Origin: Streptomyces sp. NBC_00250
GTDB lineage: Bacteria; Actinomycetota; Actinomycetes; Streptomycetales; Streptomycetaceae
NCBI RefSeq assembly: GCF_036192275.1
Contig: NZ_CP108088.1
Coordinates: forward strand, 7,069,501-7,133,500
Length of the DNA: 64,000 nt
Direction of reading: 5' to 3'
Shown here: piece by piece, positions 1 through 64,000 of the stretch
How positions within the stretch are numbered: the stretch's first letter is position 1
Layout: every line of letters begins with the position of its first letter
The notes under the pieces: generated by a model
The model's input: the letters and a program-made list of their open reading frames with translations, nothing else
Database searches by the model: none
What the model was told of the DNA's origin: nothing
Program-made: the position numbers and the translations under genes

Positions 1-1
1 C

Positions 2-415
2 GGAGAGGGCCGCTACGACGGCACCGAGACCTCGGCCCCGTCCACGGCGGCCGACGAACCCGACGACCCCGCCGCCGCCCGGGCCGAGATCACCGAGAAC
101 TGGACGGCGTTCTTCGACCCCGAGACCCCCGCCGCCGAGCGGGTGAAGCTCCTGGAGAACGGGGAGCAGATGCAGGAGATCCTCGGCGCCTTCGGCGGTG
201 ACAAGAACGCCGCCATGACCTCGGCGAAGGTCACCGGCGTCGAGTTCACCTCCGCCACCGAGGCCAACGTGACGTACGACCTGCTGGTCGGCGGAGCCCC
301 CGCCCTGCCCGACTCGCAGGGCACGTCCGTCCTCCAGAACGACACCTGGAAGGTCACCGTGAAGACGCTGTGCGGCCTGGTCCAGCTGAGCGGTGTCACC
401 GTTCCGGGCTGCTGA
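2..415 (+). CDS. Secreted or lipoprotein-type hypothetical protein, 3' part only
   Basis: The frame is open from the window edge to a TGA at 413-415, giving 137 visible residues; the start lies outside the window. The visible part begins with an acidic, Pro/Ser/Thr-rich linker (about residues 1-30) followed by a compact domain containing WTAFFDPETP and ending in TVKTLCGLVQLSG. Two cysteines near the C-terminus could form a disulfide. This layout, linker plus small alpha/beta domain, is common in Streptomyces extracytoplasmic proteins of unknown function. The next gene starts inside its last codons, so the two are probably co-transcribed. Codon bias supports coding; I do not recognise a named family. 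Confidence 0.75.
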   Translation, partial: GEGRYDGTETSAPSTAADEPDDPAAARAEITENWTAFFDPETPAAERVKLLENGEQMQEILGAFGGDKNAAMTSAKVTGVEFTSATEANVTYDLLVGGAPALPDSQGTSVLQNDTWKVTVKTLCGLVQLSGVTVPGC

Positions 416-1685
416 GGCGGGAGCGGCGCTGCTCCTGGCCCTGCTGCTCCTTCTCCTCACGGCCTGCGGCAGCCGGCTCCCGGAGCGCGCCTTCGAGACG
501 CGGCCCACCGCCAACCCCTCCGGCGGTGAGCCGCTCCGCGTCGGGATCATCACCAGCGTCACCAGCCCCGTCGGCGGGCAGGCCTTCACGGGCACGCGCG
601 ACGGAGCCCGCGCCTACTTCGACGCCCTCAACGCGCGCGGTGGCCTGGACGGCCGCCGCATCGAGGTCGAGACCTGCGACGACGGCGGCAGCGGCGTCGG
701 CAACAACGCGTGCGTGCACCGGCTCATCGACGAGCGCCGGGTCTTCGCGCTCGTCGCCACCACCGCCCTGAACTACGCGGGCGCGCCCCTCGTCTCCCGC
801 GCCGGCGTCCCCGACATCGGCGGCCAGCCCCTCACCCCCGCCTACGACACCTATCCGCACCTCTACGGGATCTACGGCAGCTCCGCCCCGCGCACCGGGA
901 AGGAACCCGGCTGGGGCGGGGTGCTGTACGGCGGGACCGAGGTCTACCGCTGGTTCAAGGAGAAGCAGGGGGCACGGACCGCCGCCGTCGTCTCCTACAA
1001 CCAGGCCGCGTCCGCCGGGTACGCCCGGCTGGTCACCCGGGGCCTGCGCGCCGAGGGCTACCGGGTCGTCGAGGAACAGGTGGACTTCACCCTGCCCAAC
1101 TTCCGCGCGGTCGCCGCCGATCTGCGCGCCCAGCACGTCGACGTCCTCTTCGACGCCATGGACACCCACGGCAACGTGCGCCTCTGCGAGGCGATGGAGA
1201 CCCTCGGCGTACGGGTCGACGCCAAGGTCACCAACGTGCAGAACTGGTCCTCGTCCGTCGCCCGCGACTACGCCCGCGCGCCCGGCTGCCGGGACGCACT
1301 CTGGGTGACCGGATCCAGCCGCAACCACCAGGACACCGGGCAGCCGGCCGTCCGCGAGTTCCGGGCGGCGATGGGGGACCGGCCGCTGTCGCAGTGGCAG
1401 CTGGAGGGGTGGGCGGCGGCGATGTGGTTCACCGACGCGGCCCGCTCCTGCCTCGCCGAAGGCGGGCTCACGCGCGCGTGCGTCGAGGAGTTCATCAACC
1501 GACCGGAGCCGTACACCGCGCGCGGGCTGCTGCTCCCCGTCCGCTACGAGCAGCTGGCGCGACCGCCCGCGACCCGGAACACCTGTCTGTCCGTGGCCCG
1601 TTGGCAGGACGGCCGGGGCTGGGTGAGCCAGGGCGAGATGACGGAGAACTGCGCGACCGTGCCCCAGCTCGGCTACCGCCCGTGA
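393..1685 (+). CDS. ABC transporter substrate-binding lipoprotein, LivK-like (PBP type I fold)
   Basis: A 430-residue lipoprotein. A leucine-rich signal peptide (about residues 10-24) ends in the lipobox LLTAC, so Cys25 should be lipidated and the protein sits on the outer face of the membrane. The mature part starts a type I periplasmic-binding fold (LRVGIITSVTSPVGGQ, then TRDGARAYFDALNARGG), as in branched-chain amino acid/amide receptors. Several cysteines may form disulfides. The GTG start overlaps the preceding gene by 23 bp. No permease or ATPase gene is adjacent, so it either works with a transporter elsewhere or acts as a sensor. The ligand cannot be read from the sequence. Confidence 0.85.
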   Translation: MSPFRAAEAGAALLLALLLLLLTACGSRLPERAFETRPTANPSGGEPLRVGIITSVTSPVGGQAFTGTRDGARAYFDALNARGGLDGRRIEVETCDDGGSGVGNNACVHRLIDERRVFALVATTALNYAGAPLVSRAGVPDIGGQPLTPAYDTYPHLYGIYGSSAPRTGKEPGWGGVLYGGTEVYRWFKEKQGARTAAVVSYNQAASAGYARLVTRGLRAEGYRVVEEQVDFTLPNFRAVAADLRAQHVDVLFDAMDTHGNVRLCEAMETLGVRVDAKVTNVQNWSSSVARDYARAPGCRDALWVTGSSRNHQDTGQPAVREFRAAMGDRPLSQWQLEGWAAAMWFTDAARSCLAEGGLTRACVEEFINRPEPYTARGLLLPVRYEQLARPPATRNTCLSVARWQDGRGWVSQGEMTENCATVPQLGYRP

Positions 1686-1752
1686 ACGGCGGCTCGTCAC
1701 CGGCAGTACAGTCGGGCGACCGATCAACTGACCGGGGGGAACCGGCAGCGCG

Positions 1753-3027
1753 ATGCGTATCTCCTTTCTGCTCCACAACGGCTATCACTACGGCGGCACG
1801 ATCCGGACGACATTCACCCTGGCCGAGGAACTGGCGGAACGTCACGAGGTCGAGATCGTCTCGGTGTTCCGCCACCGCGACCGCCCGCTCCTCGGCCTGC
1901 CCTCAGGGGTGACCCTGCGCCACCTCGTCGACCTGCGCAAGGACAGCCCCGGATACGACGGCGACCACCCCGACTTCCACCGCCCCGCCGAGGTCTTCCC
2001 GCGCGGCGACGGCCGCTGGAAGCAGTACAGCGCGCTCACCGACGCCCGGATCGGGGAGCACCTGCGCGGGGTCGAGACCGACGTCCTCGTCGGCACCCGG
2101 CCCGGGCTCAACGTGCAGCTCGCCCGACAGGCCCGGCGGGGGCCGGTCCTCGTCGGCCAGGAGCACCTGATCCTGGACGGCCACACCTTCCGGCTGCGCC
2201 GGGACATCCGGCACGAGTACGCGCTCCTCGACGCCGTCACCACCGTCACCGAGGCGGACGCCCGCGCCTACCGGAAGCTGGGGCTGCCCGGCGTATGGAT
2301 CGAATCCGTGCCCAACAGCGTCCCCGCGCCCCCGGTGCCGCCCGCCGACCCCGCGGCGAAGACCGTCGTCGCGGCCGGCCGGCTCACCCAGGTCAAGCGG
2401 TACGACGTGCTGATCGACGCCTTCGCCGAGGTGGCCGCCGACCACCCCGACTGGAAGCTGCGGATCTACGGCAGCGGCGACGCCGTCCAGAACCTCAGGG
2501 GGCCGCTGACCCGGCAGATCGAGGACCGGGGCCTCGGCGGGCAGGTCTTCCTGATGGGCTCGGTGACCCCGCCGGAGCCCGAGCTGGTCAAGGCCTCCAT
2601 CGCCGCCGTGACCTCACAGCGCGAATCCTTCGGCATGACCATCGTCGAGGCGATGCGCTGCGGACTCCCGGTGGTCTCCACCGACTGCCCGCACGGACCG
2701 CGCGAGATCATCGAGGACGGGGTCGACGGGTTCCTGGTGCCGGTCGACGACGTGGCCGCGTTCGCGCGGGCGCTGCGCCGGCTGGTGGAGGACGACGAGC
2801 TGCGCGCCAAGACGGCACGGGCGGCGCTCGAAGCGTCCGAGCGCTTCGACCCGGTCCGGATCGCCGCCCGGCACGAGGCGCTCTGGACGGAACTCGTCGA
2901 GCGGGGCGCCGGTCGACGCGCCCACCCCCAGGGCCGGGTGACGTTCCACCGTGGGGCCGGGCGGGCGATCGACGCGGTCTACAGCCTGAAGGCGAAGGTC
3001 GGCCGGCTGGTCCGCCGCTTCCGCTGA
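1753..3027 (+). CDS. GT4-family glycosyltransferase
   Basis: 424 residues with the two-domain GT-B architecture. The N-terminus has the GG motif that begins the first Rossmann fold (NGYHYGGTIRTTFTLAEEL). The C-terminal half carries the nucleotide-sugar binding signature: VVAAGRLTQVKRYDVLIDAF, then SQRESFGMTIVEAMRCGLPV (the E-x7-E region), then GPREIIEDGVDGFLVP. It should transfer a sugar from an NDP-sugar with retention of configuration, to a cell-surface acceptor that cannot be named. The ATG is preceded by a GGGGGA Shine-Dalgarno about 12 bases upstream. There are no membrane segments; the basic C-terminus (about the last 25 residues) may bring it to the membrane. Confidence 0.9.
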   Translation: MRISFLLHNGYHYGGTIRTTFTLAEELAERHEVEIVSVFRHRDRPLLGLPSGVTLRHLVDLRKDSPGYDGDHPDFHRPAEVFPRGDGRWKQYSALTDARIGEHLRGVETDVLVGTRPGLNVQLARQARRGPVLVGQEHLILDGHTFRLRRDIRHEYALLDAVTTVTEADARAYRKLGLPGVWIESVPNSVPAPPVPPADPAAKTVVAAGRLTQVKRYDVLIDAFAEVAADHPDWKLRIYGSGDAVQNLRGPLTRQIEDRGLGGQVFLMGSVTPPEPELVKASIAAVTSQRESFGMTIVEAMRCGLPVVSTDCPHGPREIIEDGVDGFLVPVDDVAAFARALRRLVEDDELRAKTARAALEASERFDPVRIAARHEALWTELVERGAGRRAHPQGRVTFHRGAGRAIDAVYSLKAKVGRLVRRFR

Positions 3028-3135
3028 CGACCGCGTTCCGCGTGCGTCGGCGCGAGGCTCGTGGATCGCCGTGCACCCCGCGTACCCCGCGCATCGAGGA
3101 CAGAAGTCGTCCGCGAGGGCTGACAGACTCGGACC

Positions 3136-4122
3136 ATGTTGGAGACCTCCGCACGGCTCTTGCGTCTGCTCTCGTTGCTCCAGGCCCACCGCGAGTGGTC
3201 CGGTGCCGACCTCGCCGACCGGCTCGGGGTCACGCCCCGCACCGTACGGCGGGACGTCGACCGGCTTCGTGAGCTCGGGTATCCGGTCAACGCGAGCCCC
3301 GGGACCGGCGGCGGCTACCAGCTGGGCGCCGGGGCCGAGCTGCCGCCGCTGCTCCTCGACGACGAGGAGGCCGTGGCGGTCGCCGTCGGCCTGCGCGCCG
3401 CCGCCGGGCAGGGTGTCGAGGGCATCGGCGAGAGCTCCGTACGCGCCCTCGCCAAGCTGGAGCAGGTGCTGCCCGGGCGACTGCGGCGCCGGGTGAGCGC
3501 CCTGAACGCCTTCACCGTGCCGATGCTGCGCACCCCGCGCGACCGGATCGACCCGGCGGTGCTCACCGATCTCGCCAACGCCTGCCGGGACACCGAGCGG
3601 CTGCGCTTCGAGTACCGGGACCACGGCGGGGCCACCACCCGCAGGACCGTCGAGCCGCACCGCCTGGTGTGCAGCGAGCGGCGCTGGTACCTGGTCGCCT
3701 GGGACGTGGACCGGGCCGACTGGCGGACCTTCCGGGCCGACCGGATCGTGCCGACACCGCCGCACGGCCCCCGCTTCCCGCCACGCGAGCCGCCCGCCGA
3801 GGATCTGGCCGCCTATGTGTCCAAGGGCGTGTCCACCGCCGCGTACGCGACCGAGGCGACGATCCGGCTGCATGTGCCGCTCGCCGAGGCCGCCGCGGCC
3901 GTCGGCGCCGCCGACGGCGTCCTGACGGCGGACGGGGAGGACGCCTGCCTGCTGCGCACCGGCGCCCACAGCCTCGACGTGATGGTGATCCACGTGTCGC
4001 TGATCGGCTTCGAGTTCGAGGTGCTCGACCCGCCCGAGCTGGTCGACCGGGTGCGGGCGCTCAGAGACCTGTTGTCCCGGTCCCTCGACCGGTCGGCCGG
4101 CGCTCCGGCGGGGGGCTCGTGA
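3136..4122 (+). CDS. YafY-type transcriptional regulator (HTH_11 + WYL domains)
   Basis: 328 residues. Residues 1-60 form a winged HTH ([20 protein letters not shown] followed by the wing GTGGGYQLG). The C-terminal half has the WYL motif as [18 protein letters not shown], followed by the WCX extension. WYL regulators sense small ligands or nucleic-acid fragments and control DNA-damage, defence or metabolic genes. Its last 62 bp overlap the 3' end of the convergent oxidase gene, so the two 3' UTRs would form an antisense pair. No obvious target gene is adjacent; autoregulation is the default guess. Confidence 0.88.
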
Positions 4123-5773
4123 TCCGCATCCGCTCGTAGGCCGCGAACTCCGGGTGGTGCAGGTCGAAGGCCGGCGACTCGGAGCGGATCCGGGGCACGG
4201 CGTCGAAGTTGTGCCGGGGCGGCGGGCAGGAGGTGGCCCATTCGAGGGAGCGGCCGAAGCCCCACGGGTCGTCCAGGTCGACCTCGGGCGCGTACAGGGC
4301 CGTCCGCCACACGTTGTAGAGGAACGGCAGTGTGGACGCGCCGAGCAGGAAGGCGCCGATGGTCGACACGGTGTTGAGCGCGGTGAAGCCGTCCGCCTCC
4401 AGGTAGTCGGCGTACCGGCGGGGCATGCCCTCGGCGCCTAGCCAGTGCTGAACCAGGAAGGTCAGGTGGAAGCCGATGAAGAGGGTCCAGAAGTGGATCT
4501 TCCCGAGGCGCTCGTCGAGCATCCGGCCGGTGAACTTGGGCCACCAGAAGTAGAAGCCGGCGAAGGTCGCGAAGACGACCGTGCCGAAGACCGTGTAGTG
4601 GAAGTGGGCGACCACGAAGTACGAGTCGGTGACCTGGAAGTCCATCGGAGGCGAGGCGAGGATCACTCCGGTGAGGCCGCCGAAGAGGAACGACACCAGG
4701 AAGCCGACGGACCACAGCATCGGGGTCTCGAAGGAGAGCGAACCCCGCAGCATCGTCCCGGTCCAGTTGAAGAACTTCACCCCGGTGGGCACCGCGATGA
4801 GGAACGAGAGCAGCGAGAAGAAGGGCAGCAGCACCGCGCCCGTCGCGAACATGTGGTGGGCCCAGACGACCACCGACAGGCCGGTGATCGCCATGGTGGC
4901 GGCGATCAGCGTGGTGTAGCCGAAGATCGGCTTGCGGGCGAAGACGGGGATGATCTCGCTGACGATCCCGAAGAACGGCAGCGCGATGATGTAGACCTCG
5001 GGGTGGCCGAAGAACCAGAAGAGGTGCTGCCAGAGCAGCGCGCCGCCGTTCTCGGGCTGGAAGACCACCGAGCCGAGGCGCCGGTCCGCCTCCAGGACGA
5101 GCAGGGCGGCGGCCAGCACGGGAAAGGCGACGATCACCAGGACCGCCGTGAAGAGCACGTTCCAGGTGAAGATCGGCATCCGGAACATGGTCATGCCGGG
5201 CGCCCGCATCCCGATGATGGTCGCGAGGAAGTTCACCGAGGTGAGGATGGTGCCGAAGCCGGAGAGTGCGAGCCCCGTGATCCACAGGTCGACGCCGACG
5301 CCGGGGGACCGCTCCAGGCTGTTGAGCGGGGCGTAGGCGGTCCAGCCGAAGGCGGCCGGGCCGGTCGGGGTGAGCAGCGAGCCGAGCACCATCAGGCTGC
5401 CGAAGAGGAACAGCCAGTACGAGAACATGTTCAGCCGCGGGAAGGCGACGTCCGGCGAGCCGATCTGCAGCGGCACCAGCTCGTTGGCGAACCCGGCGAA
5501 GGTCGGCGTCGCGAAGAGCAGCAGCATGATCGTGCCGTGCAGGGTGAAGGCCTGGTTGAACTCCTGGTTCGTGAGCAGCTGGAGTCCCGGGCGGGCCAGC
5601 TCGGCCCGCATCAGCATCGCCATCAGTCCGGCGATGAGGAAGAAGACGAACGCGGTCACCAGATAGAGGTGGCCGATCTTCTTGTGGTCGGTCGTGGTGA
5701 GCCAGTCGATCAGCACCCTGCCGTGCCGCTCACGGGCCGATTCGACGGTCGCGGTCGCTGTCCCGTTGCCCAT
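4061..5773 (-). CDS. ctaD: Cytochrome c oxidase (aa3-type) subunit I, orphan copy
   Basis: 570 residues, normal length for subunit I, with about 12 membrane helices. The key metal ligands are present: the low-spin heme ligand in TLHGTIM, the CuB His and the cross-linked His-Tyr motif in [12 protein letters not shown], the two CuB histidines in WAHHMFATG, and the paired heme histidines in [11 protein letters not shown]. It should reduce O2 and pump protons. The chosen ATG at 5771-5773 has a GGAGG seven bases upstream; the frame runs 37 codons further without a good site. No ctaC, ctaE or ctaF gene flanks it, unlike the main Streptomyces oxidase cluster, so this looks like a paralogue assembled with subunits encoded elsewhere. 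Confidence 0.95.
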
Positions 5774-6075
5774 CCCGCTGCCTCCGCCTCGCCGTCGTCC
5801 CGGCTCCGCGTCTCCGGGCGTTCGGACAGCGTAAGCATTGTGTAAGGGAAGAGTGAGCGGCTCGCGTGCGCGTCGCCGAGGCAATTCGGGGCGGGCGGCC
5901 CGGGAAGCGGGAATTACCCGCGCCCTATCGGGAGTTCCGGCCCCTTCGTGCGAACTGCTGGATGCGCTTCGGAATTACTGGAGAAACGGCCGGAATCCGT
6001 CTCGCCGAGTGACCGAGGTCATGCCAAACATATGTCGAGAACTTGTGACACAAGCGTGACCGCCAAGGGACTAAC
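5774..6075. other. Divergent intergenic region, ctaD / I78-type inhibitor
   Basis: About 300 bases between divergent genes; must hold both promoters. The only clear structure is the 11-bp palindrome TTGTGACACAA at 6043-6053, about 20 bases before the start of the small inhibitor gene, a plausible regulator site. I see no convincing -35/-10 pair and no small gene. Confidence 0.5.
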
Positions 6076-6300
6076 GTGAGGGCCATGGCACCCACTTCGC
6101 GCACTCCCGAACCGCCCCGCGACGCTCCCGAGTCCTATGTGGGCCTCGATGCGGAAGGCGCCGCACGGCTCGCCAGGACGCGGGGCTGGAGCACCGTCAG
6201 GTCGCTCCCGCCCGGCTCGATCATCACCATGGAGTACCTCGCCGGACGCATCAATTTCGAGGTCGAGAACGACACGGTCACCCGCTGCTGGATCGGCTGA
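6076..6300 (+). CDS. Small I78-family peptidase inhibitor-like protein
   Basis: 74 residues. The C-terminal half fits the I78 proteinase inhibitor pattern: GWSTVRSLPPGSIITMEYL, then GRINFEVENDTVTRCWIG, that is, a conserved Pro-Gly, an aromatic-x-x-x-R-h-N segment and a terminal aromatic/Gly. Family members block serine proteases through an extended loop; this copy has no signal peptide, so an intracellular protease or an unrelated role is possible. GTG 6076 is chosen because AAGGGA lies five bases upstream; ATG 6085 is the alternative. A strong terminator follows at 6378. Confidence 0.75.
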   Translation: MRAMAPTSRTPEPPRDAPESYVGLDAEGAARLARTRGWSTVRSLPPGSIITMEYLAGRINFEVENDTVTRCWIG

Positions 6301-6377
6301 GAGGCCGGCGCGGGACGTACCGGGCGCAGCGGCGGCGCGCAGGGGCTGCCGCCGAACTCGGGCGCCCGTACCCGGGC

Positions 6378-6421
6378 ACGCGGAAGGGCCCCGGCCGACA
6401 TCGGCCGGGGCCCTTCCGCGT
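6378..6421. terminator. Perfect 21-bp hairpin, bidirectional terminator
   Basis: Two perfectly complementary 21-base arms (6378-6398 and 6401-6421) around two bases. It lies between the ends of two convergent genes (the I78-type inhibitor and the PAP2 phosphatase). There is no U-run, as is usual for GC-rich actinobacterial terminators. Confidence 0.8.
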
Positions 6422-6444
6422 ACGTGGGGGGCAGGTGCTGGCGA

Positions 6445-7362
6445 TCAGCCGCGGGTCGCCGGGGCGCGGCCGCCGGCCACTCCCGTGCGGGTCGCGGGAG
6501 CGCGGCCACCGGCCACTCCCGCGGGTCCCCGGACCGGCTCCTCGGAGCCGGGCGGTCGCTGCGGGAAGTACCCCGGGCGGGGACCTCCGGAGGCCACGGG
6601 CAGCGAGGGCACCAGGCGGCGGCGGTCCCGCAGCCGGTCCCGTACCCGGTCGCGTGCGGCGAGGATCCAGGACTCCGCCACGGCGAGGGCCGGCTCGCAC
6701 CAGGGCAGCGCGAGCAGGATCAGGAGCCCGGCGGCCCAGCCGAGGAGGACGTCGCTCAGCCAGTGGGTGCCCAGATAGACGGTGGTGAGTCCGACGCCGA
6801 GCGCGACCACGGCGGAGAGCGCCGACAGATAGCGCCTGGCCCTCGGAGTGGTCGCCAGATAGGCGAGGATGCCCCAGGTCACGACCGCGTTCGCGGTGTG
6901 ACCCGAGGGGAATATGTCACCGCCCGCGAAGAGCTCGGCGGAGCCGACCTCGGTCGCGTAGTGGGGTCCGAGGCGGCCCAGGCCGAGCTTGACCGCGCCG
7001 ACCGTGACGTTCAGCAGCAGCAGGGCGGCGCCGAGGCAGAGCAGGGGGCGCAGGGTGTGCTGGCGCCAGGAGCGCCAGCCCAGCCAGGCGGCCACCATGA
7101 CGGCCGTGGGGCCGCGCTGGCCGAGGACGACGTAGTAGTCGAGGAAGCCGTGGATTTCCGGCCACTGCTGGTAGGGCCGGAAGAGCATGATCTTCCAGTC
7201 GAGGGTCACCAGCCACGTCGAGAGCAGCACGGCGACGACCATGGCGAGATAGAACGCCGATGTCCCGCCGAAGAGGGCGAGACGCGTGCGGGTCATCCGC
7301 GGGACCTCTATCTTCGGCGGTTCCGGCTCCCGGTCCAGCCGGGCAAAGATGTCGGTACGCAC
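6445..7362 (-). CDS. PAP2-superfamily membrane phosphatase
   Basis: 305 residues with about six membrane helices. It has the PAP2 core: a lysine-containing segment (AVKLGLGRLGP), the central PSGHTANA motif with the catalytic His, and VYLGTHWLSDVLLG carrying the nucleophilic His and the Asp. Likely substrates are phosphatidate-type lipids or undecaprenyl pyrophosphate; which one cannot be told. Its C-terminal cytoplasmic tail is Arg/Pro-rich and ends in two copies of GVAGGRAPAT. GTG 7362 is used because the downstream sequence FARLDREPEPPKIEVP looks conserved in my memory of homologues; ATG 7296, with AGAGG eight to nine bases upstream, is a real alternative. Confidence 0.85.
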   Translation of the reverse strand: MRTDIFARLDREPEPPKIEVPRMTRTRLALFGGTSAFYLAMVVAVLLSTWLVTLDWKIMLFRPYQQWPEIHGFLDYYVVLGQRGPTAVMVAAWLGWRSWRQHTLRPLLCLGAALLLLNVTVGAVKLGLGRLGPHYATEVGSAELFAGGDIFPSGHTANAVVTWGILAYLATTPRARRYLSALSAVVALGVGLTTVYLGTHWLSDVLLGWAAGLLILLALPWCEPALAVAESWILAARDRVRDRLRDRRRLVPSLPVASGGPRPGYFPQRPPGSEEPVRGPAGVAGGRAPATRTGVAGGRAPATRG

Positions 7363-7767
7363 CCAATCGACGTTACAGGGAGTGAGTAGCCGACCCGGGC
7401 GATCCGCTCTGTTCGTGATGTTGATGTGATGTGGAGTAGGTCTCAGTCGGTGGCCTATTCCCGGCGTCCGTCGGGAAATCCGATGACCTTCCGCCCTATT
7501 TTCGCGGGGGCGATTCCGGAAGCGTGTTTGAACGTGCGGGAATTGCTTCAAACACGTGTCCGTACGGAATTCCATGCGACGCACGGCCCGCCCCGAGTGG
7601 CGTACGCCACACCCCGAGCCCCGCCGGGGTGAGAGCTGCACCACGCGCTCGGGCCTTGAACTCGCGTACGCTGACGGCTCACTCGCCCGTCGATGCCGGG
7701 CCGCCCCAGGGGTATAAGCCCTGGTCGGGGACCGCCGAGCGCGAGAGCTTCACTGGGAGGTACGTAC
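7363..7767. other. Divergent intergenic region, PAP2 / DHA2 exporter
   Basis: About 400 bases with no credible gene. Two inverted repeats stand out: TTCCCG/CGGGAA (7458-7463 and 7472-7477, 8-base loop) and CACCCCG/CGGGGTG (7610-7616 and 7625-7631, 8-base loop). They could be operators for the exporter or hairpins in its leader. No recognisable TetR or MarR gene is next to it. Confidence 0.4.
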
Positions 7768-9528
7768 ATGTCGCGGACGAACACGGCCCCAGCACGACCG
7801 CGCTCCGCCGCCGGTGGCGGAGCCAACCGCTGGGTCGTCCTCGTCGTCCTCTGCGTCAGCCTTCTCGTGGTCGCCCTCGACGCGACCATCCTTCACGTCG
7901 CGATCCCCTCGCTCACCGAGGACCTGCGCCCCAGCTCCACCGCGCTGCTCTGGATCGTCGACGCCTACCCCCTCGTCTGCGCCTCGCTCCTGATCCTCTT
8001 CGGCACCCTCGGGGACCGGGTCGGGCGGCGCAGGGTCCTCCTCCTCGGCTACGCGCTCTTCGGCGTCGCCTCCGCGGTCGCCGCGCTCGCCACGGAACCC
8101 TCGGTCCTCATCGGGGCCCGGGTGCTGCTCGGCGTCGGCGGCGCCATGATCATGCCCGCCACGCTCTCCATCCTCCGGGCGGTCTTCCCCGACCGGCGGG
8201 AGCGCGCCACCGCCATCGGCATCTGGACCGCGACCGCCGCGATCGGCGCCGCCACCGGCCCCGTCCTCGGCGGCTTCCTCGTCGAGAACTACTGGTGGGG
8301 CTCCGTCTTCCTCATCAACATCCCGCTGATGGCGCTGATCCTGCCGCTCGGCCGCCGCCTCCTCCCCGAATCCCGGGGCGCCGCCGACGGGCCCTGGGAC
8401 GTCCTCGGCGCGCTCATGGCCGCCGCGGGTGTGCTCGGCTGCGTCCTCGGGGTCAAGCGCGCCGGGGCCGGCGAACCGCTCCTCGTGCTCCCGACCGCCG
8501 GGCCGCTGCTGATCGGCGCCGTGCTCCTCGTCCTCTTCGTACGACGGCAGAAGCGGCGCCCGCACCCGCTGATCGACATGCGGCTCTTCTCCCGGGCGGC
8601 CTTCACCACCTCCGTCGGCTGCATCGTGCTCGCCATGCTGGCCCTGGTCGGCCTGCAGCTCATCGCCGTCCAGTACCTCCAGCTGGTCCTCGGCCTGAGC
8701 CCCCTGGAGACCGGGCTCCGGCTCCTTCCGCTCACCTTCGCCGCCATGGCCGCCGGTGCCACCGGCTCGTACACCCTGCGCAGGATCGGGCCGCGCCGGA
8801 TGGTCGGCTGGGGCTTCGTCCTCACCGCCGCCGCCGTGCTGCTGCTCACCTTCATGGGGCAGCACGACCGGCCGCTGTTGCTCACGGTGGGCTTCGTGCT
8901 GCTCGGCTTCGGGCTGCAGACCACGCTCTTCTCGGCGTACGAGTCGATGCTCAGCGAGGCGCCGCAGCGCAGCGCGGGCGCCGCGGCCTCGATCGGCGAG
9001 ACCTCGTACCAGCTCGGCGCGGGCATGGGCACCGCGCTGCTCGGCAGTGTGATGAACGCGGCGTACGCCCCCGGGCTCGCCGCGGTCCCGGGTGTGCCCG
9101 CCGAGGCGAGCAGGGCCGCCGCGAACTCGCTCGGCGAGGCCTATCAGGTCGCCGAACAGCTCGGCGGCGCGGCGGGCGGCGCACTGCACCAGGCCGCCCG
9201 GCACGCCTTCGTGCACGGGCTGCACATCACGCTCTTCGTGAGCGCGGGGCTGCTGCTGATCGGTGCGGCGATGGCCCGGCGGCTGCCCCGGGTGATGGAG
9301 TGCCCGGCGGATCCGGAGGGGCCGGCGGAGACGACGGAAACGGCGGAGACGACGGAAACGGCGGAGATGGCGGGGGCGGCGTCCGCCCCGGTCGCGGCGG
9401 AGCCGGCGGTGCTGTCGAAGCAGGCCGATGCCCCGGGGTTCTCCCCGCTCGCCGATCCGTCCGAGCCGCGGGTGCCCGCGACCCGGGAAGCGATCGAGCC
9501 CGCCGGCTCGGGGCGTCCGGCACACTGA
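7768..9528 (+). CDS. DHA2-family (14-TM) MFS drug exporter
   Basis: 586 residues, 14 predicted membrane segments. Motif A between TM2 and TM3 reads GTLGDRVGRRRVL; the motif D1 region in TM1 reads ALDATILHVAIPSL, and motif C in TM5 reads GAATGPVLGGFLV. These fit proton-driven multidrug exporters of the QacA/LfrA type. The tail after TM14 is a low-complexity Glu/Thr/Ala segment (repeated ETTETA), common in Streptomyces exporters and probably unstructured. The ATG has GGGAGG seven bases upstream. No regulator is adjacent, so the substrate cannot be inferred from context. Confidence 0.92.
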   Translation: MSRTNTAPARPRSAAGGGANRWVVLVVLCVSLLVVALDATILHVAIPSLTEDLRPSSTALLWIVDAYPLVCASLLILFGTLGDRVGRRRVLLLGYALFGVASAVAALATEPSVLIGARVLLGVGGAMIMPATLSILRAVFPDRRERATAIGIWTATAAIGAATGPVLGGFLVENYWWGSVFLINIPLMALILPLGRRLLPESRGAADGPWDVLGALMAAAGVLGCVLGVKRAGAGEPLLVLPTAGPLLIGAVLLVLFVRRQKRRPHPLIDMRLFSRAAFTTSVGCIVLAMLALVGLQLIAVQYLQLVLGLSPLETGLRLLPLTFAAMAAGATGSYTLRRIGPRRMVGWGFVLTAAAVLLLTFMGQHDRPLLLTVGFVLLGFGLQTTLFSAYESMLSEAPQRSAGAAASIGETSYQLGAGMGTALLGSVMNAAYAPGLAAVPGVPAEASRAAANSLGEAYQVAEQLGGAAGGALHQAARHAFVHGLHITLFVSAGLLLIGAAMARRLPRVMECPADPEGPAETTETAETTETAEMAGAASAPVAAEPAVLSKQADAPGFSPLADPSEPRVPATREAIEPAGSGRPAH

Positions 9529-9570
9529 CCCGATCCCTCGGGTGGTGCCCGGCCGAGCTGGCGGACCCGC

Positions 9571-10005
9571 TCAGCTCTGGTTGAAGAAACCGTCCTGCCG
9601 GCGCCGGCCCGTCTCGCCGGTGATGATCTGGGTGTCGGCGGGGGTCAGCAGGAAGACCCGCGTCGCCACGCGCTCGATCGAACCGCGCAGACCGAAGGCG
9701 AGACCGGCGGCGAAGTCGACCACGCGCTTGGCGTCGTTCCCCTCCATCGCGGTCAGGTTCACGATCACCGGGACGCCGTCACGGAAGAGCTCGCCGATGC
9801 CCCGGGCGTCCCGGAAGCCGTCGGGGGAGACGGTGGCGATCCGGCGGCCCCGCTCCTCGGCGGTGTCCGTGGCCACCCGGACCCGGGGGTCCGTCACCCA
9901 GGCGTCGCCGCCCTCGGCACCGTCGGCGTACTCGTCGTCGTAGTAACGCTCGTCGTTGTCCTCGACGAGTCCCAGCCAGGCACTCGCCTTGCGCACCGAT
10001 CCCAT
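9571..10005 (-). CDS. SepF-like cell division protein
   Basis: 144 residues. An N-terminal [19 protein letters not shown] segment resembles the membrane-binding amphipathic helix of SepF, followed by an acidic linker. The C-terminal SepF core reads [19 protein letters not shown], then [15 protein letters not shown] and [12 protein letters not shown]. SepF anchors FtsZ to the membrane; Streptomyces carries the canonical sepF beside ftsZ plus paralogues (SflA, SflB). The surrounding genes are not the division cluster, so this is one of the paralogues; remembered gene order suggests SflA, unverified. A strong AAAGGAGG sits five bases before the ATG. Confidence 0.88.
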
Positions 10006-10328
10006 GGACGCCTCCTTTCAGCGCGGTCACTTGTGGTTCCGCAATCCCTATCGTCCTTCATGATGCGGATCGCGCGCCAAGTGGATAGTCGGCGCGCAGG
10101 GGATTCGTGACGGTACTGGTGCAGAACGTGAGCACCCTTTCCTGGCGATTCGTCAGGAAACTTGCGGTATGCGGGGCCTGAGGGAGGGCCATGTAGCTGA
10201 AAATATGAAAGTCGGGTCACAAGGGTGACGATGGGCGCGTACGGGTGAACGGGCCCGCTCGCTACGATGCCGCGAGGCCGCCCGGCGGTCCATAGCCCGG
10301 CCCAGATTCACGACTCACGGGGGAGTCC
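10006..10328. other. Divergent intergenic region, SepF-like / DUF5685
   Basis: About 320 bases with no gene. It holds a perfect hairpin TTTCCTG-N9-CAGGAAA at 10138-10160 and a short inverted repeat GTCAC-AAGG-GTGAC at 10216-10229. Both lie between the two start codons and could be operators. The stretch 10030-10215 is less GC-rich than the flanking genes, as expected for promoters. Confidence 0.5.
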
Positions 10329-11585
10329 ATGTTCGGAATCGTCAGACCCTGCACCCATCGGCTCACCGACGGCCTCAAGACCGAGTGGATGGCCCACCTC
10401 TGCGGCCTCTGCCTGGCACTTCGCGCCGACCACGGCCAGTTCGCCCGGGTCGTCACCAACTACGACGGACTCATCGTCTCCGTGCTGACGGAGGCTCAGA
10501 CCGGTGCGGTGGAGAGCGGACGTCGCACCGCCGGACCCTGCCCGCTGCGCGGGATGCGGACCGCCCCCGTGGCGCGGGGCGAGGGCGCCCGGCTCGCCGC
10601 CACCGTCTCGCTCGTCCTCGCCTCGGCGAAGGTGCGCGACCACGTCGCCGACCGGGACGGCCTGTTGGCCCGCAGGCCCGTCGCCGCCGCGGCCCGCCGC
10701 GTCGCCCGCTCCTGGGACAAGGCGGGAGCCAGAACCGGCCGCGCCCTCGGCTTCGACACCGCCCTCCTCGTCGACGCCGTCGACCGCCAGACCGGGATCG
10801 AGGCCCTCGCCGGGCCCGGCACCTCCCTGCTCGCCGTCACCGAACCGACCGAGACCGCGACCGCGGCCGCCTTCGCGCACACCGCCGTCCTCGCCGGACG
10901 GCCCGGGAACGCGGAGCCGCTCGCCGAGGCGGGCCGGCTCTTCGGCCGGCTCGCCCACCTCCTGGACGCCGTCGAGGACCAGACCGCCGACGCCGAGAGC
11001 GGCGCCTGGAACCCGCTCACCGCGACCGGCACCTCCCGCGAGGAGGCCCGCCGGCTCGCCGACGACGCCCTGCACGGCATCCGCCTCGCCCTGAGGGACG
11101 CCGAGTTCGCCGACGGCAAGCTCGCCCACGTCCTGCTCGCCCACGAACTGCGCACCTCGGTGGACCGCGCCTTCGGCACGACGCGCTGCGCCCACGGCGC
11201 ACCGGGACCGGGCCAGGGTCCGGTGCCGGGCAACCCGTACGCGGGCGGGACCCCGGGCCCGTACGACCCCTACGGTGTCGGCGGGAACCCCTACGGCGGT
11301 GGAGGGAACCCGCACGGCGGTGGCGGCGGTTTCGGCGGACCGGGCGGTCCCGGCGGGCTGCCGCCGCAGTTCGGCGGCGGCGCCCCGCAGGCACCCAAGC
11401 CGCGCGGCTTCCTCGCGGGGTGCGCCATGTTCACCTGGCTCTTCTGCACCTGCCAGATCTGCTGCGCCAAGGAGTACGAGGGTCCCTGGTCCCGCAAGAA
11501 GCGCGAGGGCTGCTGCCAGAACTGCGACTGCGGCAATGGAGACTGCGGCGGCTGTGACTGCTGCTGCCCCTGCGACGGCTGCTGA
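10329..11585 (+). CDS. DUF5685-family protein with 16-cysteine tail
   Basis: 418 residues in three parts. Residues 1-290 are an alpha-helical domain beginning MFGIVRPCTHRL and HLCGLCLALR (Cys pairs that may bind metal). Then comes a Gly/Pro/Tyr-rich flexible linker of about 55 residues. The final 58 residues contain 16 cysteines, ending CDCCCPCDGC. I recall the N-terminal domain as DUF5685, a family of unknown function. The tail resembles a metal or Fe-S binding or membrane-associated Cys cluster; its AMFTWLFCTCQICC segment is hydrophobic. Divergent from the SepF-like gene. Function unknown. Confidence 0.85.
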   Translation: MFGIVRPCTHRLTDGLKTEWMAHLCGLCLALRADHGQFARVVTNYDGLIVSVLTEAQTGAVESGRRTAGPCPLRGMRTAPVARGEGARLAATVSLVLASAKVRDHVADRDGLLARRPVAAAARRVARSWDKAGARTGRALGFDTALLVDAVDRQTGIEALAGPGTSLLAVTEPTETATAAAFAHTAVLAGRPGNAEPLAEAGRLFGRLAHLLDAVEDQTADAESGAWNPLTATGTSREEARRLADDALHGIRLALRDAEFADGKLAHVLLAHELRTSVDRAFGTTRCAHGAPGPGQGPVPGNPYAGGTPGPYDPYGVGGNPYGGGGNPHGGGGGFGGPGGPGGLPPQFGGGAPQAPKPRGFLAGCAMFTWLFCTCQICCAKEYEGPWSRKKREGCCQNCDCGNGDCGGCDCCCPCDGC

Positions 11586-11630
11586 CGGACCGCCGGCCCA
11601 CGGGACCCCCCTCGCCGGAGCCCCGTCCCG

Positions 11631-12608
11631 CTACTTCTTCGGTGCCGGGAGCTCCGGCGGGGAGATCCGCGACGTGGCGATGCCCGATCCCGTCACCCCC
11701 CACTTCCTCAGGATCCGGTCGTACGTCCCGTCCGCCTTCAGGCCGTTCACCGCGGCCTGGAAGGCGGGCGCGAGCGGGGTGCCCTTCTTGAAGGCGAAGC
11801 CGACGTCGAGCCGCCGGTACTCGTTGAGGAACTTCACGTTCTTCTGCTGCGTCACCGCGTAGCGCACGCCGTTGATCGTGTTCATCACGACATCGCTGCG
11901 CCCCTGCTGGAGCGCCATCCAGACCGCCCCGGTCTCGCTGTAGACGTTCACCTCGTACGGCTGCTTGCCCGCCTCCTTGCACCGGCCCTTGTTCTGCTCC
12001 AGGGTCCGTTCGAAGGTGGTGCCGGCGTTCACCGCCACGTTCAGACCGCACAGCTGGGTGAGGTCGGTGACCGCCTTCAGCGGGCTGTCCGCGCGGCTCG
12101 CGAAGCCCTGGCCGTCGTTGATGTACGTCACGAAGTCGATGGCCTTGAGCCGCTCCTCGGTCACGCCGAAGTTCCCGGTGCCCACGTCGTACTTGCCGCT
12201 GCCGAGCGCCGGCAGGATCGCCTCGAAGCCGACCACCTCCCGCTTCAGCTCCAGGCCGAGGGCCTTCGCCACGGCCGCGGCGAAGTCGGCGTCGACCCCC
12301 ACGACCGTCTTGCCGTCGGGCAGATACGCCGAGCTGGGCGGGGTGGCGACGGCGGAGGCGATCGTGAAGCTGCCCCGCTGCCGGACCTCGGCGGGCAGCA
12401 GTTTCGCCGCGGCCTCGTTCTTCCTCACCGCCGACACCAGGTCCTCGGTCGGCAGCGCGCCCTTCGCGGCGGCCGGCGCCCCCGACGCTCCGGCCGGGGC
12501 CGTCGCGGGGTCCCCGCCCGCGCAGGCGGTGAGGGCGAGTGCGGCGCCCGTGATGAGGGCGAAGACGACGGTGGAGCGAGCGGTGCCGGGACGCGTGCGC
12601 GTGGTCAT
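11631..12608 (-). CDS. Amino-acid-type ABC transporter substrate-binding lipoprotein (SBP family 3)
   Basis: 325 residues. The signal peptide ends in lipobox LTAC (Cys29). The mature part follows the polar amino acid binding-protein fold: PPSSAYLPDGKTVVGVDADF, later YINDGQGFASRADSPLK and QGRSDVVMNTINGV. It is the second gene of a two-gene operon; its ATG overlaps the stop of the GNAT gene (ATGA). With the divergent operon, the locus encodes two such receptors for one permease/ATPase set, as in the B. subtilis ytm operon (two receptors, two permeases, one ATPase) for sulfur amino acids. The ligand is inferred, not seen. Confidence 0.9.
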   Translation of the reverse strand: MTTRTRPGTARSTVVFALITGAALALTACAGGDPATAPAGASGAPAAAKGALPTEDLVSAVRKNEAAAKLLPAEVRQRGSFTIASAVATPPSSAYLPDGKTVVGVDADFAAAVAKALGLELKREVVGFEAILPALGSGKYDVGTGNFGVTEERLKAIDFVTYINDGQGFASRADSPLKAVTDLTQLCGLNVAVNAGTTFERTLEQNKGRCKEAGKQPYEVNVYSETGAVWMALQQGRSDVVMNTINGVRYAVTQQKNVKFLNEYRRLDVGFAFKKGTPLAPAFQAAVNGLKADGTYDRILRKWGVTGSGIATSRISPPELPAPKK

Positions 12609-13084
12609 GGCTTCGGGTTCTCCAGGAGTTTCTCGAACGGCAGCGGGCCGATCGACTCGGGATCGGCGGACACGTCGAAGAGCGGGCGGTAGCCGCTCGC
12701 CAGATAGAGGCCCCTGGCCTCCGGCTGGCGCGGTCCGGTCGTGAGATAGAGGCGGGAGTAGCCGCGGGTGGCGGCCTCCCGTTCGAGCACGGTCAGGACC
12801 CGGCGGGCGAGTCCGCGCCTGCGGTGCGCCGAGTGGGTCCAGATGCGTTTCAGCTCGGCGGTGTCGTCGTCGTAGCGTCGGTACGCGCCGCCCGCCACGG
12901 GCCGGCCCTGTTCGAGGAGAAGCAGGAAGGCGCCGTGGGGAGGGGCGAACTCCTCCGCGGGGTAGCGGCTCAGATCGTGCGCGGAGCCGTACCGGGTCGT
13001 GTACTCGTGCGCCAGCTCGTCGAGGAGCGGGCGCGCCAAAGGGTCGGTGGTCGTGGTCCGGTGAACGGACAACGCGAAGGTCAT
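12605..13084 (-). CDS. GNAT-family N-acetyltransferase
   Basis: 159 residues, a single GNAT domain. The acetyl-CoA loop is HRRRGLARRVLTVLEREA (R/Q-x-x-G-x-G/A form), then GLYLASGYRPL. First structural gene of the minus-strand operon, coupled to the binding-protein gene by ATGA. In the B. subtilis ytm and yxe operons a GNAT enzyme N-acetylates S-substituted cysteines before a flavin monooxygenase cleaves them; the same role is my inference here. Its RBS (GAAGG, 13091-13095) lies in the 3' arm of a hairpin, downstream of a cysteine-ending leader peptide, so translation is probably regulated. Confidence 0.85.
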   Translation of the reverse strand: MTFALSVHRTTTTDPLARPLLDELAHEYTTRYGSAHDLSRYPAEEFAPPHGAFLLLLEQGRPVAGGAYRRYDDDTAELKRIWTHSAHRRRGLARRVLTVLEREAATRGYSRLYLTTGPRQPEARGLYLASGYRPLFDVSADPESIGPLPFEKLLENPKP

Positions 13085-13090
13085 GACGGT

Positions 13091-13128
13091 CCTTCAGGGC
13101 GAAGGAGGGCAGCCCTTCAGAACGAAGG
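13091..13128 (-). promoter_or_regulatory. RBS-sequestering hairpin with tandem alternative arm
   Basis: Read on the minus strand, CCTTC-GCCCT-GAAGG (13105-13091) places the GAAGG Shine-Dalgarno of the GNAT gene in a stem ending six bases before the ATG. A near-copy, CCTTC-GTTCT-GAAGG, lies just upstream at 13128-13114. The GAAGG of the upstream copy can pair instead with the CCTTC of the downstream copy (helped by GGG/CCC), which would free the RBS. This is the geometry of a sequestor/anti-sequestor switch. The pairings are seen in the sequence; the switching is inferred. Confidence 0.55.
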
Positions 13129-13224
13129 AGGGCGGCGCGGCAGAGCGAGGGGAGGGCAGAGCTCAGGCATCCACGAGGGGCCTGTGTGTGAAGGCGCCGC
13201 GGAAAGCAGCACGCGGGCGGAGCG

Positions 13225-13241
13225 GAGCCGGAGGCCGGCTC
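13225..13241 (-). promoter_or_regulatory. Hairpin just after the leader ORF (candidate attenuator)
   Basis: Perfect 7-bp stem with a 3-base loop (GAGCCGG-N3-CCGGCTC), beginning 18 bases after the stop codon of the leader ORF on the minus strand. Its position fits a stem whose folding depends on ribosome progress through the leader. There is no U-tract, so it could equally be a pause or structural element. Confidence 0.5.
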
Positions 13242-13259
13242 ATCGAGCAGAGGGTCGGC

Positions 13260-13328
13260 TCAACAGGAAGAGGACCACACGCGACCGAAGTCGATGTGGG
13301 AGCGCGTGACCAGCTGCTGCGAATGCAT
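13260..13328 (-). CDS. 22-aa leader peptide, HIDFGRV...C type (sulfur-responsive leader)
   Basis: ATG at 13328-13326 and TGA at 13262-13260 enclose 22 codons: MHSQQLVTRSHIDFGRV, then Trp, three Ser and a terminal Cys. The R-x-H-I/V-D-F/L-x-R-V-x-S-x-x-C pattern is the one I know from short putative leader peptides upstream of sulfur-assimilation and sulfur-import genes in Streptomyces. Cysteine as the last codon before the stop suits a ribosome that stalls when Cys-tRNA or sulfur is low. It lies about 175 bases before the GNAT-SBP operon, with a hairpin after its stop and a sequestered RBS further on. It is too short for ordinary gene callers. Family assignment is from memory; the ORF itself is read directly. 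Confidence 0.75.
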   Translation of the reverse strand: MHSQQLVTRSHIDFGRVWSSSC

Positions 13329-13399
13329 GGCCTCAGTGGAACAGGCATCCGTTCCCGCGTCAACCACGATGAGACGTACGGCTCACAGTGCGGACACCC

Positions 13400-13428
13400 T
13401 TGACAACAGGGCGTGTTGACCGCATAGC
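13400..13428 (+). promoter_or_regulatory. Candidate promoter of the permease operon
   Basis: TTGACA (13400-13405) is separated by 17 bases from CATAGC (13423-13428). The -35 is perfect, the -10 weak (3 of 6). It would give a leader of about 95 bases before the ATG at 13530. A second TTGACC lies inside the spacer. Confidence 0.45.
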
Positions 13429-13529
13429 CTCGAAGGGCGGATCGGGCTGAGGGGCCCGGTTCCGTGCTCAGTGCGTGTGAAGGCGCACCCCCGTGTTCGA
13501 TCCGCCTCTGGCATCCACGGAGTCTTCGC

Positions 13530-14378
13530 ATGTCCGCGACCCTGGTCAAAACCCCCTCCACGGCCCCGCCGGCCGAACCGCCGCCCCGCGTCGTCCCCAC
13601 CCGCCGCGCCGGGCAGTGGACCGCCGCGGGCCTCGTCCTCGTCCTGCTCGCCCTCGGCCTCGTCTCGGTCGTCCGCAACAAGGCCTTCCAGTGGGACGTG
13701 GTCGCCGAGTACTTCACCTCGGCCTCCGTCCTGCGCGGACTCGGCCTCACCCTGTGGCTGACCGCCCTCGTCATGGCCCTCGGCTTCGTCCTCGGGACCC
13801 TGCTCGCCGTACTCAGACTCTCCGCCAACCCCGTTCTCCGCGCGGTCAGTTGGGGTTACGTCTGGTTCTTCAGATCCACCCCGATCCTGGTCCAGCTGCT
13901 CTTCTGGTTCAACATCGGCGCGCTCTACCCCCAGATCCTCGGCGTGAACACGGTCAACCTCCTCGGCCCCGTCTCCGTCGCCGTCATCGGCCTCACCCTG
14001 CACGAGGCCGCCTACGCCGCCGAGGTCGTGCGCGGCGGCATCCTCTCCGTCGACCGCGGCCAGATCGAGGCCGCCCAGTCCCTCGGACTCGGCCGGTGGC
14101 GCCGGCTCTCCCGGATCGTGCTCCCGCAGGCCATGCGGGCCATCGTCCCGCCCGCCGGGAACATGCTGATCGGCACCCTCAAGGGCACCTCGATCGTCTC
14201 CGTGATCGCCGTCCAGGACCTGCTCTACTCCACCCAGCTCGTCTACCACCGCACGTACGAGATCATCCCGCTGCTCCTCGTCGCCACGCTCTGGTACGTC
14301 GCCGTCACCTCGGTCCTCAGCCTCGGGCAGTACTACGTCGAGCGGCACTACGCCCGCGGTACGGCCGGTGCGCGATGA
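13530..14378 (+). CDS. Amino acid ABC transporter permease (HisM/GlnP type), first copy
   Basis: 282 residues, about five membrane helices after a Pro-rich N-terminus. Signatures of polar amino acid permeases: WFFRSTPILVQLLFWFNIGA, and the EAA loop around GQIEAAQSLGLGRWRRLSR with IVLPQAMRAIVPP after it. Start ATG 13530 has CGGAG seven bases upstream; an in-frame GTG at 13464 has no better site. First gene of the plus-strand operon and the partner of the second permease, the two forming a heterodimeric channel. Coupled to the next gene by ATGA. Confidence 0.92.
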   Translation: MSATLVKTPSTAPPAEPPPRVVPTRRAGQWTAAGLVLVLLALGLVSVVRNKAFQWDVVAEYFTSASVLRGLGLTLWLTALVMALGFVLGTLLAVLRLSANPVLRAVSWGYVWFFRSTPILVQLLFWFNIGALYPQILGVNTVNLLGPVSVAVIGLTLHEAAYAAEVVRGGILSVDRGQIEAAQSLGLGRWRRLSRIVLPQAMRAIVPPAGNMLIGTLKGTSIVSVIAVQDLLYSTQLVYHRTYEIIPLLLVATLWYVAVTSVLSLGQYYVERHYARGTAGAR

Positions 14379-16180
14379 GCCTCCGTCCCTCGATCGTGAT
14401 CGTGGGCGCCGGGCCGCGGGGGACCGGCTTCCTCGAACGGCTCGCCGCCAACCTGCCCGAGGTGTACGGCGACGGCCCCCTCGACGTCCACCTCGTCGAC
14501 CCGCACCCGCCCGGCCCCGGCCGGATCTGGCGCACCGAACAGTCCCCGCTGCTCTGGATGAACTCCCGGGCCGAGGACGTCACCATGTTCACCGACGAGA
14601 CCGTGGACCTGGCGGGCCCCGTCCGGCCCGGACCCACCGTCGCCGAATGGGCCGGCATCGACGGCCGCACCTTCCCCACCCGCCCCCAGCAGGGCGCCTA
14701 TCTGCGCTGGGTGTACGAGCGGGCCCGCGCCGCGCTGCCCGCCTCCGTCACCGTCCACGAACACCGCACCACCGCCGTGCGGATCAGCGGCCCCCGCGAG
14801 GGGCGCCAGCGGGTCTGGCTGGAAGGCACCGCCGCACCCCTCCTCGCCGACCTCGTCGTCCTCACCGTGGGCCACCTCGACGCCGAACCCGACCCTGAGC
14901 AACAGGCCCTGGCAGGCTTCGCCGCCCGCCACGGCCTCGTCCACCTGCCGCCCGACTTCACCGCCGACAGCGACCTCGGCGCACTGCCCGCCGGTGAGCC
15001 CGTCATCGTCCGGGGCTTCGGCCTCGCCTTCGTCGACCTGATGGTGCTGCTCACCGAGGGCCGCGGCGGACGGTACGAGGGCGAGGGCGACACGCTCGTC
15101 TACCTGCCCTCGGGCAAGGAGCCGGTGCTGCACGTCGGATCGCGGCGGGGAGTCCCGTACCACTCCAAGCTCGGCTACGCCCTCGACGGCGAACGCCCCC
15201 CGCTGCCCCGCTTCTTCGGCCCGGAGCAGACCGACGCCCTGCTGCGGAGGACCGGACCGATCGACTTCCGACGCGATGTGTGGCCCCTCGTCGACAAGGA
15301 ACTCGGCTGGGCCCACTACCACCGGCTCTTCTCCGCCCATCCCGAGCGGACCACGCTCGCCTGGTCCGACTTCGAGCGGGCCTACGAGGAAGCGCCGCCG
15401 CGCGGGGCCGAACTCGCCGCCGTCGTCGCCGCGGCCGTCCCCGACCCCGCCGACCGGCTCGACCTGGACGCCCTCGACCACCCCCTGGACGGCATCCGCT
15501 TCACCTCGAAGGAGGCCCTCCAGCACGGTCTGCGCGACTACATCACCGACGACCTGACCCGCCGTCACGATCCCGCCCACAGCTCCGACGCCGCCGTCTT
15601 CGCCGGCCTGCTCTCCGTCTACGGACAGCTCCTGCGGCTCGGCGACCGCGTCGACCCCGGCGGCTGGTGGCACGGCTTCTTCAGCTATCTCGCCTCCGGG
15701 CCGCCCGGACCCCGGCTGCGCCAGCTCCTCGCCCTCTCCCGCGCCGGAGTCGTCCGCTTCCTCGGTCCCCAGGTCACCGTCGAGGCCGACGGGGAACGCG
15801 GAGTCTTCCGGGCCGCGTCCGCCGCCGTACCGGGGGAGTGGACCGAGGCCCGCGCCCTCGTCGAGGCCCGGCTCCCCGACCCCACCCTCGAACTCACCGG
15901 CAGCCCGCTCCTCCGTGCCCTGCACGAGGAGGGCGCGCGGGCCACCACCAGCGGTCTCCTCGTCGTCGACCCCGCCGACGGCCGGGTCCTGGAGCACGAC
16001 GGACGCCCGCACCCGCGCCGCTTCGCGCTCGGTCCGCACACCACCGCGCGGAGCGACAGCGCCTTCACCCGGCCCCGTACGGGCGGGGTCGTCTTCCGGC
16101 AGAACGACGTCACCGCACGGGCCGCGCTGACGTTCCTGCGCGACCGGGAGTGTCGGCATCCGGCGCCGCTGAGCGCCTGA
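14375..16180 (+). CDS. FAD/NAD(P)-binding protein (NAD_binding_9 type)
   Basis: 601 residues. The N-terminus is a dinucleotide-binding fold (IVIVGAGPRGTGFLERLAA), followed by LWMNSRAEDVTMF and a second Rossmann-like segment (PVIVRGFGLAFVDLMVLLTE). This resembles the FAD/NAD(P)-binding family found next to transporter and regulator genes in actinobacteria, distantly related to N-hydroxylating and Baeyer-Villiger flavoenzymes. It is embedded between two permease genes and coupled to the first by ATGA, so it should be co-produced with the importer and may process the imported substrate. The reaction is unknown; cytosolic, with no membrane segment. Confidence 0.85.
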   Translation: MSLRPSIVIVGAGPRGTGFLERLAANLPEVYGDGPLDVHLVDPHPPGPGRIWRTEQSPLLWMNSRAEDVTMFTDETVDLAGPVRPGPTVAEWAGIDGRTFPTRPQQGAYLRWVYERARAALPASVTVHEHRTTAVRISGPREGRQRVWLEGTAAPLLADLVVLTVGHLDAEPDPEQQALAGFAARHGLVHLPPDFTADSDLGALPAGEPVIVRGFGLAFVDLMVLLTEGRGGRYEGEGDTLVYLPSGKEPVLHVGSRRGVPYHSKLGYALDGERPPLPRFFGPEQTDALLRRTGPIDFRRDVWPLVDKELGWAHYHRLFSAHPERTTLAWSDFERAYEEAPPRGAELAAVVAAAVPDPADRLDLDALDHPLDGIRFTSKEALQHGLRDYITDDLTRRHDPAHSSDAAVFAGLLSVYGQLLRLGDRVDPGGWWHGFFSYLASGPPGPRLRQLLALSRAGVVRFLGPQVTVEADGERGVFRAASAAVPGEWTEARALVEARLPDPTLELTGSPLLRALHEEGARATTSGLLVVDPADGRVLEHDGRPHPRRFALGPHTTARSDSAFTRPRTGGVVFRQNDVTARAALTFLRDRECRHPAPLSA

Positions 16181-16225
16181 TCCCCGCCCCGCTCCCGCTG
16201 CCCGACCCCTTTCCGAGGAACCGCC

Positions 16226-17113
16226 ATGTCTCTCACCAGCGATCCGCCCGTCACCAGAGCCGCCGTCGTGAAGGAACCGACAGCCGGCCCCGAGCTCGTG
16301 GTCGTCCCCGTGCGTCACCCCTGGCGCTGGGTGGCCGTCGCCGTCACCGCCGTACTGCTCATCCAGTTCGTCCACGGGCTCGTCACCAACCCCGGCTGGG
16401 AGTGGGACGTCTTCGCCGCGTTCTTCACCACCGAAACGGTCCTCCGGGCCGTCTGGGTCACCCTCCAGCTCACCTTCCACGGCACCGCCCTCGGCTTCGC
16501 GATCGGCATCGTGCTCGCCTTCATGCGCCTGTCGGCCAGCCCGTTCCTGCGGTCCGTCGCCTTCGGCTACATCTGGGCCTTCCGCTCGATCCCGCTCATC
16601 GTCCAGCTGCTCTTCTGGTTCAACCTCGCCTACCTCTACAAGGAGCTGAGCATCGGCATCCCCTTCGGGCCGAGCTTCCTCTCCTTCGACACGATGGGCC
16701 TGGTCGGCGAGATGAGCGCCGCCGTCCTCGGACTCGCCCTGCACCAGGCGGCCTACGCGGCGGAGATCGTCCGCGGCGGTGTACTCGCCGTGGACGAGGG
16801 CCAGTTGCAGGCCGCGGCCTCCCTCGGCATCCCGCGGCTCCGCCAGGTGCGGCGCATCGTCCTGCCGCAGGCCATGCGCTCGATCCTGCCCAACGCCGCC
16901 AACGAGATCATCTCGCTCTTCAAGGGCACCTCGATCGTCTCCGTCATGGCGATCGGCGAACTCTTCTACCAGGTCCAGGTCGTCTACGGCCGCAACGGAC
17001 GGGTCGTCCCGCTCCTGATGGTCGCCACCGCCTGGTACGTCCTGCTCACCACCGCGCTCTCCGTCGTCCAGCACTACGTCGAACGCCACTACGCGAAGGG
17101 GAGCACCCGATGA
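16226..17113 (+). CDS. Amino acid ABC transporter permease, second copy
   Basis: 295 residues, closely similar to the first permease (shared IVLPQAMRSILP, QLLFWFNLAYLY and LKGTSIVS/FKGTSIVS blocks), so the pair arose by duplication. The EAA loop is GQLQAAASLGIPRLRQVRR. Start ATG 16226 has GAGGAA six bases upstream. It overlaps the ATPase start by ATGA. With permease 1 it should form the membrane channel; the large FAD protein gene separates the two permease genes, an unusual order. Confidence 0.92.
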   Translation: MSLTSDPPVTRAAVVKEPTAGPELVVVPVRHPWRWVAVAVTAVLLIQFVHGLVTNPGWEWDVFAAFFTTETVLRAVWVTLQLTFHGTALGFAIGIVLAFMRLSASPFLRSVAFGYIWAFRSIPLIVQLLFWFNLAYLYKELSIGIPFGPSFLSFDTMGLVGEMSAAVLGLALHQAAYAAEIVRGGVLAVDEGQLQAAASLGIPRLRQVRRIVLPQAMRSILPNAANEIISLFKGTSIVSVMAIGELFYQVQVVYGRNGRVVPLLMVATAWYVLLTTALSVVQHYVERHYAKGSTR

Positions 17114-17916
17114 GCTCCGTCACCGCCGACCCGGCCGTCCAATCCGCGGCCACCGCCACCGCCAAGGTCGAGATCCGCTCGGTCCACAAGACCTTCGGCC
17201 CCCTCCACGTACTGCGCGGCATCGACCTCGACGTCCGCGCCGGCGAGGTCACCGTCGTCCTCGGCCCCTCGGGCTCCGGGAAGTCCACCCTCCTGCGGAC
17301 CATCAACCACCTGGAGAAGGTCGACAGCGGCACCGTCAGCGTCGACGGCACCCTCGTCGGCTACCGCCGCTCCGGCAACAAGCTCTACGAGCTGCGCGAG
17401 CGGGACATCCTCAAGCAGCGCACCCGGATCGGCTTCGTCTTCCAGAACTTCCACCTCTTCCCCCACCTCACCGTCCTGGAGAACATCGTCGAGGCCCCCG
17501 TCTCGGCCCTGAAGCGCCCCCGCAAGGAGGCCGAGGCCGCGGCCCGGGCCCTGCTCGAACGCGTCGGACTCGCCGACAAGGCGGAGGCGTACCCCAAGCA
17601 GCTCTCCGGCGGACAGCAGCAGCGGGTCGCCATCGCCCGCGCGCTCGCCCTCGAACCCGGCCTGCTCCTCTTCGACGAGCCGACGTCCGCGCTCGACCCC
17701 GAACTGGTCGGCGAGGTCCTCGACGTCATCAAGGACCTGGCCGCCTCCGGCACCACCATGATCGTCGTCACCCATGAGATCGGCTTCGCCCGCGAGGTCG
17801 CCGACACCGTGGTCTTCATGGACGAGGGCCGGATCGTCGAGCAGGGACCGCCGGCCGAGGTGCTCGACAGCCCGCGCCACGAACGCACCCGCGCCTTCCT
17901 CTCCAAGGTCCTCTGA
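17110..17916 (+). CDS. Amino acid ABC transporter ATP-binding protein (GlnQ type)
   Basis: 268 residues with all nucleotide-binding motifs: Walker A GPSGSGKST, Q-loop FVFQNFHLFPHLT, signature LSGGQQQRVAIA, Walker B LLLFDEPTSALD and the switch His in MIVVTHEIGFA. The RSGNKLYELRERD insertion is typical of the polar amino acid/cystine importer subfamily. The only ATPase of the locus, so it presumably serves both permeases and both receptors. Confidence 0.95.
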   Translation: MSSVTADPAVQSAATATAKVEIRSVHKTFGPLHVLRGIDLDVRAGEVTVVLGPSGSGKSTLLRTINHLEKVDSGTVSVDGTLVGYRRSGNKLYELRERDILKQRTRIGFVFQNFHLFPHLTVLENIVEAPVSALKRPRKEAEAAARALLERVGLADKAEAYPKQLSGGQQQRVAIARALALEPGLLLFDEPTSALDPELVGEVLDVIKDLAASGTTMIVVTHEIGFAREVADTVVFMDEGRIVEQGPPAEVLDSPRHERTRAFLSKVL

Positions 17917-17947
17917 CCACCCCCTTCTCCCTTTCAGGAGCACTGCC

Positions 17948-18925
17948 ATGAAGACCCGTCGTCCCGTCCTCGCCGCCCTCGCCTCGCTCACCGCCCTCGG
18001 GGTCCTCACCGCCTGCGGCTCGGGTGACGCCACCACCGAAACGATCAAGCCCGAGGGGAAGAAGGCGGCCGGTGGCATCAACCTGAGCCCCGAGCAGAAC
18101 CGTGTCCACACCCCCAAGGTCGACGCCCTCGCCGCCCGGCTGCCCGAGGCCGTCCGCAAGAGAGGCACCCTGATCCTCGGCGTCTCCGCGACCGGCAATC
18201 CGCCGCTCGCCTTCCACGCCACCGACGACAAGACGCTGATCGGCGTCGAGGTCGACCTCGCCACCCTGGTCGCCGACGCCCTCGGTCTGAAGCCCGAGTT
18301 CGACCCGGTCTCCTGGGAGAACCTCTTCGTCGGCCTCGACAGCGGCAAGTACGACGCCGTCTTCAACAACGTCACCGTCACCGAGGAGCGCAAGGACAAG
18401 TACGACTTCGCCACCTACCGCCTGGACGACCTGGCCTTCGAGGCGAAGAAGGGCTCCGGCTGGACGGTGAAGGGCCCCGAGGACGTGGCGGGGAAGGTGA
18501 TCGCCGTCGGCTCCGGCACCAACCAGGAGAAGATCCTCGTCGACTGGTCCGCGCAGAACGAGAAGGCCGGCCGCGAGCCGGTCGACATCAAGTACTACCA
18601 GAACACCTCGGACTACTACCTGGCGCTCCAGTCCGGCCGGATCGACGGCTACCTCGGCCCCAATCCCGTCGCCGCCTACCACGTGCTCTCCGCCGGACAG
18701 ACCGAGATCGTGGGCACGTTCTCCGGTGCGGGCGCCGGGCTCCAGGGCAAGATCGCGGCCACCACGAAGAAGGGCAGCGGACTCGTCGCCGCCTACGCCG
18801 CCGCGATCGACCACCTCGTCGAGAACGGCACCTACGCCCAGGTCCTCAAGCGGTGGGGCCTCGACGGCGAGGCCGTGACGAAGTCGGAGATCAACCCGCC
18901 CGGGCTGCCCCGTACCGAGAACTGA
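17948..18925 (+). CDS. Substrate-binding lipoprotein (SBP family 3) of the organosulfur-type importer
   Basis: 325 residues. Signal peptide with lipobox LTAC (Cys23). The binding fold shows PPLAFHATDDKTLIGVEVDL, then LFVGLDSGKYDAVFNNVTVT and DYYLALQSGRIDGYLGPNP. CAGGAG lies just upstream of the ATG. It is a paralogue of the receptor on the minus strand: both have the KYDVGTGN/KYDAVFNN-type motif and a C-terminal INPPGLP/ISPPELP tail. Two receptors for one channel suggest a range of related ligands. Confidence 0.93.
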   Translation: MKTRRPVLAALASLTALGVLTACGSGDATTETIKPEGKKAAGGINLSPEQNRVHTPKVDALAARLPEAVRKRGTLILGVSATGNPPLAFHATDDKTLIGVEVDLATLVADALGLKPEFDPVSWENLFVGLDSGKYDAVFNNVTVTEERKDKYDFATYRLDDLAFEAKKGSGWTVKGPEDVAGKVIAVGSGTNQEKILVDWSAQNEKAGREPVDIKYYQNTSDYYLALQSGRIDGYLGPNPVAAYHVLSAGQTEIVGTFSGAGAGLQGKIAATTKKGSGLVAAYAAAIDHLVENGTYAQVLKRWGLDGEAVTKSEINPPGLPRTEN

Positions 18926-18971
18926 CCCGTCCGCCGCTCCGTTCGCTTCACGTCGCTTCGAGAGAGACCGC

Positions 18972-20036
18972 ATGACCAGCACCCGAACGCTCCACCTGGC
19001 AGCCGAACTCGCCCCGGGATCCGGTGACTTCCCGCCCACGTCCGCGTCCTCCGCCGCCGTCCGCACGGCCGCGCACTCCGTCGCCGACACCGCCGCCCGT
19101 ACCGTCGCGCTCGCCCGGCTCGCCGACGCCGCCGGGCTCGACTTCCTCACCCACGACGACTCCTTCGCCCGGCCCGGCCTCGACGCGCTCGCCGTCCTCG
19201 CCCGGGTCGCCCCCGAGACCCGTTCCGTCGGGCTCGTGCCGACCGTGACCACCACCCACACCGAGCCCTTCCACGTCCAGGCCGCCGTCGCCACCCTCGA
19301 CTGGGTGAGCCGGGGCCGGGCGGGCTGGCGGATCGCGGTCTCCCCGAACGGGGCCGAGGCCCGGCTCTTCGGCCGCCGCCCGGTCCCGCCCACCGCCGAG
19401 CTCTGGCAGGAGGCGGGCGAGGTCGCCGAGGTCTCCCGCAAGCTGTGGGACAGCTGGGAGGACGACGCCGAGATACGCGATGTGGCGACCGGGCGGTTCA
19501 TCGACCGCCGCAAGCTGCACCACGTGAACTTCCAGGGCTCGACCTTCTCGGTCAAGGGCCCCTCGATCGTCCCCCGGCCCCCGCAGGGCAATCCGGTGAC
19601 CGTCGTCGACGCCACCCGCCCCGACGCCCGGGACACCGCCGCCCACCACGCCGACGTGGCCCTGATCCGGGCCTCCTCCGCCGAGGAGGCCGCGGCCCTG
19701 CGCGCCGAACTGCGCCAGGGGGCCCGCGCCCACGGCCGGGACCCCGGTCAGCTGCGCGTCCTGCTCTCGGCGACCGTCGACCTCGACGCGTACGAGGGCG
19801 GGCCCGGGGCGCTCGCCGCACTGATCGCGGGCTGGCACGGCGGCGGGGCGGTCGACGGCTTCCACCTCGTGCCGGCCGTGCCCGAACGGGACCTGGAGCG
19901 GTTCACCGCCGAGACCGTGACCCGGCTGCGGGACCGCGGGCTCTTCCGCGAGACCTACGAGGGTGCCACCCTCCGCGACCACCTGGGGCTCACCCGCCCG
20001 GTCAGCCAGTACGCGACGACGGGAGCGCACGCGTGA
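18972..20036 (+). CDS. Luciferase-like (LLM) flavin monooxygenase-type protein, short form
   Basis: 354 residues with a TIM-barrel LLM fold: LARLADAAGLDFLTHDD, AVLARVAPETRSVGLVPTVT and LDWVSRGRAGWRIAVSPN, followed by LWDSWEDDAE and GFHLVPAVPERDLERF. It is about 80 residues shorter than the NtaA/SnaA/DszA enzymes and lacks their long insertion. It overlaps the next LLM gene by GTGA, so the two proteins are probably made 1:1 and may form a heteromer. Expected to use FMNH2 supplied by a reductase encoded elsewhere; no reductase gene is in the operon. Confidence 0.85.
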   Translation: MTSTRTLHLAAELAPGSGDFPPTSASSAAVRTAAHSVADTAARTVALARLADAAGLDFLTHDDSFARPGLDALAVLARVAPETRSVGLVPTVTTTHTEPFHVQAAVATLDWVSRGRAGWRIAVSPNGAEARLFGRRPVPPTAELWQEAGEVAEVSRKLWDSWEDDAEIRDVATGRFIDRRKLHHVNFQGSTFSVKGPSIVPRPPQGNPVTVVDATRPDARDTAAHHADVALIRASSAEEAAALRAELRQGARAHGRDPGQLRVLLSATVDLDAYEGGPGALAALIAGWHGGGAVDGFHLVPAVPERDLERFTAETVTRLRDRGLFRETYEGATLRDHLGLTRPVSQYATTGAHA

Positions 20037-21340
20037 GCACCCACAAGGGACGGAAGCAGATCCACCTCGCGGCGCACTTCCCCGGCGTCAACTCCACCAC
20101 CGTCTGGGCCGATCCGCGCTCCCGCTCGCAGATCGACTTCTCCTCCTTCGAGCACCTCGCCAGGACCGCGGAGCGCGGCCTGTTCGACTTCTTCTTCCTG
20201 GCCGAAGGGCTGCGGCTGCGCGAGCACAACGGGCGCATCCACGACCTCGACGTCGTCGGCCGGCCCGAGTCGATCACCGTCCTCAACGCGCTCGCCGCCG
20301 TCACCGACCGGCTCGGCCTGGCCGGTACGGTCAACGCCACCTTCAACGAGCCGTACGAACTGGCCCGGCGGCTCGCCTCGCTCGACCACCTCAGCGCGGG
20401 CCGGGCCGCCTGGAACGTCGTCACCTCCTCGGACGCCTTCACCGGCGAGAACTTCCGGCGCGGCGGCTATCTGGACCGGGCCGACCGGTACACCCGGGCC
20501 GCCGAGTTCCTCGCCACCGCCCGGGAGCTGTGGGACTCCTGGACCCCGGGCGGGGAGCGGCGCCCCTTCGCCCACGACGGGCCGCAGTTCGGGATCGAGG
20601 GGGAGTTCACCGTCCCGCGCTCCCCGCAGGGGCATCCTGTCGTCATCCAGGCCGGGGACTCCGCGGAGGGCCGGGAGTTCGCCGCCTCGGCCGCCGACGT
20701 GATCTTCAGTCGGCACTCCACCCCGGAGGCCGCCCGGGAGTTCTACGCCGATGCCAAGGGACGGCTCGCCCGGTACGGCCGCGCGCCCGAGGACCTGAAG
20801 ATCATGCCGGCGGTCACGTACGCGCTCGGCGACACCGACGCCGAGGCGCAGGAACTGGCCGCCGAGATCCGTCTCCAGCAGGTCTCCCCGCAGAACGCGA
20901 TCCTCGCCCTGGAGCAGATCTGGGGCCGCGACCTGTCCGGCTACGACCCGGACGGACCGCTCCCGGACGTCGACCCCGATCCCGACTCGACGCTCGTCCA
21001 GGGCCGGGTGCGGGTCGCCGACCCGGTGGCGGTGGCGAGGAAGTGGCGGGCGCTCTCCGAGGCCAAGGGCCTGTCGATCCGTCAGACGGTGATCGAGACC
21101 TCCGGCCGGCAGTCCTTCGTCGGCAGCCCGGAGACGGTGGCCGCGGCCCTGGAGGAGTTCGTCGTCACGGACGCCGCCGACGGCTTCATCCTGGTCCCGC
21201 ACCTCACCCCCGGCGGCCTCGACGACTTCGTCGACCGGGTGGTCCCGCTGCTCCAGGAGCGCGGAGTCTTCCGTACGGAGTACTCCGGCACGACGCTGCG
21301 GTCGCACCTCGGGCTTCCCGAGCCCGTATGGAAGGGTTGA
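20033..21340 (+). CDS. NtaA/SnaA/DszA-family FMN-dependent monooxygenase
   Basis: 435 residues, full family length. Diagnostic blocks: HLAAHFPGVNSTTVWADPRS at the N-terminus, FDFFFLAEGLRLREH, SLDHLSAGRAAWNVVTSSDA, then GHPVVIQAGDSAEGREFAA and DGFILVPHLTPGGLDDFVD. These enzymes use reduced FMN and O2 to cleave C-S or C-N bonds (dibenzothiophene sulfone, nitrilotriacetate, N-acetyl-S-alkylcysteines in the B. subtilis YtnJ/YxeK group). In an operon with a cystine-type importer, C-S cleavage is the favoured reaction. The GTG start overlaps the upstream stop. Confidence 0.92.
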   Translation: MSTHKGRKQIHLAAHFPGVNSTTVWADPRSRSQIDFSSFEHLARTAERGLFDFFFLAEGLRLREHNGRIHDLDVVGRPESITVLNALAAVTDRLGLAGTVNATFNEPYELARRLASLDHLSAGRAAWNVVTSSDAFTGENFRRGGYLDRADRYTRAAEFLATARELWDSWTPGGERRPFAHDGPQFGIEGEFTVPRSPQGHPVVIQAGDSAEGREFAASAADVIFSRHSTPEAAREFYADAKGRLARYGRAPEDLKIMPAVTYALGDTDAEAQELAAEIRLQQVSPQNAILALEQIWGRDLSGYDPDGPLPDVDPDPDSTLVQGRVRVADPVAVARKWRALSEAKGLSIRQTVIETSGRQSFVGSPETVAAALEEFVVTDAADGFILVPHLTPGGLDDFVDRVVPLLQERGVFRTEYSGTTLRSHLGLPEPVWKG

Positions 21341-21345
21341 GCACC

Positions 21346-22164
21346 ATGAGCACGCACAACGACACCGACGCGGGTACGGGCACGGACCCCCGGCAGGAGT
21401 GGCAGCGCTGGCACGAGCAGCGGGAGGCCGCGGTCTCCTCCTCGTACGGTCCCCTCTCCCTCACGGGCACCCACTGGCTCTCGGACCACCCGGAGGGGCG
21501 TATTCCGGCCGTTCCGGGGGAGTGGCGGGAGGACGGCGACGAGGTGCTCCTCAGCGCGGGCGCCGAGGACGGGGTCACCGTCGACGGAAAGCCCTTCACC
21601 GGCACGGTCCGGCTCACCGCCGACCACGGCCCGATCCACGAGTCCCGGGTCGAGTCGGCGGGCCGGCGGCTCGTGGTGCTGCGGCGCGAAGGACTCTGGG
21701 CCGTACGGGACTTCGATCCCGGCTCGGAGGCCCGCAGCGCCTTCCGGGGCATCGAGGCCACCTCGTACGACGAGCGCTGGGTGGTGCCCGGCGTCTTCCG
21801 GCCGTACGAGGAGACGCGCAGCGTACGGGTGGAGAACGCCGACGGCGTCGAACGCGGTCTCGGGCTCGCCGGGGAGCTGGTCTTCGACCTGCACGGCGGC
21901 GAGCACACCCTTCAGGTGGCCGTCGAGGACGACGGTTCCCTGTGGGCGGTCTTCGCGGACGCCACCAGCGGCCGGGACAGCTACCGCTTCCGCTTCCTGC
22001 GTCCGGCGGCCCCGGCGGCGGACGGTTCGGTGACCGTCGACCTCAACCGCGCGCTGCTGCCGCCGTGCGCCTTCGCCGACCACTTCATCTGCCCGTTCCC
22101 GCCGCCGGGGAACACGCTGGACACCGCCGTCGCGGCGGGCGAGCGGCGGCTGAACGAGGTCTGA
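21346..22164 (+). CDS. DUF1684-family protein
   Basis: 272 residues. Recognisable DUF1684 features: WQRWHEQREAAVSSSYGPLS and LTGTHWL at the N-terminus, then a beta-rich body ending in LNRALLPPCAFADHFICPFP, with the conserved aromatic/Cys and FxCP-type motif. The biochemical function of DUF1684 is unknown to me; proposals of carbohydrate or lipid binding are untested. Last gene of the plus-strand operon, six bases after the monooxygenase, so it is likely linked to the same pathway. ATG 21346 is preceded by an in-frame ATG at 21328 that overlaps the upstream gene. Confidence 0.85.
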   Translation: MSTHNDTDAGTGTDPRQEWQRWHEQREAAVSSSYGPLSLTGTHWLSDHPEGRIPAVPGEWREDGDEVLLSAGAEDGVTVDGKPFTGTVRLTADHGPIHESRVESAGRRLVVLRREGLWAVRDFDPGSEARSAFRGIEATSYDERWVVPGVFRPYEETRSVRVENADGVERGLGLAGELVFDLHGGEHTLQVAVEDDGSLWAVFADATSGRDSYRFRFLRPAAPAADGSVTVDLNRALLPPCAFADHFICPFPPPGNTLDTAVAAGERRLNEV

Positions 22165-22170
22165 GGCCTG

Positions 22171-22201
22171 CTCAACTCCGTTGGGATGTCGGGTAGTTGA
22201 G
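22171..22201. promoter_or_regulatory. Inverted repeat before the protease gene
   Basis: CTCAACT (22171-22177) and AGTTGAG (22195-22201) form a perfect 7-bp inverted repeat with a 17-base spacer. It starts just after the DUF1684 stop, so it is either a weak terminator or an operator of the secreted protease gene 137 bases downstream. Confidence 0.35.
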
Positions 22202-22337
22202 GGCTGTACGGCTGAAAGGCGCCCTTGCGGCGTGAAGTCGTACGGCCCGAGACTCCCCCACAGCGCAGGCCCCTGGCCGCGCCTCACGGGCCCGTCACCC
22301 CACGGCGGTCCCCCGATTCCCCTCGGGAGGAACAGAA

Positions 22338-23237
22338 GTGAGGACCACGCGCACCACCCCCACGAGAACCGTCCGGCTGCTTGCCGTCATGGCGGGACTC
22401 GCCGCCGCCGCGGCGCTCGCCGTCCCCACCGCGAGCGCCGACACCGCACAGAGCGCACGCGTCTACGACGCCGCCGCCCTCTCGGCGACCGGCGACGCCG
22501 TGCTCGCCGCCGACGTGGCCGGTACCGCCTGGCACGTCGACACCGCCACCGGATCGGTGGTCGTCACCGCCGACTCCACCGTCTCCCCGGCCGAGATCGC
22601 GAAGATCAAGCGCCAGGCCGGGGCGAACGCGGGCGCCATCAGGGTCGAGCGGACCCCCGGGAAGTTCAGCAAGCTGATCTCCGGCGGCGACGCGATCTAC
22701 GCCGACAGCTGGCGCTGCTCGCTGGGCTTCAACGTCCGGGACAGCGCGGGCAACTACTACTTCCTGACCGCCGGCCACTGCACCGACGGCGCGGGCAGCT
22801 GGTACTCCAACTCCTCCCGTACCACCGTCCTCGGCAGTACGGCCGGGTCGAGCTTCCCGGTCAACGACTACGGCATCGTCCGCTACACCAACAGCACCGT
22901 CACCAAGTCCGGCACCGTCGGCAGCGTGGACATCACCAGCGCCGCCAACGCCACGGTCGGCATGTCGGTCACCCGCCGGGGCTCCACCACCGGCACCCAC
23001 AGCGGCTCGGTCACCGGCCTCAACGCCACCGTGAACTACGGCGGCGGGGACGTCGTCTACGGCATGATCCGCACGAACGTCTGCGCCGAGCCCGGCGACT
23101 CCGGTGGCCCGCTCTACTCGGGCAGCCGCGCGATCGGCCTCACCTCGGGCGGTAGCGGCAACTGCTCCTCGGGCGGGACGACCTTCTTCCAGCCCGTGAC
23201 GGAGGCGCTGAGCGCCTACGGCGTCAGCGTCTACTAG
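22338..23237 (+). CDS. Streptogrisin-type secreted serine protease (S1E), preproenzyme
   Basis: 299 residues. Signal peptide (cleavage after TASA, about residue 34), then a propeptide of about 75 residues, then the chymotrypsin-fold protease starting near [15 protein letters not shown]. Catalytic triad: His in FLTAGHC, Asp in [10 protein letters not shown], Ser in [14 protein letters not shown]. Cysteine pairs match streptogrisins A and B. Exported via Sec, self-cleaves the propeptide, and degrades extracellular protein. The GTG start has GGGAGG seven bases upstream. A clear terminator follows. Confidence 0.95.
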
Positions 23238-23260
23238 CCGAACCGGGAAACCCGGACCGG

Positions 23261-23292
23261 AGCCCCTTCGCGGATGTGTTCGCGAAGGGGCT
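23261..23292. terminator. Hairpin terminator after the protease gene
   Basis: Perfect 12-bp stem (23261-23272 with 23281-23292) and an 8-base loop, 24 bases after the protease stop and before the end of the convergent GNAT gene. Likely serves both genes. Confidence 0.8.
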
Positions 23293-23349
23293 TCCCGTCC
23301 CTCCCCGCCGGCCCGCTTCCGTCCTCGTGCCGTATGCCGTACGTACGGC

Positions 23350-24291
23350 TCAGAGGGTGCGGGCGAACTCCAGCCGGTCGGCGAAGTTCACGTATCCGGC
23401 GCGCTCGAAGGCCCTGGCCATCGCCACGTTCGCGGCGTCGCAGTCCCCGCGGATCTCGGTCGCCCCGGCGGAGACCAGGACACGCGTGCCCCGGACCACG
23501 ACCGAGGTGGCGTACCCCTTGCCGCGGTGGGCGGGCGCGACGCCGACGAAGCCGATCACCGGAACGCTGGGGTTCTCGGCGGGGAGGCTGATCACGGCGA
23601 CGGTGCCGTCCGCGTCGTAGCCGAGCTCCCACCACTCGGGCTCGTGCTTCAGCTCGGCCGTCTCCTCGAAGAGCAGCTCGGCCGCGCGGCGGGCGCCGTG
23701 CTGTCGTACGTCGGCCGCGAGCCGGGCGTCGGCGGTGTCCGCGAGCAGCTCGGCGAGGACCGCGACGAAGGGCTCGGGGCCGAGTTCGGCGAGCGAGCGG
23801 AAGGTGAGCCGGGGGTCGTCGGCGGGCGGCCCGTCCGGTGTGCCGGGGGTGTGGAGGCTGAACCGGCGCCCGTCGCGGACCGCTTCGAATCCGGATGCGC
23901 GCAGCAGCTCGCCCCGGCGCTCCGGGTCCCGCTGGAACTGCGGGGCCTGGGCGGGGGAGTCGACGACGTGCTCCAGCTCCGTCGCGCCCAGCTCCCGGGC
24001 CTTGGCGGCCGCCGCGTCGAGCAGCGCGGCCCCGGTCTCCGTCGAGTCCTCCGGCGCCTCGAACAGCACGAAGGCGAGCGGGACTTCGTGCCCCGGGATC
24101 GTCCACAGCACCACGCTGCCGGTGAGCCGTCCGTCGCCGTCCTCGGCGACCAGGCACCACTCGGGCCGGGTGCACCCGTTGTCGAGGAGCTCGGTGAGGT
24201 ACGCGCGGGTGGCGGCGTTGCGCTCGGGGGCGTCGGGGTGTTCGACCAGGGCGGGGAGTTCGTCGGGACGGGCGGGGCGGACGAATGTCAC
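23350..24291 (-). CDS. Double-GNAT acetyltransferase
   Basis: 313 residues made of two GNAT folds. The C-terminal one is complete: VIGFVGVAPAHRGKGYATSV is the acetyl-CoA loop, then NVAMARAFERAGYVNFADR. The N-terminal half keeps the fold (PEWCLVAEDGDGRLTGSVVL, GAALLDAAAAKARELGA) but has no Q/R-x-x-G-x-G/A loop, so it is probably inactive and structural. Similar to Streptomyces double GNATs with unknown small-molecule targets. Stands alone, 85 bases from the next gene. Confidence 0.85.
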   Translation of the reverse strand: MTFVRPARPDELPALVEHPDAPERNAATRAYLTELLDNGCTRPEWCLVAEDGDGRLTGSVVLWTIPGHEVPLAFVLFEAPEDSTETGAALLDAAAAKARELGATELEHVVDSPAQAPQFQRDPERRGELLRASGFEAVRDGRRFSLHTPGTPDGPPADDPRLTFRSLAELGPEPFVAVLAELLADTADARLAADVRQHGARRAAELLFEETAELKHEPEWWELGYDADGTVAVISLPAENPSVPVIGFVGVAPAHRGKGYATSVVVRGTRVLVSAGATEIRGDCDAANVAMARAFERAGYVNFADRLEFARTL

Positions 24292-24376
24292 GGAGAGCCT
24301 TGTCGGTTCGGGGGTGGTGGGGTGGTGCCCCGCGAACGTAACGGCCGGGGAAGGTTTGGGCCAGGGGTTTTGGGCT

Positions 24377-25426
24377 TCAGCGGGTCGGCGCGCCGTTCGC
24401 GGGGTCCAGCTCCTCCGCGATCGGCTCCGACTCGGGCTTGCGCTTCAGGGAGGACATCACCAGGGTGATCACCGTGCCGACGACCGCCCAGGCCGAGAGG
24501 ACCAGCATCGAGCCGGTCATGTCGTTGCCCTTGAAGTACGCGATCGAGCGCGCCGACCAGGTGCCCGCGCCCGGTGGCAGGGCGGGGCCGATCGCGTTCC
24601 AGAACGGGGGCAGCATCGGCAGCGGGAACGCGCCGCCCGCGCTGGGGTTGCCCGCGATCACGATGAGCAGGATCGCCAGGCCGATGCCGACGATCCCGAA
24701 GACCGCCTGCAGGGCGAGGGTGGCGGCGCCGACGGCGAAGACGACCAGGGTGCCCAGGCCCCACAGGGCGGCGACGCTGCCGGGCAGGGCGCCCAGGATC
24801 GGGCCGACGATGATCGCGCCGCCGAGTCCGCCGAGGACCGAGTAGAGCGCGAGGACCCCGAGGCGGATGATCGCTCGTTCGAGGTTGGCGGGCCGGGAGC
24901 CTGCGCTGATCGCCAGGATCGCGGCACAGATGTAGCCGCCGACGCACCAGCCGACGACGAGGTAGAAGGCCGAGAGCCCGTTGAAGTCCTCTCTCGACGC
25001 GGGGGCCACGTCGACGGTCCGTACGGTGCGCTGCTGGGCCTCCTCCACGCTGATGAAGATCGCCTCCAGGGTGCGGGAGAGCGCGGTGCCGCCGCCGGAG
25101 GCGACGAGCAGGGTGTCGGTGCGGCCGGCGGGGTTGACGATCAGGGCGCCGTCGATGTCCCGGTTCAGGATCTGGTCCCGTGCCGTGGCCTCGTCGGTGA
25201 CCGTACGGGGGTCGAGCGGGGCGCCGGGGAGCTGGTCCAGTTGTTCGACGAGCTGGGCGGAGACCCTCGGGGGCGCGACGACGCCGAAGGGGACGTCCCT
25301 CGGCTTGGGGTGGTGCAGGGCCCCGACGTACGAGGTGATGAAGAGGAGCTGGAGGGCGAGGACGCCGACGACAAGGAGGGCGGCTCGGGGGGTGACGGCG
25401 CTTTTCAGTTCGTCGACGAGGCTCAT
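24377..25426 (-). CDS. ABC-2/YhgE-Pip-like membrane protein (DUF3533 type)
   Basis: 349 residues. One N-terminal membrane helix (ALLVVGVLALQLLFITSYVG), an extracytoplasmic domain of about 110 residues (VPFGVVAPPRVSAQLVEQLD, ALIVNPAGRTDTLLVASGGG), then five or six C-terminal helices and a charged cytoplasmic tail. This is the topology of ABC-2-type transporter permeases and the YhgE/Pip and DUF3533 proteins. No ATPase gene accompanies it, which argues against a classical ABC exporter. Substrate and role unknown; a cell-envelope function is likely. Confidence 0.75.
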   Translation of the reverse strand: MSLVDELKSAVTPRAALLVVGVLALQLLFITSYVGALHHPKPRDVPFGVVAPPRVSAQLVEQLDQLPGAPLDPRTVTDEATARDQILNRDIDGALIVNPAGRTDTLLVASGGGTALSRTLEAIFISVEEAQQRTVRTVDVAPASREDFNGLSAFYLVVGWCVGGYICAAILAISAGSRPANLERAIIRLGVLALYSVLGGLGGAIIVGPILGALPGSVAALWGLGTLVVFAVGAATLALQAVFGIVGIGLAILLIVIAGNPSAGGAFPLPMLPPFWNAIGPALPPGAGTWSARSIAYFKGNDMTGSMLVLSAWAVVGTVITLVMSSLKRKPESEPIAEELDPANGAPTR

Positions 25427-25508
25427 GCCCCCACGCTCGGGTGCAGGGGGTGTTTCCGCAGGTGGGATGCGCCCGAATGGCTGACCGGAGGACGGCCCGG
25501 CACGGTTA

Positions 25509-25524
25509 TCGTACGGACGTTCGA
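25509..25524 (+). promoter_or_regulatory. LexA box of dnaE2
   Basis: TCGTAC-GGAC-GTTCGA matches the actinobacterial SOS consensus TCGAAC-N4-GTTCGA in all but one position, and lies 73 bases before the dnaE2 start, just upstream of TAAAGT (a possible -10). It predicts DNA-damage induction through LexA. Confidence 0.75.
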
Positions 25525-25596
25525 AATGGGCTAAAGTGAAGGACGAGGGGGTGGGAACATACGTACGATTTCAATGCGGGAGCCGGGAGGTGCGCC

Positions 25597-28500
25597 ATGC
25601 CGGGATTCACGCACCTGCACACCGCGTCGGGCTACTCCCTGCGCTACGGCGCCTCCCACCCCGAACGACTGGCCGCACGTGCCGCCGAGCGCGGCATGGA
25701 CGCACTCGCCCTGACCGACCGCGACACCCTCGCGGGCACGATCCGCTTCGCCAAGGCATGCGCGAAGGAGGGCATCCGCCCGCTGTTCGGCGTGGACCTC
25801 GCGTACGAGGCGACGGTGCCGGCCCCGGCCCCGGGGCGGATGCCGGGGCCCGAGGGTACGCGCGACGTACGGCGGGCGCCCGTCAGGGGCGGGGCCTTCG
25901 TCGACGAGTCCGCGCCCCGCGCCCTCTTCCTCGCCCGCTCCCGCACCGGCTGGGCCTCGCTCTGCGCGATGATCACCGCCGCCCACGCCGGGGGAGGGGA
26001 GCGGCCCCTGCTGCCCCGGTCCGCCCTGTGCGACGAGGACGTCTTCGTCCTCCTCGGCCCCGACTCCGACGTCGGTCGCGCCCTCGCCGCCGGCCGCCCC
26101 GACCGGGCCGTCCGACTGCTCGCCCCCTGGCGCGAGCGGTACGGCGACGCGCTGCGCCTCGCGGCCGTCGACCACCGGCGCTCCGGCACCGGGCCCGGCT
26201 CCCTGCGGCTCGCCGCCCGTACCGTCGGCTTCGCCGCCGAACAGGGCGTCCGGCCCGTCATCGGCAACTCCGTCCGCTACGCCGACCCCGGCCAGGGCCC
26301 GGTGGCCGACGTCCTCGACTCCGCCCGCCGCCTCGTCCCCGTCGACCCCCGCAAGGAGCTCGACAGCGGCGAGGCCTGGCTCAAGGGCGCCGACGACATG
26401 CTGGCCGCCGCCGAACGGATCGTCGAGGCCGCCGGCTTCCGCCGGGACACCGCCCACCGGCTCCTCGAACAGACCGCGACGGTCGCCGCCGCCTGTCTGG
26501 TCGACCCCGAGGACGACCTCGGCATCGGCTCCGCGCACTTCCCCGAACCGCACCTCGTCGGCGCCGAGCACCGCACCGCCCAGCGCGTCCTCACCTCCCG
26601 GGCCGCCGCCGGCATGATCCTCAAGGGGTACGAGAGGCGCGGCGCCTACTGGGACCGGATGCACCGCGAACTGGACGTCATCGCCCACCACCACTTCGCC
26701 ACCTACTTCCTGACGGTCGCCCAGGTCGTCGACGACGTCCGGAAGATGGGCATCCGGGTCGCCGCCCGCGGCTCCGGCGCCGGCTCCCTCGTCAACCACC
26801 TCCTCGGCATCGCACACGCCGACCCGGTCGAGCACGGCCTCCTGATGGAACGCTTCCTCTCCAAGCGCCGCACCGCCCTGCCCGACATCGACATCGACGT
26901 GGAGTCCGCCCGCCGCCTGGAGGTCTACCGGGCGATCATCGACCGCTTCGGCACCGCACGCGTCGCCACCGTCTCCATGCCCGAGACCTACCGGGTCCGC
27001 CACGCGGTACGGGACGTGGGCGCGGCCCTCTCCATGGACCCCGCCGAGATCGACAGGCTCGCCAAGGCCTTCCCGCACATCCGCGCCCGCGACGCGCTCG
27101 CCGCCCTCGACGAACTGCCCGAACTGCGCGAACTCGCGGGCGAGCGCCAGAAGTTCGGACGTCTCTGGGAGCTGGTCGAAGCCCTCGACGCGCTGCCGCG
27201 CGGCACCGCCATGCACCCCTGCGGGGTCCTGCTCTCGGACGCCTCGCTGCTCGCCCGCACCCCCGTGGTGCCCACCAGCGGCGAGGGGTTCCCCATGTCC
27301 CAGTTCGACAAGGAGGACGTGGAGGACCTCGGGCTGCTCAAGCTCGACGTCCTCGGGGTCCGCATGCAGTCCGCGATGGCCCACGCCGTCGCCGAGGTCG
27401 AACGGGCCACCGGCACCCGCCCGGACATCGACGCGGTCCCTGAGGGCGACCCCGAGACGTACCGGCTCATCCGCTCCACCGAGACCCTCGGCTGCTTCCA
27501 GATCGAGTCGCCGGGCCAGCGCGACCTGGTCGGCCGGCTCCAGCCCGCCACCTTCCACGACCTCGTCGTCGACATCTCGCTCTTCCGGCCGGGCCCGGTC
27601 GCCGCCGACATGGTCCGCCCCTTCATCGAGGCCCGGCACGGCCGCGCCCCCGTCCGCTACCCGCATCCCGACCTGGAGGAGACCCTGCGGGAGACGTACG
27701 GCGTGGTCGTCTTCCACGAGCAGATCATCGAGATCGTACGGATCATGACCGGCTGCCGCCGAGACGAGGCCGACCAGGTGCGACGCGGACTCTCGGACGC
27801 CGAATCGCAGGGCCGGATCAAGCTCTGGTTCGCCCGGCAGGCCTCCGCGCGCGGATACGGGGACGAGGTCGTCGCCCGTACCTGGGGGATCGTGGCGGCC
27901 TTCGGCTCGTACGGCTTCTGCAAGGCGCACGCCGTGGCCTTCGCCGTGCCGACGTACCAGTCGGCCTGGCTCAAGGCGCACCACCCGGCCGCCTTCTACG
28001 CCGGGCTGCTCACCCACGACCCCGGCATGTACCCCAAGCGGCTGCTGCTCGCGGACGCGCGGCGGCGGGGGGTGGCGGTGCTGCCGCTGGATGTGAACAG
28101 GTCGGCGGTCGCCCATCGTATCGAACTGGTGTCTGATTCTCCTGAGCGGTGGGGGCTCCGGCTGGGCCTCACCGACGTGCACGGCATCAGCGAGGCCGAG
28201 AGCACCCGGATCGAGGCCGGGCAGCCGTACGCCTCCCTCCTCGACTTCTGGGAACGGGCCCGCCCCCGCACCCCCGTCGCCGAACGGCTCGCCCAGGTCG
28301 GCGCGTTGGATGCCTTCGGCGCCAACCGCCGCGACCTCCTCCTGCACCTCACCGAACTCCGCCGCGTCCAGCGGGGAGCCGCCTCCCACGGAGGTCAACT
28401 CCCGCTCGCGCAGGGCGGGAAGACCGCACCCGTCGGCCTGCCCGACCTCGACGAGACGGAACGCCTCAGCGCCGAACTCGGCATCCTCGGCATGGACACC

Positions 28501-29046
28501 TCCCGCCACCTCATGGGCGACCACCAGGCCTTCCTCCGCGAACTCGGCGTCGTCTCCGCCCAGCGCCTCCGCGAGACCCCGCACGGCAGGACCGTCCTCG
28601 TCGCGGGCGCCAAAGCCGCCACCCAGACCCCGCCCATCCGCTCCGGCAAGCGGGTCATCTTCACCACCCTCGACGACGGCACCGGCCTGGTCGACCTCGC
28701 CTTCTTCGACGACGCCCACGAGCGCTGCGCCCACACCGTCTTCCACTCCTGGCTGCTCCTGGTCAGGGGCGTGGTCCAGCGGCGCGGCCCCCGCAGCGTC
28801 AGCGTGGTCGGCGCCGCCGCCTGGAACCTCGCCGAACTGGTCGAACTCCGGGCGTCCGGCGGCCTGGGCGCGGTGGGGGACCTGCTCGCCGAACCCGCCC
28901 CGGCCGGGGCGAACGGCGACTCCGGTCGCCGCATCAGGATGTCCACCGGTTACGAGATGAACCCCTGGGCCGACCTCAAGCCGGCGGGCGAAGGGGCCCC
29001 GAGCGGGCGGAAGTTGTGGCACAGCAGCCCGGGGAGCGCGGGCTGA
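25597..29046 (+). CDS. dnaE2: Error-prone DNA polymerase III alpha subunit DnaE2 (ImuC)
   Basis: 1149 residues, typical for DnaE2. N-terminal PHP domain (FTHLHTASGYSLRYG). Polymerase catalytic aspartates in ALPDIDIDV and LGLLKLDVLGV; fingers and HhH region follow (FGSYGFCKAHAVAFA); C-terminal OB-fold (RVIFTTLDDGTGLVDLAFF). It lacks the long C-terminal extension of the replicative DnaE1. In actinobacteria DnaE2 works with ImuB, a catalytically dead Y-family protein, in damage-induced mutagenic synthesis. A LexA box sits upstream and a degenerate Y-family gene about 1 kb downstream. GGGAGG lies before the ATG. Confidence 0.95.
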   Translation: MPGFTHLHTASGYSLRYGASHPERLAARAAERGMDALALTDRDTLAGTIRFAKACAKEGIRPLFGVDLAYEATVPAPAPGRMPGPEGTRDVRRAPVRGGAFVDESAPRALFLARSRTGWASLCAMITAAHAGGGERPLLPRSALCDEDVFVLLGPDSDVGRALAAGRPDRAVRLLAPWRERYGDALRLAAVDHRRSGTGPGSLRLAARTVGFAAEQGVRPVIGNSVRYADPGQGPVADVLDSARRLVPVDPRKELDSGEAWLKGADDMLAAAERIVEAAGFRRDTAHRLLEQTATVAAACLVDPEDDLGIGSAHFPEPHLVGAEHRTAQRVLTSRAAAGMILKGYERRGAYWDRMHRELDVIAHHHFATYFLTVAQVVDDVRKMGIRVAARGSGAGSLVNHLLGIAHADPVEHGLLMERFLSKRRTALPDIDIDVESARRLEVYRAIIDRFGTARVATVSMPETYRVRHAVRDVGAALSMDPAEIDRLAKAFPHIRARDALAALDELPELRELAGERQKFGRLWELVEALDALPRGTAMHPCGVLLSDASLLARTPVVPTSGEGFPMSQFDKEDVEDLGLLKLDVLGVRMQSAMAHAVAEVERATGTRPDIDAVPEGDPETYRLIRSTETLGCFQIESPGQRDLVGRLQPATFHDLVVDISLFRPGPVAADMVRPFIEARHGRAPVRYPHPDLEETLRETYGVVVFHEQIIEIVRIMTGCRRDEADQVRRGLSDAESQGRIKLWFARQASARGYGDEVVARTWGIVAAFGSYGFCKAHAVAFAVPTYQSAWLKAHHPAAFYAGLLTHDPGMYPKRLLLADARRRGVAVLPLDVNRSAVAHRIELVSDSPERWGLRLGLTDVHGISEAESTRIEAGQPYASLLDFWERARPRTPVAERLAQVGALDAFGANRRDLLLHLTELRRVQRGAASHGGQLPLAQGGKTAPVGLPDLDETERLSAELGILGMDTSRHLMGDHQAFLRELGVVSAQRLRETPHGRTVLVAGAKAATQTPPIRSGKRVIFTTLDDGTGLVDLAFFDDAHERCAHTVFHSWLLLVRGVVQRRGPRSVSVVGAAAWNLAELVELRASGGLGAVGDLLAEPAPAGANGDSGRRIRMSTGYEMNPWADLKPAGEGAPSGRKLWHSSPGSAG

Positions 29047-29048
29047 GC

Positions 29049-29070
29049 CGCTCCCCGGGCGCCGGGAGCG
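29049..29070. terminator. Hairpin between dnaE2 and the Clp-N gene
   Basis: CGCTCCC (29049-29055) and GGGAGCG (29064-29070) with an 8-base loop, three bases after the dnaE2 stop and before the end of the convergent Clp-N gene. Confidence 0.65.
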
Positions 29071-29101
29071 CCGGGGGCGCCTCGGGCAGCGCGGGCGGGG
29101 G

Positions 29102-29656
29102 TCAGGGGGCCGTCGCGCCGGAGACCGCCGTGTCGACGGAGGCGTACGTCACGCCGTGGTCGGCCAGGGCCTCCGAGACGACCCCGCCGGTCGTGGTGAG
29201 CGCCAGGAGGATGTGCTCGTCGCCGATCTCCCGGTCCTTGCGGGCCAGTGCCACCCGGAGGGACTTCTCCAGGACGGTCTTGGCCGCCCGCGAGAAGGAC
29301 CGGCGGCCGGACCACCACCCGGAGTCCTTGCGGTCACCCGCCAGCGCGCCCGCGCCGTGGGTCTCCTCCACCCGCGCCACGATCGCGCCGACGTCGATGC
29401 CGAGGTCCGCCAGGGCCTCCTCGTCCGCCCGGGAGAGTCCCGCCCGGCGCCGGGCGTCGGTCAGGGCTGCCACCAGGGACGGGCGGCGGTCCGGCGGGCA
29501 CAGCGTGCGCAGCGCGTCCGACGCCCGGGTGCCCTCCCCGTCGAGCAGGGCGAGCAGCAGGTGCTCCTCGGTGACGACCGTCGCGCCACCCCGCTCCGCG
29601 TGCTCGACCGCCCCCTTCACCACGGCGCGTGCGGCCTTCGTGAACCGTTCGAACAT
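29102..29656 (-). CDS. Clp N-terminal domain protein without ATPase
   Basis: 184 residues containing two Clp-N repeats and nothing else. Repeat 1: MFERFTKAARAVVKGAVEHA with TVVTEEHLLLALLDGEG. Repeat 2: RAAKTVLEKSLRVALARKD with EIGDEHILLALTTTGG. In ClpC/ClpB this domain binds adaptors and substrates. A free-standing copy could act as an adaptor, substrate sensor or regulator. It is the second gene of a two-gene operon; its ATG overlaps the stop of the HTH gene by one base. Start 29656 is chosen over an upstream ATG because it begins at the conserved MFERF. Confidence 0.88.
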   Translation of the reverse strand: MFERFTKAARAVVKGAVEHAERGGATVVTEEHLLLALLDGEGTRASDALRTLCPPDRRPSLVAALTDARRRAGLSRADEEALADLGIDVGAIVARVEETHGAGALAGDRKDSGWWSGRRSFSRAAKTVLEKSLRVALARKDREIGDEHILLALTTTGGVVSEALADHGVTYASVDTAVSGATAP

Positions 29657-29865
29657 CACTGCCTCCCGTACTTCTTGTGGACGGCCTGTCGGCTTACTCC
29701 CAGTTCGGTCGCGATCTCCTGCCACGACCATCCCTGGTTGCGCGCACTGCGCACCTGGACGGCTTCCAGCTGTTCCAGCAGTCGCCGCAGGGCGGAGACG
29801 GCCCGTAGCCCGACCCGGGGGTCGCGGTCGCCCGCCCGTGCGGCGAGATCGGTCGCATCGGTCAT
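29656..29865 (-). CDS. Small HTH protein (sigma-region-4-like), leaderless
   Basis: 69 residues. The C-terminal half is a helix-turn-helix (WSWQEIATELGVSRQAVHKK), the N-terminal half a Leu-rich helix (VGLRAVSALRRLLEQLEAVQ) probably for dimerisation. It pairs with a Clp-N gene, an arrangement I recall as common in actinobacteria. The promoter elements (-35 TTGACG 29896-29901, -10 TAAGTT 29872-29877, minus strand) put the transcript start at or next to the ATG, and there is no Shine-Dalgarno, so the mRNA should be leaderless. Two palindromes cover the promoter, suggesting autoregulation. Confidence 0.85.
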   Translation of the reverse strand: MTDATDLAARAGDRDPRVGLRAVSALRRLLEQLEAVQVRSARNQGWSWQEIATELGVSRQAVHKKYGRQ

Positions 29866-29868
29866 GTC

Positions 29869-29912
29869 GTCAACTTACGTTGACATCCACTCTCGCGTCA
29901 ACCTTGGTTGAC
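29869..29912 (-). promoter_or_regulatory. Twin operators GTCAAC-N4-GTTGAC over the HTH/Clp-N promoter
   Basis: Two perfect copies of GTCAAC-N4-GTTGAC: 29869-29884 (spacer TTAC, over the -10) and 29897-29912 (spacer CTTG, over the -35). Their centres are 28 bp apart. Binding would block RNA polymerase. The best candidate ligand protein is the small HTH product of the operon itself. Confidence 0.7.
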
Positions 29913-29957
29913 GGGTGTGGCGAGGCGGGCTTCGGCTCAATCGACTCGCACAAATAT

Positions 29958-29963
29958 TCGAAC
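29958..29963 (+). promoter_or_regulatory. LexA half-site before the Y-family gene
   Basis: TCGAAC at 29958-29963 matches one arm of the LexA box; the other arm (TTTAGG, 29968-29973) is poor. It lies about 80 bases before the Y-family start. Possible degenerate SOS site only. Confidence 0.3.
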
Positions 29964-30051
29964 ATGCTTTAGGGTGGGAGGGCAGGTAGGGGCATAAAGG
30001 GGCAAACCTGCATGCGGATGTGGATGCGGATGCGGGAGAGGAGAGATACCC

Positions 30052-31059
30052 GTGAGTGATGTCGGGCGGCGCGACGACTCGGCGAGCATCCTGCACGTGC
30101 GATGCGCCCCACGGCTGCCGGAGGACGGCTATCGGGCGGTGCTGGAGCTGCTGCGCGAGTTCTCCCCCCTCGTCCAGGCCGTTCCGCCCGGGGCGGCGCT
30201 GGTGGAAGTACGAGGCGCGCAGCGGTACTTCGGAGCGGACGCCAAACACATCGCGGAGCTGGTGCGGCTTCGCGCACTGGCTCGGCTGGGTACGGATGTA
30301 CGCGTCGGGGTTGCCGGGACGCAGACGGTGGCGGCGATGGCATCCGGCCACATGACGGAGCCCGGCGGCGTCCTGGCCGTGCCCGATGACGCGGTGGGCG
30401 CCTTCCTGGCCCCGCTCCCGGTGGAGACGCTGCACGGCATCGGCCCCCGGCAGGCGGAGCTGCTGAGGAAGTACGGCCTGCACACCATCGGCGCGCTGGC
30501 CGAGGCTCCGCAGAGCGTTGTCGAACGGGTCCTGGGGCGGGGAGCCGGGCGGCTGGCCGCACAGCGTGCCCGCGGCATCGACGTACGCCAGGTCGTGCCG
30601 AAGGACCTGCCGCTGTCGGCCGGTGTCAGGCACAGGTTCTCCCGGCAGGAACTCGACGGCAGCTCCGCGAGGGCGGCCCTTCTCGGTCTGGTGGTGCGGC
30701 TGGGGGCGATGCTGCGCAACCGTGGACAGGCGGCCCGGGGCCTGTCCTTGAGGCTGCAGTTCGCCGGCGGCCCGCAGTGGGAGAAGACCCGGCGGCTCCC
30801 GGAACCGTCCGCGCACAACGAGGACCTGCGGGCCGTGACGTATCAGCTGATGGACGCGGCGGGGCTGCAGCGGGCCCGGCTGACCGGCATGGTGCTGCGT
30901 GCCGAGGAGCTCGTCGGGGCCGAGTGCGTGGCCCGGCAGATGTCGCTGGACCCCGCGCACGAAGCCCGTCTGGCGGTGGAGGCGGCGGTCGACTGCGCGA
31001 ACGCCCGGTTCGGAGCCCACGCGGTGCGCCCGGCCGCCACGTTCCGCCCCGCGGCGTAG
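30052..31059 (+). CDS. Catalytically degenerate Y-family polymerase-like protein (ImuB-like)
   Basis: 335 residues covering the palm/fingers remnant, HhH thumb (VETLHGIGPRQAELLRKYGL) and little-finger domain (LSAGVRHRFSRQELDGSSAR). The residues that bind metal in active Y-family enzymes are missing: the first DxD motif reads ILHVRCAP, and the SLDE-type motif reads AALVEVRGAQRYFG. This is the hallmark of ImuB, which bridges DnaE2 to the beta clamp without synthesising DNA. It is shorter than the classical ImuB of about 500 residues, and no imuA-like gene is adjacent. The GTG start has GGAG eight bases upstream. Confidence 0.82.
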   Translation: MSDVGRRDDSASILHVRCAPRLPEDGYRAVLELLREFSPLVQAVPPGAALVEVRGAQRYFGADAKHIAELVRLRALARLGTDVRVGVAGTQTVAAMASGHMTEPGGVLAVPDDAVGAFLAPLPVETLHGIGPRQAELLRKYGLHTIGALAEAPQSVVERVLGRGAGRLAAQRARGIDVRQVVPKDLPLSAGVRHRFSRQELDGSSARAALLGLVVRLGAMLRNRGQAARGLSLRLQFAGGPQWEKTRRLPEPSAHNEDLRAVTYQLMDAAGLQRARLTGMVLRAEELVGAECVARQMSLDPAHEARLAVEAAVDCANARFGAHAVRPAATFRPAA

Positions 31060-31092
31060 CCCTGGCTCCCCCTCCACCGCGCCCCCGGCCTC

Positions 31093-31986
31093 CTAGGGCA
31101 GCTCTGCCGAGGCGCGCAGCAGCAGGTCGCGCAGTGCCGTGGCGGTGTCCGACGGGTCGGTGGAGGTGAGGACGACCTGGTCGGCGGTGGTCGAAGGGCC
31201 GGTGAGGGGGATGATCCGCAGGCCGGGCGGCCGGTGGTCGAGTGCGGATTCGACGGTGATGCCGATGCCCGTTCCCGCGGCGACATGAGCGGCGATGGCG
31301 TGCACGCTGTCGGCGGTCCTGATGATCCGGAGGTCGGCTCCGCCGATCCGGAAGGCCGACAGCAGGCGGTCGCAGAGACCGCTGTTGATCTGGTGGGGCC
31401 AGGTGAGCAGGCCGGCGGTGGACAGTTCGGACGCGCTCAGCTCGGCGTACCCGGCGAGCGGGTGGGCCTCGGGGACGAGCGCCATGAACCTCTCGGTGGA
31501 CAGCACCCGCGCGTTCACGCCGTTCACGTCGCCGGTCGCCCAGCCGATGCCGAGCCCGATCGTCTCCGCCCGCAGGGCGGTGAGCTGGGCCGTGGTCGGC
31601 ATGGTCTCCGGCACGATCGTCACGTCGGGGAAACGGTCGCGCAGCTGCGGCAGACAGCGCAACAGCAGCTGGTGGCCGGTGTATTCGGCGTGGGCGACGA
31701 CGAGGGTGGTACGGCTCCGGTCGCCGGCGGCCAGGGAGCGCCCGCGCTCCTTGAAGCGGCGCAGCTGGGCGAGGGTGGCGTGGGCGTCGGGCAGCAGCGC
31801 CTCGCCGAGATCGGTCAGTGACACCCGGCGGCTGGTGCGGTGGAACAACCGCCCGCCCAAAGTGCCCTCCAGTCGCTTGACGGCGTCGCTGACGGTGGGC
31901 TGCCCCCGGTGCAGGCGCGCGGCGGCGCGGCCGAAGTGGAGCTCTTCCGCGACGGCCACGAATGCTTCCAGTTCCATCCTGTCCAC
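31093..31986 (-). CDS. LysR-family transcriptional regulator
   Basis: 297 residues. N-terminal winged HTH (ELEAFVAVAEELHFGRAAAR, QPTVSDAVKRLEGTLGGRLF), then the two-lobed effector domain (LVVAHAEYTGHQLLLRCLP, GTGIGITVESALDHR). Divergent from the flavodoxin-like gene, 135 bases apart, with a palindromic T-N11-A box between. Most likely it controls that gene and itself; the inducer might be a quinone or oxidant. Confidence 0.92.
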   Translation of the reverse strand: MDRMELEAFVAVAEELHFGRAAARLHRGQPTVSDAVKRLEGTLGGRLFHRTSRRVSLTDLGEALLPDAHATLAQLRRFKERGRSLAAGDRSRTTLVVAHAEYTGHQLLLRCLPQLRDRFPDVTIVPETMPTTAQLTALRAETIGLGIGWATGDVNGVNARVLSTERFMALVPEAHPLAGYAELSASELSTAGLLTWPHQINSGLCDRLLSAFRIGGADLRIIRTADSVHAIAAHVAAGTGIGITVESALDHRPPGLRIIPLTGPSTTADQVVLTSTDPSDTATALRDLLLRASAELP

Positions 31987-32005
31987 GGGGCCAGGCTAAC
32001 GCGAT

Positions 32006-32024
32006 CGATCGGTGTGACCGATCG
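32006..32024. promoter_or_regulatory. LysR box
   Basis: CGATCGGT-GTG-ACCGATCG is a perfect 8-bp inverted repeat containing the T-N11-A core (T32009, A32021). It is 19 bases upstream of the LysR start and 97 bases before the divergent gene. Confidence 0.7.
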
Positions 32025-32121
32025 CTGCGTGCCGATCTTCGGCGTTGATGCCGTGCCGTCCGCAGGCTGTGATGGCAGGGCAAGCAGGGATCTCCCCACG
32101 ACCGGAAGCGGCGAACAGCAC

Positions 32122-32871
32122 ATGACAGTCAATGACGTTGAACGTGAGCAGGGTGCATCGACGGCCGCGGTGCCGACGGCCACGGTGACGGTGGTCTACC
32201 ACTCGGTGCACGGGCACACCCGGGTCCTGGCCGAGCGCCTCGCCGACGGGGCGCGCCTCGTGCCGGGCGCCCGGGTGCATCTCGTCGAGATCCGGCCCGA
32301 GGACGTCGTCGCCGGCCGTTGGCACGATGCGGAGGTACTGGCGCTGCTCGACCGCTCCGACGCGATCGTCCTCGGCTGCCCGACGCTGATGGGCAGCGTG
32401 TCGGCGGTGTTCAAGGCCTTCATGGAGGCGGCGTTCACGCCGTTCGTCACGCAGGCGTGGAAGGACAAGCTGGCCGGAGGGTTCACCATGTCCGCCTCGC
32501 AGAGCGGCGACAAGCTGGCGGTCCTGGAACAGCTGGCGGTCTTCGGCGCGCAGCTGGGCATGCAGTGGATCGGCGTGGGCGACATGCCGGGCAACAACTG
32601 GAGCGGTGGCTCCCGCGACGATGTGAACCGGCTGGGCTCGTGGCTGGGTCTGATGAGCCAGAGCCATGCCGACCAGGGGCCGGAGGACGCCGGATCGCGC
32701 GGCGACCTGATCACCGCGGAGCGGTACGGCGAGCGGATCGCCCGGCTGACCCAGCGCTGGGTCAACGCCGTGCCGTACGACACTCCCCGGATGACCGAGC
32801 ACGAGGCCCGCGCCCTGTCGGCCTCCCTCCGGGAGACGGACGGCGCATCGGCGGCCCTGGCCGAGGCCTGA
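32122..32871 (+). CDS. Flavodoxin-fold NAD(P)H:quinone oxidoreductase-like protein (WrbA family)
   Basis: 249 residues. FMN phosphate loop VVYHSVHGHTRVLAERLADG (S-x-x-G-x-T pattern), then DAIVLGCPTLMGSVSAVFKA and the second FMN loop TMSASQSGDKLA with WIGVGDMPGNNWSGGS. This fits the WrbA/flavodoxin-like group that reduces quinones by two electrons. The C-terminal extension (about 50 residues) is helical and charged. Control by the divergent LysR is likely. The RBS is weak. Confidence 0.85.
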   Translation: MTVNDVEREQGASTAAVPTATVTVVYHSVHGHTRVLAERLADGARLVPGARVHLVEIRPEDVVAGRWHDAEVLALLDRSDAIVLGCPTLMGSVSAVFKAFMEAAFTPFVTQAWKDKLAGGFTMSASQSGDKLAVLEQLAVFGAQLGMQWIGVGDMPGNNWSGGSRDDVNRLGSWLGLMSQSHADQGPEDAGSRGDLITAERYGERIARLTQRWVNAVPYDTPRMTEHEARALSASLRETDGASAALAEA

Positions 32872-33192
32872 CCCCACGAGATCCGGCCCACGGGCGGCGC
32901 CTCGGTGCTCGCCGACGGCCTGGAGGACGGCCCGACGGCCGTGTCGAACGGCTCGCCGGCGACCCGGGGCAAGGCCCGGCAACCTGCACCGGCGCCCCGA
33001 GACACGGCCCGACGGTCGTTTCACCAGGCACTCATGACGACACATCACTTTTTACCGACGCGTAACTTCCCAGCCAAGGCTACCCGTGCGTAGCTTGGCT
33101 GAAGCGCATCCCCATCGCGCATCCCCACTTGTGGTCCGGACCGCAGGGCGTAGCACCCCCACCATCCCCTTGAGCCGCAAGGAGATCGCCCG
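32872..33192. other. Intergenic region before the secreted lipase
   Basis: About 320 bases, no gene. The distal part looks like the promoter of the lipase gene and contains the hairpin 33072-33100 (listed separately). A T-run (33048-33053) lies upstream of it. Confidence 0.5.
33072..33100 (+). promoter_or_regulatory. Palindrome with GCTAC-N6-GTAGC core, lipase operator candidate
   Basis: AGCCAAGGCTAC / GTAGCTTGGCT form an 11-bp inverted repeat with one bulged base; its core GCTAC-CCGTGC-GTAGC (33079-33094) recurs at 46857-46872 in front of the other secreted lipase. It ends 92 bases before the lipase start. Confidence 0.6.
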
Positions 33193-34074
33193 ATGCTGCC
33201 CTGGAAACACGCCGTCAGAGCGCTGTCCGTCCTGCTGCTGGCCGCCGCCGCCACGCTCGCCCCGACCACCGCCGCCTCGGCCTCCGCCTCCGTCCAGGCC
33301 GAGACCGCCACCACCAGCCGGGGCTGGAACGACTACTCCTGCAAGCCCTCCGCCGCGCACCCGCGCCCCGTCGTCCTCGTCCACGGAACCCTCGGGAACT
33401 CCGTAGACAACTGGCTCGCGCTCGCGCCCTACCTGGTCAACCGCGGTTACTGCGTCTTCTCGCTCGACTACGGCCAGCTGCCGAACGTGCCGTTCTTCCA
33501 CGGGCTCGGGCCCATCGCCGCGTCCGCCGGACAGCTCGACACCTACGTCGACCGGGTCCTCGCCGCCACCGGCGCCCCCGAGGCCGACATCGTCGGACAC
33601 TCGCAGGGCGGCATGATGCCCCGCTGGTACCTCAAGTTCCTCGGCGGGGCCGAGAAGGTGAACGCACTCGTCGGGATCGCCCCCGACAACCACGGCACCA
33701 CCTTGCTCGGCCTCACCAAGCTCCTGCCGTACTTCCCCGGCGCGGAGGACCTGATCAAGGCCAACACCCCGGGCCTCGCCGATCAGATCGCCGGCTCGCC
33801 GTTCATCACCAAGCTCAACGAGGGCGGCGACACCGTGCCCGGGGTCCGCTACCACGTCATCGCGACCCAGTACGACGAGGTGGTCACCCCGTACCGCTCG
33901 CAGTTCCTCACCGGCCCGAACGTCACCAACGTCCTCATCCAGGACAAGTGCGCGCTCGACCTGTCCGAGCACGTGGCGATCGGCACGGTGGACCGGGTCA
34001 CCTTCCACGAGGTGGCCAACGCCCTCGACCCGGCCCACGCGACCCCGACCACCTGCCTCTCGGTGATCGGCTAG
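33193..34074 (+). CDS. Secreted class-2-type lipase (alpha/beta hydrolase)
   Basis: 293 residues. Signal peptide cleaved around AASA/SAS (about residue 33). The fold contains the oxyanion strand RPVVLVHGTLGNSVDNW, nucleophile elbow DIVGHSQGGMMPRWYL, acid loop in HVIATQYDEVVTPY and the catalytic His in DLSEHVAIGTVDR. Cysteines could form two disulfides. Resembles the Streptomyces lipase (EstA/LipA, lipase class 2) group acting on triacylglycerols or esters outside the cell. It may share a regulator with the SGNH lipase at 46.9 kb. Convergent with the LPMO gene. Confidence 0.93.
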   Translation: MLPWKHAVRALSVLLLAAAATLAPTTAASASASVQAETATTSRGWNDYSCKPSAAHPRPVVLVHGTLGNSVDNWLALAPYLVNRGYCVFSLDYGQLPNVPFFHGLGPIAASAGQLDTYVDRVLAATGAPEADIVGHSQGGMMPRWYLKFLGGAEKVNALVGIAPDNHGTTLLGLTKLLPYFPGAEDLIKANTPGLADQIAGSPFITKLNEGGDTVPGVRYHVIATQYDEVVTPYRSQFLTGPNVTNVLIQDKCALDLSEHVAIGTVDRVTFHEVANALDPAHATPTTCLSVIG

Positions 34075-34091
34075 GCCTTCCGGCCCCGGTA

Positions 34092-34113
34092 CCAGGGCCT
34101 GTCCTAGCCCTGG
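34092..34113. terminator. Hairpin between lipase and LPMO genes
   Basis: CCAGGGC (34092-34098) and GCCCTGG (34107-34113), 8-base loop containing the LPMO stop codon. Placed to stop transcription from the convergent lipase gene, and from the LPMO gene. Confidence 0.6.
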
Positions 34114-35114
34114 GTGCGGCGCCGCCGGGCGGACCCGAAGAGCACGGCCGCACCGAGCGCCAGCACGGCGGCGCCACTCACCGCGAGATACGGGGTGGTG
34201 GCGTCGCCACCGGTCTCGGCGAGCACCTCGCCGGAGCCGGCGTCCGAACCGGCGGCGGGAGCAGGCGCGTTGGGTGCGGCGGAGGAGGTCTCGACGCCCT
34301 CGGGCTCGGCCGGCCGGCTCGGCTCCCGGCTCGGCTCGGGCGCCGCCGAAGTCTCCTCGGTGCCCGCGCCCGTGGAGGCGTCACCGTCCCCGTGCCCGCC
34401 GTGCTCGACCGAGGACTCGTCCTGACCCTCCTCGATCTGCTCGTCGCTCGGGGCGGACGCGGTCGGCGCCGGGGCCGTACCGCCGCTGTCCTTCCCGAAC
34501 ACCACGTCCGAGCAGGTGTAGAAGGCCTCGGGGGAGTCGGAGCGCTGCCAGATCGAGTAGATCAGGTGCCGGCCGGACTTCTTCGGCACGGTGCCCTGGA
34601 AGACGTAGTCGCCGCTCTCCATCCGCGGGTCGGTGACCGTCGCGAACGGCTGAGCTTCCAGGTCCGACCACTTCAGCGGCTTCGACGGGTCGTACCCGTC
34701 CTTCGTCACATACAGCTCGAACGAACCCCGGTGCGGCGCGGTCCCCTTGTAACGGAACGTGTGCGCACCGGAGTTCATGCTGCTCGCCGGCCAGTCGGCC
34801 CGCGCCAGGTCGAGCCCCCGGTACTTGTCGTTGCCCGCGCTGCACAGCTTGCCGTCCGGGATCAGCCCGCGGTGCTTGCCGGCGGCGTTGGCGATGTTCA
34901 CCGCGTTCCAGTCGTAGAACGCCTGCGCACCACTCGCCGCCACGGCCGCCTTGCACGCCGCCGACTTCGGCGCCTCGGGCCCCTCCGCGTAACAGGCCGA
35001 GACCCGGCTGACGGGATCCGTCATCGACCCGTGCGCGAACGCGGGCGCGGAGGCGAGCCCGGAGAGGGCCAGCACCGCGGTGGCGGTGACGGCGGCGGTA
35101 CGGCGAGAAGTCAT
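34104..35114 (-). CDS. Cell-wall-anchored AA10 lytic polysaccharide monooxygenase
   Basis: 336 residues. Signal peptide ends AFA, so the mature protein starts with His (HGSMTDPVSR), the first copper ligand; the second brace histidine is in SGAHTFRYKG. The catalytic domain runs to YTCSDVVFG (about residue 207). Then comes a Ser/Pro/Glu-rich linker of about 90 residues and a sortase signal: LAETG, a hydrophobic helix and the basic tail ARRRRTQG. So it should be covalently attached to peptidoglycan instead of released. LPMOs cleave chitin or cellulose oxidatively. I recall a similar anchored S. coelicolor enzyme (ScLPMO10D, SCO1734). Confidence 0.93.
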   Translation of the reverse strand: MTSRRTAAVTATAVLALSGLASAPAFAHGSMTDPVSRVSACYAEGPEAPKSAACKAAVAASGAQAFYDWNAVNIANAAGKHRGLIPDGKLCSAGNDKYRGLDLARADWPASSMNSGAHTFRYKGTAPHRGSFELYVTKDGYDPSKPLKWSDLEAQPFATVTDPRMESGDYVFQGTVPKKSGRHLIYSIWQRSDSPEAFYTCSDVVFGKDSGGTAPAPTASAPSDEQIEEGQDESSVEHGGHGDGDASTGAGTEETSAAPEPSREPSRPAEPEGVETSSAAPNAPAPAAGSDAGSGEVLAETGGDATTPYLAVSGAAVLALGAAVLFGSARRRRTQG

Positions 35115-35286
35115 GGGGGGACAGCTCCTTCACGAGGGTGGTGTGGGGGGTTGCCCAGAAAACTAGCTGCCCGGATCCGCGAAAAACCCGCTGGAGAGCG
35201 GGAGACGGCGATCCTTAGGATCGCTTTAAGGCGGAGGTAAGAGGCGGCTGAGGAACAGCCCCCGGACCCCGCCGGGAGGAGGCCGG

Positions 35287-35937
35287 ATGACCGACGACAC
35301 CCCGATCTTCCCCGAGGGGCTGAGGGCGCTCCCCAGGACCTGGGGCCACTGGCCCGACGAGGAGACCGCCGAACGCTGGGCCCTGGTCCGGGGCGTCCTG
35401 GAGGCGGGCCTGCCGCCCGCCCGGCTCGACGAGCCGGAGCCGCGCGTCTACGAGAAGTTGAAGATGTTCGCCGACGACGAGGTCCCGCCGGACGACTGGT
35501 TCTGCCACGAGATCCTGCGCGAGAAGGTGAAGGACCTGCCCCGTCTCACCGTCGGCCGGCTGGCCGAGGTCGAGGCCGCCTGCGCCGCCGACGGCCTGGA
35601 CACCACCGACTTCCGGGAGGGCCGCTGGAAGTGGCGGATCGCCGGGTGGATCGTCGAACCGGCCCTGTACTGGTGCGGCCTCGCGGACGACGTGGACGCC
35701 CTCGATCCCTGGTTCCCCGAGCTCGCCGCGCTCCACATCCGGCGGCGGATGGCCGTCGAGCAGGCGACCCTCGCCCTCCTCAACGTGCGCACCCTGGACT
35801 CGGCCCGTGCGGCCCTGAACGCCCTCGCCGTGGACCCGGAGGTGGACGAGGAGACCCGCGAGCGGATCGCCGAGGACCTTCGCGAGGACGAGACCCGGCC
35901 CAGGAACCTCCGCTTCGGCCTCGCCCCCGAGGAGTGA
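35287..35937 (+). CDS. Conserved hypothetical protein
   Basis: 216 residues, soluble, acidic, no signal peptide. It begins with a short segment (GLRALPRTWGHWPDEETAER), then a mostly helical body with Trp/Cys residues around WKWRIAGWIVEPALYWCGLA and a charged C-terminal helix (DEETRERIAEDLREDETRP). I do not recognise a domain. GGAGG lies seven bases before the ATG and the codon use is normal, so the gene is real. It ends 18 bases from the end of the convergent response-regulator gene. Confidence 0.75.
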   Translation: MTDDTPIFPEGLRALPRTWGHWPDEETAERWALVRGVLEAGLPPARLDEPEPRVYEKLKMFADDEVPPDDWFCHEILREKVKDLPRLTVGRLAEVEAACAADGLDTTDFREGRWKWRIAGWIVEPALYWCGLADDVDALDPWFPELAALHIRRRMAVEQATLALLNVRTLDSARAALNALAVDPEVDEETRERIAEDLREDETRPRNLRFGLAPEE

Positions 35938-35955
35938 CGCACAGCGGGGCGGGCG

Positions 35956-36624
35956 TCAGCCCAGTCGCCGGTACCGCCGCTCCGGCCGCCCCGTCCCCCC
36001 GTACCGCAGCGTGATCTCCGCGCGGCCCGTCTCCGCGAAGTACTCCAGGTAGCGGCGGGCGCTCACCCGGGACAGCGAGCCGGCCTCCGCGCACTCCGTG
36101 GCCGACAGGCCCTCCGGATGCGCGCGCAGCACGGAGTCGACCAGGTCGGCCGTGTGGGCGGCGAGGCCCTTCGGGAGTTCCCGGGAGCCGCGGGGGCGGG
36201 TGCCGAAGATCTGGTCGACGTCCTCCTGGCGGGCCTCGTCCAGTTCGTCGAGGCGGCTGCGGAGCGAGGCCACGTGGCGGAGCTGCTCGTGCAGCGCCGC
36301 CTGGCTGAACGGCTTGATCAGATAGTGCAGCGCCCCCGCCCGCAGCGCCTCGCGGATGGTGCCCACGTCCCGCGCCGCCGTGATGAAGAGCGCGTCCATG
36401 CCCAGGCCCGCCGCGCGCAGCTCCCGCAGCACCTGGATGCCGTCCATGTCCGGCAGGAAGACGTCGAGGAGCACCAGGTCGGGCCTGAGCCGCTCGGCCG
36501 CCCGCAGCGCCTCCGCGCCGCTGTGCGCGACCCCGGACACCGTGAAGCCCGCCACCGCCGACACATAGCGGCAGTGCAGCTTGGCGACCATGAAGTCGTC
36601 GTCCACCACCAGCACGTTCGTCAC
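35956..36624 (-). CDS. CitB/DctR-type response regulator
   Basis: 222 residues. Receiver domain: acidic pocket VLVVDDDF, phospho-acceptor Asp in LVLLDVFLPDMDG, Thr/Ala switch in LFITAARD, Lys in YLIKPFS. The C-terminal part has an HTH (LSATECAEAGSLSRVSARRY) typical of the citrate/dicarboxylate family. Divergent from tctCBA, so it should switch that transporter on. The partner DcuS/CitA-like kinase gene, normally adjacent, is absent here. Confidence 0.92.
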   Translation of the reverse strand: MTNVLVVDDDFMVAKLHCRYVSAVAGFTVSGVAHSGAEALRAAERLRPDLVLLDVFLPDMDGIQVLRELRAAGLGMDALFITAARDVGTIREALRAGALHYLIKPFSQAALHEQLRHVASLRSRLDELDEARQEDVDQIFGTRPRGSRELPKGLAAHTADLVDSVLRAHPEGLSATECAEAGSLSRVSARRYLEYFAETGRAEITLRYGGTGRPERRYRRLG

Positions 36625-36645
36625 GACGACCCACGCTAGGTCCCG

Positions 36646-36663
36646 ACCACAACGACCACAACG
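36646..36663. promoter_or_regulatory. Tandem direct repeat in the RR/tctC intergenic region
   Basis: Two adjacent perfect copies of ACCACAACG. Tandem repeats about one helical turn apart are typical of response-regulator sites; this lies 22 bases before the regulator start and about 100 before tctC. Confidence 0.5.
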
Positions 36664-36759
36664 TCCGTTGATTGCGGAAGAGAGACAGCTTCTTAACGCG
36701 AGGGCAACATGTGGGCCACCTCACACCCCCATTTCCCTTCAACCTGAGAGGCGGCACAC

Positions 36760-37743
36760 GTGCGGTTGCGCACCCCCTTCGCCCTCCTCGGGGCCGCGCT
36801 CCTGGTGCTGGCGGGTCCGCCACTGCTCAGTCCCGGCAGCGGCTCCGACACCGGCACCCAGATACCCGGCCTGCGGTTCATGGTCCCCAACACCCCCGGC
36901 GGCGGATACGACATCACCGCCCGCACCGCCGCCAAGAACGCCGAGGAGGCCGGCCTCACCAGTGACATCGAGGTCTTCAACCTGCCCGGCGCGGGCGGCA
37001 CCGTCGGCCTCACCCGGCTCGTCGGCGAACGCGGCAACGGCCGCCTCGCCATGTCCATGGGCCTCGGCGTCGTCGGCGCCGTCCACACCAACGAGACCCC
37101 CAGAACCCTCGCCGACACCACCCCGATCGCCCGGCTCACCGAAGAGCAGGACATCGTCGTGGTCGGCAAGGACTCCCCGTACAAGACCATCCAGGACCTC
37201 CTCACGGACTGGAAGAAGAACCCCGGCAAGCTCCCCGTCGGCGGCGGCTCCTCGCCCGGCGGCCCCGACCACCTCGCCCCGATGCTGATGGCCCAGGCCG
37301 CCGGGATCGCCCCGAAGGACGTCAACTACGTCCCCTTCGACGGCGGCGGCGAGCTCCTCGCCTCGATCCTCGGCGACAAGGTCGCCTTCGGCGTCTCCGG
37401 CGTCGGCGAGTACCTCGACCAGATCAAGGCGGGCGAGCTGCGCCTGCTCGCCGTCACCGGACCGAAGCGGGTCCCCGGGCTCGACGCCCCCACCCTCCGC
37501 GAGGCGGGTCTCGACACCGAGTTCACCAACTGGCGCGGCATCGTCGCCCCGCCCGGCCTCTCCGACGCCGAACGCGACAAGCTCGTCACCCTGGTGACGG
37601 AACTGCACGACTCCCCGCAGTGGCGCGAGTCGCTGAAGACCCACGGCTGGAACGACGCCTTCCTGCCCGGCGAGGAGTTCGGAGCCTTCCTCGCCGAGCA
37701 GGACCGCCGCGTCGGCTCCGTACTGAAGGAGCTCGGCCTGTGA
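36760..37743 (+). CDS. tctC: TctC-type tricarboxylate-binding protein
   Basis: 327 residues. An N-terminal hydrophobic segment (LLGAALLVLAGPPLL) serves as signal or anchor; there is no lipobox Cys. The Bug-family fold shows LRFMVPNTPGGGYDITART, the PGAGG motif (FNLPGAGGTVGL), GGGSSPGGPDHLAPML and VPFDGGGELLASILG. It binds citrate-like tricarboxylates outside the membrane for the TctAB carrier. The GTG start has GAGAGG eight to nine bases upstream. Coupled to tctB by GTGA. Confidence 0.92.
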   Translation: MRLRTPFALLGAALLVLAGPPLLSPGSGSDTGTQIPGLRFMVPNTPGGGYDITARTAAKNAEEAGLTSDIEVFNLPGAGGTVGLTRLVGERGNGRLAMSMGLGVVGAVHTNETPRTLADTTPIARLTEEQDIVVVGKDSPYKTIQDLLTDWKKNPGKLPVGGGSSPGGPDHLAPMLMAQAAGIAPKDVNYVPFDGGGELLASILGDKVAFGVSGVGEYLDQIKAGELRLLAVTGPKRVPGLDAPTLREAGLDTEFTNWRGIVAPPGLSDAERDKLVTLVTELHDSPQWRESLKTHGWNDAFLPGEEFGAFLAEQDRRVGSVLKELGL

Positions 37744-38345
37744 GCACCGAATCCGCGAGCAACGCATCTGCACGCACCGAATCCGCGAACGACGCATCCG
37801 CGAGCACCGAATCCGTGAACACCCCGTCCTCGGGCGCCAAGAGGGAGAACGTCGCGTCCTGGCTGCGTGAGCGGTCCGAACTCGGCGTCGGGGTCCTGCT
37901 GTTCGCCCTCGGCGTGCTCGTCCTCACCGACGCCCTCACCCTCGACGCCGACCTCGCGGGCCGCGGCCCCGTCGGCCCCGCCACCGTCCCCCTCGTCGTC
38001 GGCTGCGGACTGCTCGTGGTCGCCGTCCTCCTCTCCGTCGACGTCCTGCGCGGCGGCCGCGGCGAGGCCGAGGCCGGCGAGGACGTCGACCTGACCGAGC
38101 CCGCCGACTGGCGCACGGTCCTGCTCCTCGCCGGGGTCTTCCTCGCCTTCGCCGTCCTCATCGGACCCGTCGGCTTCCCCGTCGCCGGAGCGCTCCTCTT
38201 CTGGGGCGCCGCCTACGCCCTCGGCAGCCGCCACCACCACCGCGACCCGCTGATCGCGGCCGCCCTCTCGCTCCTGACCTACGTCGTCTTCGACAAGCTG
38301 CTCGGCGTCCCGCTGCCCGGCGGTCCGCTGATGGGAGTGATCTGA
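37740..38345 (+). CDS. tctB: TctB-type small membrane subunit with repeat extension
   Basis: 201 residues, four membrane helices (VGVLLFALGVLVLTDALTL, VPLVVGCGLLVVAVLLSVDV, TVLLLAGVFLAFAVLIGPVG, a last helix near LTYVVFDKLLGV). This is the standard small subunit of tripartite tricarboxylate transporters. Before the first helix lies a hydrophilic extension of about 40 residues made of a 10-residue repeat (STESASNASA, RTESANDASA, STESVN). The GTG start overlaps the tctC stop; a later start such as GTG 37815 would remove the repeats. Confidence 0.9.
   Translation: MSTESASNASARTESANDASASTESVNTPSSGAKRENVASWLRERSELGVGVLLFALGVLVLTDALTLDADLAGRGPVGPATVPLVVGCGLLVVAVLLSVDVLRGGRGEAEAGEDVDLTEPADWRTVLLLAGVFLAFAVLIGPVGFPVAGALLFWGAAYALGSRHHHRDPLIAAALSLLTYVVFDKLLGVPLPGGPLMGVI
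37744..37833 (+). repeat. 30-bp tandem repeat in the 5' end of tctB
   Basis: Copies of GCACCGAATCCG start at 37744, 37774 and 37804, a period of exactly 30 bp (10 codons), with good identity over the first two units. It keeps the reading frame and encodes the Ser/Thr/Glu/Ala-rich extension. Confidence 0.8.
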
Positions 38346-38348
38346 CCC

Positions 38349-39845
38349 ATGGATTCCCTGAACTCCCTCATCGACGGCTTCGGCACCGCCCTCACCCCGA
38401 TGAACCTGCTCTGGGCCGCCATCGGCGTGCTCCTCGGCACCGCCATCGGCGTCCTGCCCGGCATCGGCCCCGCCATGGCCGTGGCCCTGCTGCTCCCGGT
38501 GACCTACGGACTCGAACCGACCGGCGCGTTCATCATGTTCGCGGGCATCTACTACGGCGCCATGTTCGGCGGCTCCACCACCTCGATCCTCCTCAACACC
38601 CCCGGGGAGAGCGCGGCCGTCGTCGCCGCCATCGAGGGCAATCCGATGGCCAAGGCGGGCCGGGGCGCGCAGGCGCTCGCCGCGGCCGCCATCGGCCACT
38701 TCGCCGGCGGCATGATCGGCACGATCCTGCTGGTCGTCCTCGCCCCGACGGTCGCCGCCCTCGCCGTCGACATCGGCGCCCCCGACTACCTCGCCCTGAT
38801 GGTCCTCGCCTTCATCGCGGTGACCTCGGTCCTCGGCTCCTCCCGCATCCGCGGTCTCGCCTCCCTGCTCATCGGCCTCACGATCGGTCTGGTCGGCCTC
38901 GACCAGATGACCGGGCAGCAGCGCCTCACCTTCGGCTCGCTCCAGCTCGCCGACGGCGTCGACGTCGTCATCGTCGCGGTCGGACTCTTCGCCATCGGCG
39001 AGGCCCTCTGGGTCGCGGCGCACCTGCGCCGCACGGCGGGGGAGGCCATTCCCGTCGGCCGCCCCTGGCTGGGCGGGGACGATGTGAAGCGCACCTGGAA
39101 GTCCTGGCTGCGCGGGCCCCTCATCGGCTTCCCGTTCGGCGCGATCCCGGCCGGCGGCGCGGAGATCCCGACCTTCCTCTCGTACGTCACGGAGAAGCGT
39201 CTCTCCCCGCACAAGGAGCAGTTCGGCAAGGGCGCCATCGAGGGTGTGGCGGGACCCGAGTCGGCGGCCTCGGCCTCGGCCGCCGGGACGCTCGTCTCGA
39301 TGCTGACCCTGGGACTGCCCACGACGGCCGTCGCCGCCGTGATGCTGGCCGCGTTCCAGCAGTACGGCATCCAGCCCGGCCCGCTGCTCTTCGAGCGGGA
39401 GCCCGACCTGGTGTGGGGGCTCATCGCCTCGCTGTTCGTCGGCATGGTGCTGCTGCTCGCGCTCAACCTGCCGCTCGCACCCGTCTGGGCCAAGCTGCTG
39501 CGCATCCCGCGCCCGTACCTCTACGCCGGCATCCTCTTCTTCGCCGCCGTCGGCGCGTACGCGGTGGGCGGCGAGGCGCTCGACCTGGTCATCCTGCTGG
39601 TCATCGGCCTGATCGGGCTCGGTATGCGACGCTACGGACTGCCGGTCCTGCCGGCCGTCATCGGGGTCATCCTCGGCCCGGCCGCCGAGCAGCAGCTGCG
39701 CCGCGCCCTGCAGATCAGCGACGGTTCCCTCACCGGCCTGGTGAACACCCCGTTCTCGCTCACCGTGTACGCGGTCGTCGTGCTCCTGCTCGCCTGGCCG
39801 CTGGTGAGGAAGGTGATCGCCGGACGTCGCCACGTGTCGGCATGA
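38349..39845 (+). CDS. tctA: TctA-type large membrane subunit
   Basis: 498 residues, about 12 helices. Two family repeats: [20 protein letters not shown] with [19 protein letters not shown] in the first half, and [20 protein letters not shown] with [18 protein letters not shown] in the second. It is the ion-coupled channel subunit that, with TctB and TctC, imports citrate-like compounds. Starts three bases after the tctB stop, same operon. A terminator-like hairpin follows. Confidence 0.95.
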
Positions 39846-39918
39846 CACAGGACCACGAGCGGTACGGCTCCGAGGCCGTCAGGCGTCGCGTGGACGGACC
39901 GTACGACCGTATCCCCTA

Positions 39919-39959
39919 CCGAAAGGCCCTCAACTCGCCCCCAATAGGGTGAGTTTCGG
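39919..39959 (+). terminator. Terminator-like hairpin after tctA
   Basis: AACTCGCCC / GGGTGAGTT (39932-39940 and 39947-39955, one G-T pair) with a 6-base loop, extended by outer CCGAAA/TTTCGG sequences. Located 87 bases after the tctA stop. Confidence 0.55.
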
Positions 39960-40027
39960 CCGCGCGGCGGCCTGATCCGGTATCCCTGGCGGGCAGCACC
40001 ATCCCCCACCCCGAAGGGACCCCGCTC

Positions 40028-40468
40028 ATGCGCGCCCGACTCGTCCTCGCCGCAGGCGTTCTGCTCGCCTCCGCCGCCGTCGCCCCTCTCGCCCACGCGG
40101 GAGGGGCCGACGTCTTCTCCGCCTCGGACGGGGCCGACGGCCTCTCCGTCTTCGGATACGGAACGGTCGCCGACGACAGCACCGTGACCCTCTCCGGTAC
40201 GTACCGCTGCCTCGACGACAGCGCCGGCCCCGTCTTCGTCAGCTCCACCCTCGTCCAGGGCGACCGCTCCGCCGGCATCGGCGGCACCCGGGCCGTCTGC
40301 GACGGGCACCTCCACGAGTGGGTCAACACCTCCGTCGTGAAGGACCCCGCCTACCGGCAGGGCACGGCCAGGGTGCAGGCCACGCTCATGCAGCTCACGA
40401 CCGGCGGGACGGGCCTGCCGACGCCCGACTTCCTCGCCGTCGAGGAGTCGGACGTCGAACTGCGCTAG
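40028..40468 (+). CDS. Small secreted protein of unknown function (DUF6299-like)
   Basis: 146 residues. Signal peptide cleaved at HAG/GAD (about residue 25). The mature 120 residues are predicted as a beta-sandwich (LSVFGYGTVADDSTVTLSGT, GPVFVSSTLVQGD, HLHEWVNTSVV) with two cysteines that can form one disulfide. I associate it with the DUF6299 family of secreted actinobacterial proteins from memory. No function known. Monocistronic, with double hairpins downstream. Confidence 0.8.
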   Translation: MRARLVLAAGVLLASAAVAPLAHAGGADVFSASDGADGLSVFGYGTVADDSTVTLSGTYRCLDDSAGPVFVSSTLVQGDRSAGIGGTRAVCDGHLHEWVNTSVVKDPAYRQGTARVQATLMQLTTGGTGLPTPDFLAVEESDVELR

Positions 40469-40469
40469 G

Positions 40470-40501
40470 GCCTGTCCGACAGGCTCTGCCCTGCGGGCAG
40501 A
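40470..40501. terminator. Two tandem hairpins between convergent genes
   Basis: GCCTGTC-C-GACAGGC (40470-40484) followed directly by TCTGCCC-TGC-GGGCAGA (40485-40501). Both are perfect. They separate the secreted protein gene from the convergent DUF402 gene. Confidence 0.75.
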
Positions 40502-40523
40502 CGGCGCACTTTCCGGACACGAC

Positions 40524-41003
40524 CTAGCCCAGCAGCGCGATCAGGCCCTCGCGCCCCAGCACTTCCAGCTCGTCGAGGGCGACCACGGCGCACGCCGCCG
40601 CCTCCGGATCGGAGGCGGCGAGCCCGCTCGCCGCGAACTCGTCCTCGTCGAGCCGCAGCACCTCGCTGCCGTCCGCCGACACCCACAGGTCCAGGTCCAG
40701 GTCCTCGACCACCACCCCCGAGCCGTCGATCACGGCCGGCCGGGTGATGTCGCAGTACCAGCCCTTCAGGGCGCCGTCGGCGGACCACACCTCCTTGACC
40801 GTGAACCACCGGTCGCGCCAGAAGTGCTCCACGAAGACGTCGCCCGGCTCGAACCGCACGAAGCCGAAGTCCCGTACGCCCTCCGCCGCCCACGGGGCGC
40901 GCACCGAGAGCCGGGCGGCGTCCTCCGTGAGCACCTCCGCCGGGTAGCGGATCTTCGTCCGGCCCGCCTTCGTCAGAGTGACCTCAACCGATCGTCCGGA
41001 CAT
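40524..41003 (-). CDS. DUF402-domain protein
   Basis: 159 residues. The DUF402 core reads VFVEHFWRDRWFTVKEVW, then LKGWYCDITRPAVID and EDLDLDLWVSADG, with the conserved W-Y-x-D-I and D-L-D-L-W motifs. Characterised relatives (FomD, staphylococcal Ntdp/Sa1684) hydrolyse nucleoside di- or triphosphate esters with a divalent metal; the acidic residues needed are present. The gene overlaps the 3' end of the GNAT gene by 20 bp, so the two form an operon. Confidence 0.85.
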   Translation of the reverse strand: MSGRSVEVTLTKAGRTKIRYPAEVLTEDAARLSVRAPWAAEGVRDFGFVRFEPGDVFVEHFWRDRWFTVKEVWSADGALKGWYCDITRPAVIDGSGVVVEDLDLDLWVSADGSEVLRLDEDEFAASGLAASDPEAAACAVVALDELEVLGREGLIALLG

Positions 41004-41907
41004 GCCGTACCTCCCGTGCTCCTACCTCGTAACCGAACCACTTGTTGATCGCCAGCATCGGCTCGTTCCCGGTGTCGTTCCCGGTGAACGCCTCCGTGCA
41101 GCCCGCCGCGCGGGCCCGGTGCAGCGACGTGTTCTTGGCGAGCTTCGCGAGCCCGCGGCCCCGGAAGTCGGGCGAGGTGCCCGTCATCCCGGAGTTGTAC
41201 CGGCCGAGGCCGTCCGTCTGCGCCGCGCTGAACGCCGCCGGTACGCCGTCCACCACCGCGACCGTCGTCAGCGCCTGATCGAAGAGAGGGTGCTCCCAGA
41301 CGGTCGCCCGCCAGTGCCCGTAGTCGTCGAGCTCCGCCCCCACGTCGCCCGGCTCGTCGGCCGTCGTCAGCGCGTCCAGCTCGAAGAGCGGCCGAGGATC
41401 GGCCGCGAAGTCCGCGGCCGTGAGCAGCTCGACACCGGCCGGCGGCGCCTCCAGCGGCGGCAGCTCGGCCGTGCTGAGGTCGAGCCGGAGGAAGTAGGCG
41501 GAACGGCTGGGGGAGTACCCGCGCCGCGCGGCCCAGGCGAGGTTCTCCGGCGCGTCCAGGACCCAGCTGTACAGGGTCCGCGCCCCCCGCTCGGCCAGGT
41601 GCTCCTCGGCGGCGCGCAGCAGCAGGGTGCCCGCGCCGTACCCGAGGTGCGCGGGGTCCACGTACACGTTGGCGTAGCCGATCCCGGGCTCCGCCGCGTC
41701 GTGCGCGATGCCGACCTGGGCGGTTCCGACGATCCCGCCGGCCTCGGTGACGGCGACGAGCGGGCGGTAGTGGCTGTCGGGATGGGCGTGCGCCCAGTCG
41801 AACACGAGCTGCTCGGCGGTCGCGAGCATGAACGGGAGGGCGGCCCGCCGGACGCGGGCGAAACCCTCGGCGTCCTCGGCGTGTACATCACGGACGATCA
41901 CAGTCAT
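40984..41907 (-). CDS. Double-GNAT acetyltransferase
   Basis: 307 residues with two GNAT folds. Repeat 1 has ANVYVDPAHLGYGAGTLLL as acetyl-CoA loop; repeat 2 has TGTSPDFRGRGLAKLAKN and a C-terminal NEPMLAINKWFGYEV. Streptomyces has many such enzymes of unknown target; the mycothiol synthase MshD has the same two-domain plan, but the sequence similarity is not specific. Start ATG 41907 begins at the conserved MTVIVRD. Overlaps the DUF402 gene. Confidence 0.85.
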   Translation of the reverse strand: MTVIVRDVHAEDAEGFARVRRAALPFMLATAEQLVFDWAHAHPDSHYRPLVAVTEAGGIVGTAQVGIAHDAAEPGIGYANVYVDPAHLGYGAGTLLLRAAEEHLAERGARTLYSWVLDAPENLAWAARRGYSPSRSAYFLRLDLSTAELPPLEAPPAGVELLTAADFAADPRPLFELDALTTADEPGDVGAELDDYGHWRATVWEHPLFDQALTTVAVVDGVPAAFSAAQTDGLGRYNSGMTGTSPDFRGRGLAKLAKNTSLHRARAAGCTEAFTGNDTGNEPMLAINKWFGYEVGAREVRHVRTIG

Positions 41908-41981
41908 GTGGTCGCACGCTACGGGCCGGGGGTGCGCCGCCGCCTCCCATTTTCCGGTGGGGTGGGGGCAGAATCGGCGGG

Positions 41982-42356
41982 GTGACACTCACCATCGCCG
42001 TGGACCACGAATCCACCACCGCTCCGTACGAACAGCTGCGTGCCCAGATCTCGGAGCGGGCCCGGTCGGGCAGACTGCCGGTCGGATACAAGCTGCCGAC
42101 GGTACGAGGGCTCGCGGAGCAGCTGGGCCTCGCCGCGAACACGGTCGCCAAGGCGTACAAGGCGCTGGAGGCGGACGGGGTGATCGAGACGCGTGGGCGT
42201 CACGGCACCTTCGTCGCGGCCGCCGGGGACGCGGCGACCCGCCGGGCCGCCACCGCCGCCGCCCAGTACGCCGAGGAGGCCCGCCGCCTCGGTCTCAGCC
42301 GTGAGGCGGCCGAGGCGGCGCTCAGCGAAGCCCTGCGCGCCGCGTACGACAGCTGA
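41982..42356 (+). CDS. YtrA-subfamily GntR regulator
   Basis: 124 residues, the short YtrA type: a winged HTH (PYEQLRAQISERARSGRLPV, LPTVRGLAEQLGLAANTVAK, DGVIETRGRHGTFV) followed by only about 40 residues of helical tail for dimerisation, with no large effector domain. YtrA-type repressors usually control adjacent ABC transporters; none is next to it here. Divergent from the GNAT/DUF402 operon, 74 bases apart, which is the most likely target. GTG start. Confidence 0.9.
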   Translation: MTLTIAVDHESTTAPYEQLRAQISERARSGRLPVGYKLPTVRGLAEQLGLAANTVAKAYKALEADGVIETRGRHGTFVAAAGDAATRRAATAAAQYAEEARRLGLSREAAEAALSEALRAAYDS

Positions 42357-42371
42357 CCCGCCCGGACTTCC

Positions 42372-43481
42372 TCAGAGGTACAGGCCCGCCCCCGCCGTGC
42401 GGGGTTCCGGGAGCTCCGTGGGGGGCGTGCCGCGGCGCAGGGCGAACAGCTCCGCCAGCGTCGCGCCCTCGCGCGGCACGTCCTCCTCGCGTCCGAGCCA
42501 CTCCACGGACTCGGCCCGGCTCAGCGGTCCCACCTCGATACGGGCCAGGCAGCGGCCCGGCCGGACCACGGCCGGGTGGAGCCGCTCCAGGTCCTCGTTG
42601 GTGGTGACGCCGACCAGGACGTTGCGCCCCTGGCCGAGCAGACCGTCCGTCAGGTTCAGCAGCCGCGACAGGGCCTGACCCGCCGTGTGCTTCGCCTCGC
42701 CCCGGATCAGCTCGTCGCAGTCCTCCAGGAGCAGCAGCCGCCAGCGCCCCTTCGCGGTGCCCTCGTCCTCCCCGATGGCGATGTCCATCAGATAGCCGAC
42801 GTCGTTGAAGAGCCGCTCCGGATCGAGGACGCAGTCCACCTGGCACCAGTCCCGCCAGGACCGCGCCAGGGTCCGCAGCGCGGACGTCTTGCCCGTCCCC
42901 GGCGGGCCGTGCAGCAGCAGGAGGCGGCCGGCGATCGAGTCGGGCGTCACCTTCATCAGCCGGTCCATGGAATCGGCCACCGGCGCCGAGTAGTTGGGCC
43001 GGACCTCGTCCCAGGTCCCGGCGCTGATCTGCCGGGTCGTCCGGTGCGGGCCGCGCCGGGGGGAGACGTACCAGAACCCCATCGTCACGTTCTCCGGCTG
43101 GGGCTCCGGCTCGTCCTTGGCCCCGTCGGTGGCCTCCTTCAGGACCCGCTCGGCGAGGTCCGCGTCGGCGGCCGTGACGGTGACGTCCGCGCCCCGGTTC
43201 CAGCGGGAGATCAGCAGCGTCCAGCCCTCGCCCTCGGCGAGCACGGCGCTGCGGTCGTCGTCCTTCGCGGCCCGCAGGACCGTGGCCCCGGCGGGAAGCA
43301 GCGTCGCCTCGGGCTTGACCCGGTCCACGGTGGTGCTGTGCGAGTGGGGCTGCTCCCCGGTCGCGAAACGGCCGAGGAACAGCGCGTCCACGACGTCCGA
43401 GGGCGAGTCGCTGTCGTCGAGGTTGAGCCGGATCGGCAGCGACCGCTGCGGCTCGGACGGTACCGGTGGGGTGTCAGCCAT
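42372..43481 (-). CDS. DUF5925 protein with AAA+ ATPase domain
   Basis: 369 residues. N-terminal DUF5925 domain (LNLDDSDSPSDVVDALFLGR, WTLLISRWNRGADVTV). Then AAA+ core: Walker A LLHGPPGTGKTSALRTLA, Walker B region WRLLLLEDCDELI, sensor 1 VLVGVTTNED, arginine finger candidates in HPAVVRPGRCL. Family widespread in Streptomyces, function unknown to me; the architecture suggests a BCS1/CDC48-like remodeller. Start 43481 is used; ATG 43490 is equally possible, neither with a strong RBS. Confidence 0.82.
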   Translation of the reverse strand: MADTPPVPSEPQRSLPIRLNLDDSDSPSDVVDALFLGRFATGEQPHSHSTTVDRVKPEATLLPAGATVLRAAKDDDRSAVLAEGEGWTLLISRWNRGADVTVTAADADLAERVLKEATDGAKDEPEPQPENVTMGFWYVSPRRGPHRTTRQISAGTWDEVRPNYSAPVADSMDRLMKVTPDSIAGRLLLLHGPPGTGKTSALRTLARSWRDWCQVDCVLDPERLFNDVGYLMDIAIGEDEGTAKGRWRLLLLEDCDELIRGEAKHTAGQALSRLLNLTDGLLGQGRNVLVGVTTNEDLERLHPAVVRPGRCLARIEVGPLSRAESVEWLGREEDVPREGATLAELFALRRGTPPTELPEPRTAGAGLYL

Positions 43482-43575
43482 GGCGCCCATGATCCGGCAA
43501 CCGGGCATTCCGTGCACCGGGTTTTGAACGGGACCTTTCCTCGGACGGCCGCGTCCCGGAGCCGGACCAGCGGCT

Positions 43576-44382
43576 TCAGATCCAGTGTCCCCGCACCGCT
43601 CCCCGGGCGCGCCGCGCGAGCGCGTACCCCTTCGTCATGACCCGGTCCGCCGCGAAGTTCCGGGCGATCGCCCTGCCCTCCACGAGCCGTGTGAACTCCT
43701 CGACTCCGGTGGACCGGCGCACGGTCACCCGCTCCAGGGCGTACGGCCCCTGGCTGCGCCTGGCCAGCGCGTTGCCGACGGCGAGCGCCTGGGTGAAGCC
43801 GGCCTCCCGGACGGTCCGGCGGACCCGGCGGCTGGAGTACCCGTAGGGGTACGCGAAGGAGGCCGGGGCCGTTCCCAGTTCCTCGGCCACGATCTCCCGG
43901 CAGCGCAGCGTCTCGAACCGGAGCCGCCGGGCGTCGAGCTGGTCGAGCTGGGGGTGGGTGTGGCTGTGTCCGCCGATCTCCGTGCCCGCGTCGGCGAGTT
44001 CGCGCACCTGCGCCCAGTCGAGCATGGTGTCGAGCGCCCCGCCGGTCCCGTGCCTGCCGCGCAGCCAGCCGGTGGAGACGAAGACGGTGCTCGCGAAGGA
44101 GTGCTTGGCGAGCACCGGCAGGGCGTACCGGTGCACCCCCTCGTACCCGTCGTCGAAGGTGACGAGGAGCGGCCGCGCGGGCAGCGGCCCGCCGTCGCGC
44201 CATGCGGCGGCGAGCGCCGCTGTGGTCAGCGGGGTGAATCCCCGCTCGGCGACCACCTCCATCTGGGCCGCGAAGGCCTCGGGGGTGACGGAGAGCCCGA
44301 GGGTCGCGGGAGCGGGGTCCGGGTCGACGGCGTGGTACATGAGGACGGGTACGGCGGCGGGCCCGGCCGCGGTCTCCGTCAT
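43576..44382 (-). CDS. Polysaccharide deacetylase (NodB/CE4)
   Basis: 268 residues. CE4 motifs: MT1 LLVTFDDGYEG (catalytic base and metal Asp), MT2 GGHSHTHPQLD (metal histidines, H-x3-H form), MT3 ASFAYPYGYSSRRV. It should deacetylate N-acetylhexosamine in a polymer. No signal peptide or anchor is visible, so it acts inside, at the membrane, or is exported unconventionally. Last gene of the glycosyltransferase operon, overlapping the preceding gene by ATGA. Confidence 0.9.
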   Translation of the reverse strand: MTETAAGPAAVPVLMYHAVDPDPAPATLGLSVTPEAFAAQMEVVAERGFTPLTTAALAAAWRDGGPLPARPLLVTFDDGYEGVHRYALPVLAKHSFASTVFVSTGWLRGRHGTGGALDTMLDWAQVRELADAGTEIGGHSHTHPQLDQLDARRLRFETLRCREIVAEELGTAPASFAYPYGYSSRRVRRTVREAGFTQALAVGNALARRSQGPYALERVTVRRSTGVEEFTRLVEGRAIARNFAADRVMTKGYALARRARGAVRGHWI

Positions 44383-45434
44383 CGGGCCGCTCCTTCGGGA
44401 GCCCCGGCGTCGACCGGATCCGTCTCCTCGGATCCGTTCCGCTCGATCGGCCCCCAGGAGAACGTCGTCCCGCTCCTCCGGGCCCGCAGCGAACCCAGCG
44501 CGTAGCCGCCGGCCGCGACCGTCACGCCGGTCACGATCGCCCCGGCCCGGCCCGCGCCGCCGGCGCGTCCGAGCAGCGCGTCGCGCATTCCGCGCAGCAC
44601 TCCGGCGGGCAACACCCGTGTGGTGTAGCGCCGTTCGGCCTCCAGGCCCTTCTGCGCGCCGACGCTGCGGGCGACGAGCGCCTTGGAGAGGCCCTCGGCG
44701 TAGACCCGGGTGCGGAAGTAGCCGAAGCGCCGGCGGGCGGCGGGCACCTTGTGGTGGATGACCGCGCGGTCGTCGATGAGCAGGATCGCCTCGGGCAGCG
44801 CCTTCGAGAGCCGGATGCACAGTTCGGTCTCCTCGCCGCCGAGGGGCCGCCGGTCGCCGTCCCGCCCGATGCCGGTGGCGAATCCGCCGGCCGCGTCGAA
44901 GGCCGTACGGCGGAAGGAGGCGTTGCCGCCGAGCACGTTGCGCACGGGGACGCGGCCCGGGGGCAGGCCCCGGTAGGTGCAGCCGACGACCCAGTCGAAC
45001 TCCTCCGGGAACCAGGCCGGGCGGCCGCCGGACTCCCAGGCGGGCAGGGTCCGGCCGCCGACGGCCATGACGCGCGGGTCGTCGTAGGCGGCGGCGAAGT
45101 GGTGGAGCCAGTCCCGCTCGGCGACGGCGTCGTCGTCGAGGAAGGCCACGAACTCGCCGCGGGCGGCGGCGATTCCGGTATTGCGGCCGGCGGAGAGGCC
45201 GCGGGGGCCCGCGTTGGCGAGCACTCGCACTTCGCCGCCGAGCCGCTGCTCCGCGTACTCCTCGGTCAGCCGGGAGAGGAGCCGCTCGTTGTGGTCGACC
45301 ACGAGCAGTGTCTCCAGGGCGGGCAGTGACTGCTTCTGTACGGAGTCGACGGCGGCGAGGATGTCCTCCCACCGCTCCTCCGTGTAGACGCAGATCACCA
45401 CGGAGAAGCCGTGCGGGGACGTGCGGTCGTTCAA
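44379..45434 (-). CDS. GT2-family glycosyltransferase with C-terminal membrane segment
   Basis: 351 residues. GT-A fold: FSVVICVYTEERWEDILAAV, nucleotide-binding DDD motif in FVAFLDDDAVAERDW, acceptor-site ED motif region LGGEETELCIRL. A C-terminal hydrophobic stretch (AGAIVTGVTVAAGGYALGSL) could anchor it. The start is TTG at 45434-45432, overlapping the stop of the upstream GT2 gene, a rare start here that makes translational coupling likely. Middle gene of the operon. Confidence 0.88.
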   Translation of the reverse strand: MNDRTSPHGFSVVICVYTEERWEDILAAVDSVQKQSLPALETLLVVDHNERLLSRLTEEYAEQRLGGEVRVLANAGPRGLSAGRNTGIAAARGEFVAFLDDDAVAERDWLHHFAAAYDDPRVMAVGGRTLPAWESGGRPAWFPEEFDWVVGCTYRGLPPGRVPVRNVLGGNASFRRTAFDAAGGFATGIGRDGDRRPLGGEETELCIRLSKALPEAILLIDDRAVIHHKVPAARRRFGYFRTRVYAEGLSKALVARSVGAQKGLEAERRYTTRVLPAGVLRGMRDALLGRAGGAGRAGAIVTGVTVAAGGYALGSLRARRSGTTFSWGPIERNGSEETDPVDAGAPEGAAR

Positions 45435-46261
45435 GACACCTCTCCCCGGGGGACGTTGACCGAGAACGGGGCGGGCCGGCGGCGGGCGGCCTTGCTGACG
45501 GCCTTCTCCTTGAGGATGACCTTGAGGACCCGGATGCCGTCGCGGACGGCGTTGAGGTTGCTGACGCCGTGAATGCGGTTGTACTCGTGGCTCGGCACCT
45601 CCTGCACCTTGAGGCCGGCCGTGACGACCCGGATGTTGATCAGGGTCTCGATCTCGAATCCGGTGCAGTCGAGGGTGATCTTGTCGAGGCAGTGGCGCCA
45701 GAAGGCGTTGTAGCCGTAGCAGAGGTCGGTGTACCGGGCGCCGAACTTGCGGTTGACGAGCGAGCAGAGGGCCCAGTTGCCCAGTCTGCGGATGGTCGTC
45801 ATGTCGTCCGTGCCGCCGCCGTTGGCGAAACGGGAGCCCTTGGCGAAATCGGCACCCCCGACGAGGGCGGAGACATAGGAGACGATCTCCTGGCCGTCGG
45901 CCGAGCCGTCCGCGTCGACCATGACGATGATGTCGCCCGTGCAGGCGGCGAAGCCGCTGATCAGGGCGTCGCCCTTGCCCTTTCCGACCTGCTTGACGAC
46001 CTTGACGTCCGGCCGGAGTTCACGGGCGACGTCCACCGTGTTGTCGGTGGAATTTCCGTCGACGAGGACGACTTCGTGAATCCATTCCGGCAGTGTCTTG
46101 AACACATACGGAAGATTTTCGGCTTCGTTCATCGCGGGAATGACGACACTCACCGGCGGAGTGATCGCCAGATGTGAGGTGATGGCCCGGTACTGGGCGG
46201 CTATTCGACTCGGCTCGGTCATTTCTTGGCCCGAGGTGGATGGGCGCAGGAACGAGCTCAT
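45431..46261 (-). CDS. GT2-family glycosyltransferase, DPM1/GtrB-like
   Basis: 276 residues. VSVVIPAMNEAENLPYVFKT starts the GT-A fold; VLVDGNSTDNT and the DxD motif in IIVMVDADGSADGQE bind the UDP/GDP-sugar. It ends without membrane helices. This resembles polyprenyl-phosphate sugar synthases, which would feed a lipid-linked sugar to later steps. First gene of the polysaccharide operon. ATG 46261 is chosen; AGAGGG lies about ten bases upstream. The leader ahead of it is long and can fold. Confidence 0.88.
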   Translation of the reverse strand: MSSFLRPSTSGQEMTEPSRIAAQYRAITSHLAITPPVSVVIPAMNEAENLPYVFKTLPEWIHEVVLVDGNSTDNTVDVARELRPDVKVVKQVGKGKGDALISGFAACTGDIIVMVDADGSADGQEIVSYVSALVGGADFAKGSRFANGGGTDDMTTIRRLGNWALCSLVNRKFGARYTDLCYGYNAFWRHCLDKITLDCTGFEIETLINIRVVTAGLKVQEVPSHEYNRIHGVSNLNAVRDGIRVLKVILKEKAVSKAARRRPAPFSVNVPRGEVS

Positions 46262-46899
46262 GGGTCTGGTTTCCCTCTCGTCCGGTGGGCCGCCCACCCC
46301 TTGGGCGGTCCGATGGTGTGTCCGGTTCGAAAGGGGGGTTCTCGCCCCGCCCGCACAGAAACGATCTCCTTGCGGGATCGGCGAGTTGGCATGTCTGGCC
46401 GCGCGGTACCCGCGACTCGGCGCACGTTCGAACACCGAGCACGGCACCCCCCTACCGCGCCCCGCTCCGGGACCATCAGCGACGCTAGAGCCCTCCCCTG
46501 AGCCGCTGTGCGTGATGGACCGGTGCGGGTGAGATGTACGACGGTATTGATGAATGGGACTGTATGGCAAGTCCCGGATCTGTGGCCCGCTTTTCCGTAG
46601 TTTGGCGAAGCTTCGACGGTCAGATGTGCAAGCGTCCCGATCGGATTCGATCAATCCGTTTGCGTGCAGGGAACAGTGATTCGGGATCACACTTCTGTGT
46701 TTTGTTGTGTGAATGTGTCGCGACCGCGTTCGATCGTTTGGCGGGACCGGAACTTCCGCTTCCCATGATGGCCGGATCCTGACGGTCGCTGACGGAGGAT
46801 CGGACGACGTTCATCCTCAGTTTTGACATGAACACTTCCGGTGCGGCGGATCCGATGCTACTACCTGGTAGCGCAGAGATCCTGCTACAGGGAGGTTCC
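46262..46899. other. Long divergent intergenic region, GT2 operon / SGNH lipase
   Basis: About 640 bases with no gene I can support. The left part (46262-46440), leader of the GT2 operon on the minus strand, has several stems: CCGCCCA/TGGGCGG (46290-46296 and 46302-46308), CCCGCA/TGCGGG (46350-46355 and 46371-46376) and CGCGG-TAC-CCGCG (46402-46414). The middle (46550-46735) is clearly less GC-rich and includes an inverted repeat TCACAC/GTGTGA (46687-46712). The right end holds the lipase promoter region and the GCTAC palindrome. Confidence 0.55.
46857..46872 (+). promoter_or_regulatory. GCTAC-N6-GTAGC palindrome before the SGNH lipase
   Basis: GCTAC-TACCTG-GTAGC, ending 27 bases before the ATG, downstream of TTGACA (46823-46828). 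Same arms and spacing as at 33079-33094 before the other secreted lipase. At this position a bound protein would act as a roadblock or overlap the transcript start. Confidence 0.6.
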
Positions 46900-47706
46900 A
46901 TGAGACTGTCCCGCTTTGCCGCCCTTTCGTCCTCGCTGCTCCTCGGCGCCGTCCTCGCCCTCACCGGGGCGGGCGCCGCCCAGGCCGCGGAGACCGCCGC
47001 ACTCGACTATGTGGCCCTTGGCGACTCGTACTCCTCCGGCGTCGGCTCCGGGAGTTACGACAGCGCCAGCGGCGACTGCAAGCGCTCCACGAAGGCGTTC
47101 CCGGTCCTGTGGAAGAACGCGAACGCCCCCTCGTCCTTCTCGTTCACCGCCTGCTCGGGCGCCCGAACGGGTGATGTGACCGCGAATCAGCTCGGACCGC
47201 TCACGTCCGCCACTGACCTGGTCTCCATCACGATCGGGGGAAATGACGCCGGTTTCGCCGACGTCATGACGACCTGTGTGCTGCAGTCCGAAGCCACCTG
47301 CATCAGCCGCGTGAATCAGGCCAAGAGCTACGTCGACACGACGCTGCCCGGCAAACTCGACTCCGTCTACACGGCGATCAGGAACAAGGCACCCGCCGCC
47401 CACGTGGTCGTCCTCGGCTACCCGCGCTTCTACCAACTGGGCGGCGGCTGCATCGCCGGCCTCAGCGAGAACGAGCGCAGCGCCATCAACGGAGCCTCCG
47501 ACTACCTCAACGCGGCCGTCGCCAAGCGTGCAGCCGACCACGGCTACACCTTCTCCAGCGTCGTGCCGGCCTTCACCGGACACGAGATCTGCTCCAGCTC
47601 CTCATGGCTGCACAGCGTCAACTGGCTCAACATCGGGGAGTCCTACCACCCGACGGCCTCCGGGCAGTCCGGCGGCTACCTCCCCAGCTTCAGGAACGCG
47701 GTCTGA
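46900..47706 (+). CDS. Secreted SGNH/GDSL-type lipase/esterase
   Basis: 268 residues. Signal peptide cleaved at AQA/AET (about residue 30). SGNH blocks: I (VALGDSYSSGVGSG, catalytic Ser), II Gly in CSGARTGDV, III (ITIGGNDAGFAD, oxyanion Asn), V (SYHPTASGQ, catalytic His). Six cysteines match the three disulfides of Streptomyces SGNH lipases/phospholipases. It hydrolyses lipid esters outside the cell. RBS GGAGG six bases before the ATG; an upstream in-frame ATG (46828) lacks one. Ends inside the convergent kinase-like gene by 17 bp. Confidence 0.94.
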   Translation: MRLSRFAALSSSLLLGAVLALTGAGAAQAAETAALDYVALGDSYSSGVGSGSYDSASGDCKRSTKAFPVLWKNANAPSSFSFTACSGARTGDVTANQLGPLTSATDLVSITIGGNDAGFADVMTTCVLQSEATCISRVNQAKSYVDTTLPGKLDSVYTAIRNKAPAAHVVVLGYPRFYQLGGGCIAGLSENERSAINGASDYLNAAVAKRAADHGYTFSSVVPAFTGHEICSSSSWLHSVNWLNIGESYHPTASGQSGGYLPSFRNAV

Positions 47707-48757
47707 CCGGACCCCCACCCGCGCCGTCCGTGGCGCCGGGGCCGGCCGGAGCGGTGCTCGTGACACCGCCCGGCCCGGGCCCGGCGCCTCGCTCGTCGTC
47801 CCGGGCGAGGTGGTACGCCAGCGCTCCCGCGATGAGGAGCGCGCCGATCAGTCCGGCGAGGAGGACGTGGGCCCGGCGAGGTGCCCTGGTCCCACGGGAT
47901 CTCCGCAGCGAACTCATGTCTTCCGCAGGGGTGTTGCCGCCCGTGCTCCCGCTCCGCCGACCCGGCTCGCCTCCCACCGGAGCATTCGTCCGCATGTCCG
48001 TCCGCGCGTCCGTCGGTGCGTCCGCCGGAACGGAGGGCGCACCGGGACGCGCCTCGCTCCGCGCGGGTCCGGCACCGCCCGTCGTCAACCGTCGCAGTTC
48101 CCGCTCGACCCGCTCCGTGTCAGGAGAGTGCTCCGGGTCCTCGTGGAGCAGCCCTTCGACCAGAGTGTGGAGTGCCCCTGCCCGGTCGTCCTTCGAGGGC
48201 GGCGCCGACGGCAGGGCCGAGGCCGTCGCGTCGAGGAGCGCCCCCAGGGCGCGCAGCTCCGCCGCCGGACCCGGATCGTCCCCCGGGGTCGTACCGAAGC
48301 CGGTCACGACGATCCGTCCGTCGTTGGCGAGGAGCACGTGCTCCGGATCCACGCCCCGGTGCGGGACACCCCCCTCGCGCGCCGCCCGCAGTCCGGCGAG
48401 GACCTCGGCGCCGACGCGGGCGGCCTCGCGCGGAGGCAGCGGACCGGCCGCCTCCAGCGTCTCGGCCAGAGTGAGCCCCCGTACGAGCTCCATGACGGCC
48501 CAGGGCCGGCCGTCCTCGGTGGCCACCCCGAGGACCCGCACGACGGCGGGGTGGGAGATCCGGGCGGCGGCCCGCACCTCGCGCTCGCGCCGCGCGTACA
48601 GGAGGAGTGCCTCGTCGGCCGGCAGTCCGTCCGGGGCCTTGAACTCCTTGAGGGCCACCTCGTGGCGGTCCGTCTCGTCCAGGGCGCGCCAGACGGTGCC
48701 CGTCGCCCCCTCGGCGAGGACGTCCAGAAGCCGGTAACGACCCGCGATCACCGTCAT
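47690..48757 (-). CDS. Membrane-anchored Ser/Thr protein kinase homologue, probable pseudokinase
   Basis: 355 residues. Kinase domain 1-230: Gly-rich loop LLDVLAEGATGTVWRA, the VAIK lysine in HEVALKEFKA, hinge AVMELVRGLTLAE. The catalytic loop reads PHRGVDPEHVLL, so the HRD aspartate is Gly and the usual Asn is His. The DFG position reads VTGFGTT, so the metal Asp is Gly. Phosphotransfer is thus unlikely. Then a Pro/Ala linker, one membrane helix (HVLLAGLIGALLIAGALAYHL) and a short extracellular Gly/Pro tail with no PASTA domain. Probably a scaffold or allosteric partner. GTP/ATP binding through the Lys may remain. Confidence 0.85.
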   Translation of the reverse strand: MTVIAGRYRLLDVLAEGATGTVWRALDETDRHEVALKEFKAPDGLPADEALLLYARREREVRAAARISHPAVVRVLGVATEDGRPWAVMELVRGLTLAETLEAAGPLPPREAARVGAEVLAGLRAAREGGVPHRGVDPEHVLLANDGRIVVTGFGTTPGDDPGPAAELRALGALLDATASALPSAPPSKDDRAGALHTLVEGLLHEDPEHSPDTERVERELRRLTTGGAGPARSEARPGAPSVPADAPTDARTDMRTNAPVGGEPGRRSGSTGGNTPAEDMSSLRRSRGTRAPRRAHVLLAGLIGALLIAGALAYHLARDDERGAGPGPGGVTSTAPAGPGATDGAGGGPVRPRS

Positions 48758-49069
48758 GGATCCACGGTAGCCGAGGGGGGTCGTCCTGGCTCCGTTCCGG
48801 CGGCGGGGCGGCAGGGACGATCTTGGTGGTGGAGATCACACAGGTCTGGATGCTCATGGATGAGGGTCCGGAAGGCAGGATGGTTCGTGACGGTTCGGCA
48901 GGTGTTCGAATCCTGTCCAACTCGCCCTGGAATCAGATGGATTCGGACGGTGACCGTCAACCCCCGTACGAGTGCCGTGAATCCCGTCGCCGGGATACAC
49001 GGGTGTCACCACGGGGCGATAGGGTTAACCTGCCCTGGGTCGGGTGCCCTTGTACGGGTGGGGAGTGAC
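48758..49069. other. Intergenic region upstream of the 90-residue protein gene
   Basis: About 310 bases with no recognisable gene. It contains a tRNA-like T-arm fragment near 48900-48920, examined and rejected, and TAGGGT (49020-49025) that could be a -10 for the next gene. Nothing else noteworthy. Confidence 0.4.
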
Positions 49070-49342
49070 ATGGAACAGATAGCAATGCGCAGCAGGCCGC
49101 GAGTGCCTGCCATCACCTGCGGGAGCAGCGCGACGAGTTCGCGGCTCGACCGTCATCTCGCGGTGCTCGGCGGCCCCGCCGTGCCTCAGCGTGAGGTGGC
49201 CGAGGCGACGCTGCTGATGCGTGAACTGACATCGCGTACGCCCGAGGTTCCGGTGCACGGTCACCGCAGCCGCAGCGCACGGGTCTCGCTCTTCGCCCCG
49301 CTCCGCCGCCTGCGTCGCTCCCTCTTCGGGACGCGCCGCTAG
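49070..49342 (+). CDS. Small basic hypothetical protein
   Basis: 90 residues, rich in Arg and Ser, without hydrophobic segments. The middle (DRHLAVLGGPAVPQREVAEA, TLLMRELTSRT) may form two helices; the C-terminus is very basic (LRRLRRSLFGTRR). GGGGAG lies five to six bases before the ATG, and the third-position bias fits coding. No family recognised. Could be a nucleic-acid- or membrane-associated small protein. Confidence 0.6.
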   Translation: MEQIAMRSRPRVPAITCGSSATSSRLDRHLAVLGGPAVPQREVAEATLLMRELTSRTPEVPVHGHRSRSARVSLFAPLRRLRRSLFGTRR

Positions 49343-49432
49343 GAGCCGGGCGCACCGGGCCGAGTACCCCCGAGGTTCCCGCCCGCTTCCGCCCGGTTGC
49401 CCGGTGGACCGCACGACTTCGACTGTCACGCC

Positions 49433-49457
49433 CGTCACGGCTGCGTCGGCCGTGACG
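49433..49457. terminator. Hairpin between the small protein gene and the CoA-transferase gene
   Basis: CGTCACGGC (49433-49441) and GCCGTGACG (49449-49457) form a perfect 9-bp stem with a 7-base loop. It lies in the 233-base gap between two convergent gene ends; the rest of the gap shows only low-complexity GC-rich sequence. Confidence 0.65.
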
Positions 49458-49575
49458 ACTGCGACACCGCCGGACGTGTCCCCGCCCGTCCGGCGCTCAG
49501 TCGTACCCAGGACCAGGACCCGCATCAGGCCGACCCGCACCAGGCGTGTGATCAGGCCCGACGCCGCACGCCGGG

Positions 49576-50772
49576 TCAGGCGATCACTCCCGCACCCCTC
49601 AGTACCTTCACCTCCGCCTCCGGCACTCCGAGCCCGGCGAGCACCTCGTCGGTGTCCTGTCCGAGGGCGGGGATCCGGTCCATGCGCGGTTCCGGCGCGT
49701 CCGGGAAGACGATCGGCGGCAGCAGCGAGCGCAGCGGCCCGACCTGCGACTCCACCTCCCGCCAGCGGTCACGGGCCGTCAGCTGGGGATGGTCCGCGAG
49801 CTCGGCGACCGAGTTGAGCCGGGCGCAGGCGATGCCCGCCGCGTCGAGCCGGGCCAATGCCTCGGGAGCCGTCAGCGGGGCCAGTGCCTCCGCGACCGCC
49901 GCGTCCGTCGCCGCGCGGCCCGCCACCCGCGCCGTGTTCGTCGCGAAGGCCGGGTCCTCGGCCAGCTCGGGCCGGCCGAGGACCCGCTCGGCGAGCCGCC
50001 GCCACTCCCGGTCGTTCTGCACGGAGAGCAGCACCAGGCCCCCGTCCGCCGTCGGATAGGCGTCGTACGGCGCGATCACCGCGTGCGCGAGCCCCGTTCG
50101 CGCCGGGGGTGTGCCCCCGTGCAACCCATGGTGCAACGGATGCCCCATCCACTCGGCGAGCGAGTCGAACAACGAGACCTCCACCGGACCGCCCCGGCCG
50201 GTGGTGCCGCGCCGGACGAGAGCGGCGAGGACACCCGAGAAGGCGTACATCCCGGCGGCGATGTCGGCCGCCGGGATCCCGGACTTCACCGGCTGCTCCG
50301 GCGTCCCCGTCACCGACACCAGGCCCGCCTCGCACTGGACGAGCATGTCGTACGCCCGCTTGTGCGCGTACGGCCCCTCCGCCCCGTACCCGGAGATGTC
50401 CACGGCGATCAGCCGCGGGTGCTCGGCGCACAGGGCGGCGGCGTCGAGACCGAGCCGGGCCGCCGCCCCCTGGGCCAGGTTCTGCACGAAGACGTCGGCG
50501 CCGGCCACCATCCGTCGGACCAGGGCGAGACCCCGCGGGTCCTTGAGGTCGACCGCCACGGACTCCTTGCCGCGGTTGCACCACACGAAGTGGGAGGCGA
50601 GGCCCCGGGCGGCCGTGTCGTACCCCCGGGCGAAGTCGCCGCCGTCGGGGCGCTCGATCTTGACCACGCGGGCGCCGAGGTCGGCGAGTTGCCGGGTGGC
50701 GAAGGGGGCGGCGACGGCCTGCTCGACGGCGACGACCGTGATCCCGTCGAGGGGGAGTGGCTGGGTGCTCAT
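49576..50772 (-). CDS. CaiB/BaiF-type (class III) CoA-transferase
   Basis: 398 residues, family length. N-terminal VVAVEQAVAAPFATRQLADL and ARVVKIERPDGGDFARGYD; NRGKESVAVDLKDPRGLALV; the catalytic aspartate region is in AYDMLVQCEAGLVSVTG (KRAYDMLVQ, the Asp that forms the mixed anhydride). It moves CoA between carboxylic acids. No acyl-CoA gene is nearby, so the substrate is unknown. ATG start, followed upstream by a gap to the ABC operon end. Confidence 0.93.
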   Translation of the reverse strand: MSTQPLPLDGITVVAVEQAVAAPFATRQLADLGARVVKIERPDGGDFARGYDTAARGLASHFVWCNRGKESVAVDLKDPRGLALVRRMVAGADVFVQNLAQGAAARLGLDAAALCAEHPRLIAVDISGYGAEGPYAHKRAYDMLVQCEAGLVSVTGTPEQPVKSGIPAADIAAGMYAFSGVLAALVRRGTTGRGGPVEVSLFDSLAEWMGHPLHHGLHGGTPPARTGLAHAVIAPYDAYPTADGGLVLLSVQNDREWRRLAERVLGRPELAEDPAFATNTARVAGRAATDAAVAEALAPLTAPEALARLDAAGIACARLNSVAELADHPQLTARDRWREVESQVGPLRSLLPPIVFPDAPEPRMDRIPALGQDTDEVLAGLGVPEAEVKVLRGAGVIA

Positions 50773-50847
50773 GGAAGCCCTGCCTACCCTGCGGGACCGC
50801 TCCTTGTCACCAGGGGGTATGTCACCCCGCGTGGTGTGCCGGGATCG

Positions 50848-51666
50848 TCAGCCCCGGGTGTAGCGGCGGACCGCGAGCGGGGCGAAGAGGGCGATCAGGC
50901 CGAGCGACCAGAGGAGCGCCCCGGCGACCGGGTGGGCCACCGGCCAGGCCGCGTCCGCCGGGACGGGGGCGTTGCCGAAGAGGACCCGAACCGCCGTCGT
51001 GACCGCCGAGATCGGGTTCCACTCGGCGACCGTCCGCAGCCAGTCCGGCATGCCGTCGGTCGGGATGTACGCGTTGGAGAGCAGCGGCAGCATGAACGTG
51101 GCGCTCCCCAGCTGCCCCGCCGCCTCCTCGCTCTTCGACGCGAGGCCGAGCAGGATGCCCACCCAGGTGGTCGCGAAGCGGAACAGCAGCAGCAGTCCGA
51201 AGGCGCCCAGGGCCTCCGCCGCCGTCCCCTCGATCCGCCAGCCCATCGCGAGCCCGACCAGGATGAGCGGGACGGTGCCGACGGCACTGGCCACCAGGTC
51301 GGCGAGCGCCTGGCCGAGCGGGACGGCGGACCGGCTCACGGGCATGGTCCGGAAGCGGTCCATGACACCCCGGTGGGAGTCCTGCGCGGCCTGGAACATG
51401 CCGGTCATCAGACCGCCCGCGGCCGTCGCCACGAGCAGTCCCGGCACCAGCTGGGACCGGTACTCGGCACCCGGCATGGCGAGCGCGCTGCCGAACACGT
51501 ACCCGAAGAACAGCAGGAACACGATCGGCATCGTCTGCGTCATCACGGTGATCGCGGGCGCGTGCCGGATGCGCTGGAGGTGACGGCCGAGGACGGCGGC
51601 CCCGTCGTGGACGAGCGCGGTGCCCGTGCGACGGGCTTCGTCCTCGGGGACGAGCGCGGTGGTCAT
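50848..51666 (-). CDS. DrrB-type ABC-2 permease
   Basis: 272 residues, six membrane helices. Family blocks: MTQTMPIVFLLFFGYVFGSA, FQAAQDSHRGVMDRFRTMPV, and LPLLSNAYIPTDGMPDWLRT before the last helix. It forms a homodimer with the DrrA-like ATPase for drug or antibiotic export. The ATG overlaps the ATPase stop (ATGA). Confidence 0.92.
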   Translation of the reverse strand: MTTALVPEDEARRTGTALVHDGAAVLGRHLQRIRHAPAITVMTQTMPIVFLLFFGYVFGSALAMPGAEYRSQLVPGLLVATAAGGLMTGMFQAAQDSHRGVMDRFRTMPVSRSAVPLGQALADLVASAVGTVPLILVGLAMGWRIEGTAAEALGAFGLLLLFRFATTWVGILLGLASKSEEAAGQLGSATFMLPLLSNAYIPTDGMPDWLRTVAEWNPISAVTTAVRVLFGNAPVPADAAWPVAHPVAGALLWSLGLIALFAPLAVRRYTRG

Positions 51667-52601
51667 GCGACGAGCTCCTTCCGGTCGGTGAGGCGCAGGA
51701 ACACCTCGTCGAGGGTGGGCGGACGCAGGGACGCGTCGACGATGAGGACCCCGGCCGCGTCGACCTCGCGGACGATCCGGGGGAGGGTGAGCGTGGTGTC
51801 CGTGGTCACCGCGCCGACCGTGCGTCGCTCGGCGTCCAGGACCGGCGCCGAGCCGGTGAGCCGGTCGAGGACGGCCGCGGCCGCGTCGAGGGCCGAGGGG
51901 TCGGCGACGACGACCTCGGCGTAGCTTCCGACGAGCGCCTTGAGTTCGGCCGGAGTGCCGCGCTGGGCCGTGCGTCCCTCGTCGATCAGGACGATGTCGT
52001 CGGCGAGCTGGTCGGCCTCCTCCAGGTACTGCGTGGTCAGCAGCACGGTCGTGCCCCGGGACGCCAACCCCCGTACGGCGTCCCAGATCCCGTTGCGGCT
52101 GTGCGGGTCGAGCCCGGTCGTCGGCTCGTCGAGGAAGAGGACCCGGGGCGGTACGAGCAGGCTCGCCGCCAGGTCGAGCCGGCGTCGCATGCCGCCGGAG
52201 TAGGTGCGGGCGGGGCGTCCGGCGGCCGCGGCGAGGCCGAACTGCTCCAGGAGTTCGTCGGCGCGGGCACGCGGGGCGCGCAGCAGCCGGGCGAAGAGCC
52301 GCAGGTTCTCGGCGCCGGTCAGGTCCCCGTCCACCGAGGCGTACTGCCCGGTGACCGCGATCCGCTTCCGCACCCCCGCCGGGTCGCGCACCACGTCGTG
52401 GCCCGCGACGAGCGCGCTGCCCGCGTCGGGCCTGACGAGGGTGGTGAGCACGCGGACGGCGGTGGTCTTTCCGGCGCCGTTGGGGCCGAGGACGCCGCAG
52501 ACCGAGCCTTCGGGGACGGCGAGGTCGAGGCCCCGGAGGGCGTGCACGTCGCCGTATCGCTTCCGCAGACCCTCACTAAGTACAGCGTACGTAGTCGTCA
52601 T
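51663..52601 (-). CDS. DrrA-type ABC exporter ATPase
   Basis: 312 residues. Walker A GVLGPNGAGKTTAVRVL, signature TYSGGMRRRLDLAASL, Walker B RVLFLDEPTTGLDPHS, switch in TTQYLEEADQLAD; a C-terminal DrrA regulatory domain (LRPPTLDEVFLRLTDRKEL). Energises the ABC-2 permease in the same operon. The start is ATG 52601; the second TetR-type palindrome lies inside codons 3-9. Regulated by the divergent TetR protein. Confidence 0.94.
   Translation of the reverse strand: MTTTYAVLSEGLRKRYGDVHALRGLDLAVPEGSVCGVLGPNGAGKTTAVRVLTTLVRPDAGSALVAGHDVVRDPAGVRKRIAVTGQYASVDGDLTGAENLRLFARLLRAPRARADELLEQFGLAAAAGRPARTYSGGMRRRLDLAASLLVPPRVLFLDEPTTGLDPHSRNGIWDAVRGLASRGTTVLLTTQYLEEADQLADDIVLIDEGRTAQRGTPAELKALVGSYAEVVVADPSALDAAAAVLDRLTGSAPVLDAERRTVGAVTTDTTLTLPRIVREVDAAGVLIVDASLRPPTLDEVFLRLTDRKELVA
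52577..52593. promoter_or_regulatory. TetR operator 2, inside drrA-like coding start
   Basis: TAAGTAC-AGC-GTACGTA differs by one arm base from operator 1. It lies in codons 3-9 of the ATPase gene, centre 43 bp from operator 1. Cooperative or roadblock repression is possible. Confidence 0.65.
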
Positions 52602-52619
52602 GGCGTGACCATACCCCAC

Positions 52620-52636
52620 TACGTACGGCGTACGTA
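52620..52636. promoter_or_regulatory. TetR operator 1 between exporter and regulator genes
   Basis: TACGTAC-GGC-GTACGTA, a perfect 17-bp palindrome in the 63-base gap between the divergent ATPase and TetR genes, where both promoters must be. Confidence 0.8.
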
Positions 52637-52664
52637 ACTACGATGGAGAGCGAGGTGATGATCC

Positions 52665-53402
52665 ATGGCGGGCCGATCGGCCGAACCGGAAGTGATCTGG
52701 GCGCGCCCCGAGCGCGCGGGCCGAGGCCCGAAACCGGCGTACAGCCGGCGGGACATCGTGGAAGCCGCCGTCCGCATCGCCGACGCGGACGGCATCGACG
52801 CGGTCTCCATGCGGCGCGTCGCCGCCGAACTCGGCTGCGGCACCATGTCGCTCTACAACTACGTCCCCCGCAAGGAGGACCTGTACGAGCTGATGGTCGA
52901 CGCGGTCAGCGGCGAGTACGAACTCCCCGAGACGCCCAGCGGCGACTGGCGCGCGGACATGACCATGATCGCCCACCAGAGCCGCGCGATCATGTACCGG
53001 CACCCCTGGCTGGCCCGGGTGATGACCACCGCCTACGGGTTCAGCCCCAACGCCCTGCGCTTCCTGGAGTGGTGCCTCGGCTGCCTCGTCCCCCTGGACG
53101 TCCCCGCCGGGCTGAAGATGCAGCTGATCGCCATGGTCAACGGCACGGTCATGGCGACCGTCGCCAACGAGCAGGCCATCGCCGAACGGGCCCGCGGACT
53201 GCCCTGGTCCGAGGCGGAGGAGCAGGCGGTGCGCGGCGCCTACCTCATGGGGCAGGTGGCGAGCGGACGGTACCCGCACCTCGCCGGACTGCTCGCCGAG
53301 GCCCCCGCCGCGCCCGTCGACGCGGACGAGATCTTCACCTTGACCATCGGCCGGCTCCTCGACTCCTTCGAGCCGCCGGCCGCCCCGGTCACAGGAGCAT
53401 GA
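52665..53402 (+). CDS. TetR-family repressor of the DrrAB exporter
   Basis: 245 residues. HTH: IVEAAVRIADADGIDAVSMR, RVAAELGCGTMSLYNYVPRK. Ligand-binding domain of TetR_C type (MTMIAHQSRAIMYRHPWLAR, YGFSPNALRFLEW). It should repress itself and the exporter by binding the two palindromes, and release on binding the exported drug. GAGGTGAT precedes the ATG. Ends 14 bp inside the convergent type ISP gene. Confidence 0.93.
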   Translation: MAGRSAEPEVIWARPERAGRGPKPAYSRRDIVEAAVRIADADGIDAVSMRRVAAELGCGTMSLYNYVPRKEDLYELMVDAVSGEYELPETPSGDWRADMTMIAHQSRAIMYRHPWLARVMTTAYGFSPNALRFLEWCLGCLVPLDVPAGLKMQLIAMVNGTVMATVANEQAIAERARGLPWSEAEEQAVRGAYLMGQVASGRYPHLAGLLAEAPAAPVDADEIFTLTIGRLLDSFEPPAAPVTGA

Positions 53403-54690
53403 ACTGGCCCTCCGGGCCCTCCTCCTGATGGTCGAGGACGGAGGCGGGGCGGCGGGACCCGGGCGGCGGGGGCAGCACGCCCGCCGCCCGCAGCTCCGCC
53501 TGGCCAGCGGATCCCTTCGTCCGGCCCGCGGGTCCCTTCGTCGGGCCCGTGGGTTCCTCTCCTTCCGGAGCGAACGCGGCCCGCTCCGCCTCCCTCGTCC
53601 CGAGCAGCGCGAGCACCGTGACCAGGTCGAGCAGCTCCGAGGTCCACTCCTGCGGCCAGTCCGCCGGGCCGATCGCCTCAAGGGAGCCGGGCTCCGCCGG
53701 GGCGGTCCGGTGCGCGAACCACTGCTCCAGGACCCGCGTCCCGCCGACGCTGAACTCCCACGCCTCCGCCGGTACGGGTGAGATGCGGCCCTCGTCCAGG
53801 CACAGGGCCTCGTCCCCGGCGTCGTACGTCATCGCCCGGGGGCGCGGCGGGACGGCGGCCCGCACATAGGGGCGGCGCCCGCCCGGCAGCCTCGGCTTCG
53901 TCCCGGTCAGCGCACCCCGCACCTGTACGTCGACGAGGTCCCGGCCGAGCGCCACGCCCGCCGCCCAGACCTCCGGGTCCTCGGGGAGCGGGACCCGGCA
54001 CCCCGCGGGGGAGGGCCGGGCCGCCGCCACCGTCCACGCGAGCCACTCCAGGGCGTCGACCTCGTGCCCGTACCGCTCCCCGAGGAAATCGAGGAGACCG
54101 GGGGCGAGATTGGGCTCCAGGCCCCCGGGGCGCCGGAACAGCGGGCGGATCCGGCCCGGTCGGCCGGCGGGGGAGCGGCCCTCGGGAAGCGCGGCCGTCA
54201 CCAGGAGGGCGGGACCGGCCGCACCCGGCACGTACCCCTGCTCGACGGCGAAGAGCTGCGGCTCCCCGGCGACCCGCCACAGCTCCGGGCGGGCGGTGTC
54301 GATCAGCCGGTGGTCGGGCAGCAGCCACTGCTCGTCGAACGGCCCGCGCGCGACCCGTACGGGCGCGGGGCACGGCCCCGACTCGCGGGCCCAGCGCACG
54401 GTCCCGGTCCGTTGCCCCGGCAGCGCGGCCACCGCGCTCGCCGGGGTCCGCGCGCGGCTGGGCCGGAACAGGGCCTCCCGCTCGGCACCCTCGGCGGCCA
54501 GCAGACGGTCCCAGCGGGACCGCAGCGTCCGCGCGTCCGGCGCCACGATCCACGTACGGCCGAAGCGAAGCGGCGCGACGGACCACGGCATGAGGTCGTC
54601 GAGGAGGGGCAGGTCGTCGACGGGGGCCGGGCCGTCGAGGCGGGGCGGGTCGGCGTCGTTCGCTCCGGGGGCTTCCGTCACGCCCCGCAT
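53389..54690 (-). CDS. Stand-alone type ISP restriction-modification specificity domain protein
   Basis: 433 residues. It resembles the C-terminal target-recognition domain of type ISP enzymes (LlaBIII type): LMPWSVAPLRFGRTWIVAPD, REALFRPSRARTPASAVAAL, LLPDHRLIDTARPELWRVAG, RPGRIRPLFRRPGGLEPNLA. No methyltransferase, helicase or nuclease motifs are in this protein, and no such genes flank it. So it cannot act alone as a restriction enzyme; it may be a diverged DNA-binding protein or a domesticated fragment. The C-terminal 60 residues are a Gly/Pro/Thr-rich tail. Annotation is from remembered family features. Confidence 0.7.
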   Translation of the reverse strand: MRGVTEAPGANDADPPRLDGPAPVDDLPLLDDLMPWSVAPLRFGRTWIVAPDARTLRSRWDRLLAAEGAEREALFRPSRARTPASAVAALPGQRTGTVRWARESGPCPAPVRVARGPFDEQWLLPDHRLIDTARPELWRVAGEPQLFAVEQGYVPGAAGPALLVTAALPEGRSPAGRPGRIRPLFRRPGGLEPNLAPGLLDFLGERYGHEVDALEWLAWTVAAARPSPAGCRVPLPEDPEVWAAGVALGRDLVDVQVRGALTGTKPRLPGGRRPYVRAAVPPRPRAMTYDAGDEALCLDEGRISPVPAEAWEFSVGGTRVLEQWFAHRTAPAEPGSLEAIGPADWPQEWTSELLDLVTVLALLGTREAERAAFAPEGEEPTGPTKGPAGRTKGSAGQAELRAAGVLPPPPGSRRPASVLDHQEEGPEGQFMLL

Positions 54691-54735
54691 GCTAACGACC
54701 GCCGTCCGTGGGCTTCCAGCGCCGAGGCGCCTCTT

Positions 54736-55485
54736 CTACTGGGCCTCGACCGTCACCGTGAAGGAGAAGCGGTCGCCGCGGTACCGGATGCGCGCCACGT
54801 CGACGACCCGGCCGTCCGCGTCGTAGGTCACGCCGGTGTAGTGGAGGATCGGCGAGAGCAGCGGGACCTGGAGCAGGGCCGCCGTCTCCGGGTCGGCGAG
54901 GCGCGCCTCGACCGTGTCCGTGATGCGGCTGATCCGCACCCCGACGACGTCCCGCAGCACCTTCGTCATCGGCCAGCGCTCCAGATCGGCCGGGTCGATC
55001 GCCGCGGCGAGCTCGGGAAGGACCGCGTTCTCCGCCCAGTTCGTCGGCTCGCCGCTCTCCCCGTCGCGGCGCAGCCGCCGGTACGCCACGATCTCCGTCA
55101 GGTCGGGGAAGTACTCGGCGAGCTCACCCGGCACCGGTTCGGTGCCGTGCCCGAGGACCGTCGTCCGCTCGCCCGACTGCTGGGCCACGATCGCGTCGAT
55201 CGAGCCCAGCAGCCGGCGCGGGGTGGAGCGCCGGGCGCCCGGCTCGATGAAGGTCCCGCGCCGCCGGTGCCGGCTGATCAGGCCCTCCTCCTCGAGTTCC
55301 TTGAGGGCCTGGCGCATGGTCAGCACGCTCACGCCGTAGTGGGCCGCGAGCTGCTCCTCGGTGGGCAGCCGCAGCGAGGCGTCGGGCGTGCGCCCCAGTA
55401 TCGAGGCGCGCAGCGACTGCGAGACCTGATACCAGAGCGGCAGCTTGCGGTTCAGGACCAGCGAGTCGGGAGCGAAGGCGGTCAC
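54736..55485 (-). CDS. GntR/HutC (UTRA) regulator, likely of homogentisate genes
   Basis: 249 residues. Winged HTH (LPLWYQVSQSLRASILGRTP, LPTEEQLAAHYGVSVLTMRQ, EGLISRHRRRGTFIEP) and UTRA effector domain (VAYRRLRRDGESGEPTNW, LSPILHYTGVTYDADGRVVD). It lies 40 bases downstream of hmgA on the same strand, so the two are likely co-transcribed and the protein probably represses hmgA until a tyrosine-degradation intermediate appears. Confidence 0.9.
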   Translation of the reverse strand: MTAFAPDSLVLNRKLPLWYQVSQSLRASILGRTPDASLRLPTEEQLAAHYGVSVLTMRQALKELEEEGLISRHRRRGTFIEPGARRSTPRRLLGSIDAIVAQQSGERTTVLGHGTEPVPGELAEYFPDLTEIVAYRRLRRDGESGEPTNWAENAVLPELAAAIDPADLERWPMTKVLRDVVGVRISRITDTVEARLADPETAALLQVPLLSPILHYTGVTYDADGRVVDVARIRYRGDRFSFTVTVEAQ

Positions 55486-55525
55486 GGGTTCTCCGTACGA
55501 AGGCTACGGGCTTACGGCCGAGACA

Positions 55526-56839
55526 CTACGGCCGAAAGTGGCGCTCAAGACCCTGCCATACGTCGTCGTACCCCTTCTGAAGGTGGTCGGCGTCCGCGGC
55601 CTGCGGGGTCGCGGTCACCGGCCAGCGGGTCTCGAACATGAAGGCAAGACCGTCGTCGATCTTCTGCGGCTTCAGCTCGGCGGCGCTGGCCCGGTCGAAG
55701 GTCTCCCGGTCCGGGCCGTGCGCGGACATCATGTTGTGCAGGGAGCCGCCGCCCGGCACGAAGCCTTCCGCCTTGGCGTCGTAGGCGCCCTCGATGAGGC
55801 CCATGTACTCGCTCATCACGTTGCGGTGGAAGTACGGCGGCCGGAAGGTGTCCTCGCCGACCAGCCAGCGCGGGGCGAAGACCACGAAGTCCACGCTCGC
55901 GAGCCCCGGGGTGTCGGAGGGCGAGGTGAGGACCGTGAAGATCGACGGGTCGGGGTGGTCGTACGAGATCGTCCCGATGACGTTGAAACGGTGCAGGTCG
56001 TAGACGTACGGCGTGTGGTTGCCGTGCCAGGCGACGACGTCCAGCGGGGAGTGGCCGTACGTCGCCGACCAGAGGTTGCCGCAGTACTTGTTGACCACCT
56101 CGACGGGACCCTCGACGTCCTCGTAGGCGGCGACCGGGGCCCGGAAGTCACGGGCGTTGGCGAGGCCGTTGGCGCCGATCGGGCCGAGGTCGGGGAGCTG
56201 GAACGGGGCGCCGTAGTTCTCGCAGACGTACCCGCGGGCGGTCTCGTCGAGCAGCTCCACGCGGAAGCGGACCCCGCGCGGGATCAGCGCGACCTCGCCG
56301 GGGTGGACGGCGAGCAGGCCCAGCTCGGTACGGAGCAGGAGGCCGCCGCGCTCCGGGACGATCAACAGCTCGCCGTCCGCGTCGCCGAAGACCTGCTCCA
56401 TGGAGGCGTTGGCGTGGTACAGGTGCACGGCCATGCCGGCGCGCTGGGTCGCGTCGCCGTTGCCTCCGAGGGTCCACAGACCGGCCAGCCAGTCGGTGCC
56501 GGGTGCCGGTTCGGGCAGCGGGTTCCAGCGCAGCCGGTTGGGGTCGGGCACGGTCTCGGTGAAGGGGGCGCCGCGCAGCGCCCCGTTGTCGATCCGGGTG
56601 AACGGCGGGTGCGCGGCCGAGGGGCGGATCCGGTAGAGCCAGGAGCGGCGGTTGTGCGCCCGCGGCTCGGTGAAGGCGCTGCCGCTGAGCTGCTCGGCGT
56701 AGAGACCGAGGGGTGCGCGCTGCGGCGAGTTACGGCCGTGCGGCAGTGCGCCCGGGATCGCCTCCGAGCTGTGCTCGTTGCCGAAACCGGTGCTGTAGCT
56801 GAGCGCATCGGCCGTCTTCCTGGCCTGCTCCGTGGTCAT
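55526..56839 (-). CDS. hmgA: Homogentisate 1,2-dioxygenase
   Basis: 437 residues, family length. Fe(II) ligands by family alignment: His and Glu in [14 protein letters not shown], His in [11 protein letters not shown]; other blocks [35 protein letters not shown] and [17 protein letters not shown]. Opens the ring of homogentisate to maleylacetoacetate in tyrosine/phenylalanine catabolism. The ATG 56839 has GGAG seven bases upstream. Neither maleylacetoacetate isomerase nor fumarylacetoacetase is in the window. Confidence 0.96.
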
Positions 56840-56879
56840 CGCCCGCTCCTGTCCTGAGCCCACAAGGGAAGCCCACAAG

Positions 56880-56907
56880 GGAATCCTATGGATGACCGTA
56901 GGATTCC
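56880..56907. promoter_or_regulatory. Inverted repeat upstream of hmgA
   Basis: GGAATCCTA / TAGGATTCC, perfect 9-bp arms with a 10-base spacer, 41 bases before the hmgA start. On the minus strand the TAGGAT could double as a -10. Candidate operator for the GntR/HutC protein. Confidence 0.55.
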
Positions 56908-57014
56908 GCGCGCCTTCCGTCAACGGTGCAGCTGCCTCCGGTGGCGGGGCGCCCGGAAACCGGGTGCCGCGCGAGGGGGTCAAAAAAGATGAACAATGCT
57001 CTACTCTCACGCGC

Positions 57015-59114
57015 ATGTCCTGGACCCGAAGGTTCGTCCTCGCGCTCACGGTCGTGCTCGCGGCACTCGCCGCGGCCTTGCTCGCCGCTCCCGGGGCCCA
57101 GGCCCACGAGGAGCGGCCCGTCACCTTCCCCGACGGCTCCGGCACCGTGCCGAAGCTCCGCACCGGAGAACCCGACCTCCTCGTCTGCAAGACCGACCGG
57201 GCCGACTTCGAACGCCGGATCTCCGGCTTCCCGGCCACCCTCAAGGCCCGCAACCTCACCCTCCACGAGCGCTGCGCCCGCGACGGCTACCGCCACCTCC
57301 AGCAGGCCGTCGACGCCGTCGACCGGCCGGGACTCACCATCGCGATCCTCCCCGGCCTGTACGAGGAGGAGCCCTCGCTGCCGCCGCCCACCGGAGCCTG
57401 CGCCACGCTCAAGGCGCCCGAATCCTCGCTCGGCTACCAGATCCTCAGCTACGAGCAGCAGCGGCAGTGCCCGCACAACCAGAACCTCGTCGCCATCCTC
57501 GGCAAGAAGAACCTCCAGATCGAGGGCACCGGAGCCTCCCGCCTCGACGTCGTCATCGACGCCAAGTACCGGAAACTCAACGCCCTGCGGGCCGACGGCA
57601 CCGACGGGGTCTACTTCCGCAACTTCACCGCCCAGCGCACCACCTTCAACTCGCTGTACGTGCTCGCCGCCGACGGCTTCGTCATCGACGACGTCCTCAC
57701 CCGCTGGAACGACGAGTACGGCTTCCTCACCTTCGCCTCCGACCACGGCCTCTACAAGAACTGCGAGTCCTACGGCAACGGCGACTCCGGCATCTACCCC
57801 GGCTCGGCCTCCGACATCAACGACGGCCGCGGCTACGACGTCCCCCGCTACTCCATCGAGATCACCGGCTGCCGCAGCCACCACAACATGGTCGGCTACT
57901 CCGGCACCGCCGGAGACTCCGTCTACGTCCACGACAACGAGTTCGACCACAACATGGGCGGCGCCTCCATGGACTCCGCCTTCCCCGGCCACCCCGGACT
58001 GCCCCAGAACCACGCCCGCTTCGAACGCAACCTGATCCACGACAACAACCAGAACTACTACCCGTACGTCGCCGACGGCACCTGCGCCAAGCCGCCCGTC
58101 GAGCGCGGCTACGAACAGGGCGTCGTCTGCCCCCAGATCTCCATGCCCCCCGGCACCGGCATCATCACCGCCGGCGGCAACTGGAACCTCTACGAGAACA
58201 ACTGGGTCTACGGCCACCAGCGCACCGCCTTCTACCTCAGCGCCGTCCCCGCCTTCATCCGCGGCGAGTCCGCCTGGGGCAAGCAGACCGACACCTCCCA
58301 CCACAACCGCTACGCCGCCAACCACCTCGGCGTCGACAAGTCCGGCGCCTCCCGCCCCAACCGCAGCGACGTGTGGTGGGACGGCCAGGGCGGCGGCAAC
58401 TGCTGGCAGTCCGACACCGGCGCCGCCACCCCCGGGGCCCTGCCCGACTGCGGGGCACGCCGCGGCGACGTCTCCGGCGACACCGACCGGCTCATCGGCG
58501 AACCCGTCAAACTCGCCCAGCTCCTCGTCTGCGCCGACTACAACGTCCAGGCGCGCCGCCTCCCGGCAGGCTGCGACTGGTACGGCGCCCGTGGTCTCCA
58601 GCGCGTCGAGACCCAACTCGCCCTCGGCAGCTCCCTCGTCCTCGCCCTGGCCGGCTTCGCCCTCTGGTGGCGCCGCCTGCGCGGCAGCCGCCTCGCCGGA
58701 GCGGCCACCTTCATCGGCCTCGCGGGCCTCGCCCTCGATGTCGCCGGCTCGACCCTCGCCCTCACCCCGACCGTCGTCCCGGCCCTCGCGCTGCTGCTCA
58801 CCGGCATCTGGTGGACCCTCCTCGGTCTGGCCCTCCGGCCCACCCGCCCCGTCCTCGCCTGGACCACCGTGGTCCTCGGCGCCCTCACCCTCCTCGACGC
58901 CTTCGACAAGGCGGTCCTGATGGTCCCCGGCATCCCCCTGAGCCCGGCCTGGCTCCGCCTCCTGCTGGGCGTGGTCTGGGTCCTGTGGGCGGTGGTCGCG
59001 GCGGGAGCCCGCGAGCCGCACCCGGCCGGTGGAGACCAGGAGCCCGAGTCGGGACCGAGCGCCGAGCCCGAACCGGCCACCGAGGCGCGGTCGCACGGGG
59101 AGGGACCCGCGTGA
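57015..59114 (+). CDS. Exported right-handed beta-helix protein with C-terminal membrane domain
   Basis: 699 residues. Signal peptide ends AQA, so the mature chain starts with His ([10 protein letters not shown]). Residues 60-500 form a parallel beta-helix (pectate-lyase-like repeats; [66 protein letters not shown]). Residues 530-670 hold about five membrane helices ([18 protein letters not shown] onward). The pocket is rich in His and Asp. Substrate unknown, likely a sugar polymer or metal. TACTCT at 57002-57007 and no RBS suggest a leaderless mRNA. First gene of a coupled operon. Confidence 0.85.
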
Positions 59115-60064
59115 ACGGCGTGGACGAGGTGAAAACGGCGAACGGCGTGGACGGCGTGGACGTGGCGAACTGCGTGGACGGCGTAGACGGCGTGAACGTG
59201 GCGAACGGCGTGGGCGGCGTGACGCACCCGTCCAAGCCGCTCCGGGTCCCGGTGGCGCCCCTGGCCCTGGTCCTGGCCGCCGCCCTCGCCCTCGCGGGCT
59301 GCGGCGGCCGGGCCACCACCCATCACAAGCCCGGCACCAGCCACCAGGAGGCCACCGGGAGCAGCGGGACCCTGCTCACGGCCCGGGACGAGGGCGGGCA
59401 TCGGCTCAGGGAGCTTCCGGCGGCGGACGCGCCCACCGTCCGCGCCGAGGCCCGCCCCGACAGCGAGGGCGGCTGGAACGTCCACCTCACGGTGGAGAGG
59501 TTCCGTTTCACCCCCGAGAGCACCGGCGGCGCGGCCCTTCCGGGCCGCGGCCACGCCCGCCTCCTGATCGACGGCCGGGAGACCACCCGTCTCTACGGCC
59601 CGTGGGGGTACGTACCGGCGGGCGCCCGCACCCTGACCGTCCGGCTCCACGCGGACGACCACACGGTCTGGGCCGCCGCCGGCACCCCCGTCCAGGCCAC
59701 CGTCCGCCTGGACGGCACCCCCGCCTCATCCGCCCCCGCGAGTACCGGTACCCCCGCGCCGCCCGCGACCCCCCGCCCGAACGACTCCCGCACGCCCGAC
59801 CCCGGACGGACCGTCACCCTCACCATCACCGGCAAGACCGTCTCGCCACCCCCTTCCCGTATCGAGTTGAAGAAGGGCGAACGCCTCACCCTCCATGTCA
59901 CCGGCGACCGCGCCGACACCCTCCATGTGCACGGCTACGACCGTGAACTGCCCCTCTCTCCCGGCACACCCGCGACCCTCACCCTCACCGCGGACCGCAC
60001 CGGCCTCTTCGAGGTGGAGACCCACGAGTCCGGACTCCTCCTGACCCAACTCGTCGTCCGATGA
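59111..60064 (+). CDS. Lipoprotein with C-terminal cupredoxin-like domain
   Basis: 317 residues from the GTG that overlaps the upstream stop. The first 36 codons are a low-complexity repeat (NGVDGVDVAN type); then a lipoprotein signal with lipobox LAGC (Cys about 66). GTG 59219 would give a normal signal peptide without the repeats. A central beta domain (residues 90-200) is followed by a Pro/Ser/Thr linker and a cupredoxin-like domain (SRIELKKGERLTLHVTGDRA, TLHVHGYDRELPL, GLFEVETHESG). Candidate copper ligands are the two His of HVHGY and the late His; a Cys/Met ligand is not obvious. Confidence 0.8.
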   Translation: MNGVDEVKTANGVDGVDVANCVDGVDGVNVANGVGGVTHPSKPLRVPVAPLALVLAAALALAGCGGRATTHHKPGTSHQEATGSSGTLLTARDEGGHRLRELPAADAPTVRAEARPDSEGGWNVHLTVERFRFTPESTGGAALPGRGHARLLIDGRETTRLYGPWGYVPAGARTLTVRLHADDHTVWAAAGTPVQATVRLDGTPASSAPASTGTPAPPATPRPNDSRTPDPGRTVTLTITGKTVSPPPSRIELKKGERLTLHVTGDRADTLHVHGYDRELPLSPGTPATLTLTADRTGLFEVETHESGLLLTQLVVR

Positions 60065-61383
60065 CCGACATCCCCGCCGACGCCGCCCACGCCCACGTCC
60101 CCGATATCGGTCTCGGTCTCGGGCTTCCCCTCGCCCACGGCGTGGGCTCCCGGCACGACCTCCCCCTCTCGCCCTTCTACGCCTACGCGGGCGCCTTCGC
60201 CGCGCTCCTCATCTCCTTCCTCGCCCTCGGACTGCTCTGGTCCTCCTCCCGTTTCCGCGGCGATCTGTCAGGACGCCCGCTCCCCGCCGCCCTCCAGCGG
60301 GCGGCCGACGCCCCTGCCACCCGCACGGCGCTCCGGCTGCTCGGTGCCGTCGCTGCCCTCGTCTTCCTCCTCCACCTCCTTCTCGGTCCGGACGACCCGG
60401 ACCGCAATCCCGCCCCCGGCGCCCTCTACGTCCTGCTCTGGGTCGGACTCGTCCCCGCCTCCCTCCTCCTCGGCCCCGTCTGGCGCCTCCTCAACCCCCT
60501 GCGCGCCCTCCACGCCCTGCACCCGCCCCGGAACCCCCGCCCCCTGCCCGCCGCCGTCGGCATCCGCCCCGCCGCCCTCGGCCTCCTCCTCTTCACCTGG
60601 CTCGAACTCGTCGCCCCCGACAACACCTCCACCACCACCCTCCTGATAGCCGCCGCCGTCCCCACCGGCGTCCTGCTCATCGGCGCCGCCCGCTACGGCG
60701 ACCGATGGTTCGCCCACGCCGACCCCTTCGAGGTCTACTCCTCCCTCCTCGCCCGGCTCTCGCCGCTGGGCCGCCGTGCCGACGGCCGTCTCGTCCTGCG
60801 CTCCCCCTTCCACGGCCTGGACGCCACCCCGCAGACCCCCGGCCTCGTCGCCACCGTCTGTGTCCTCCTCGGCTCCACCGCCTACGACGGCCTCTCCGAC
60901 AACCCCCGCTGGATCACCACCCTCCAGACCTCACCCCTCGACCCCACCCTCACCGCCACGCTCGGCCTCCTCGCCGCCGTCGCCCTCGTCGCCGCCTGCT
61001 ACGGACTCTGCGCGGGCGCCCTCCGCCTGATGAACCGAGCCCTCACCACCCCCCTCACCTCCTTCGCCCACTCGCTCCTGCCCATCGCGCTCGGCTATCT
61101 CGTCGCCCACTACTTCTCGCTCTTCGTCACCGAAGGGCCACGCACAGTCATGATGGCAGGGGGGTCTGACAATGCCCTCGCACCCGCCCCGTTCCTGGGT
61201 CCCGGGGGCCTCGCGACGCTCCAGGTCGCCGCGATCGTCACCGGTCACGTCCTCGGTGTCGTCGCCGCCCACGACCGGTCCGTGCGCCTCTTCCCGCCCG
61301 ACCGCGCGGTCGCCGGTCAACTCCCGCTGTTCGCGCTGATGATCGCCTACACCCTCGGCGGCATCGGCCTGCTGATCGCCTGA
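60061..61383 (+). CDS. Polytopic membrane protein annotated in homologues as fenitrothion hydrolase-like
   Basis: 440 residues, nine or ten membrane helices. The N-terminal LAHGVGSRHDLPLSPFYAY is a motif I recall from proteins named after FedA/FedB fenitrothion hydrolase; that activity is not proven for these homologues. His-rich loops (HAHVPDIG, HGVGSRHD, LHALHPP) face the membrane surface and could handle a metal. Overlaps the cupredoxin lipoprotein gene by ATGA, so both are made together. Function in Streptomyces unknown. Confidence 0.8.
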   Translation: MTDIPADAAHAHVPDIGLGLGLPLAHGVGSRHDLPLSPFYAYAGAFAALLISFLALGLLWSSSRFRGDLSGRPLPAALQRAADAPATRTALRLLGAVAALVFLLHLLLGPDDPDRNPAPGALYVLLWVGLVPASLLLGPVWRLLNPLRALHALHPPRNPRPLPAAVGIRPAALGLLLFTWLELVAPDNTSTTTLLIAAAVPTGVLLIGAARYGDRWFAHADPFEVYSSLLARLSPLGRRADGRLVLRSPFHGLDATPQTPGLVATVCVLLGSTAYDGLSDNPRWITTLQTSPLDPTLTATLGLLAAVALVAACYGLCAGALRLMNRALTTPLTSFAHSLLPIALGYLVAHYFSLFVTEGPRTVMMAGGSDNALAPAPFLGPGGLATLQVAAIVTGHVLGVVAAHDRSVRLFPPDRAVAGQLPLFALMIAYTLGGIGLLIA

Positions 61384-61402
61384 GCCCGACCGGAGCGGCA
61401 TC

Positions 61403-62134
61403 ATGGTCCCCGTGCCCCAGACCAGCCCCCAGTCCCCGTCCGCGCTCCGCCGGGCCCCCGTCCAGCAGCGCAGCGCCGAGCGGCTCGCCCGGATTCTCGG
61501 CGCCTGCGCCGAACTCCTCGACGAGACCGGCTACGAGCAGCTGAGCACCCGTGCCGTCGCCGTCCGCGCCGGAGTCCCCATCGGCTCCGTCTACCGCTTC
61601 TTCGGCAACAAGCGGGCGATGGTCGCCGCCCTCGCGCACCGCAACCTCGACGAGTACGCCCAGCGGGTCTCCGCCCGTCTCGCCGCCGAGCCGCGCCTCG
61701 ACCCCCACGGGGCCATCGACGGCGTCCTGGACGAGTTCATCGAGATGAAGCGGACCGTCCCGGGTTTTGCCCTCGTCGACTTCGGTGTGCCCGCCGCCGC
61801 ACCGGGCGAGAGCGCGGGCGGCGGAGGGGGCGGCGGAGGCGAGGGTGGCGGAGACGGTGGCGGCGCCGACGACGGTGCGGACCACGGCGAGGACATGGCG
61901 GCGAGTGCCGTCGACGACCCCAACCGCCTGGTCGCCGAACGGCTCTGCGCCCTCCTCGCCACCCACCTGGACCGACCCGCCGACGACGACCTGCGGCGAA
62001 AGGTGCTGATCGGCGTCGAGACCGCCGACGCCCTCGTCCGGCTCGCCTTCCGTACCGACCCCGCCGGCGATCCGGCGATCGTCGACGAGACCCGTCAGCT
62101 GCTCTACGCGTATCTGGCGCCCTCGCTCTCGTAA
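61403..62134 (+). CDS. TetR-family regulator with glycine-rich insert
   Basis: 243 residues. HTH: ILGACAELLDETGYEQLSTR, AVRAGVPIGSVYRFFGNKRA. The ligand domain is interrupted at residues 135-165 by a Gly/Glu/Asp tract (eight consecutive Gly codons, then EGGGDGGG), then resumes (LLATHLDRPADDDLRRKVLI). Such a flexible insert is odd for a TetR core and probably loops out. Target: itself or the downstream oxidoreductase; a TetR-type palindrome lies before that gene. Confidence 0.85.
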   Translation: MVPVPQTSPQSPSALRRAPVQQRSAERLARILGACAELLDETGYEQLSTRAVAVRAGVPIGSVYRFFGNKRAMVAALAHRNLDEYAQRVSARLAAEPRLDPHGAIDGVLDEFIEMKRTVPGFALVDFGVPAAAPGESAGGGGGGGGEGGGDGGGADDGADHGEDMAASAVDDPNRLVAERLCALLATHLDRPADDDLRRKVLIGVETADALVRLAFRTDPAGDPAIVDETRQLLYAYLAPSLS

Positions 62135-62162
62135 CCTCCCGCAGACCCCTCCCGCACGTGCC

Positions 62163-62174
62163 TACCGGTCGGTA
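62163..62174. promoter_or_regulatory. TetR-type palindrome TACCG-GT-CGGTA
   Basis: Perfect 5-bp arms with a 2-base centre, 29 bases after the TetR stop and 37 bases before the oxidoreductase start, in its promoter region. The ACCGGTCGGT type is common for TetR regulators in actinobacteria. Confidence 0.6.
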
Positions 62175-62211
62175 TGCTCGGCGCCACCCGACGCCGCCCC
62201 AGGGAGACGCC

Positions 62212-64000
62212 ATGTCCACCGCCCTGCGCATCTGCCCCCTCTGCGAAGCGACCTGCGGACTGACGCTGACGATCGAGGGGGCCCGGGTCACCGCGGCGCG
62301 CGGCAACCGCGACGATGTCTTCAGCCAGGGGTTCATCTGCCCCAAGGGCGCCGCGTTCCCCCAGGTCGACTCCGACCCCGACCGGCTCCGCGGCCCCCTG
62401 GTCAGGAAGGACGGCCGGCTCCAGGAGGCCACCTGGGAGGAGGCGTTCGACACGATCGCCGCCGGAATTCGTCCGTTGATCGAGGAGTACGGGCCGGATG
62501 CCGTGGGTATCGTCCTGGGCAACCCCAATGTGCACACCATCGCCGGCGCTCTCTACCCGCCCTTGCTGATCGGCGCGTTGCGCACACGGAACCTCTTCAC
62601 GGCGTCGACGATCGACCAGATGCCCAAGCACGTCTCCAGCGGCCTGCTGTTCGGAGACCCCTTCGCGATCCCCGTCCCGGACCTGGACCGCACCGATCAC
62701 CTGCTGATCCTCGGAGCCAACCCGCTGGACTCCAACGGAAGTCTGTGCACCGCCCCCGACTTCCCCGGCAGGCTCAAGGCGTTGCGCCGACGCGGCGGCA
62801 CCCTCACCGTCGTCGACCCCCGGCGCACCCGCACCGCACGCCTCGCGGACCGGCACGTCGCGATCCGCCCCGGCGCCGACGCGTTCCTCCTCGCCGCGCT
62901 CGTCCACACCCTCTTCGAGGAGGGGCTCACCGACCTCGGCCCGCTCGTCGCCCATGTGGAGGGGGTCGAGGAGGTGCGGGCCGGGGTACGGGAGTTCAGC
63001 CCCGAGGCGGTCGCCGACGCCTGTGACGTGGACGCGGACACCATCCGCGCCCTCGCCAGGGAACTCGCCGCCGCGCCCACCGCCGCCGTCTACGGGCGGA
63101 TGGGCAGCTCCACCGTGGCGTACGGCACCCTCGCCAACTGGCTCGTCGACGTCCTCAACATCCTCACGGGTATCCTCGACCGGCCCGGCGGCGCCCTCTT
63201 CCCGCTCTCCGCCACCGCGCCCGCCCCGCGCCCCGCGGGACCCGGCAGGGGCTTCGCCCTCGGCCGCCGGCACAGCCGGGTCTCGCACCACCCCGAGGTC
63301 AAAGGGGAGTTGCCGATGGTCGCGCTCGCCGAGGAGATCGAGACACCGGGGGAGGGGCGCATCCGGGCGCTGATCACCGTCGCCTCCAACCCCGTCCTGT
63401 CCGCGCCCGACGGACACCGCCTGGACGCGGCACTCGGCTCCCTCGACCTCATGATCGCCGTCGACCCGTACCTCAACGAGACCACCCGCCACGCCGACGT
63501 CCTGCTCCCGCCGCCCCCGCCCTCGCAGAGCCCCCACTTCGACTTCGCCTTCAACGGCTTCGCGGTCCGCGACCAGGCCCGCTACACCCCGGCCGTCCTC
63601 CCCGTCGAAGCGGGCCGCATGGACGAGTGCGAGATCCACGCCCGGCTGATCCTCGCCGTCTCGGGGATGCACGGGGCTCCGCCGTCCGCCGTCGACCAGC
63701 TCGCGATCGACACCACCCTCGCCAAGGCGGTGACCCAGGAACACTCACCGGCGTACGGGGCGGACCCCAAGGAGTTCGCGGCCCGGCTCACGGGGGACAC
63801 CGGACCCGAGCGCCGGCTCGACCTGATGCTGCGCCTCGGCCCGTACGGGCTCACGCTCGACGAGCTGCGGGCCCACCCGAACGGCATCGACCTCGGCCCG
63901 CTGAAGCCGCGCGTGCCCCAGCTGCTCAAGACCGGCAGCGGACGGATCGAACTGTGCCCCGCGCCGCTCGCCGCCGACCTGCCCAGGCTGCGCGCCGCGC
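62212..64000 (+). CDS. Molybdopterin-dependent oxidoreductase (formate dehydrogenase/nitrate reductase family), 5' part
   Basis: 596 residues visible; the frame stays open to the window edge. The N-terminal [4Fe-4S] motif is CPLCEATCGL with the fourth Cys in FICPKG. Bis-MGD domains follow: DHLLILGANPLDSNGSL, LTVVDPRRTRTARLADRHVA, AVYGRMGSSTVAYGTLANWL, ALITVASNPVLSAPDG, and MIAVDPYLNETTRHADVLLP. No twin-arginine signal, so it is cytoplasmic. The Mo ligand normally sits near TASTIDQMPKHVSSGLLFG, where I see no Cys or Sec codon, so Ser, Asp or no ligand. Substrate unknown. ATG 62212 has GGGAG five bases upstream. Confidence 0.9.
   Translation, partial: MSTALRICPLCEATCGLTLTIEGARVTAARGNRDDVFSQGFICPKGAAFPQVDSDPDRLRGPLVRKDGRLQEATWEEAFDTIAAGIRPLIEEYGPDAVGIVLGNPNVHTIAGALYPPLLIGALRTRNLFTASTIDQMPKHVSSGLLFGDPFAIPVPDLDRTDHLLILGANPLDSNGSLCTAPDFPGRLKALRRRGGTLTVVDPRRTRTARLADRHVAIRPGADAFLLAALVHTLFEEGLTDLGPLVAHVEGVEEVRAGVREFSPEAVADACDVDADTIRALARELAAAPTAAVYGRMGSSTVAYGTLANWLVDVLNILTGILDRPGGALFPLSATAPAPRPAGPGRGFALGRRHSRVSHHPEVKGELPMVALAEEIETPGEGRIRALITVASNPVLSAPDGHRLDAALGSLDLMIAVDPYLNETTRHADVLLPPPPPSQSPHFDFAFNGFAVRDQARYTPAVLPVEAGRMDECEIHARLILAVSGMHGAPPSAVDQLAIDTTLAKAVTQEHSPAYGADPKEFAARLTGDTGPERRLDLMLRLGPYGLTLDELRAHPNGIDLGPLKPRVPQLLKTGSGRIELCPAPLAADLPRLRAA

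Follow-up and report, generated by a model that had tools for sequence, protein, structure and literature searches.

The window, a 64-kb piece of a 9.27 Mb Streptomyces genome, carries on its minus strand, from 13363 to 13082 and in this order, a promoter-like TTGACG-17-TCCACT and a 22-codon ORF, after which come a hairpin of 7 bp, a stretch rich in C, CCTTC/GAAGG in two tandem copies and finally a GNAT gene. The ORF (13260..13328) encodes a leader peptide, MHSQQLVTRSHIDFGRVWSSSC*, which ends in Cys and has its sensing codon, TGT, at 13265-13263. Perfectly paired and 18 nt past the leader stop lies the hairpin GAGCCGG-CCT-CCGGCTC (13225..13241). The two copies of CCTTC-N5-GAAGG follow at 13114..13128 and 13091..13105, and the second GAAGG (13095-13091) is the Shine-Dalgarno sequence, 6 nt before the GNAT ATG at 13084. 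The acetyltransferase gene (12605..13084, minus strand; Pfam PF00583, E 8.3e-17) is the first gene past the leader, and its stop is overlapped by a gene for a family-3 solute-binding lipoprotein (11631..12608, minus strand; Pfam PF00497, E 6.1e-26). The original prediction had named the Cys-ending ORF, the 7-bp hairpin after its stop and the two hairpins before GNAT, the downstream one holding the Shine-Dalgarno sequence; all are present, every one on the minus strand.

Judged by sequence comparison, the leader ORF is conserved far beyond chance. Its absence from relatives had been named in advance as a count against the prediction; a HID[F].R leader was found within 1.5 kb upstream in 26 of 30 loci with a GNAT orthologue, the 30 loci being the best among 199 genomes. 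Searched with HID[FL]GRVW as a DNA pattern, genome contigs gave at least 119 matching stretches, and 73 of the 80 matches listed were from Streptomyces, the others coming from Pseudonocardia, Streptacidiphilus, Solihabitans, Kitasatospora, Micromonospora, Saccharothrix and Plantactinospora. The GNAT-orthologue loci and the pattern matches listed (at least 119) gave 143 leaders for comparison. L034, whose frame continues for 26 codons, was excluded, and L022 (HIDFCRVC), which has no pattern match, lies outside the set. As some leaders come from the same or very close genomes, 120 representatives were used for most statistics. Start codons were picked by rule, and a few are possibly wrong.

The first gene past the leader was classified by similarity to references for 105 of the 143 leaders, and 38 were left unclassified. 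Thirty-seven of these genes encode LLM monooxygenases nearest to alkanesulfonate monooxygenase (LLM1), 30 family-3 binding proteins, 24 GNAT proteins, nine other LLM proteins of two types (5 and 4), three DUF4395 proteins and two family-5 binding proteins; the names GNAT, SBP, LLM1, DUF4395 and SBP5 were verified on one member each. The top NCBIfam matches of LLM1 were alkanesulfonate monooxygenase models, under the cut-off. By eye, the GNAT protein opens with what is left of the LLM1 start (MSVEFLGTAAT...) in L013, L015 and L016 and of the LLM3 start in L011 and L014; in L011 and L013-L016 the monooxygenase appears to have been lost, with leader and RBS retained.

The source genome itself carries five further Cys leaders (L152-L156, at 1501-1536 in each), all five with TGT. 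One of these sister leaders precedes a ThiS-family gene and a cysteine synthase gene (TIGR01136 above cut-off), and others precede genes for an SsuC-like permease, an LLM monooxygenase, a flavin reductase and a 2OG-Fe(II) oxygenase. Two of the five pass NCBIfam NF042934 (38.5 and 30.7 bits; cut-off 27). The window peptide shares the H-x-D-x-x-R...C pattern of NF042934 (cis_reg_atten, putative leader peptide) and of NF042936 (Ms4527A family), but it reaches only 22.2 bits against NF042936 (E 7.9e-5; cut-off 45) and has no match to NF042934 at E up to 1. The ORF is short, has a Cys near its stop and is conserved before sulfur or cysteine genes, the features of the Cys-leader class. On these grounds we regard the family as a new sub-family of the known actinobacterial Cys leader attenuators, lying under the NCBIfam cut-offs.

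The codon at the sensing position is TGT in 142 of 142 leaders, the remaining one of the 143 being interrupted by a contig end. TGT accounts for 0 of 124 Cys codons in the leaders' first genes and for 11 of 109 in 36 window ORFs. The leader Gly codon is GGT in 140 of 143 (7.9% in the first genes) and the Val codon GTG in all 143 (40% in the first genes). As the leaders share ancestry, no probability is attached to this bias. A looser pattern that allows TGY gave 87 matches in 51 of 148 class-level genomes, 85 with TGT and 2 with TGC, and its reversed control gave 4; it is unable to match the window leader, because it demands C or G at the third base of Gly. In the source genome its matches were the five sister leaders. 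Rare-codon use of this sort fits a sensor of ribosome speed and resembles that of classical attenuators.

The predicted promoter of the leader transcript (13335..13363, minus strand) consists of TTGACG (13363-13358), 17 nt and TCCACT (13340-13335). Of 131 leaders, 94 have the first base of TTGAC 35 or 36 nt ahead of the start codon, and 104 have TTGAC at 25-45 nt from it, against a background of 0.0058 per 25 nt. This spacing would imply a leaderless transcript, and transcription probably starts at or adjacent to the A of the leader ATG. A sigma-70 consensus scan of 13000-13560 returned 0 sites.

According to the folding models, the ORF of the sub-family encodes a UUCG-capped hairpin besides the peptide. 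In the window it reads CCACAUCGAC-UUCG-GUCG(C)GUGUGG (13275..13299, minus strand). For the hairpin CCACAUCGAC-UUCG-GUCGNGUGUGG the mean z was -2.03 at a window offset of -48 among the 120 representatives, and -2.68 at -42 in the Cys-last leaders, in which the Cys codon touches the stop. The hairpin is the consensus fold of both leader classes, and its stability was matched by 2-78 of 500 synonymous recodings at 23 loci. The window's own ORF stretch, in a longer cut, was unexceptional against dinucleotide shuffles (z -0.29). A covariation test is impossible for this hairpin because its arms hardly vary.

Past the stop the RNA is rich in C and poor in G (C 48%, G 26%, T 17%, A 8%; 96 loci). Its C minus G value has a median in the top 1.6% of windows from the same locus and falls in the top 5% in 82% of cases (n=111), the window leader being in the top 2.5%. 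A post-stop hairpin of -10 kcal/mol or lower was found in 31 of 62 Cys-last leaders, where 8.2 were expected, and the 12 nt past it have a T fraction of 0.30. The excess is less clear in leaders with codons after the Cys (20 of 58, where 13.8 would be expected). Between +80 and +140 a control stretch likewise exceeded expectation in count (9 against 2.6 and 16 against 9.7), but its ranks were unremarkable, 0.55 and 0.43, where the post-stop stretch of Cys-last leaders had 0.22. The 7-bp hairpin of the window alone has -11.5 kcal/mol, and the z of its post-stop stretch was insignificant (-1.36, dinucleotide shuffles). Hairpins were counted per sequence, since the variable ones escaped RNAalifold when it was run on MAFFT alignments of the post-stop region; alignment A1, which slips in the stem, was excluded from the pair counts.

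C-rich, G-poor RNA past a leader ORF is the arrangement of tna-like Rho action, and the composition seen here is no more than compatible with Rho. Taken together with the post-stop hairpins of the Cys-last leaders, it would favour premature transcription termination as the output, shortly beyond the Cys-abutting stop; for the cys leaders of mycobacteria, termination at such a place has been considered possible (PMC1262725). The lack of Shine-Dalgarno sequestration above controls across the family speaks for this output too, whereas the terminator scan of 13000-13560, with 0 sites, and the loss of the window's 7-bp hairpin from 2 of 8 clade loci speak against it. In nine loci only 37-79 nt separate leader and gene, with scant room for a terminator, which suggests that the sensor may be coupled to different outputs; in three of the nine, a mask simulating a stalled ribosome raised Shine-Dalgarno accessibility by more than 0.1.

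We propose that the conserved Cys-ending leader probably lets Streptomyces sense how much cysteine is at hand and tune a sulfur-uptake operon accordingly. The sensor part alone, a leader that reads cysteine supply, we hold to be very likely; a cysteine-responsive, ribosome-mediated attenuator with premature transcription termination as its output we give an even chance. Transcription would start at the leader AUG, judging from the promoter, and a ribosome would translate the HIDFGRVW leader. Short of Cys-tRNA, it would pause at the sole Cys codon, a wobble-read UGU by the stop, and cover the stop and the first post-stop bases, so that termination would be hindered and transcription would proceed. 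With ample cysteine it would depart at the stop, and the ORF hairpin and the post-stop hairpin could form; the C-rich, G-poor RNA downstream would then be open to termination, with Rho or the hairpin as agent, and RNA polymerase would mostly stop before GNAT. UGU is avoided in these GC-rich genomes yet near-absolute in the leaders, and one synonymous change should blunt the response. The scheme would extend cysteine-sensing leader peptides to a portable element of Streptomyces and relatives that precedes alkanesulfonate, cyst(e)ine-type and acetyltransferase genes, and one short DNA pattern could predict a whole sulfur regulon.

In E. coli, tnaC is subject to Rho-dependent attenuation, the signal being free tryptophan. 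The Streptomyces leaders would resemble it in that the ribosome is held at the very end of the leader peptide beside a possible Rho-loading region; unlike at tnaC, the signal would be a lack of Cys-tRNA, and the role of Rho is hypothetical. Attenuation at tnaC is mentioned in PMC1262725. Leaderless leader peptides before amino-acid genes are also described in Streptomyces itself, in S. lividans, where the table in PMC8079986 gives leu, trp, ala, ilv, met and thr leaders, with no cysteine-dependent one noted in it. Among the papers that our literature search listed, none dealt with a cysteine leader peptide of Streptomyces; subscription literature lay mostly outside the search, and absence from print is not claimed. 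Rfam gave three matches in 11000-20500 at E up to 1, all below gathering scores and none overlapping 13082-13532.

Work by Canestrari from 2020 is said to concern mycobacterial polycysteine leaderless sORFs that act as attenuators. Mycobacterial Cys leaderless sORF attenuators are cited in PMC13236596 and PMC9094748, and cys leader peptides appear already in Seliverstov 2005 (PMC1262725). Like these, the Streptomyces leaders are short ORFs, here predicted to be leaderless, with Cys codons at the end, sulfur or cysteine genes behind them and several copies per genome. Unlike them, they mostly have a single Cys, a hairpin in the ORF, a different gene set and RBS masking that is not above controls. 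Translational attenuation of the mycobacterial kind, in which a stalled ribosome would open a mask on the GNAT Shine-Dalgarno sequence by pairings other than those first predicted, is possible at the window but rather unlikely. It is the mode reported for M. smegmatis cys genes (PMC13236596, citing Canestrari 2020), and several observations point the same way: TCCTTC-N5-GAAGG occurs at the downstream copy in 8 of 8 clade loci, the Shine-Dalgarno sequence of GNAT-first loci is less unpaired (0.23) than in shuffled (0.28) or swapped (0.30) controls (n=19), the leaders at 37-79 nt from their gene include the three that responded to the stall mask, and the RBS and first codons of a lost LLM gene have stayed with the leader (L013, L015, L016; likewise L011 and L014 for another LLM).

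The tests of masking across the family argue against it. Among 88 loci the unpaired fraction of the Shine-Dalgarno sequence was 0.30 for the loci's own upstream sequence, 0.31 for shuffled and 0.32 for swapped ones, so that sequestration as a family property shows no excess over these controls; the window itself gave 0.20 against 0.16-0.19 shuffled. In this test the last 14 nt were fixed; fixing 22 nt hides the window's own stem. Ten of 105 rows were left out (gene less than 70 nt from the stop, weak Shine-Dalgarno or short sequence), and then seven near-duplicates. A simulated stall mask at the UGU left the accessibility in the window at 0.20 (0.20 to 0.20), and in 95 loci the mean change was +0.016 against +0.010 for masks elsewhere, both figures coming from an equilibrium model only; the gain exceeded 0.1 in 11% of loci against 5% for control masks. 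Duplexes between leader end and Shine-Dalgarno sequence had no general excess over swapped controls, with ranks of 0.46 in GNAT loci, 0.62 in LLM1 loci and a somewhat better 0.30 in binding-protein loci. The ranks of the eight clade loci against upstream shuffles (0.75 for the window, then 0.67, 0.05, 0.05, 0.09, 0.11, 0.21 and 0.07) hint weakly at a tendency to Shine-Dalgarno pairing in six of the eight, absent in the window and its species mate.

Termination might instead follow the Trp scheme, the ORF hairpin being the pause, the post-stop hairpin an intrinsic terminator and a 2:3 pairing the antiterminator. Both hairpins exist, and many Cys-last binding-protein loci have GCGCCC...GGGCGC followed by CTTTTCGCGTTCTCC. 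We nevertheless consider this scheme improbable: no long 2:3 complementarity is seen by eye (GGUC:GACC, 4 bp), the positions of stall and stop are one codon apart because the Cys codon touches the stop, and the terminator scan of the window region (13000-13560) gave 0 sites.

On the plus strand, the 5' RNA of a divergent permease operon is conserved and structured (13435..13532; RNA model R1, 77 bits in the own genome). It has a hairpin with a near-invariant GCUGAGGGGC apex, and its GUGUGAAGGC pairs with GCCUUCGCAU over the start codon. The RNA is present in 67 of the 119 pattern loci examined (at least 119 being listed) and in 28 of 61 Streptomyces genomes, once in each; phylum-wide it was found in 3 of 119 genomes, two of them Streptomyces and one weak. 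A HIDFGRVW leader stands divergently beside 19 of the 20 element loci examined, and on the divergent strand itself no leader peptide was seen by eye near 13420-13530. The pairs of the RNA are formed in 89.4% of cells against 34-47% when slid. Since most of the pairs are invariant, covariation does not exceed that of shuffled controls, of which 69 in 500 reach the observed value; the RNA has no Rfam match. The divergent operon includes an NtaA/DmoA-like LLM monooxygenase gene (18972-20036, plus strand) and a large ORF (14365-16180, plus strand) that by eye resembles a FAD/NAD(P)-binding protein.

The leader transcript and the divergent RNA are complementary in one stretch. A conserved block, GCGCCTTCACAC, lies on the minus strand at 13186..13197, and its 12 nt recur identically upstream on the same strand (13486-13475), so that one copy stands on each side of the leader promoter; the upstream copy is antisense to the start-codon helix of the divergent RNA. 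Of 62 Cys-last leaders, 43 have CCTTCACA no more than 250 nt from the stop, as do 2 of 58 others; the background is 0.015 per 250 nt. GCCTTCAC, the complement of the divergent GUGUGAAGGC, is found in 42 of 58 leaders with the element and in 1 of 42 without it. The two could form a module. The divergent 5' RNA would shut its own start codon through GUGUGAAGGC:GCCUUCGCAU, and the Cys leader transcript, which carries GCCUUCACAC, a perfect complement of the divergent GUGUGAAGGC, would pair with it, either as the RNA left by attenuation or while nascent, and open or otherwise reset the second operon.

This module is a long shot. The co-occurrence of element and block and the divergent adjacency in 19 of 20 loci argue for it, as do a duplex of -26.6 kcal/mol against -14.3 for the cis pairing and an agreement between the two copies that none of 2000 permuted pairings equalled. 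Against this, 16 of 58 and 7 of 19 elements have no block beside them, the flanks agree no better than in swapped pairs, and the association is not significant when only Cys-last leaders are counted (39 of 49 against 0 of 1). Shared descent can explain both association and agreement, and a protein operator explains same-strand copies equally well. If the module were real, a single ribosome that senses cysteine would set both divergent operons by way of its own attenuation RNA; the conserved divergent RNA is a separate, testable regulator.

A reading in which the peptide is incidental and a DNA-binding protein regulates at the GCCTTCACAC blocks flanking the promoter is very improbable: the block does stand upstream, on the same strand, in 49 of 59 Cys-last loci, and 43 of 62 have it downstream, but such a protein would leave the conservation of TGT and of the ORF unexplained, as well as the leaders that have no block (it is present in only 2 of 58 others), and the upstream block doubles as the 5' strand of the helix over the start codon in the divergent RNA.

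The switch originally predicted joins the tandem hairpins C1-G1 and C2-G2 to the leader: stalling would let the upstream GAAGG (G1) pair with the downstream CCTTC (C2) and free the RBS. The four segments exist and are improbable by composition, CCTTC-N(3-8)-GAAGG occurring at least once in the last 80 nt in a fraction of 1e-4 of 20,000 mononucleotide shuffles and twice in none; the two copies seem to stem from a tandem duplication at the site. Their folding is unexceptional (z -0.91 and +0.20 for two cuts, dinucleotide shuffles). The Shine-Dalgarno GAAGG is 97-100% paired in the fold ensemble of the window, 58% with the near and 38% with the far CCTTC, and in the nested form (-15.0 kcal/mol) it remains paired because the G1-C2 fold nests inside C1-G2, the far CCTTC taking over. 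Folding does not bear out the proposed release, the Shine-Dalgarno sequence being paired in both alternatives. With the nearest segment 131 nt past the leader stop codon, the stall mask without effect and the exact upstream copy in only 3 of 8 clade loci, we consider this switch highly improbable. What stands of the attenuator originally proposed is the Cys sensor before sulfur-type genes; the two-hairpin sequestor is unsupported, and so is its supposed novelty, RBS sequestration under Cys leader peptides having been described in Mycobacterium, as cited in PMC13236596.

Loss of the stems in relatives had likewise been named in advance as a count against the prediction, and among the clade relatives it is seen in part. 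All eight loci retain the downstream copy, which with its flanking T/A makes a 6-bp stem of -6.4 kcal/mol. The upstream copy is exact in L003, L004 and L128 (3 of 8, window included), has an 8-nt loop in L006, reads CCCTC in L005 and L065, is missing in L083 and is another hairpin sequence in L150. Five of the eight loci have the 7-bp hairpin in perfect form; it has one mismatch in L065 and is absent from L083 and L150. In L008 a different complementary pair, TCTCTT/AAGAGA, replaces CCTTC/GAAGG (rank 0.03). As the downstream stem is conserved but the stall and sequestration tests are null, there is no demonstrated switch, and a stalled ribosome cannot reach the hairpin directly; a plain, non-switching Shine-Dalgarno hairpin may be real in the clade. 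A further clade hairpin, CAGGC...GCCTG (13164..13184, minus strand), has arms that by eye are complementary in every one of the eight clade loci; in L006 both arms have changed together, to CGGGC...GCCCG.
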